A DNA stretch of 20,735 bases. Source: a virus. Position numbers and translations under genes: made by a program. The stretch lies in IMG/VR virus record IMGVR_UViG_3300017971_000855, positions 1 to 20,735 of that record, one strand, 5' to 3'. Under the pieces are notes generated by a model that made no database searches, was not told where the DNA came from, and was given only the letters and a program-made list of their open reading frames with translations. Position 1 is the first letter of the stretch. The number at the start of each line of letters is the position of its first letter. Shown piece by piece: positions 1 through 20,735 of the stretch.

Positions 1-665
1 AGTTCCTTGACGAGCGACTCGAGATCTTGCTTGGGAATCCATAGGCCCGAGTTGTCGCTTTTCTCGAGTGCGGACCCGGCCCACTCCTTCAGCGGTTGCA
101 GGTCCATCCCTTTGGCGCTCGCCTCATGCAGGGCATTCGGATTCGAGGGGACTGGGACTGCGCTGTACTCGAGCAGTTCCTGCCGCGTGAAATCGATAGG
201 GAAGAACCCCTGTCGCTCGCCGTTCTCTTGGAATTCCTTAGGCAGGAAGCCGACCGATACGGCCTTCATGATGCCCAACTTGTACATCTGGTAGATCATG
301 TCGGAGAACTTGACATGATCGTGGTCGGAGAGATCGGTAGGTAGGAACTGCGCCAGACTGATGAGCTTCCCATCCGCAATTTCGGTCTTTTTGGGGCTGG
401 CTATTGGCGGAGTCCAGGGCTCGTGGGCCCATAGGACGGTCCCGGCCTTCTGGAAATTCTCGAGTTCCCACCCATCCACTGCGATCGTATCGCTATCTCG
501 ATCGACATCATCGGTGCTGATAGTGAATCGCAAGACTCGATCGTCGGGCTCACCCTCGGGCTCGATCTCAGTCTTGACACTCTTCGCCACCATCACCCCC
601 TCAGTACTGGCCTTTCGCTCTGCAATGACCTTGAACTGTTTGGGGGTCACACGTCTAATCTTCAT
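1..665 (-). CDS. HK97-family prohead protease, C-terminus off the window
   Basis: This is the maturation protease that cleaves the scaffold or delta domain of the major capsid protein inside the prohead. The reading frame is open from the ATG at 665-663 to the left edge (221 codons). Family signatures seen are RFTISTDDVDRDSDTI near residues 46-61, the His of WAHE (H81), the Ser of KAVSVGFLP (S137) and LLEYSAVPVPSNPNA (164-178). H81 and S137 are the likely catalytic pair of the PF04586 family. GGAGG lies 6 nt before the ATG, and a leftward promoter lies at 704-732. In most phages this gene directly follows the portal gene; here a rightward cassette of about 1.7 kb separates them. The capsid gene is expected beyond the left edge. 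Confidence 0.9.
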   Translation of the reverse strand, partial: MKIRRVTPKQFKVIAERKASTEGVMVAKSVKTEIEPEGEPDDRVLRFTISTDDVDRDSDTIAVDGWELENFQKAGTVLWAHEPWTPPIASPKKTEIADGKLISLAQFLPTDLSDHDHVKFSDMIYQMYKLGIMKAVSVGFLPKEFQENGERQGFFPIDFTRQELLEYSAVPVPSNPNALHEASAKGMDLQPLKEWAGSALEKSDNSGLWIPKQDLESLVKE

Positions 666-703
666 GATTTGCCTCCATGGGCGATTGACTTCATGCTACT
701 GAA

Positions 704-732
704 AGCCTAGCACATCCCGGATAAGCTGTCAA
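704..732 (-). promoter_or_regulatory. Leftward sigma70-type promoter for the protease gene
   Basis: Read on the minus strand: TTGACA (732-727), 17 nt, then TAGGCT (709-704), with TG one base before the -10. The spacer contains CTTAT and GATGTGC, closely resembling the promoter at 13274-13303. It restarts leftward transcription downstream of the inserted rightward cassette. Confidence 0.6.
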
Positions 733-743
733 GCTTTCATATA

Positions 744-772
744 TTGACTTGTTGCGTCTTGTAGTGTATAAT
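744..772 (+). promoter_or_regulatory. Rightward promoter of the small-gene cassette
   Basis: TTGACT (744-749), 17 nt, TATAAT (767-772). It is back to back with the leftward promoter at 704-732. The expected start is near 779, giving a leader of about 13 nt before the ATG at 792. Confidence 0.75.
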
Positions 773-791
773 AGTGCTTTCAGGGGGTAAC

Positions 792-995
792 ATGACATAC
801 CGAGAGCGCAAGATGTGGTCACCGAACGAATTAGCAAAAGAACTAGGGGTTGACAAAGAGACCGTCCGACGCTGGCTTCGCAACGGACACATACGCGGAG
901 TCAAGCCCGGCGGGCGTCTCGGACATTGGCTCATCCCAAACAGTGAGATTGAGCGGTTGCTCGCTGAGAAAGAGTACTTCGATGCCGGACACTGA
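792..995 (+). CDS. Excisionase/MerR-like helix-turn-helix protein
   Basis: A 67-residue DNA-binding protein. SPNELAKELGVDKETVRRWLRNGHIRG followed by GHWLIPNSEIERLLAEKEY is a typical winged-helix layout of the excisionase (HTH_17) family, with recognition helix TVRRWLRNG. I chose the ATG at 792 because AGGGGG sits 5 nt upstream; an in-frame GTG at 774 would lie within the likely transcription start region. As the first gene after the promoter it may regulate this cassette or the divergent leftward promoter. No integrase is visible, so a repressor or activator role is as likely as an Xis role. Confidence 0.75.
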   Translation: MTYRERKMWSPNELAKELGVDKETVRRWLRNGHIRGVKPGGRLGHWLIPNSEIERLLAEKEYFDAGH

Positions 996-1152
996 TGAGA
1001 TCAAGCACCTACTCGCTGAGATACAGACACTGCGCGCCAGCTACAAAGATCTGGCTGAGCAAGTGCGCTGGTATCTCAGGGCCGAAGAACTCAACCAGCC
1101 ACGTGAGATTCTGCGCCAAACACTATGGGCCATTGTAGGAGAAGAATCATGA
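982..1152 (+). CDS. Small hypothetical protein, coiled-coil prediction
   Basis: A 56-residue protein whose ATG overlaps the end of the preceding HTH gene by 14 nt. It is rich in Leu, Glu, Arg and Gln with heptad-like spacing (IKHLLAEIQTLRASYKDLAEQVRWYL), suggesting one amphipathic helix or a short coiled coil. No family is recognised. The next gene's ATG overlaps its stop region, so it is probably translationally coupled within the cassette. Confidence 0.55.
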   Translation: MPDTDEIKHLLAEIQTLRASYKDLAEQVRWYLRAEELNQPREILRQTLWAIVGEES

Positions 1153-1415
1153 CCATCGGAGATCTACTAGCTATCATACACGGCGACGGTGGGCACCACC
1201 AAGACGAAGTAGGTACAGAACAAGCCATCAAGGACGCCGCACAAGTCGTGTACGCTCTGCGCGCCAGAATAGACGAGTTGGAAACAGCTCTAAAAGATAT
1301 CGCTTACACCACGGGTGACATGCCAGCGGCGTACAACAACGAGGTCGATTGGTACCATAGACAATTCTACAGCTGCAAGGGTATCGCTACCAGAGTGCTG
1401 GGGGAGAAGCCATGA
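1149..1415 (+). CDS. Hypothetical protein with central coiled coil
   Basis: 88 residues from the ATG at 1149, which has AGGAGA about 6 nt upstream and overlaps the stop of the previous gene. The sequence begins MTIGDLLAIIHGDGGHH. The segment AQVVYALRARIDELETALKDIAY is a strong heptad pattern. The GDGGHHQDEVGTEQAIKDA stretch resembles small phage proteins that precede a coiled coil. No function is recognised. The stop overlaps the next start (ATGA). Confidence 0.6.
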   Translation: MTIGDLLAIIHGDGGHHQDEVGTEQAIKDAAQVVYALRARIDELETALKDIAYTTGDMPAAYNNEVDWYHRQFYSCKGIATRVLGEKP

Positions 1416-1642
1416 TCCAGGAATACCGAGTCAAGTACCAGTGCCCGACCTGCCATGGAGCATGGTTACTCACTGTCAAAGGTGGTGGCCGGCTCCCACA
1501 GGTCAAATGTCTCAACGATCTGTGCATCGGCTTACTCATGCCGGTCACTGGGTCTCGCATCTGGGAGAAGAACCCTAGCGGCGACTGGTCGCTCACCAAC
1601 ACCAAGGTCGAGTACAAGCGGCCCAAGAAAGTGATACACTGA
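1412..1642 (+). CDS. Small zinc-ribbon-like hypothetical protein
   Basis: 76 residues. It begins MIQEYRVKYQCPTCHGAWL, giving a CPxC knuckle, and further Cys occur at VKCLNDLCIG, so four Cys could hold one zinc. The basic tail is KVEYKRPKKVIH. The start overlaps the upstream stop as ATGA, and the stop is followed by a gene starting at the last base (TGATG). No named family is recognised; a nucleic-acid or protein-binding zinc finger is the plain reading. Confidence 0.6.
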   Translation: MIQEYRVKYQCPTCHGAWLLTVKGGGRLPQVKCLNDLCIGLLMPVTGSRIWEKNPSGDWSLTNTKVEYKRPKKVIH

Positions 1643-1854
1643 TGAGCGACATAGTCCTCGTGCAATTCCCTAAAAAGAAAGACCACAAATACGGGGCACT
1701 CGTGAAGCTGGTAGAAGAAGCTTACTTCGAGGGGTATCACGAGGGGTACCGCGAGGGACTCAAACCAGAACAAAAAGGCACCATCGGTCTACGTTGGTTG
1801 GCTAGTAATACTCTTCTCAAATTAAAAGAGACCATACAACGGGGGAAGAAGTGA
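1642..1854 (+). CDS. Hypothetical protein with GY-rich helical segment
   Basis: 70 residues, starting on the overlapping TGATG. EEAYFEGYHEGYREGLKP is a short repeat-like stretch (EGY/HEGY/REG) resembling segments of small phage proteins whose function is not known. The C-terminus is basic (LKLKETIQRGKK). It is translationally coupled on both sides. I do not recognise the family. Confidence 0.55.
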   Translation: MSDIVLVQFPKKKDHKYGALVKLVEEAYFEGYHEGYREGLKPEQKGTIGLRWLASNTLLKLKETIQRGKK

Positions 1855-2045
1855 TGCCTATCTACCTCTATTGCTGTCCTAAGTGCGGCTGGATCAAGCA
1901 AATCGAGCAGAACATCAAGGACGACGCACTCACAGAAGAGCCGTGCGGGGACAAGACGTGCGACGGTACCTTACAACGCCAAATAGCCGGTGGTACTACG
2001 TTCATTCTCGGTGGTCGAGGGTGGGCCGATGACGGATACTCATGA
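1854..2045 (+). CDS. FmdB-like zinc ribbon protein
   Basis: 63 residues beginning MPIYLYCCPKCGW, the characteristic opening of the FmdB-type putative regulatory domain, with a second Cys pair (EEPCGDKTCDG) and the tail GGTTFILGGRGWADDGY. In the family the tail reads F.L.G.GWY.DGY, so the match covers the full length. A GTG at 1851 is in frame, but the ATG at 1854 gives the family's normal N-terminus and overlaps the upstream TGA. In phages such proteins are common near head genes. Their role is unproven. Confidence 0.7.
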   Translation: MPIYLYCCPKCGWIKQIEQNIKDDALTEEPCGDKTCDGTLQRQIAGGTTFILGGRGWADDGYS

Positions 2046-2055
2046 GGAGGATACG

Positions 2056-2304
2056 ATGAAAGTAGGAGACAAGGTACAGTGGACCGAAGCTCGCAAAGGA
2101 TTCCCAGTCAGGATGACAGGCACCATCATCCTAAAGGTGGCCGCCAACAGGCCCATTCCTGAGCTACACCAGGAATACAAGGACATGAAACGCGAATTCG
2201 GTCAAGGCATCCAAGATGGCGAGTCCTTCGTGGTCCTGTCCAACCAACTGGGCGAGCCCGTGCTGCACCACCCCAAGACCAAGCTACTCACCATCGCAAA
2301 ATGA
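2056..2304 (+). CDS. Small hypothetical protein, SH3-like
   Basis: 82 residues from the ATG at 2056, with AGGAGG 5 nt upstream. An upstream in-frame ATG at 2029 lacks such a site. It begins MKVGDKVQWTEARKGFPVRMTGTIILKV and later has GESFVVLSNQLGEPVLHHPKTKLLTI, a beta-rich pattern like the KOW/SH3-type small phage proteins that open with 'GDxVxW'. No specific function is recognised. The stop overlaps the next ATG (ATGA). Confidence 0.6.
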   Translation: MKVGDKVQWTEARKGFPVRMTGTIILKVAANRPIPELHQEYKDMKREFGQGIQDGESFVVLSNQLGEPVLHHPKTKLLTIAK

Positions 2305-2474
2305 CTGGCTGCTCGACAGCTCAGGGTGCTGCCCTATTCTGGGCAACAATAATCCTGCTGATTCTGTTGTTTGTTATCTTGGAGTGGATAACTATGCTGC
2401 TTGAACGGCGGCAGGCATCACGCGGTCGAAGACGTCGAGAGCGTCGGCCTTCTGATTCTCAAAACCAACAATAA
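2301..2474 (+). CDS. Small single-pass membrane protein, antisense to portal 3' end
   Basis: A 57-residue frame starting ATGA-coupled to the preceding gene and ending TAA at 2472-2474. Residues 10-27 (AALFWATIILLILLFVIL) form an uninterrupted hydrophobic helix. It is followed by EWITMLLERR and a very basic tail with many Arg, which predicts a short N-terminus outside and Arg-rich tail inside. The last 83 nt overlap the end of the portal gene on the other strand. Holin-like, spanin-like or superinfection-exclusion roles are possible, but none can be chosen from sequence. The tail composition may partly reflect the antisense codon constraint. Confidence 0.5.
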   Translation: MTGCSTAQGAALFWATIILLILLFVILEWITMLLERRQASRGRRRRERRPSDSQNQQ

Positions 2475-4608
2475 GAGCCTGCTTGGCTGACCGGGTCCAG
2501 GGGATAATCTCCCTCTGGAATCCACGGTTGATGGCATCGAGCTGCTCGGCCGACTTGGGCTCGGTGATCACAGCCACCGTGTTGCACAGGCAGTTGATGT
2601 CTTCCTCTGGAATACCGAAGCCACCGGGATACATCGCCGTGTCTCCCGTGCTCGGAATCTCGAACGGCTCATCGATACCGACTGGCTTGGTGTCGTTGAG
2701 TTCGACGTGGGTTTCTCTGGTGTTTACGAATGATGCGGCCCACTGCCTGGCCTCCACTACACCGCTCTGCTTGTGGGCCGACCAGGTCGCTGCGTTCGCT
2801 GCCCGGTTCACTTCGGTCCTGGCAATCCTATTGGCCCGCACCTTGTAGATATCGAGCTGTCCTTCCTGGAAAATGCCGGTCACCCGTGCCCTGAGTTCTG
2901 CAATTCCTTCACCTTCGCGGAATCCCTCGAGTAGTGACTGCTCGAGTGCCTGCTGCGTCTCGGGGTTCACCAGATCCGCAATGCGCTCGTTGGTCTTGGC
3001 GAACACTTCTTCCCGCACCAGCGGGTTGAGTATGTCGAATCTCTGCTCGATACCCAAGTCCTCGAGTACTCCCTTGCCAAGGTCCTCGGCGTATTCCTCC
3101 CATACCGGCCCAAGCTCGGCGGTAAGCGTCTCTGGTTGCAGAGCATCCAGCACTGCTTGTATCGCCTCAAGTTCCGGGCCTTCCTGCTTCACCATCACAC
3201 ACCCGCACTTGGGAACAGCACGCAGTGCCCTTTGCTCTTCGGGCTCCCCCTCCTCTTCCTCCTCGGGCTCGATGATAGGCTGCTCTGTGGGTTGTTCCTC
3301 TTCCCTATCGGCCCGCTCAGGTATCAGAGCCACCGGCACGAAGTAAACATCACCATCAGGCACAGAGTCTAGGCCCATGAATTTGGTGCGCCATTCGTTG
3401 CGGGTGAGATTGTGCGGTGCGGTCTTGGCCGCTTCGAACTGTGCGGCCTTGTCCTCAGGCACCGGGCTCTCATAATAAAGCACCAGCCGCTCATCGAACT
3501 GCGGTACGAGCTGGTGCACGATCGTCCTAAGCATGCGCTCGAGCCGAGGAATGGTCACGTACTCCGCCATGAACAGAGCCGCGCTAGTGATGCTCGCTCG
3601 GTTGCTGTTCTCCACATCACCCACGACCTCTGGCGGTACGCCGTACGTCTGCTGTACCTCTTCGGCCATGGCCTTCCTGAGGTCGGTAAGTTCCAGCTCT
3701 TGGAATGACTGGTCGACCCGCTTGAAACTGACCTCGCCATTGGTGAACTTCATCAACCCGTGCTTCCTGAACCCACGGTGGCGTTGTTCCCACTCTTCCT
3801 GCAAGCGCCCTATCGCGTCCTTACCGGCTCCCTTGATCGACACCACACCATAGGGCACGGCCCTGTTTAAGAACGTCGCTTTGGTGAGCTTGGCCGCGTA
3901 TTCATCGGTATCAAGTTCGTCTCCCAGCGACAGGCCCAAGCCCGCACCTCGCCCATATGGGTTGTCTGGGTCGAGTTCCCTGAACCACAACACGTTCTGT
4001 GCCGGCAGCTGCCTGGGGTCAAATGAAACATCATACCACGGCTTATCCACACTCGGTGTGCCTGTCACCCAGTGCGGAGGGATGGGCCAAACCTCGACTG
4101 GCATCCCTGCCTGGTTGCGCACCAAGAGCCAGAACGCCTCGCCCGGCACGTCAAGGTAGATGGTGGTCAATTTCTTTATGTCGAACCCAGTCATCACCGA
4201 GTTGCCACGGTCTAGCAGGTGCACCAGCGGGTGGTCAGGCACATCGATAAAATTGCCCTCTTCCTCGGTCTTACGTAGCCACTTGGCACGCTGCTCGAAC
4301 GAACGCGCCAAATGGACCTTGTGCATCGTCGCTCTGCCGGCCTTATCCTGCACAAACCCACCGAGAATCGGGTTCTTGGCCACGTCGTCCGCGATACGCG
4401 CCACAACACGCCTGAGCTTGCTGTTGTCGCGGTACATCTGCACAAGTTGTCGTCTGCCAGGTGGTGCGCCCGTACTCCTAAACCCGAGCATGCCGGACAG
4501 GGCCCGCTCGAGCGTAGCTGCGTTGTCTTCATTTGCTGCCTTGATTGCTGTTTCCAGCACCTCGGCATTGTACTTGCTCGGCCGGAATACCCGATCAAAA
4601 AGACCCAT
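2392..4608 (-). CDS. Portal protein fused to a MuF-like head morphogenesis domain
   Basis: 738 residues from the ATG at 4608-4606 (MGLFDRVFRPSKYN), with GGGAGG about 8 nt upstream. An in-frame GTG at 4641 would lie in the predicted promoter. The first 420 or so residues match phage portals: MYRDNSKLRRVVARIADDVAKNP, the Pro-rich VWPIPPHWV, and QTYGVPPEVVGDVENSNRAS. An acidic linker (EEEEEGEPEEQ) follows. The C-terminal third resembles the MuF/SPP1 gp7 minor head domain (RIARTEVNRAANAATWSAHKQSG, then EEDINCLCNTVAVI). The portal is the DNA entry ring; MuF proteins sit inside the head. In most phages these are two genes, so this is a fusion. It follows the large terminase gene. Confidence 0.88.
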   Translation of the reverse strand: MGLFDRVFRPSKYNAEVLETAIKAANEDNAATLERALSGMLGFRSTGAPPGRRQLVQMYRDNSKLRRVVARIADDVAKNPILGGFVQDKAGRATMHKVHLARSFEQRAKWLRKTEEEGNFIDVPDHPLVHLLDRGNSVMTGFDIKKLTTIYLDVPGEAFWLLVRNQAGMPVEVWPIPPHWVTGTPSVDKPWYDVSFDPRQLPAQNVLWFRELDPDNPYGRGAGLGLSLGDELDTDEYAAKLTKATFLNRAVPYGVVSIKGAGKDAIGRLQEEWEQRHRGFRKHGLMKFTNGEVSFKRVDQSFQELELTDLRKAMAEEVQQTYGVPPEVVGDVENSNRASITSAALFMAEYVTIPRLERMLRTIVHQLVPQFDERLVLYYESPVPEDKAAQFEAAKTAPHNLTRNEWRTKFMGLDSVPDGDVYFVPVALIPERADREEEQPTEQPIIEPEEEEEGEPEEQRALRAVPKCGCVMVKQEGPELEAIQAVLDALQPETLTAELGPVWEEYAEDLGKGVLEDLGIEQRFDILNPLVREEVFAKTNERIADLVNPETQQALEQSLLEGFREGEGIAELRARVTGIFQEGQLDIYKVRANRIARTEVNRAANAATWSAHKQSGVVEARQWAASFVNTRETHVELNDTKPVGIDEPFEIPSTGDTAMYPGGFGIPEEDINCLCNTVAVITEPKSAEQLDAINRGFQREIIPWTRSAKQALIVGFENQKADALDVFDRVMPAAVQAA

Positions 4609-4629
4609 GACGGCTACCTCCCTCCCCAC

Positions 4630-4658
4630 ATTATAACACACGCCTCATAAGATCACAA
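4630..4658 (-). promoter_or_regulatory. Possible leftward promoter for the portal gene
   Basis: Minus strand: TTGTGA (4658-4653), 17 nt, TATAAT (4635-4630), with TGT before the -10. The spacer contains CTTATG and GTGTGT, paralleling the promoters at 13274 and 704-732. The -35 is weak and lies partly in the terminase stop region. Confidence 0.45.
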
Positions 4659-5973
4659 TCTCTTCCTCGATTTCCCTAGGAGCGAACGCCATCACCACGG
4701 CATCAGCAGCGTCTGTGCTGCGCCCGATGCGCTTCTTGATGTCGTCCTTGCTCTCCACCACGATCACCTTGTCCCCAGTGATGCGGTATCTAGGAGTACT
4801 CAGCTCTTCGAATAGGCGACGGTCCTCTTCCTCGAAACAAAGCTCACCCTTGCGTAGCATCTCCCTAAGATTCCACCACGCTTGGCTGCGCCTGTTCTTA
4901 AACCTAAACATCGTGTCTTCTTGCTCGACGGCCCTAGCACCCGCCACAAACGCATGACACTGGTGACCCAGCGTGTTGAGCGTATCCCACGTACCAGCAC
5001 CAAGGCCCACCGTATCGATCGCTGCGTCTTCCGGGTCTACTCCCCGTTTCCTGATGTCGCTGGCCACGTAGCCTGCGGTCTTGTCAGTCGGGATTCCGTG
5101 GTAGTACGCCAATGGGAATACCACGTTGCCATCGATCTTGGCGATCACCGTGTCATCGGCGTTTGGTTTCTCGCTATGCGCCACATCCACCCCGGTCCTC
5201 TTCGTGCCTGTCTGTGGCTCGACATTCAGCGCATTATGGCACCACGCCAATGAGATGAGCTGCTCGGGGTGCTCCATTGCCCGCCAATCGCCTAGCACGA
5301 ACCTACGGTATGCAAGCTCGTTTGTCTCCTTGAGCCGTTCTAGCGATTTCAAGTAGCTCTGCGGTAGGTGCGGGTTGTCCTTTATTGTGGCCGGTTGGAA
5401 ATAGAAACCCTCCGACAGTGTGCCATTGTGGTACGGGTCGTGGAAATCGCGCTTGACCCAGCCATCATCCGGGTTGGTTGTGTACCAGTTGAGTGGGGGA
5501 GGCTGCTTGCCATCTCGTATCACCCAGGTCCCAGCTCTCTCCATTACTTTGGCCAGCGTCTCTGGTGCGAGTTCGTTCGCCTCCTCACATAGGAAGCCGT
5601 TCACCTCGAGCCCAGCCCACCGGTTGTACCCCGGGTCGCTCTGTACGCTCTCTGGGAAGAACAGGATTGTGCTACCATTTGTGCATTTGGCCACCCAGTC
5701 GCTACGGTTCATCTCGCCAACAAAACCCGATGGTCTGAATTTGTTGAACGCAGGCAGCGTGTTGCGCTTGAGCGTGGGCAGATCCTTGCGCACTACGGCC
5801 CACCGAGACCCGGGCCAGATCTTGCACACCAACCAAAGCACCATGAGCGCGGCCACGGTCTTACCACCACGGATCGCGCCACCAAACATGAGATGCACGT
5901 ACTTGAGCGACAACACAGCCTGTATGAACTTTTCCTGTACGGCAGTCGGTACCAGGGCTTTCTTAGAATTCAA
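4645..5973 (-). CDS. terL: Terminase large subunit (packaging ATPase and nuclease)
   Basis: 442 residues. This is the DNA-packaging motor. The Walker A-like motif is GGAIRGGKT (31-39), the Walker B/catalytic glutamate region is VNGFLCEEANE (E130/E131), and the coupling motif region is WYTTNPDDG. The RNase H-fold nuclease shows acidic residues at GVDVAHSEKP (D262), DAAIDTVGLG (D319) and RSTDAADAVVMAF (D420/D423). The start is a TTG at 5973 that overlaps the end of the small subunit by 11 nt. No ATG or GTG lies upstream of the conserved TAVQEKFIQAV segment in frame, so a TTG start with translational coupling is the best reading. Confidence 0.93.
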   Translation of the reverse strand: MNSKKALVPTAVQEKFIQAVLSLKYVHLMFGGAIRGGKTVAALMVLWLVCKIWPGSRWAVVRKDLPTLKRNTLPAFNKFRPSGFVGEMNRSDWVAKCTNGSTILFFPESVQSDPGYNRWAGLEVNGFLCEEANELAPETLAKVMERAGTWVIRDGKQPPPLNWYTTNPDDGWVKRDFHDPYHNGTLSEGFYFQPATIKDNPHLPQSYLKSLERLKETNELAYRRFVLGDWRAMEHPEQLISLAWCHNALNVEPQTGTKRTGVDVAHSEKPNADDTVIAKIDGNVVFPLAYYHGIPTDKTAGYVASDIRKRGVDPEDAAIDTVGLGAGTWDTLNTLGHQCHAFVAGARAVEQEDTMFRFKNRRSQAWWNLREMLRKGELCFEEEDRRLFEELSTPRYRITGDKVIVVESKDDIKKRIGRSTDAADAVVMAFAPREIEEEIVIL

Positions 5974-6499
5974 TGCGCTGCCCGCCTACCATAATCGCCT
6001 GGATCTGCGTGTTGTTCACGTTGATGGTCTTCTCGAGGCCCAGCAATCGGCACCGCTGCTCTGAGCACTTTTGCATAATCTGCAGGAACCTAGGGTCGCC
6101 TACCTCGCTCCTGGTGATGTCTATCCTACTGGTGGTATCCATGGCTCCTGTATTCTTGTTCACCCGCTTGTTTTCCTGCTTTGCCCAGCTCGGGTTGCAG
6201 CTGCGTTCCCACGCCTCCCACGCCTCGCGCTCTATGAGATCCAATTTGGCGAGTTCTTTGTTCTTTTGTTCAGTCATGTGGTGGAGCGACTGTTCTTGCC
6301 ACTTTTTGCGCACCTGCGCCAGATCTCGTCCTATCGACGCCGCACTTATGCTGTAGTTGTCGGGTGGGTCCCTCTCCGCCAACGTGGCCGAGATCTGCAG
6401 ATACGTGTAGCCACGCAGATAAAGCTCAGTCTCCAGTTCTATGTCACGTTCTCTCTGAGCTGAAGTGCGTGGGCTGTTACCGTTGTTCTTCCTCGCCAT
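5963..6499 (-). CDS. terS: Terminase small subunit-like DNA-binding protein
   Basis: 178 residues directly upstream of terL. The N-terminal half reads as helix-turn-helix (ELYLRGYTYLQISATLAERDP...SISAASIGRDLAQVRKKW). A charged helical segment follows (TEQKNKELAKLDLIEREAWEAWERS), fitting the oligomerisation helices of small terminases. Then comes DPRFLQIMQKCSEQRCRLLGLEK, which is common in phage terminase small subunits. The role is recognition of phage DNA and modulation of the large subunit. Its start overlaps the end of the RusA gene by 23 nt on the same strand. Confidence 0.75.
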   Translation of the reverse strand: MARKNNGNSPRTSAQRERDIELETELYLRGYTYLQISATLAERDPPDNYSISAASIGRDLAQVRKKWQEQSLHHMTEQKNKELAKLDLIEREAWEAWERSCNPSWAKQENKRVNKNTGAMDTTSRIDITRSEVGDPRFLQIMQKCSEQRCRLLGLEKTINVNNTQIQAIMVGGQRIEF

Positions 6500-6854
6500 G
6501 TTGCTGCCCCCTGATCTTGACTTCTACTCTCGGCCGCTGGCGATCGTACAACGGTGGCTCGTACTGACCACCAGTATACTTGTCGCCTACTCCCTTGGCT
6601 CCATAGAACAGCGCATCTTTTATCCCCTTGTGCACGTTCTCGGGATCGGGGTGCGTACCGTGCCTAAAGTAGCAAACAGTGGTGATGATTAGTGGCTCGT
6701 CCCTTGATGCCTCGAGCGGTAGGTTGATCGGTGCGCACTGCTGCACCAGCATCTTGTAGTCGAGGTATTTCTTCTTGCGCTTTGTGTTGTACTGCCTGCC
6801 GTTGTTGGTGCAGTACCCGACTGGATCGCCTTCTATGGTGAAATCGACTTCCAC
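6477..6854 (-). CDS. rusA: RusA-family Holliday junction resolvase
   Basis: 125 residues. It resolves Holliday junctions or branched DNA before packaging. The RusA signature HPDPENVHKGIKDALF spans residues 68-83, giving D70, E72, N73, K76 and D80, and a further acidic residue is D91 (VGDKY). As I recall, E. coli RusA uses D70, D72, K76 and D91; here the second acid is Glu. The N-terminus MEVDFTIEGDPVGY is the normal beta strand opening. The start is GTG at 6854. The predicted transcription start falls on or next to it, so the message may be leaderless. It is the first gene of the leftward head operon. Confidence 0.85.
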   Translation of the reverse strand: MEVDFTIEGDPVGYCTNNGRQYNTKRKKKYLDYKMLVQQCAPINLPLEASRDEPLIITTVCYFRHGTHPDPENVHKGIKDALFYGAKGVGDKYTGGQYEPPLYDRQRPRVEVKIRGQQHGEEEQR

Positions 6855-6860
6855 GTTCCC

Positions 6861-6890
6861 ATTCTAACATATGAGCGGCCCAGCTGTCCA
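6861..6890 (-). promoter_or_regulatory. Promoter of the leftward head-gene operon
   Basis: Minus strand: TGGACA (6890-6885), 18 nt, TAGAAT (6866-6861), with TGT before the -10. Spacing and extended -10 match the rightward promoters at 7793 and 16882. Initiation is expected near 6854, at the GTG of rusA. Confidence 0.5.
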
Positions 6891-7125
6891 GTATGGGATT
6901 GACGATCGGCCCTGCGCCTTATCCTCCCGCACGCGGGAGTTATCCTCCCTGTGACCCGCGCCTCTCCATCCCCACATCCCTCCCTACTCGTATTACCGGT
7001 TTCTCCGAGGCCAGCTCGTTGCGCTGCGCCATCCTCACCACAGCGCCAGATAGCTGGCTTATGTACTCCTCCCTACTCCTCCTCCTACTATAGTTGCGTT
7101 GCAAACTTTGCCCAACGTTGCATCC

Positions 7126-7151
7126 GTTGCACCCCCTTAGGGGGGTGCAAC
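7126..7151. repeat. Perfect 11-bp inverted repeat
   Basis: GTTGCACCCCC (7126-7136), loop TTAG, GGGGGTGCAAC (7141-7151). The arms begin and end with two of the GTTGCA/TGCAAC sites. It could extrude as a cruciform or fold as a very stable RNA hairpin. Confidence 0.9.
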
Positions 7152-7407
7152 TATGCAACGTCGGGTGCAAAGGCCCTATTGACTCCGGTAAACCTCATGT
7201 CAAGAGCGTTGCATATATCTCTCACCCGCGTCCCTAGCGCATGAGCGATAGTTGCAGCGTTGCGCAACTATGGTGCAAGAGAATGCAACGCCTCCCGTGC
7301 GTTGCAGAGATACGTTGCGTCTGTATGCAACGTGCAACGCTCCGCTCGTCCGTCTCCCACGCGTATCTCAGATAGTTGCAGTCTAGAGGTTTAATCGTGC
7401 ATCGTCC

Positions 7408-7433
7408 TGCAACGCGTTGCATGCAACGTTGCA
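7408..7433. repeat. Four abutting hexamers forming overlapping palindromes
   Basis: TGCAAC, GC, GTTGCA, TGCAAC and GTTGCA follow one another without gaps other than GC. They create three perfect palindromes: 7408-7421 (14 bp), 7416-7427 (12 bp) and 7422-7433 (12 bp). This is the densest point of the array. Confidence 0.9.
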
Positions 7434-7545
7434 GAGCGCATATGTATGCTTGCAACGACAACCTATGTAGCTTGTCGCATACGCTATATCAGGACAAGGC
7501 ATTAGGATGGGCCCCTCGAGCCACTGCTGTTTGGCGTTGCCCAGA

Positions 7546-7578
7546 ATCTCGGAGACCCGCGCCCCAGGCGGCTCTCCG
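7546..7578 (+). repeat. Hairpin element, copy 1
   Basis: ATCTCGGAGA then an inner stem CGCC-loop-GGCG (7560-7570) and closing TCTCCG (7573-7578), which pairs with CGGAGA (7550-7555). The apical loop is CCA. It shares sequence and shape with the elements at 7712-7744 and 13188-13224. Confidence 0.55.
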
Positions 7579-7711
7579 CGTGTATGTTTCGATCGGAAAT
7601 CCGCGTCCCGCGCGGGTCCGAGATATTGCTCGTTGCACTATGATTCTGGTGCTGGGCCATGTCCTGGACCCATCTAGAGGTCAATTGGCCCATTGTCCTC
7701 CACACCCATAT

Positions 7712-7744
7712 ATCTCGGATGCCCGTCCCAGACGGCTCTCCGGG
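7712..7744 (+). repeat. Hairpin element, copy 2, upstream of the rightward promoter
   Basis: ATCTCGGATGC, inner stem CCGTC (7723-7727), loop CCA, GACGG (7731-7735), then CTCTCCGGG. The inner stem keeps pairing with copy 1 through base changes (GCC/GGC versus GTC/GAC). It ends about 48 bp upstream of the -35 at 7793. Confidence 0.55.
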
Positions 7745-7792
7745 GTCTAACGCAACGTGTCAAGGTAAACCTACTGACACCTACATTGGTAC

Positions 7793-7822
7793 TTGACAAA
7801 CTACATGTTGACATGATAAAAT
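7793..7822 (+). promoter_or_regulatory. Promoter of the ribozyme-bearing rightward operon
   Basis: TTGACA (7793-7798), 18 nt, TAAAAT (7817-7822), with TG one base before the -10. The 18-nt spacing and sequence (ACTTGACA, ACTA, TGACATG) are close to the promoter at 16882-16911. Initiation is expected near 7829, giving a leader of about 290 nt. Confidence 0.75.
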
Positions 7823-7828
7823 TTAATT

Positions 7829-8047
7829 AGAAGCCGGGAATGCGGCTTCGCTAAAGCGGACGGATTCCGTTGGGAGAGATGGTGGGATAGGTGGCAGCCA
7901 AAGCTGCTACGCGGCCGAGAGGTCGCCGGTTCGGAGCTTACCCCACTGAAAATAAGGCACACCTGTCGATTTCGCCCCACGCCGGGCGCGATTACAAAGC
8001 GATAGCGAGGTGAGAGGCTCCCACGTCGGAGCGCACCGCATACGATC
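7829..8047 (+). ncRNA. Long structured 5' leader, class unknown
   Basis: A gene-free leader with many local hairpins. These are 7830-7836/7843-7849 (GAAGCCG/CGGCTTC), 7860-7863/7867-7870, 7891-7898/7903-7910 (GTGGCAGC/GCTGCTAC), 7911-7916/7921-7926 with GAGA loop, 7960-7964/8008-8012 (CACCT/AGGTG), and 8017-8021/8028-8032 (GCTCC/GGAGC). Bases 7882-7886 (GTGGG) pair with 7942-7946 (CCCAC), closing a multi-branched domain. I recognise no Rfam class. It ends where the type III hammerhead begins, so cleavage after 8054 would release it from the operon mRNA. Confidence 0.45.
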
Positions 8048-8101
8048 GGATGTCGAGCGCTGCTGTAGCGCTCCTGATGAGGCCATAAGGCCGAAACATC
8101 C
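8048..8101 (+). ncRNA. Hammerhead ribozyme 1, type III
   Basis: All hammerhead parts are present in type III order. Stem III is GGATGT (8048-8053) with ACATCC (8096-8101). The cleavage nucleotide is C8054 (GUC triplet). Stem I is GAGCGC (8055-8060) with GCGCTC (8068-8073) and loop TGCTGTA. The core is CTGATGA (8074-8080). Stem II is GGCC-ATAA-GGCC (8081-8092), then GAA (8093-8095). Stem III is the open stem, so the 3' product keeps stems I and II. It lies 18 nt before the first gene's ATG, with GAGGAG between. Confidence 0.93.
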
Positions 8102-8119
8102 AACATAGAGGAGATAGCC

Positions 8120-8362
8120 ATGAAGAGCCATTACACGATCGTAAGCGATGGGCCGTACAGCGGAATCCGGTACTGCGATTGCGATGGGCGGCATATCGAC
8201 AACGATCCGCGATTCGCGATCGATGGCGAGCTGGCGAGCTGCTTCACCTCGCTGCGCAAGGCCAAGGCGCGGCTGATCGAGGACCACATGAGCATCATCC
8301 ACATGTACAAGGACGCGATCGCCGAGGTCCGCAGCCTGCGCAAGGACGACATCGATTTCTGA
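8120..8362 (+). CDS. Small HYxI...RCDC paralogue family protein, member 1
   Basis: 80 residues, opening MKSHYTIVSDGPYSGIRYCDCDGR and continuing NDPRFAIDGELASCFTSL, KAKARLI and YKDAIAEVRSLRKDDI. It is clearly homologous to the product of 9703-9951 and more distantly to that of 11338-11556. Conserved CDC Cys pair and a C-terminal helical half are seen. Function unknown. It is the first gene of the ribozyme operon, with a ribozyme directly on each side; after cleavage its message would be a single-gene fragment of about 365 nt (8055-8419). Confidence 0.75.
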   Translation: MKSHYTIVSDGPYSGIRYCDCDGRHIDNDPRFAIDGELASCFTSLRKAKARLIEDHMSIIHMYKDAIAEVRSLRKDDIDF

Positions 8363-8363
8363 T

Positions 8364-8430
8364 CCTACCTGATGAGAGCTGGGTAGCTCCCAGCCGAAAT
8401 CGGCCCCCATGGGCCGATCGTAGGAAGCTA
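8364..8430 (+). ncRNA. Hammerhead ribozyme 2, type I, with pseudoknot
   Basis: It starts two bases after the upstream stop. Stem I is CCTAC (8364-8368) with GTAGG (8420-8424). The core is CTGATGA (8369-8375). Stem II is G8376-C8395 plus GCTGGG/CCCAGC (8378-8383/8389-8394), with a bulged A8377. GAA is 8396-8398. Stem III is ATCGGCCC/GGGCCGAT with CCAT loop (8399-8418). The cleavage site is C8419. The stem II loop TAGCT (8384-8388) is fully complementary to AGCTA (8426-8430), 3' of stem I. Confidence 0.93.
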
Positions 8431-8453
8431 ACACACAACATAAGGAGATAGCC

Positions 8454-8672
8454 ATGACGAGCATCAACACCAAGGATAAGGTATACGTAGTGCGCCAGCT
8501 GCTGGCGGAGTTCGAGACCATGAGAGAATTCGCCGAGATGGAAGCGGCTGACGGCGACGAGGCTCTGCTCGATGACATGGTCGAATCGCTGAGCCGCGCA
8601 ATGGCCGCCTACCAGGGCGACCCAGCCGATCGCATCGTGCATGAGCTGCTGGCCATGCGCGATGAAGGATGA
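8454..8672 (+). CDS. Small acidic hypothetical protein
   Basis: 72 residues, with AAGGAG upstream of the ATG. The composition is acidic (by my count 17 Asp/Glu to 7 Lys/Arg) and helical (VRQLLAEFETMREFAEMEAADGDEALLDDMVESLSRAMAAY). No family is recognised. It sits alone between ribozymes 2 and 3, so cleavage would give a single-gene message of about 316 nt. Confidence 0.65.
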   Translation: MTSINTKDKVYVVRQLLAEFETMREFAEMEAADGDEALLDDMVESLSRAMAAYQGDPADRIVHELLAMRDEG

Positions 8673-8680
8673 GATCCTAA

Positions 8681-8746
8681 CCTGCCTGATGAGCAGCTCG
8701 GTGGTCCCGAGCCGAAACCCCGCCGATGCGGGGTCGCAGGAAACCA
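8681..8746 (+). ncRNA. Hammerhead ribozyme 3, type I, with pseudoknot
   Basis: Stem I is CCTGC (8681-8685) with GCAGG (8736-8740), replacing the A-U pair of copy 2 by G-C. The core is CTGATGA (8686-8692). Stem II is G8693-C8713 with bulged CA, then GCTCGG/CCGAGC (8696-8701/8707-8712). GAA is 8714-8716. Stem III is ACCCCGC-CGAT-GCGGGGT (8717-8734). The cleavage site is C8735. Loop II TGGT (8702-8705) pairs with ACCA (8743-8746). Confidence 0.93.
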
Positions 8747-8764
8747 ACAACATAGGAGATAGCC

Positions 8765-9067
8765 ATGGACATCGAGACCAAGTACAACGTGGCGCTGTGG
8801 GCGATCCAGGAAATCCTCACCATCGAGGAGCAGCGGGCCGTCACCGATCGCGATCACGAGGAGCTGGACGAACTCGGCGAGATGTGCGGCGATTGGGAGG
8901 ATGACATGACGACGGCGCTTGAGGCCGACGATGTCTGCGCTGCCAACGAGCTGTACGATGAGATTCTGACCTACTTGAGCCAGAACGGCAACGAGGGTGA
9001 TTACCTCGGCAAGTCGCACAGCTGGATCGCCGAGTGGCTACTGAGCTGCTACGATCTGGATGAGTAG
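8765..9067 (+). CDS. Highly acidic hypothetical protein
   Basis: 100 residues. By my count there are about 28 Asp/Glu and only 4 Lys/Arg, with runs such as HEELDELGEMCGDWEDDM and a helical feel throughout. Three Cys residues lack a metal-binding spacing. No family is recognised. Such acidity is shared by phage DNA-mimic proteins, but the sequence alone does not show that role. It is flanked by ribozymes 3 and 4 and preceded by AGGAG. Confidence 0.65.
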   Translation: MDIETKYNVALWAIQEILTIEEQRAVTDRDHEELDELGEMCGDWEDDMTTALEADDVCAANELYDEILTYLSQNGNEGDYLGKSHSWIAEWLLSCYDLDE

Positions 9068-9069
9068 AG

Positions 9070-9132
9070 CCTACCTGATGAGCCCGGATGGTGACCGGGC
9101 GAAACGGGCCGAGCGCCCGTCGTGGGAAACCA
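9070..9132 (+). ncRNA. Hammerhead ribozyme 4, type I, with pseudoknot
   Basis: It starts three bases after a TAG stop. Stem I is CCTAC (9070-9074) with GTGGG (9122-9126), one U-G pair. The core is CTGATGA (9075-9081). Stem II is GCCCGG/CCGGGC (9082-9087/9095-9100) without the bulge of the other copies. GAA is 9101-9103. Stem III is ACGGGC/GCCCGT (9104-9109/9115-9120) with loop CGAGC. The cleavage site is C9121. Loop II TGGT (9089-9092) pairs with ACCA (9129-9132). Confidence 0.92.
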
Positions 9133-9150
9133 ACAACAAAGGAGATAGAT

Positions 9151-9693
9151 ATGAAAGCCAAGACACGGAAGGGCAAGGTAGTCGAGGTCGCCGTAAAGCC
9201 GAAGTACGGCAACGGCAAGTGGTACCACCCCGTCAAGCACTATGGTATGCGCGTGATCAGCGATGTCGAGCACTGGTGGGATACCTTCTCCCGGAACGGC
9301 GAGACCTTCGGCATGGCGACCATCAAGGGTGAGCGGGTGTTGGTACAGTGGACCACCACCAACTGGCATGTCTGCCGCAATGTGGACCCCCGCGAGTCCG
9401 GTCTGCTCGAGCGCATCGAGAAGAGCAAGCCAGAACCCAAGTCGCCTATCCTGAAGAAGGTAGCCCGACTCAACTGGTACATCCTGGACAAGGTCGACCT
9501 CTTCGACCCAGACACGGGCCGCATCGGCGAGTACACCTTGGGGTGCACCCGCAAGTACGGCAAGGCGTTTGTCCGTATGCAGCACAGCGAACGCGTGTAC
9601 AGCGTGCAGCGGTTCGGCGAGCAGATCGTGCTGAAGTCGGTGGCCGATGGTGAGGAGCCCAAGACCTACCACGTCTACAGCGACAACTTCTAG
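9151..9693 (+). CDS. Hypothetical protein, 180 residues
   Basis: I use the ATG at 9151 (AAGGAGATAGAT just upstream). The frame is open further back to 9088, but that part is ribozyme 4. It begins MKAKTRKGKVVEVAVKPKYGNGKWYHPVKHYGM. It is basic at the N-terminus and rich in aromatic residues (VEHWWDTFSRNGETFGMATIKGERVL), with the look of a small beta-rich protein. The C-terminal half carries FDPDTGRIGEYTLGCTRKYGKAF. No family is recognised. It shares a ribozyme-bounded segment (9122-10005) with the next gene. Confidence 0.7.
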   Translation: MKAKTRKGKVVEVAVKPKYGNGKWYHPVKHYGMRVISDVEHWWDTFSRNGETFGMATIKGERVLVQWTTTNWHVCRNVDPRESGLLERIEKSKPEPKSPILKKVARLNWYILDKVDLFDPDTGRIGEYTLGCTRKYGKAFVRMQHSERVYSVQRFGEQIVLKSVADGEEPKTYHVYSDNF

Positions 9694-9702
9694 GAGGAAG
9701 CC

Positions 9703-9951
9703 ATGAAAGCGCACTACACAATCAGAGATGATGGACCCTACAGCAGCATCGAACGTTGCAACTGCGACGGGGAGCCGGCCTACAGCGTTCAAGATGATCC
9801 CCGCTTCGAGATGGACGGCGAGCTGGCCCAGTGCTACAGCACGCTGGCCAAAGCAAAAGCCCGACTCATCGCCGACCACAAGAACACGATCGGTGTGTAC
9901 CGCGACGCAATCGCACACGTTCGCACCTTGAAGGTCGCCGACATCGAATAG
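9703..9951 (+). CDS. Small HYxI...RCDC paralogue family protein, member 2
   Basis: 82 residues: MKAHYTIRDDGPYSSIERCNCDGE, then DDPRFEMDGELAQCYSTLAKAKARLIADH and YRDAIAHVRTLKVADIE. It aligns over its whole length with the product of 8120-8362, with a two-residue insertion after CDGE. The start has AGGAGG 6 nt upstream and follows the previous stop by 9 nt with no ribozyme between. The two copies imply a gene duplication within the operon. Function unknown. Confidence 0.75.
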   Translation: MKAHYTIRDDGPYSSIERCNCDGEPAYSVQDDPRFEMDGELAQCYSTLAKAKARLIADHKNTIGVYRDAIAHVRTLKVADIE

Positions 9952-10016
9952 CCTACCTGATGAGAGCCGATTGGTGATCGGCCGAAACGGGCCTTCGGGC
10001 CCGTAGTAGGAAACCA
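9952..10016 (+). ncRNA. Hammerhead ribozyme 5, type I, GUA cleavage site
   Basis: It starts at the base after a TAG stop. Stem I is CCTAC (9952-9956) with GTAGG (10006-10010). The core is CTGATGA (9957-9963). Stem II is G9964-C9983 with bulged A, then GCCGAT/ATCGGC (9966-9971/9977-9982). GAA is 9984-9986. Stem III is ACGGGCC-TTCG-GGCCCGT (9987-10004), a UUCG tetraloop. The nucleotide 5' of the cut is A10005 instead of C, which the hammerhead rule (H = A, C or U) allows. Loop II TGGT (9972-9975) pairs with ACCA (10013-10016). Confidence 0.92.
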
Positions 10017-10034
10017 ACAACAAGGAGGATAGAT

Positions 10035-10298
10035 ATGAACAAGTCAACCTACGTGCTGCGCCCGTCCAACGACTGGTTCTCGGTGAAGGTCGACACCGGT
10101 TGGCCCGAGACCTGGGAGCGCAGCCACTGTGGCGAGTGCGACGCCCCCTGGTGGACGCTCGAGCTGCGTGATGACTGCTGGGTGCTGTGGAATCTGCCGA
10201 GCAGAGCGGCGTACGACCACGGCACCAAGTCCTACTTCGACTCGGCTGTCGAAGCCGTCAACTGGGTGTACATGCATGGCGAGATGTGCAAACACTAA
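10035..10298 (+). CDS. Hypothetical protein, Trp-rich with a CxxC pair
   Basis: 87 residues, AAGGAGG upstream. Trp is unusually frequent (DWFSVKVDTGWPETWERSHCGECDAPWWTLELRDDCWVLWN), with one CGEC pair and a further Cys at residues near 56 and 85. YFDSAVEAVNWVYMHGEM forms a C-terminal helix. No family is recognised; a small one-zinc fold is possible. It opens the segment between ribozymes 5 and 6. Confidence 0.65.
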   Translation: MNKSTYVLRPSNDWFSVKVDTGWPETWERSHCGECDAPWWTLELRDDCWVLWNLPSRAAYDHGTKSYFDSAVEAVNWVYMHGEMCKH

Positions 10299-10312
10299 AA
10301 AGGAGGAGAGCT

Positions 10313-10546
10313 ATGAAGACCGAAATGGAAGAAATGGAAGAGATACTCGAGATGCTGGAAAGAGTGGAGAGCAAGATCGACAAAGAGGCGAGTAAGCTGG
10401 AATCCCGCTATGATAGTCTGCCATCCGACAGCAAGGTTAGGGACCTAGCCATCAACGCATCTTATGGATTGCGTGCTGCCAGTAAGGCCCTGACGGCTAC
10501 GCGCTATGGTGTGCAGAGCTACGTTGATCTGTACGAGGAAGGATAA
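10313..10546 (+). CDS. Hypothetical helical protein
   Basis: 77 residues from the ATG at 10313, preceded by AGGAGGAG. The first 45 residues (MKTEMEEMEEILEMLERVESKIDKEASKLESRY) form a strong coiled-coil pattern. LRAASKALTATRYGVQSYVDLYEEG follows. No family is recognised. It is paired with the previous gene in one ribozyme-bounded segment. Confidence 0.65.
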   Translation: MKTEMEEMEEILEMLERVESKIDKEASKLESRYDSLPSDSKVRDLAINASYGLRAASKALTATRYGVQSYVDLYEEG

Positions 10547-10548
10547 AA

Positions 10549-10613
10549 CCTGCCTGACGAGCGCCCGTTGGTGACGGGCCGAAACGGGTCGCAAGGCCCG
10601 TCGCAGGAAACCA
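10549..10613 (+). ncRNA. Hammerhead ribozyme 6, type I, C7 core variant
   Basis: Stem I is CCTGC (10549-10553) with GCAGG (10603-10607). The core is CTGACGA (10554-10560), with C at the tolerated position 7. Stem II is G10561-C10580 with bulged C, then GCCCGT/ACGGGC (10563-10568/10574-10579). GAA is 10581-10583. Stem III is ACGGGTC-GCAA-GGCCCGT (10584-10601), a GNRA tetraloop and one U-G pair. The cleavage site is C10602. Loop II TGGT (10569-10572) pairs with ACCA (10610-10613). Confidence 0.92.
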
Positions 10614-10632
10614 CGAACAAAGGAGGAGAAGC

Positions 10633-10818
10633 ATGAAACGACTAACCAAAGGACGTATCAGAGGATACGAGAGCAGGGCCGACCGGAAACGGGCGATCGC
10701 CATGCTCCGGAGGCAAGGGTACAACTACTTCGTCTGTTACCGAGACACGCAGTCAGAATTCGCGTTGCAGTACGCCAAGGCCGATTGGGTGAAACCAGGA
10801 CAAGCCTACATCAAGTAA
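10633..10818 (+). CDS. Small basic hypothetical protein
   Basis: 61 residues with AAAGGAGGAG before the ATG. It is strongly basic at the N-terminus (MKRLTKGRIRGYESRADRKRAIAMLRRQGYNYFVCYRD) and has the plain beta/alpha look of small phage nucleic-acid-associated proteins. No family is recognised. It is the first gene after ribozyme 6, and no hammerhead follows it. Confidence 0.6.
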   Translation: MKRLTKGRIRGYESRADRKRAIAMLRRQGYNYFVCYRDTQSEFALQYAKADWVKPGQAYIK

Positions 10819-10829
10819 GGAGGAGAGTC

Positions 10830-11075
10830 ATGATCTACCAAGAGTGGAGAACCAAGAATGACCGCAACGGCAACCCCAGGCGCATCACGGTGGTGTGGCA
10901 CCCCGATGGTGAGCTGTCCAATGTAATCGAACATGGGTATGGTGGCTGTCCCTACCGCGAAGAGAAGAGCCAGAAGGGCAACGCCGATCTGGGCTTCGTG
11001 TTTGTGCCACCGGCCGAGTACAGAGACATGGTGAAGACCGCCACCGATAGCGGCTTCATGAGCTACGATCGCTGA
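10830..11075 (+). CDS. Hypothetical protein
   Basis: 81 residues from the ATG at 10830, with AAGGAGGAG upstream and only 11 nt after the previous stop. It begins MIYQEWRTKNDRNGNPRRITVVWHPDGELSNVIEHGY and ends PPAEYRDMVKTATDSGFMSYDR. It is probably a small beta-sheet protein. No function is recognised. An unusual structured RNA follows its stop. Confidence 0.65.
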   Translation: MIYQEWRTKNDRNGNPRRITVVWHPDGELSNVIEHGYGGCPYREEKSQKGNADLGFVFVPPAEYRDMVKTATDSGFMSYDR

Positions 11076-11076
11076 C

Positions 11077-11141
11077 GTTGTGATCTGGTCACCACTGGCA
11101 AGCGCTGGTGGTGGCCAGGGTAGAGCGCCAGAGACGACAAC
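11077..11141 (+). ncRNA. Structured intergenic RNA element, possible pseudoknot
   Basis: Between two genes, in the position the ribozymes take elsewhere. An outer stem GTTGT/ACAAC (11077-11081/11137-11141) encloses a 10-bp hairpin CTGGTCACCA/TGGTGGCCAG (11085-11094/11109-11118, one U-G). Loop bases CTGGC (11095-11099) can pair with GCCAG (11127-11131), and GCGCT (11102-11106) with AGCGC (11124-11128); these pairings compete. It has no hammerhead core. The P1/P2 order is reminiscent of HDV-like folds, but I cannot form P3, so the class stays open. ACAACAACC before the AGGAGG resembles the leaders after the hammerheads. Confidence 0.45.
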
Positions 11142-11159
11142 AACCATGAAGGAGGAAGC

Positions 11160-11348
11160 ATGAAAATTAGGCTCACAGTCGAGGTGAAGGACCTGTTTAG
11201 GCATGCAGTCGCACATCGCTTTGGCCAGGAAGGAACAGAACCAGCGAGTCGGTTGTTTGTCGAGAATCTGCTGCAAACCGTAGTCGACAACTACGTGCGT
11301 GGCGTAACAGACCAGTTCCTACAAAAGGAGGGCGTGGATGAAGAGTAA
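11160..11348 (+). CDS. Small hypothetical protein
   Basis: 62 residues, AAGGAGGA upstream. MKIRLTVEVKDLFRHAVAHRFGQEGTEPASRLFVENLLQTVVDNYVRGVTDQFLQKEG is a short strand followed by helices, like a ribbon-helix-helix-sized protein, but the pattern is not good enough to call one. Its end overlaps the next gene's start by 11 nt. Confidence 0.6.
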   Translation: MKIRLTVEVKDLFRHAVAHRFGQEGTEPASRLFVENLLQTVVDNYVRGVTDQFLQKEGVDEE

Positions 11349-11556
11349 GCACTACCGCATCAAATGGGACATGGCACAGTCGAAGATCGTCAGGTGTGAC
11401 TGTCGGTGGTGGCGTGAGTCGCTTAACTGCTTCCAGTCCTTTGGCGAGGCCAGAGATGCGCTGGCCAACTACTTCCGTGGTGTGAAGGACAAATTCCAGC
11501 ACGCACTCGAGGGAATCTACACTATCGAGGAGTCCGACATAAAGGAGGAGGTATGA
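11338..11556 (+). CDS. HYxI...RCDC paralogue family protein, distant member 3
   Basis: 72 residues: MKSKHYRIKWDMAQSKIVRCDCRWW, then FQSFGEARDALANYFRGVKDKFQHALEGIYTIEESDI. The order K-HYxI, IxRCDC, a Phe/Ala-rich helix and a terminal 'DI' matches the products of 8120-8362 and 9703-9951, though the identity is low. GGAGGGCG precedes the ATG, and the stop overlaps the next start. Function unknown. Confidence 0.65.
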   Translation: MKSKHYRIKWDMAQSKIVRCDCRWWRESLNCFQSFGEARDALANYFRGVKDKFQHALEGIYTIEESDIKEEV

Positions 11557-12065
11557 GCAAGATTAAGAATGCTATCGAGGTGATCAACCGTCGTCGCCGT
11601 GTGCTCGCCGAGACCGACAAGCACGCGGCTGCCGAGCTTGAGTGGGTGTTAGAACTCCTACTCGATGTGGACCGGCCACCACAACCACCTAGAGAATCTA
11701 TGATACGGGGTCTGGCCGCATCACTCGGGCTAAGTCTGGATGACACGGTCAACGAGGAAGGAGGTGGCTGGTATGGTGGGTACAGACGCATGCGGCCGTA
11801 CTACGTCTACGCCGTAGGCTACACCCGCCATTATGGTGGGCCCGAGGAGGGTGGCTGGTGGTACGACAATCGCCACCGTCTCGATGTCTACGAATGCTGG
11901 ACAGCGGAGGAGATAAGAGAGGCTACACAACAATTGCGCGATGAGTATCCCACTTGCCCACGTGGAAGGAGCAGCGTCATTGGTGGTATGGATGTAGAGA
12001 TCGGCATCACGTGCGACACCGAGAAAATCCCGACTGACGACCGTCGTCGGCCACACTACGAGTAA
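11553..12065 (+). CDS. Hypothetical protein with RPHYE tail
   Basis: 170 residues, AAAGGAGGAG before the ATG. An N-terminal coiled coil (INRRRRVLAETDKHAAAELEWVLELLLDV) precedes a Pro-rich linker (RPPQPPRE). Then come a Tyr/Trp/Gly-rich domain (YYVYAVGYTRHYGGPEEGGWWYDN) and the tail PTDDRRRPHYE. This tail and middle domain recur in phage proteins of unknown function. I cannot name a function. Confidence 0.7.
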   Translation: MSKIKNAIEVINRRRRVLAETDKHAAAELEWVLELLLDVDRPPQPPRESMIRGLAASLGLSLDDTVNEEGGGWYGGYRRMRPYYVYAVGYTRHYGGPEEGGWWYDNRHRLDVYECWTAEEIREATQQLRDEYPTCPRGRSSVIGGMDVEIGITCDTEKIPTDDRRRPHYE

Positions 12066-12074
12066 GGAGGAAAC

Positions 12075-12302
12075 ATGTGCGCATTGCGAATGGTGAAGGA
12101 ACCAAAAATGGAGGAGTGTTATGTTGTCATAGTGGAGCGCCCGAAGGGGGTCACATCGATCGAGATGGCCGCGTATATCCGAGATGCCATCAACGCGTGG
12201 GGAGGTGGTTACCCCCCGGATGACCCGTTATTCACAGCGAATTGGAATAACAACGTGTTTGTGTTCTCGGAGGAGCAGCTATGGCAAAAGATAAGGAGGT
12301 AG
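12075..12302 (+). CDS. Hypothetical protein
   Basis: 75 residues, AAGGAGG upstream. MCALRMVKEPKMEECYVVIVERPKGVTSIEMAAYIRDAINAWGGGYPPDDPLFTANWNNNVFVF looks like a small alpha/beta protein. No family is recognised. Its end overlaps the next gene by 22 nt. Confidence 0.65.
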   Translation: MCALRMVKEPKMEECYVVIVERPKGVTSIEMAAYIRDAINAWGGGYPPDDPLFTANWNNNVFVFSEEQLWQKIRR

Positions 12303-12886
12303 GCCGCAAGCTACGGGCCGACAAGCGCCGAAAGCAGGAAGTAAAGGAGATAGGTGGCGTCTTGCCGGCCCGTGGTATGTGGCTGGTCAACCCAAAGACC
12401 AGGAGAGTAGCGGGCCGCATATTGCGCGTCCGCAAAAACGGCAAGATCGTGGTACTCAGTCTGTATGGCTCCCATGTGGAGCACGACCAGGACGCCATCA
12501 TAAACAATGGCTACCAGTACACCAAGGGTACGCCACGTGGGAAGTGGGTGTTCCTGCCTGACATCGAACTCGTGCCGATTAAGGATGTACTCGCGAAGTA
12601 CGAGTTCGAGAGTCTGGACCAACGCGATCGGCCCCTAAAACATCAGACCACTAGACAGAAGAAGGAGGCTCAAAAGGAAAAAGATTGCTTGTGTGGGTGT
12701 GGTGGCAAATGCAGGCGTTACTTTCTGCCTGGCCACGACGCCAAATTCAAATCGAGATTAGGGAAGGCCAGCCCGGATAAGCCCATGCGCGTCACCAAAG
12801 CGCAACAGGATTATCTGGACCAGGCAAAATGGATGACAGCCGATATGTGGCTCAAAGTCAAAACAAAGGAGAAGGACAATGGCTAG
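12281..12886 (+). CDS. CLCGCG/GHD zinc-motif protein, member 1
   Basis: 201 residues. The N-terminal two-thirds is a basic, beta-rich region (RMWLVNPKTRRVAGRILRVRKNGKIVVLSLYGSHVEHDQD, then LVPIKDVLAKYEF). The C-terminal domain carries CLCGCGGKCRRYFLPGHDAKFKSRL, then VTKAQQDYLDQAKWMTADMW. The Cys and His residues of this motif (CxCxC...GHD) suggest a metal-binding site. Similar motifs occur in phage and actinobacterial proteins of unknown role. The start overlaps the preceding gene; GGAGGAGCAG lies just upstream. The same domain recurs in the next gene and at 16941-17429. Confidence 0.7.
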   Translation: MAKDKEVGRKLRADKRRKQEVKEIGGVLPARGMWLVNPKTRRVAGRILRVRKNGKIVVLSLYGSHVEHDQDAIINNGYQYTKGTPRGKWVFLPDIELVPIKDVLAKYEFESLDQRDRPLKHQTTRQKKEAQKEKDCLCGCGGKCRRYFLPGHDAKFKSRLGKASPDKPMRVTKAQQDYLDQAKWMTADMWLKVKTKEKDNG

Positions 12887-13151
12887 CAAGAAGACCAACG
12901 GCAAGACCAACGGCAAGACCAAGAAGAGCAGCAAGAAGGAAAAGAAGACCCATGATTGCCTGTGCGGGTGTGGCGAGCAGTGCACTGGCAAGCGTAGGTT
13001 TCGGCAAGGCCACGATGCCACCCTCCGCTCTCGGGTACTCAAACACGCACGTGGCATCGAGAAGAGCCGGTTCACTGGTGCTCAGATCGAGTGGGCCATG
13101 GGCTCGCACTGGATGACCAAGGAAATCGCTGCCGAACTCCCCACCAAGTAA
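12879..13151 (+). CDS. CLCGCG/GHD zinc-motif protein, member 2
   Basis: 90 residues. A Lys-rich N-terminus with TNGKTNGKTKKSSKKEKK, encoded by short tandem repeats of AAGACCAACGGC, precedes CLCGCGEQCTGKRRFRQGHDATLRSRVL and FTGAQIEWAMGSHWMTKEIAAEL. This is essentially the shared domain with a basic tail, which would suit nucleic-acid binding. It overlaps the previous stop by 8 nt and is the last gene of this operon. Confidence 0.7.
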   Translation: MASKKTNGKTNGKTKKSSKKEKKTHDCLCGCGEQCTGKRRFRQGHDATLRSRVLKHARGIEKSRFTGAQIEWAMGSHWMTKEIAAELPTK

Positions 13152-13187
13152 GCCTACCTGTTGTACCAATCAAACAAAACATGCACA

Positions 13188-13224
13188 GTATCTCGTAGCC
13201 GCGTCCAAGACGGATCCGGGATAC
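13188..13224 (+). repeat. Hairpin element, copy 3
   Basis: Arms GTATCTCG (13188-13195) and CGGGATAC (13217-13224), one G-T pair, enclose CGTC-CAA-GACG (13202-13212). It resembles the elements at 7546 and 7712. A CTCG-TATT-CGAG hairpin follows at 13224-13235. It lies about 50 bp upstream of the -35 at 13274, and could also end the upstream operon, but it lacks a run of T. Confidence 0.5.
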
Positions 13225-13273
13225 TCGTATTCGAGATGTAGTCAAGACACATACATTATCGTCAACAGATATA

Positions 13274-13303
13274 TTGACAGACTTATGCCAGGTGTGCTAT
13301 CCT
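13274..13303 (+). promoter_or_regulatory. Promoter of the second rightward operon
   Basis: TTGACA (13274-13279), 18 nt, TATCCT (13298-13303), extended -10 TGC. The start is expected near 13310. The leader bases AAGGGGACACA before the ATG also occur in the leader of the promoter at 16882. Upstream, GACACATACATT resembles the sequence upstream of the 7793 promoter. Confidence 0.7.
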
Positions 13304-13335
13304 CTATCCCCGGACGCTCAACAAGGGGACACAGC

Positions 13336-13677
13336 ATGAGCAAATCCGGAATTCTCGAACAAGTCGCAGAGGCTAAGGTATTCCTAACATCACTCAGTAA
13401 CCACATACCAGACGAGGACCAGCTGTTCGGCTGGGTGGATGAGTTAGAGACTCGCCACGACAAGATCGAACAGCTCGCCTCCAAGATTCCTCACTACCCA
13501 GAGTGTGAGGGAAACATTAGAATCAAAAACCCACCGAGGTATGACGACATCAGGCGTGCACTCGAGCAGGCTATGCCAGTCATGCGCTCTATGGCAGACG
13601 CCAGAGGATTCAGGAGCGATGAAGCGATCTGGTGTCTCATGGCAGACCGCTACATCGATCAGTTGCGTGGCTTCTAA
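13336..13677 (+). CDS. Hypothetical protein
   Basis: 113 residues from the ATG at 13336, with AAGGGG about 9 nt upstream. It begins MSKSGILEQVAEAKVFLTSLSNHIPDEDQLFGWVDELETRHDKIEQLASKIPHYPECEGN and ends with DEAIWCLMADRYIDQLRGF. It is mostly helical. No family is recognised. It is the first gene after the 13274 promoter; the next gene starts on the overlapping TAATG. Confidence 0.65.
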   Translation: MSKSGILEQVAEAKVFLTSLSNHIPDEDQLFGWVDELETRHDKIEQLASKIPHYPECEGNIRIKNPPRYDDIRRALEQAMPVMRSMADARGFRSDEAIWCLMADRYIDQLRGF

Positions 13678-13913
13678 TGAGCAAACATGCCAATATCGTC
13701 GGGGTGGCGTACCAGGATTGCTTCAATGAAGAAGCACAGAAAGCAGTAGTTGACGATTGCGAGAACGTCAACTGGGGAGCAGCATTCTATGCGGATCCAG
13801 GAGTCTCCAAATGTCCTGGTTGTGAAGAATACTACTGGTGGGAGTCGGACAAACTCCAATGCCCGTCATGTGGAACTACCTGGGATACGAATACGAAGCA
13901 GATAGTAAATTGA
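13677..13913 (+). CDS. Small zinc-ribbon protein
   Basis: 78 residues starting on TAATG. SKCPGCEEYYWWESDKLQCPSCGTTW carries two CPxC knuckles about 13 residues apart, a one-zinc ribbon. The N-terminal half is MSKHANIVGVAYQDCFNEEAQKAVVDDCENVNWGAAFY. It is a common shape for small phage accessory proteins, with the target unknown. Confidence 0.65.
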   Translation: MSKHANIVGVAYQDCFNEEAQKAVVDDCENVNWGAAFYADPGVSKCPGCEEYYWWESDKLQCPSCGTTWDTNTKQIVN

Positions 13914-13914
13914 T

Positions 13915-14121
13915 ATGAGTTATCATGACGCGGCATATGATGAATTCAACGAATATTGTGAGGAGTTGCGCGAAGAAAACGCATCCCTTCGTGCCAGGGT
14001 AGCCGAGTTGGAGGATGCGTTGAAGTATCAGGACGGATACTGGGTTGATATGTTGTCCGATGTGAAGCACAACCGCAAATGTGCGCAGATGCGAGTTGCT
14101 GTTGTATTGGAGGGGAAGTGA
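13915..14121 (+). CDS. Small coiled-coil protein
   Basis: 68 residues: MSYHDAAYDEFNEYCEELREENASLRARVAELEDALKYQDGYWVDML. The segment from about 10 to 38 is a strong leucine-heptad coiled coil, suggesting dimerisation. No family is recognised. It starts one base after the previous stop, and its stop TGA overlaps the following GTG start. Confidence 0.65.
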   Translation: MSYHDAAYDEFNEYCEELREENASLRARVAELEDALKYQDGYWVDMLSDVKHNRKCAQMRVAVVLEGK

Positions 14122-14345
14122 TTAAGCCCACACTAGTAGAAACCGTGGTGCCGATCGGCAAGAGTGACCGACCCACAGAGACACCAGCAGAGCCGGGTAT
14201 GATGATCAAGGCCGCTTTTGTCGAGGGTTTTGTCGATGGGTGGAACAGCTGCATCGAGAATCGGTTCACAGAAGGTGGAGCACCAGACGAAGTAGACAGG
14301 GCTTGGTTAAGGTCCGGTTCTCGGGCCATGTTGGGAGAAAGATGA
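14118..14345 (+). CDS. Hypothetical protein, GTG start
   Basis: 75 residues if started at the GTG at 14118, which overlaps the previous stop as GTGA and has GGAGGGG 4 nt upstream. An in-frame ATG at 14079 has no ribosome binding site and lies well inside the previous gene. The sequence includes EPGMMIKAAFVEGFVDGWNSCIENRF and DEVDRAWLRSGSRAML, probably two helices. Function unknown. Confidence 0.6.
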   Translation: MIKPTLVETVVPIGKSDRPTETPAEPGMMIKAAFVEGFVDGWNSCIENRFTEGGAPDEVDRAWLRSGSRAMLGER

Positions 14346-14578
14346 GCGAGCAGGACCATAGGCAGCGGGTGCAAGCAGCACTCGACAAGTTCGCCGAGGA
14401 GCAGTGTGGTGGACGCAAGCCCTATGGACAGGTTATGCATGATGTGCTGTTGCACGCAACCAAAGAGCAGGGGGTTCCAAGTGAACAAGCCGAGCAAGCC
14501 GAGGAAGAACAGACTCAAGCAACTGAGGGAACAGAGCAAACTGACCCAGAAGGAAGTTGCGACGATACTGGGGATTGA
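14342..14578 (+). CDS. Acidic hypothetical protein
   Basis: 78 residues from the ATG at 14342 (ATGA overlap). The first half is helical (MSEQDHRQRVQAALDKFAEEQ). The second half is low complexity, Glu/Gln/Ala/Thr-rich (SEQAEQAEEEQTQATEGTEQTDPEG). This low-complexity part overlaps, in another frame, the N-terminus of the next gene (14481), so its composition may be forced by that overlap. It is the least certain gene of this operon. Confidence 0.45.
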   Translation: MSEQDHRQRVQAALDKFAEEQCGGRKPYGQVMHDVLLHATKEQGVPSEQAEQAEEEQTQATEGTEQTDPEGSCDDTGD

Positions 14579-14708
14579 TTCTACCACAGTAAGTAGTCAT
14601 GAGTCTGCCAGACGTGGCATCACCAAGGAAGAAATAGAGGGGTACGCGAGTCTGTTCAAGGTCAGTTCGTACGAACTGTTTTTTGAGCCAGAAACCATAG
14701 CTGACTGA
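14481..14708 (+). CDS. Cro/CI-like helix-turn-helix protein, GTG start
   Basis: 75 residues from a GTG at 14481, with AGGGGG about 8 nt upstream. A basic N-terminus (NKPSKPRKNR) leads into LKQLREQSKLTQKEVATILGIDSTTVSSHESARRGITKEEIEGYASLFKVSSYELFF, the HTH_3 (lambda Cro/CI) fold: helices 2-3 are TQKEVATILGIDSTTVSSHE. A likely DNA-binding regulator of the phage, encoded just upstream of the primase-helicase. It has no C-terminal oligomerisation domain, so it is Cro-sized. Confidence 0.8.
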   Translation: MNKPSKPRKNRLKQLREQSKLTQKEVATILGIDSTTVSSHESARRGITKEEIEGYASLFKVSSYELFFEPETIAD

Positions 14709-14710
14709 CC

Positions 14711-16501
14711 ATGACCATGCTCGATGAGGCCCTACGATACCTGGATCGTGGCTGGTCGGTAATTCCCGCACAGCGCAAGGGAAAGAAAGCGCTGGTAGAG
14801 TGGGAAGAATACAGCCAACGAAAGCCCACACCCGAAGAAATCAAGTCGTGGTGGAAGAAGTGGCCAAATGCCAACATCGCAGTCATCACGGGCCGAGTAT
14901 CCAACCTAGTCGCTGTCGACATCGACCCCGATCGAGGGGGAGACCCACGCAAGGTGTACAACCGCACCAAGACCGGTCTCATCAGCAGGACTGGTAGCAA
15001 TGGGTATCACCTCTTCTATTCCTACCCGACTGGTACAGACCACGTCTATAACAAGGTAGGCAAGGATGGTATCGACATCCGAGGTGATGGTGGGTATGTC
15101 ATCGCTCCTCCTTCAGTGCACGCCAGTGGCAAAAAGTACGAGTTCGTCTCATATAGCGAACCTGCCGTGTTGCCCAGTTGGCTCACCGACGAGGTAGAAG
15201 AGGAAGGCCAGGAGAACAACGATCGCTGGCTATCGGATATTCTGTCTGGTGTGGGACAGGGAGGCAGAAACGACGCTGCTACCAGACTGGCTGGGTATTT
15301 CGCATCGAAGGACATGGCTAAGGAAGTAGCAGCCCATCTACTCAAGGATTGGAATAGCAAGAATGAGCCGCCGTTGCACGACCGAGAGCTTACCACCGTG
15401 CTGGATAGCGTCTACAAGACCGAGTTCCGGAGAAATAAGAATCGAAAGAGGAACGGCGTCCCTCAGTCTCTATCATTCATGCATTTTGGATCCTACATGT
15501 CCAGATTCGGCGACATGTCTATTCGTTGGTGCATTAAGGATTGGCTCCCCGATTCAACGATCGCTTTCGTTATCTCGCCTCCTGGCACCTATAAGACCTG
15601 GACCGTCTTTGATCTGGCCGTATCTGTAGCGGGCGGTCACAAATTCCTAGGACAATATGAGGTGATCAACCCAGGGCCCGTGCTCATCCTGCAACAGGAG
15701 GATTTCCACGGTCAGATTGTCGAGCGTATAGCCAGCGTCGTCACAGACCGCCATGGATTCGATTTTGATAAGGACGACCCGAGTGATGCAGAGCATTTTG
15801 AGTGTCCGAACGCACCAGACCTACCGATCGTATTCCACCCCGATCGGGCCTTGCGGTTCGATGACACAGGACTCATGCACTCCCTCGAACAGTATGTGGC
15901 CAAGGTAAAACCCAGACTCGTGATTATAGATCCGCTCTATTCCGCTGGCAACGTGGATGACTACATGGCCAAGACGGCCGAGCAGATGTTTCCACTCAAA
16001 AAGATGAGGGATACCTACGGCTGTTCATTCCTGGTTGTGCACCACACCAAAAAGAAAGCCGAGGGTACAGAGCGCGAAGGTGGCTGGGGTAGCCAGTTCC
16101 TGAATGCGTTCATGGAGACGGGCTGGCAGATACGTCGCTCCGGAGATAACAACTCGGTGGTGGTGCACCGCCATTTCAAAGTGAAAGGCGAGATACCCGA
16201 TCTGCACCTCACCTTCGACATCAGCACTGAGAGACCATACAAGTACAACATCATCTGCGAAGACGCCGAGGAAGCGCTCGAGGAGTACAGAGAGAAAACC
16301 AAGTCCAACACCGCAGTCAAAAAAGCAGAAACCGACATTCTGGTGGTTCTTAGGAAGGGGCCCGCTCATACGGCCGAGATCGCCAGACAGGTTGGTGTAC
16401 ATAAAAGCACAATATCTCGCCGCATGGGGCAACTCGAGAAGGCCGGTGTGGTGGTGAAGAATGACAAGGATTGGGAACTAGCCGAACTACCAGACTTTTA
16501 G
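14711..16501 (+). CDS. PrimPol-RepA-like helicase fusion (replication primase-helicase)
   Basis: 596 residues. N-terminal bifunctional primase/polymerase domain (PF09250 type): AVITGRVSNLVAVDIDPDRGG gives the catalytic D70 and D72, RTGSNGYHLFY the His (H100), and DIRGDGGYVIAPPSVH a third acid (D122). The middle is a RecA-fold, RepA/DnaB-like helicase: Walker A SPPGTYKT (289-296), VLILQQEDF, Walker B LVIIDPLYSAG, and FLVVHHTKKK followed by GSQFLNAF. The last 50 residues form a winged helix (LRKGPAHTAEIARQVGVHKSTISRRMGQLEKAGVV). It would synthesise primers and unwind DNA at the phage origin. It follows the HTH gene by 2 nt. Confidence 0.9.
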   Translation: MTMLDEALRYLDRGWSVIPAQRKGKKALVEWEEYSQRKPTPEEIKSWWKKWPNANIAVITGRVSNLVAVDIDPDRGGDPRKVYNRTKTGLISRTGSNGYHLFYSYPTGTDHVYNKVGKDGIDIRGDGGYVIAPPSVHASGKKYEFVSYSEPAVLPSWLTDEVEEEGQENNDRWLSDILSGVGQGGRNDAATRLAGYFASKDMAKEVAAHLLKDWNSKNEPPLHDRELTTVLDSVYKTEFRRNKNRKRNGVPQSLSFMHFGSYMSRFGDMSIRWCIKDWLPDSTIAFVISPPGTYKTWTVFDLAVSVAGGHKFLGQYEVINPGPVLILQQEDFHGQIVERIASVVTDRHGFDFDKDDPSDAEHFECPNAPDLPIVFHPDRALRFDDTGLMHSLEQYVAKVKPRLVIIDPLYSAGNVDDYMAKTAEQMFPLKKMRDTYGCSFLVVHHTKKKAEGTEREGGWGSQFLNAFMETGWQIRRSGDNNSVVVHRHFKVKGEIPDLHLTFDISTERPYKYNIICEDAEEALEEYREKTKSNTAVKKAETDILVVLRKGPAHTAEIARQVGVHKSTISRRMGQLEKAGVVVKNDKDWELAELPDF

Positions 16502-16510
16502 GGGGCAACA

Positions 16511-16885
16511 ATGAAACTGGTATACATCGCAGGGCCGTATCGGGCCGACACGCCGTACGAAATTGAGCGCAACATCCGTAGGGCCGAAGACCTGGGACTC
16601 GAAGTGGCCAGAAATGGAGCAGTACCTGTCATTCCGCACACCATGTACCGCTTCTTCCAGGACTCCTTGCCGGACGACTTCTGGCTTGATGGAACCATGG
16701 AAATCTTGCGTCGTTGTGATGCCATCCTGATGGGCCCACAGTGGGAAGAGAGCGCGGGGTCCAATAGCGAGTTCAAGGAAGCTGAGAAGCTCGGGCTCGC
16801 CATCTTCTACTGGCAAGAAGACGTGATGCACGCATCCAAGAAGTGGTTTCAGTTCCTAGGGGTTGACCCCAAATATAGTACTTGA
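16511..16885 (+). CDS. DUF4406 / nucleoside 2-deoxyribosyltransferase-like protein
   Basis: 124 residues. KLVYIAGPYRA at the N-terminus is the nucleoside deoxyribosyltransferase-like opening. VPVIPHTMYRFFQDS, CDAILMGPQWEESAGSNSEFKEAEKLGLAIFY supplies the Asp and the SxGSxxE element where the family's catalytic Glu sits. Many phages carry this family, where it may act in nucleotide salvage or metabolism. Substrate cannot be read from the sequence. GGGGGCAAC precedes the ATG, and the 3' end overlaps the next promoter. Confidence 0.8.
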   Translation: MKLVYIAGPYRADTPYEIERNIRRAEDLGLEVARNGAVPVIPHTMYRFFQDSLPDDFWLDGTMEILRRCDAILMGPQWEESAGSNSEFKEAEKLGLAIFYWQEDVMHASKKWFQFLGVDPKYST

Positions 16886-16911
16886 CAGACTATACCCTGA
16901 CATGCTATAAT
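16882..16911 (+). promoter_or_regulatory. Promoter of the recombination/replication operon
   Basis: TTGACA (16882-16887), 18 nt, TATAAT (16906-16911), extended -10 TGC: the best promoter of the window. It starts inside the last codons of the preceding gene. The start is expected near 16918, with leader AAGGGGACACAC before the ATG at 16941. Confidence 0.85.
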
Positions 16912-16940
16912 ACGCCGTCTAATAACGAAGGGGACACACA

Positions 16941-17429
16941 ATGAGTAAGTTATCGCACGCGCAACAGAAGACGCTCCTCAAGATCGGAGAGCACACCGGA
17001 CCGCTGACTGAGGAGGAGGCAAAAAAGCTGTATGACGCTCGGGTCGTAAACAACCTCCTCAAAAAGGGGGTGCTCGAGAACGTGGATGGTTTCATAGTCA
17101 AAAGAGTCAGGGAGCAACAGAGACTCGCACCACCCGCCAATGTCGACACCACCAAGATCCGCAAGACCATCGATCTATCGCAGGCATCGAAAGCGCAGGT
17201 GCGAGCCACCACCAGCAAATGCCTGTGTGGGTGCGGCATGCCAGTCTATGGTAGAGCAAAATTCAAGCCCGGCCACGACGGCCGTCTGCGTGGCAAGGTC
17301 CTGAGGCTCATGAAGGGGGAGCCGGCCGAGTTCGACGTCACCAACCAGGAGACGCTCACCTATCTCAAGGGCGCGCACTGGATCACGCCCGAGATCTGGG
17401 ATGCCCTGAAGGAGGCGTATCATGCCTAG
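16941..17429 (+). CDS. CLCGCG/GHD zinc-motif protein, member 3
   Basis: 162 residues. N-terminal LSHAQQKTLLKIGEHTGPLTEEEAKKLYDARVVNNLLKKGVLENVDGFIVKR is a winged-helix-like segment. The C-terminal part has CLCGCGMPVYGRAKFKPGHDGRLRGKVL then DVTNQETLTYLKGAHWITPEIWDAL, the same domain as in 12281-12886 and 12879-13151. It heads the operon with the recombination genes, so a DNA-binding role is plausible but not shown. Its end overlaps the nuclease gene by 8 nt. Confidence 0.7.
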   Translation: MSKLSHAQQKTLLKIGEHTGPLTEEEAKKLYDARVVNNLLKKGVLENVDGFIVKRVREQQRLAPPANVDTTKIRKTIDLSQASKAQVRATTSKCLCGCGMPVYGRAKFKPGHDGRLRGKVLRLMKGEPAEFDVTNQETLTYLKGAHWITPEIWDALKEAYHA

Positions 17430-18432
17430 GCATCTCTCGTACACGCAGTGGTCCACGTGGCAAAGGTGCCAGTACTCTTATTACCTCAAGTACGTACTCA
17501 GGATCAAACCGCGTCATGAGAGACCGGCCATATCGCTTGGTATCGCTGTCCACAGGGGACTTGCCGCTGGTCTGTTGGGTGAGTCGGTAGCCAATGCAAT
17601 CGCCGAGTGGCAAGATGAGCTTCTCGAGCAGCCCCTATTCCCGGATGAGGAGATGCAAGTCGAGGAGATGGGGCCGGAAGCACACGCTATCACTGGGCGC
17701 ACCCTCGATTCTCTTGAGCTTGGAGAGAAGTGGGACACCGTAAGTGTGGATGGTGTGCCCTTAGTCGAGACCAAACTCGAGTGCGACTTGCCCAAGGAAT
17801 CGGGTGATTGGTCCCATTTCGAGGGACACATCGACTGGGTAGCTCTCGAACTTGAGACGGGCCGGAAGTGGCTCGTGGATCATAAGGTCCGCAAGTCGTT
17901 CCAGGGTGACTACGCCGAAGAGTTCAACCAGCAGATGGCTCTGTACAAACACTTGATGACGGTCGAACTCGACATCAAGGACGTGTATGGGTCCATCACT
18001 CACCAAATAAAGTCCACCACACCACAGGAACCCTCAATCAACAAGAACGGTTCGGTGGGCCGTCAGTTGATTACCACAGACTGGCCAACATACCTGGCCG
18101 TTATTGAGCGCCAAGGCCAAGACCCGGCCGACTACGAGGATATGCGTGCCAAGCTGCAAGATGTCGAGTGGTCCCGTATGTCGACCAATTACTGGCCGGA
18201 CATGATGGTGCGGGCCGTCTGGAACAACATGGTGAGCAACGCCAAGGCCATACAGGAGGCCAAATCCTACCCGCGCACCATCGGTCTGTTCACATGCAAT
18301 GGGTGCAGACTGCGCGAATTCTGCATGGCCGACCTGCGAGGTGAGGATACCGACTTTCTTCTCCAAACAACCTTCATGTATAAAGACGAGGAAGACAAGC
18401 CCCTAAACCCAAACATCGAATTGGAGGAGTGA
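17422..18432 (+). CDS. PD-(D/E)XK nuclease with Fe-S cysteines (Cas4/RecB-like)
   Basis: 336 residues. LSYTQWSTWQRCQYSYYLKYV at the N-terminus and LGIAVHRGLAAG (H44) are RecB-family signatures. The nuclease core is GHIDWVALE (D138) and WLVDHKVRKS (D153, K155), followed by FNQQMALYKH (Q/Y motif). Cys16 together with CNGCRLREFC (C292, C295, C301) gives the four Cys of the 4Fe-4S cluster seen in Cas4 and AddB. The likely role is exonuclease processing of DNA ends for the recombination pathway of the next two genes. No CRISPR array or cas1/cas2 is nearby, so it is a phage recombination nuclease instead of a CRISPR protein. Confidence 0.88.
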   Translation: MPRHLSYTQWSTWQRCQYSYYLKYVLRIKPRHERPAISLGIAVHRGLAAGLLGESVANAIAEWQDELLEQPLFPDEEMQVEEMGPEAHAITGRTLDSLELGEKWDTVSVDGVPLVETKLECDLPKESGDWSHFEGHIDWVALELETGRKWLVDHKVRKSFQGDYAEEFNQQMALYKHLMTVELDIKDVYGSITHQIKSTTPQEPSINKNGSVGRQLITTDWPTYLAVIERQGQDPADYEDMRAKLQDVEWSRMSTNYWPDMMVRAVWNNMVSNAKAIQEAKSYPRTIGLFTCNGCRLREFCMADLRGEDTDFLLQTTFMYKDEEDKPLNPNIELEE

Positions 18433-18433
18433 A

Positions 18434-19261
18434 ATGGAAATCTACGACGTTTCCACAGTCAAGCCATTCATCAATCTGCTGGTGTATTCCGAGCCCGGCG
18501 TGGGAAAGACCACGCTGGCAGCATCAGCACAGGCCCACCCCGAGCTTCGTGACGTTCTGGTGCTCAATATCGAGGGTGGGCTTATCTCGGTGGCTGGTGT
18601 CAAAGGACTCAAAGCCGTTGACATTAAGTCGGTGGACCACCTAGAAGAGGTGTTCTGGAAGATCACCAACAAGGAGAAGGGATTCGACCGGTTCAAGACG
18701 GTCGTTATTGATAGCGGGTCCGAGCTTCAGACGCAGGACCTGGAAATGATCGCCACCAACGCGTGGAATGCAGACCAGGAGCTGCCCGAGCAGAAACGCA
18801 AGCGCAAGAGTCGAGACGACCTGTGGCAAGAGGATTACGGCACCAATACGGCCAAGCTCAAGCGCTTGTTCCGGTGGTATCGTGACGCCCCATTCAACAC
18901 AGTAATCACGGCTCTATCACGGGAGAATTACGCTCGCCGTGTAGCTCGCAACCAGGACACGCCACCCAAGCTCGAGAGCGTCACACCGGCTTTCACCGAG
19001 AAGCTAGGGCAAGCCGTGATGGGGTACTGCGACATGGTGTGGTATATGTACCTCGACAACGAAGGAAACCGCAAGATGCTCACCCGTCAAGAGGGAGTGT
19101 ATCGCGCCAAAACCCGTGGCCACCGGTTCGCGGACGGGCTGGGCCAAGTGGTAGACGACCCGGATCTGGCGTCCATTTATGACTTGCTCCTCTCCTCTGA
19201 GGGGTTCAAGAACGAGAAACCAAAGGGTGATAAACCCACAACCGACAAGAAGGAGAATTGA
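18434..19261 (+). CDS. Sak4-like RecA-fold ATPase (AAA_24 family)
   Basis: 275 residues. Walker A is YSEPGVGKTT (18-27) and Walker B is TVVIDSGSE (D93). The N-terminus (STVKPFINLLVYSEPGVGKTTLA) and the order of motifs match the phage nucleotide-binding proteins of PF13479, which include the Sak4 single-strand annealing recombinases. RRVARNQDTPPKLESVTPAFTEKLGQAVMGYCDMVWYM follows the core. The gene lies 1 nt after the nuclease stop and 1 nt before the DUF669 gene, a standard phage recombination trio. Confidence 0.88.
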   Translation: MEIYDVSTVKPFINLLVYSEPGVGKTTLAASAQAHPELRDVLVLNIEGGLISVAGVKGLKAVDIKSVDHLEEVFWKITNKEKGFDRFKTVVIDSGSELQTQDLEMIATNAWNADQELPEQKRKRKSRDDLWQEDYGTNTAKLKRLFRWYRDAPFNTVITALSRENYARRVARNQDTPPKLESVTPAFTEKLGQAVMGYCDMVWYMYLDNEGNRKMLTRQEGVYRAKTRGHRFADGLGQVVDDPDLASIYDLLLSSEGFKNEKPKGDKPTTDKKEN

Positions 19262-19262
19262 C

Positions 19263-19679
19263 ATGGCAGGGGACCCATTCGGACCGGAAATGGCAGATCA
19301 GGACGAGGCTTTCGAAGTAGATCTGCCCGAAGAGGAAGAGCAGGATTTCACAATTCCGGCCGGTATGTACACCGCTGGTGTGGCCGATGTCGTGAAGTCG
19401 ACCAGTAACGCTGGCAACCCGATGTGGATCTGGCATTTCCAGATCATGGAGGGGGAGCACGAGGGACACGTGCTGCGCCTCTACACCGCACTGACGCCAG
19501 CGGCCATGTGGAAACTGCGGGAGGTGATCGAGGCGACTGGTCTGGGACAAGGGGGTCAGACCAGCAAGTTCTCCCGGCAGGATGCCATCGGCAAGAAGTG
19601 CATGTTGTCTGTGGTGGACGACGAGTATCAGGGGACAAAGCGGTCATCCATCGACGGCTGTTACCCTCTAAACAGCTAG
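19263..19679 (+). CDS. DUF669-like protein, probable ssDNA-binding partner
   Basis: 138 residues from the ATG at 19263, GGAG upstream. An acidic start (ADQDEAFEVDLPEEEEQDF) precedes TIPAGMYTAGVADVVKSTSNAGNPMWIWHFQIMEGEHEGHVLRLYTAL, the DUF669 pattern. Proteins of this family sit next to Sak4-like ATPases and are thought to bind ssDNA. No direct proof is available in the sequence. Confidence 0.75.
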   Translation: MAGDPFGPEMADQDEAFEVDLPEEEEQDFTIPAGMYTAGVADVVKSTSNAGNPMWIWHFQIMEGEHEGHVLRLYTALTPAAMWKLREVIEATGLGQGGQTSKFSRQDAIGKKCMLSVVDDEYQGTKRSSIDGCYPLNS

Positions 19680-19691
19680 GGTGGATTTAGT

Positions 19692-19741
19692 GGGAGCGGG
19701 TGTCCGGGTTTCCCTCCCCCTTGTTTCGGACACCCGCTCCC
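19692..19741 (+). terminator. Perfect 15-bp hairpin after the recombination trio
   Basis: GGGAGCGGGTGTCCG (19692-19706) pairs perfectly with CGGACACCCGCTCCC (19727-19741); the loop is 20 nt and pyrimidine-rich. No T run follows, so an intrinsic terminator is unproven. A pause, RNA-stabilising hairpin or partial terminator that sets the level of the downstream methylase and polymerase genes is equally likely. Confidence 0.55.
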
Positions 19742-19754
19742 TCATGAGGTCAAA

Positions 19755-20291
19755 ATGACAGACGCATTAAAAACACGGAAAGGGGTCGCCGGGCCACAAG
19801 ACTGGACGACGGATCGGAACGTGTTCAACGCGATAGACAAGCATTTTCGGTTCACATTAGACGCCGCATGCCAGGAGCATAACTGCATGTGCGAAAACGG
19901 ACTCATGTACCCAGAACATGATGCCCTAACAGAAGACTGGGTCCCACCAAAAGGTGGCAGCGTTTGGTTAAACCCGCCTTACACCAGAGGCGTTATCAAT
20001 CAGTTTATGGAACGGGCCTACACACAGTCCAGGAAAAGGAAGATCACCGTGGTTGCCATTACCCACGTGTGCACCGACGTGTCGTGGTTCAAGGACTGGA
20101 TATGGGGCAAGGCATCGGCCATATGGCTCTTCACCAACCGCTTACCTTTTTGGCGCGTCAAGGACGGGCAGATTGTAAGTGGCAAGTCGCACCTGCCTCA
20201 CATGCTAAGCATCTATAGACCGGTACCTTCTTATGAATCGGTCTGGACTCGAGTACTGGCTTGGGATTGGAAAAATGATCGTCACATCTAG
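19755..20291 (+). CDS. Phage DNA N6-adenine methyltransferase (Dam-type)
   Basis: 178 residues. It belongs to the phage Dam family (PF05869): DWTTDRNVFNAIDKHFRFTLDAACQEHN, then ALTEDWVPPKGGSVWLNPPYTRGVINQF with the catalytic NPPY motif (73-76), then ITVVAITHVCTDVSWFKDWI and LPFWR. It lacks a separate target-recognition domain, as is normal in this family. A likely role is methylating phage DNA against host restriction. The start lies shortly after the large hairpin, and the end overlaps the polymerase gene by 17 nt. Confidence 0.88.
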   Translation: MTDALKTRKGVAGPQDWTTDRNVFNAIDKHFRFTLDAACQEHNCMCENGLMYPEHDALTEDWVPPKGGSVWLNPPYTRGVINQFMERAYTQSRKRKITVVAITHVCTDVSWFKDWIWGKASAIWLFTNRLPFWRVKDGQIVSGKSHLPHMLSIYRPVPSYESVWTRVLAWDWKNDRHI

Positions 20292-20735
20292 TCAGTTCCC
20301 ACACGTGATTTCGCGTCTGCATCAGTGCAAGACATTGTACGTGGACTGCGAAACCACCGGGTTGCAGATGTGGCGAGACGACCGTTTGTGCGGCATCGCA
20401 GTAGAGGGAGACGGCCAGAGCTATTATTTCCCATTTCGACATGGGGAAGGGGAGAACCTACCGCTCCACTCCATGACTGCTTTTCGCAATCTCCTGTCGT
20501 CGCCGAAGATCACATATGTCGGGTTCAACTACGGATTCGACATGGAATTCCTGTACCGAGACGGTGTGCCCTACGCACCAAAAATCGAAGACGTACAGAC
20601 CATGGCGCATCTCCTTAATGAGAACGAGCCAAAGGCTACGCTCAAAGCCCTAGGTGCCAAGTATATAGGGTCGGAAGCCGAGGAGGAAGAACAGAAGCTC
20701 AACGACGAACTAAAGAAAAGGAAACTCAAAAAGGG
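20275..20735 (+). CDS. Family A DNA polymerase, N-terminal 3'-5' exonuclease part, truncated by the edge
   Basis: 153 codons are open from the ATG at 20275 to the right edge. KTLYVDCETTGL carries exonuclease motif I (D24, E26) and YVGFNYGFDMEFLYRDG motif II (N85, D89), as in the DnaQ-like proofreading domain of Pol I-type phage polymerases. DVQTMAHLLNENEPKATLKALGAKYIG follows. The polymerase domain is expected beyond the window. The start overlaps the methylase gene; no other start shows a better context. Confidence 0.85.
   Translation, partial: MIVTSSQFPHVISRLHQCKTLYVDCETTGLQMWRDDRLCGIAVEGDGQSYYFPFRHGEGENLPLHSMTAFRNLLSSPKITYVGFNYGFDMEFLYRDGVPYAPKIEDVQTMAHLLNENEPKATLKALGAKYIGSEAEEEEQKLNDELKKRKLKK

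Follow-up and report, generated by a model that had tools for sequence, protein, structure and literature searches.

An array of six hammerhead motifs predicted to divide the early mRNA of an uncharacterised tailed phage

The window, a stretch of viral DNA of 20,735 nucleotides, contains six hammerhead motifs at 8048-10607, all on the coding strand. We think it probable that these are active hammerheads and that, in this uncharacterised tailed phage, they divide the early mRNA into separate messages, each complete with its stop codon. Sequence, structure, covariation, geometry and spread were obtained for the array. The features are as follows.

7793-7822, +, promoter-like site ahead of the array, TTGACA-18-TAAAAT (consensus scan, 11/12 matches, TG before the -10; a match only)
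8047-8102, +, copy 1, type III hammerhead in the leader, predicted cut after 8054 (RF00008, 44 bits, E 8e-7; descriptor; hammerhead when folded alone)
8120-8362, +, g1, 80 aa, paralogue of g5 (ORF with SD; alignment to g5)
8364-8424, +, copy 2, type I hammerhead, predicted cut after 8419 (R1, 61.6 bits; descriptor)
8384-8388, +, copy 2 loop II UAGCU, predicted to pair with AGCUA at 8426-8430 (compensatory pseudoknot allele)
8426-8430, +, leader AGCUA, putative pseudoknot partner of copy 2 loop II
8454-8672, +, g2, 72 aa (ORF with SD)
8681-8740, +, copy 3, type I hammerhead, predicted cut after 8735 (R1, 58.8 bits; descriptor)
8702-8705 and 8743-8746, +, copy 3 loop II UGGU and leader ACCA (descriptor, covariation)
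8765-9067, +, g3, 100 aa (ORF with SD)
9070-9126, +, copy 4, type I hammerhead, predicted cut after 9121 (R1, 63.3 bits; descriptor)
9089-9092 and 9129-9132, +, copy 4 loop II UGGU and leader ACCA (descriptor, covariation)
9151-9693, +, g4, 180 aa (ORF with SD)
9703-9951, +, g5, 82 aa, paralogue of g1 (ORF with SD; alignment)
9952-10010, +, copy 5, type I hammerhead, predicted cut after 10005 (R1, 66.2 bits; descriptor)
9972-9975 and 10013-10016, +, copy 5 loop II UGGU and leader ACCA (descriptor, covariation)
10035-10298, +, g6, 87 aa (ORF with SD)
10313-10546, +, g7, 77 aa (ORF with SD)
10549-10607, +, copy 6, type I hammerhead, predicted cut after 10602 (R1, 64.2 bits; descriptor)
10569-10572 and 10610-10613, +, copy 6 loop II UGGU and leader ACCA (descriptor, covariation)
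10633-10818, +, g8, 61 aa, first gene of the last piece (ORF with SD)

The full core and an NUH cleavage site are present in all six hammerheads (cleavage triplets GUC, AUC, GUC, GUC, GUA and GUC in copies 1 to 6). Copies 2-6 each have the CUGANGA ... GAA core, the A15.1-U16.1 pair and three stems, of which stem I is open and stems II and III are closed by loops. This is the type I architecture. Copy 1 has the same core with stem III open and stems I and II closed, which the descriptor made in this analysis assigns to type III. An earlier note, written from the sequence alone, had listed the six motifs with complete cores, and its coordinates and cut positions are exact to the base; our descriptor places identical cuts. 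The heading of that note put all six between genes. Copies 2-6 do each follow a stop codon and precede the next ribosome-binding site, but copy 1 is located in the leader.

A covariance search with the Rfam models, as the earlier note had proposed, gave a divided result. Copy 1 matched Hammerhead_3 (RF00008) over its full length, below the curated cut-off of 48.5 bits. Copies 2-6 gave no Rfam match even at E ≤ 10 and thus did not reach the gathering score of Hammerhead_1 (RF00163), at which none of the type I copies in eight related array contigs was found either. The miss is a limit of the database model and is separate from the biochemical class; the copies are not filed under RF00163. We give scores from R1, a covariance model trained on 16 hammerheads taken from other phages and bacteria. 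With R1, copies 2-6 are all found at 58.8-66.2 bits (E 3e-15 to 2e-17), and the next best place in the window scores 11 bits. A simple hammerhead scanner found nothing in 100 dinucleotide shuffles of the window on both strands. The model built here detected 281 distinct type I copies.

Stem sequences vary among the five type I copies while pairing is kept, as had been noted earlier. In these copies 99.1% of cells are paired, against 83.4% after shuffling, and 17 cells are changed on both sides, against 5.5. The compensatory changes keep every helix, including a pseudoknot that the earlier note had missed, in which loop II is predicted to pair with leader bases immediately 3' of stem I. The pairing is UGGU/ACCA in copies 3-6, and copy 2 carries the compensatory allele UAGCU/AGCUA. 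Judged from sequence, the putative loop II-leader pairing covaries both in the window and in its relatives. In a fixed-register test, 145 of 189 distinct copies have a loop II that matches their own leader; when leaders are swapped the number is 52.4 (sd 5.6). This test was used in place of a wide-window test, which was noisy (at least 4 bp in 136 of 213, against 73 with swapped leaders and 86 with a reversed leader). Stem I of copy 4 contains one U-G pair (CCUAC/GUGGG). Each copy folds into a hammerhead in isolation; with 60-150 nt of flank, stem I of several copies loses to competing pairs in predicted folds that do not include the pseudoknot.

Two gene boundaries, 9693/9703 (g4/g5) and 10298/10313 (g6/g7), have no ribozyme. 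Copies 2-6 separate genes as previously described, but both of these pairs stay joined, and the dicing is therefore not strictly gene by gene. The products of the array genes have no match in Pfam, PHROGs or PADLOC. The leader folds no better than its shuffles (z -0.99), and ARAGORN finds no tRNA in it. Matches to mir-19 and mir-6644 at 7104-7174 are below cut-off and lie inside an inverted GTTGCA repeat.

We propose the following course of self-processing. The type III copy at the head would trim a leader of about 225 nt, and its own folded body would remain attached to the first mRNA at the 5' end. The type I copies would cut between genes, and stems II and III would stay with the upstream message as a hairpin cap at its 3' end. 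By analogy with the hammerhead family, cleavage should leave that message with a 2',3'-cyclic phosphate, and the downstream message would start with a 5'-hydroxyl on a leader of 29-34 nt, followed by the SD sequence and start codon. The loop II-leader pairing should place stems I and II side by side and so hold them together for fast cleavage. The expected products are separate translatable messages for g1, g2, g3, g4-g5, g6-g7 and the rest. Their purpose may be separate message stability and dosage. Self-processing of the mRNA, already suggested in the earlier note, is the best reading of the cut geometry and the compensatory changes, although the idea was in print before and two gene pairs remain joined.

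The same geometry is found among relatives. For the copies in the window and for the majority of 213 distinct relatives, the predicted cut leaves a stop codon on the upstream piece and an SD and start codon on the downstream piece; a start with SD lies downstream of 198 of the 213 cuts, against 97 on the other strand. The largest array has 16 copies in one phage contig, mostly with one gene per interval. In three lineages a type III copy stands at the operon head and type I copies separate the genes. An AUG within the core of CUGANGAUGG variants was considered as a start codon; it has no SD and mostly short frames, and is read as an extra U after A9. A search by terminase found only the same phage, and INPHARED holds no phage record with similar DNA. 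The comparison with related phage genomes that the earlier note had suggested thus yielded no close relative of this array and no distinct related phage with the same genes through which its evolution could be followed.

The position of the stop codons raises the question of whether cleavage is subordinate to translation. A ribosome terminating there would mask part of the core together with the 5' strand of stem I; cleavage would then be limited to untranslated RNA, and the array would be a translation-sensing switch, not a constitutive cutter. In each of the five type I copies of the window the stop codon lies 0-8 nt from stem I. Across relatives, upstream stops peak strongly at the stem I edge (54 at -8, against a background of 8.8), and the UGA of the core itself serves as the upstream stop in 29 of 183 copies, and in 9 of 16 in one phage. 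However, the stop is bound to precede the cut, and tight packing of phage genes alone could therefore bring stop and ribozyme together. We regard such a switch as possible but doubtful. Equally tentative is a wider reading, in which a general phage mRNA architecture would match permutation to position, with type III leading the operon and type I in the gaps between genes, gate self-cleavage by the ribosome and give each gene its own message and lifetime. The cut would be tied to translation termination here because the stop abuts stem I or is the core UGA.

Hammerheads also catalyze the reverse reaction, ligation. Every fragment terminates in a ribozyme that can bind the 5' end of that fragment through its stem I and loop II, and the ribozymes might cut and re-ligate, which would yield single-gene RNAs in circular or rearranged form. 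The ends are compatible (stem I 5/5 plus pseudoknot) in 50% of neighboring pairs, compared with 38% of non-neighbors within one array and 20% of pairs from different phages. This compatibility follows from the likeness of copies within a genome, and spliced or circular products were sought by Perreault et al. 2011, who saw none (PMC3088659); we consider re-ligation very unlikely. The same likeness (about 80% mean column identity) would suit inert hairpins that stabilize or attenuate mRNA, or decaying repeats that keep the hammerhead shape, as would the duplication of one gene (g1/g5) and the CCGANGA that replaces CUGANGA in six relatives. But inert elements would not hold an unpaired core, and CUGANGA is intact in 89 of 96 matches obtained without a pattern requirement, by a model that itself favors intact cores. 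The NUH site is kept and the pseudoknot covaries. The copies are also non-identical, and no mobility gene is present in the surroundings of the array. Inertness thus seems a slim prospect next to active self-processing. In the end-compatibility comparison, selection for non-matching neighboring ribozymes, which would act against re-ligation, was not seen.

The earlier note did not know an operon-dicing array as established. With several same-strand hammerheads flanking genes of a phage operon, the array belongs to a class of clustered prophage hammerheads known since 2011, and the processing idea is not new. The main text of PMC3088659 describes multiple prophage hammerheads that flank genes singly or in short blocks, as here, and proposes processing into single-gene mRNAs. 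It reports tandem arrangements that cut in vitro, one three-ribozyme array that also cut in E. coli, and a stem I-stem II pseudoknot in all three hammerhead types. The arrays tested there were small (three in A. tumefaciens), whereas this one has six copies and a relative has as many as 16. Precise stop placement, the core UGA as stop and a type III head with type I copies between genes do not appear in that main text. A 2017 review by de la Pena et al. (PMC6155905) describes prokaryotic hammerheads that are close together, phage-linked and flanking ORFs for small, non-conserved proteins, which resemble the small genes without a known family in this array. The array architecture is absent from the review, which calls the function of bacterial and phage hammerheads an open question. 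Arrays that cut between stop codon and SD argue for mRNA processing as such a role, and the stop-codon placement makes the link to translation directly testable by single-base changes.

As far as could be seen, what is new is the set of Rfam-missed type I copies (281 distinct), the 16-copy array, the stop that abuts stem I or is the core UGA, and the type III head with type I copies between genes in three lineages. Because the type I copies escape Rfam, annotation would pass over such arrays, and the ends of transcripts from these phages would be misinterpreted. The array is a predicted natural example of one operon transcript cut into separate messages.

In phage T7, RNase III cuts the polycistronic early mRNA between genes. 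Intergenic cuts in a polycistronic early mRNA are also predicted here; the T7 cutter is a host protein enzyme, whereas here cleavage would be by the RNA itself and would produce a 5'-OH end. The type I hammerheads of RF00163 (animal repeats, viroids, retrozymes) have the core and permutation of copies 2-6. They yield unit-length or circular repeat RNAs; here single copies stand between protein genes, with loop II predicted to pair with the 3' leader, unlike in RF00163. Theta ribozymes of gut phages (PMC10879173) likewise process phage transcripts by self-cleavage, as is predicted here, but they have an HDV-like fold and act on viral tRNA transcripts, whereas this array consists of hammerheads in mRNA.

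Reading of the sequence and a hammerhead descriptor reproduced the coordinates and cut positions of six hammerheads proposed in an earlier note. The array features are as follows (cuts predicted by the descriptor).

7793-7822, promoter-like site TTGACA-18-TAAAAT, 11/12 consensus matches
8047-8102, + strand, copy 1, type III hammerhead, predicted cut after 8054
8364-8424, + strand, copy 2, type I hammerhead, predicted cut after 8419
8681-8740, + strand, copy 3, type I hammerhead, predicted cut after 8735
9070-9126, + strand, copy 4, type I hammerhead, predicted cut after 9121
9952-10010, + strand, copy 5, type I hammerhead, predicted cut after 10005
10549-10607, + strand, copy 6, type I hammerhead, predicted cut after 10602

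A simplified scanner found zero hammerheads in 100 dinucleotide shuffles. In the Rfam search that the note had suggested, copy 1 matched RF00008 with an E-value of 8e-7 at 44 bits, short of the curated cut-off (48.5); copies 2-6 were unmatched even at E ≤ 10. We used a covariance model, R1, built from an alignment (A1) of 16 equal-length type I hammerheads from other phages and bacteria. In A1, 97.9% of cells are paired, 17 of 21 pairs show two-sided changes, and there are 74 double-change cells against 20.9 in shuffles. R1 recovered all of copies 2-6 at 58.8-66.2 bits; the runner-up place in the window scored 11 bits. The five type I window copies alone hold 17 double-change cells (5.5 when shuffled), which bears out the claim that their stems vary with pairing kept.

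Loop II is predicted to pair with the leader bases right after stem I and AA, a contact that the first reading had overlooked. The pairing allele of copy 2 is UAGCU/AGCUA, while copies 3-6 share UGGU/ACCA. In 189 distinct copies stem I ends in GGAA; the next 3 nt are Watson-Crick complementary to loop II of the same copy in 145 of them, whereas swapped leaders give 52.4 (sd 5.6). Without the two common alleles the count is 55/89 against 16.4 (sd 3.4). These leader-swap statistics ignore kinship between copies, yet alleles differ inside one genome, as in the window. PMC3088659 describes pseudoknots linking stem I to stem II in each of the three hammerhead types, and a requirement of the pseudoknot for fast cleavage in one type II example.

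The promoter-like site is followed by the type III copy in the leader and then by the array ORFs g1, g2, g3, g4-g5, g6-g7 and g8 onward, with a type I hammerhead at each break. The operon had been described as diced gene by gene; this is nearly right, but not fully, because the boundaries 9693/9703 (g4/g5) and 10298/10313 (g6/g7) carry short SD spacers and no ribozyme. The predicted pieces are 365, 316, 386, 884 and 597 nt long. As the note had said, the intergenic copies lie between a stop and the next SD: stop-to-stem I gaps for copies 2-6 are 1, 8, 2, 0 and 2 nt, and leaders after the type I cuts are 29-34 nt. The clear paralogues g1 (8120-8362) and g5 (9703-9951) are each directly followed by a hammerhead, and these two differ in pseudoknot allele and stems. 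The ORF at 11338-11556 may be a distant third paralogue.

The same placement is seen in the wider set. An SD-preceded start codon lies downstream of the cut in 198 of 213 copies (median 40 nt); the opposite-strand control gave 97 of 213, with mostly weak SDs. Stops of the upstream ORF tend to adjoin the 5' edge of stem I, 8-9 nt ahead of the core C: position -8 has 54, where a background position has 8.8 (sd 3.1). Stops overlap the ribozyme in 37 cases, 29 of them the core's own UGA (29/183 copies). The cut therefore separates two complete genes, which argues for processing and against inactivation. Part of the closeness of stop and ribozyme could come from the pressure to pack phage genes tightly.

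Hammerheads cut 3' of H17, leaving a 2',3'-cyclic phosphate and a 5'-OH. Sequence, structure, covariation and geometry argue for self-processing of the mRNA by this predicted cleavage. The cut messages would gain separate stability and dosage, and may decay more slowly owing to their 3' hairpins and 5'-OH ends. Gating of the cut by ribosomes at the stop codon is possible but unproven. It is very unlikely, in our judgment, that the ribozymes cut and re-ligate to give circular or rearranged RNAs.

A type III cut would leave the ribozyme body attached to the downstream RNA, at its 5' end, and a type I cut would leave it on the upstream RNA, at its 3' end; with a head type III followed by type I, the first message would be capped at either end. 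Type III at the operon head with type I between genes occurs in the window, in the closely related contigs L075/L083 and in L137. No upstream gene was seen within 300 nt of the head type III copies, and SD/start lies 12-18 nt past the ribozyme body. From three lineages, this match of permutation to position is a lead, not a rule. Contig L137 (IMGVR_UViG_3300020166_000058) holds all three permutations on one strand of one phage region: the head type III, type I copies and a type II (RF02276, 46.3 bits).

Related hammerheads came from two pattern scans of IMG/VR and one of GTDB genomes. The GTDB scan gave 53 stretches, mostly in Clostridia, also in cyanobacteria, Paenibacillus, Desulfoscipio and others. 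Distinct type I copies number at least 213 by descriptor and at least 281 by R1; copy and array counts come from pattern-selected contigs and are no census. Arrays are frequent among the contigs found (7 copies in L055, 7 in L062, at least 10 in L157). At gathering score, Rfam reported zero hammerheads in eight array contigs. Among R1 hits found independently of the search patterns, 96 score 30 bits or more, and CUGANGA is intact in 89 of these, although R1 itself favours intact cores.

Contig L208 (IMGVR_UViG_3300036780_000230, 16718-24782) carries 16 type I copies on one strand of an 8-kb stretch, mostly at single-gene intervals; for 9/16 the best upstream stop is the UGA of the core, and for 5/16 the stop adjoins stem I. 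A recurrent core variant, CUGANGA-U-G, has a U inserted between A9 and stem II (37 of the pattern-independent R1 hits; for example L129, L140, L143, L152, L155, L162, L182 and L196). CCGANGA replaces CUGANGA in otherwise intact hammerheads of L047, L048 (two), L073, L124 and L190, which are either dead copies or tolerated variants. L174 (JACPSZ010000013.1), binned as Thaumarchaeota, has a weak hammerhead of the R1 group (24.8 bits) and is either an archaeal virus or a binning error.

In PMC3088659 (2011), several hammerheads flank individual phage genes, single-gene processing is proposed and tandem arrays cleave. PMC6155905 makes the same observation and treats the role as an open question; bacterial hammerheads and twisters cluster near each other and near Mu-like phage genes (PMC10085705). 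The note had not regarded an operon-dicing array as established. The idea is already in PMC3088659, whereas array size and stop placement are apparently new. The clustered phage hammerheads described there are of the same class as the window array, and the window group appears to differ from them in array size, stop-codon placement and the head type III. These three features and the Rfam blind spot appear new to the open-access literature.

Other genes in the window, a 20,735-base viral record of IMG/VR, are:

2392-4641, - strand, portal
4645-5973, - strand, terminase
14711-16501, rightward, Prim-Pol/AAA protein
17422-18432, rightward, exonuclease

A 49,154-base record, IMGVR_UViG_3300017963_000083, represents the same phage, with identities of 100% over 12,169 and 99.98% over 8,566 bases; no hammerhead besides the six was found in it. 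INPHARED phages contain no DNA similar to the window, and portal and primase have distant relatives only (<33% identity among the matches listed). The array proteins matched no family in Pfam, PHROGs or PADLOC. The motif GTTGCA occurs 29 times in the window (12 expected), and 17 of these occurrences, on both strands, fall in the non-coding stretch 7098-7456 between divergent gene blocks; binding sites or an origin are possible. A direct repeat spotted by eye, ATCTCGGA..CCCG..CCCAG.CGGCTCTCCG, has two imperfect copies in non-coding DNA, at 7547-7580 and 7712-7745.
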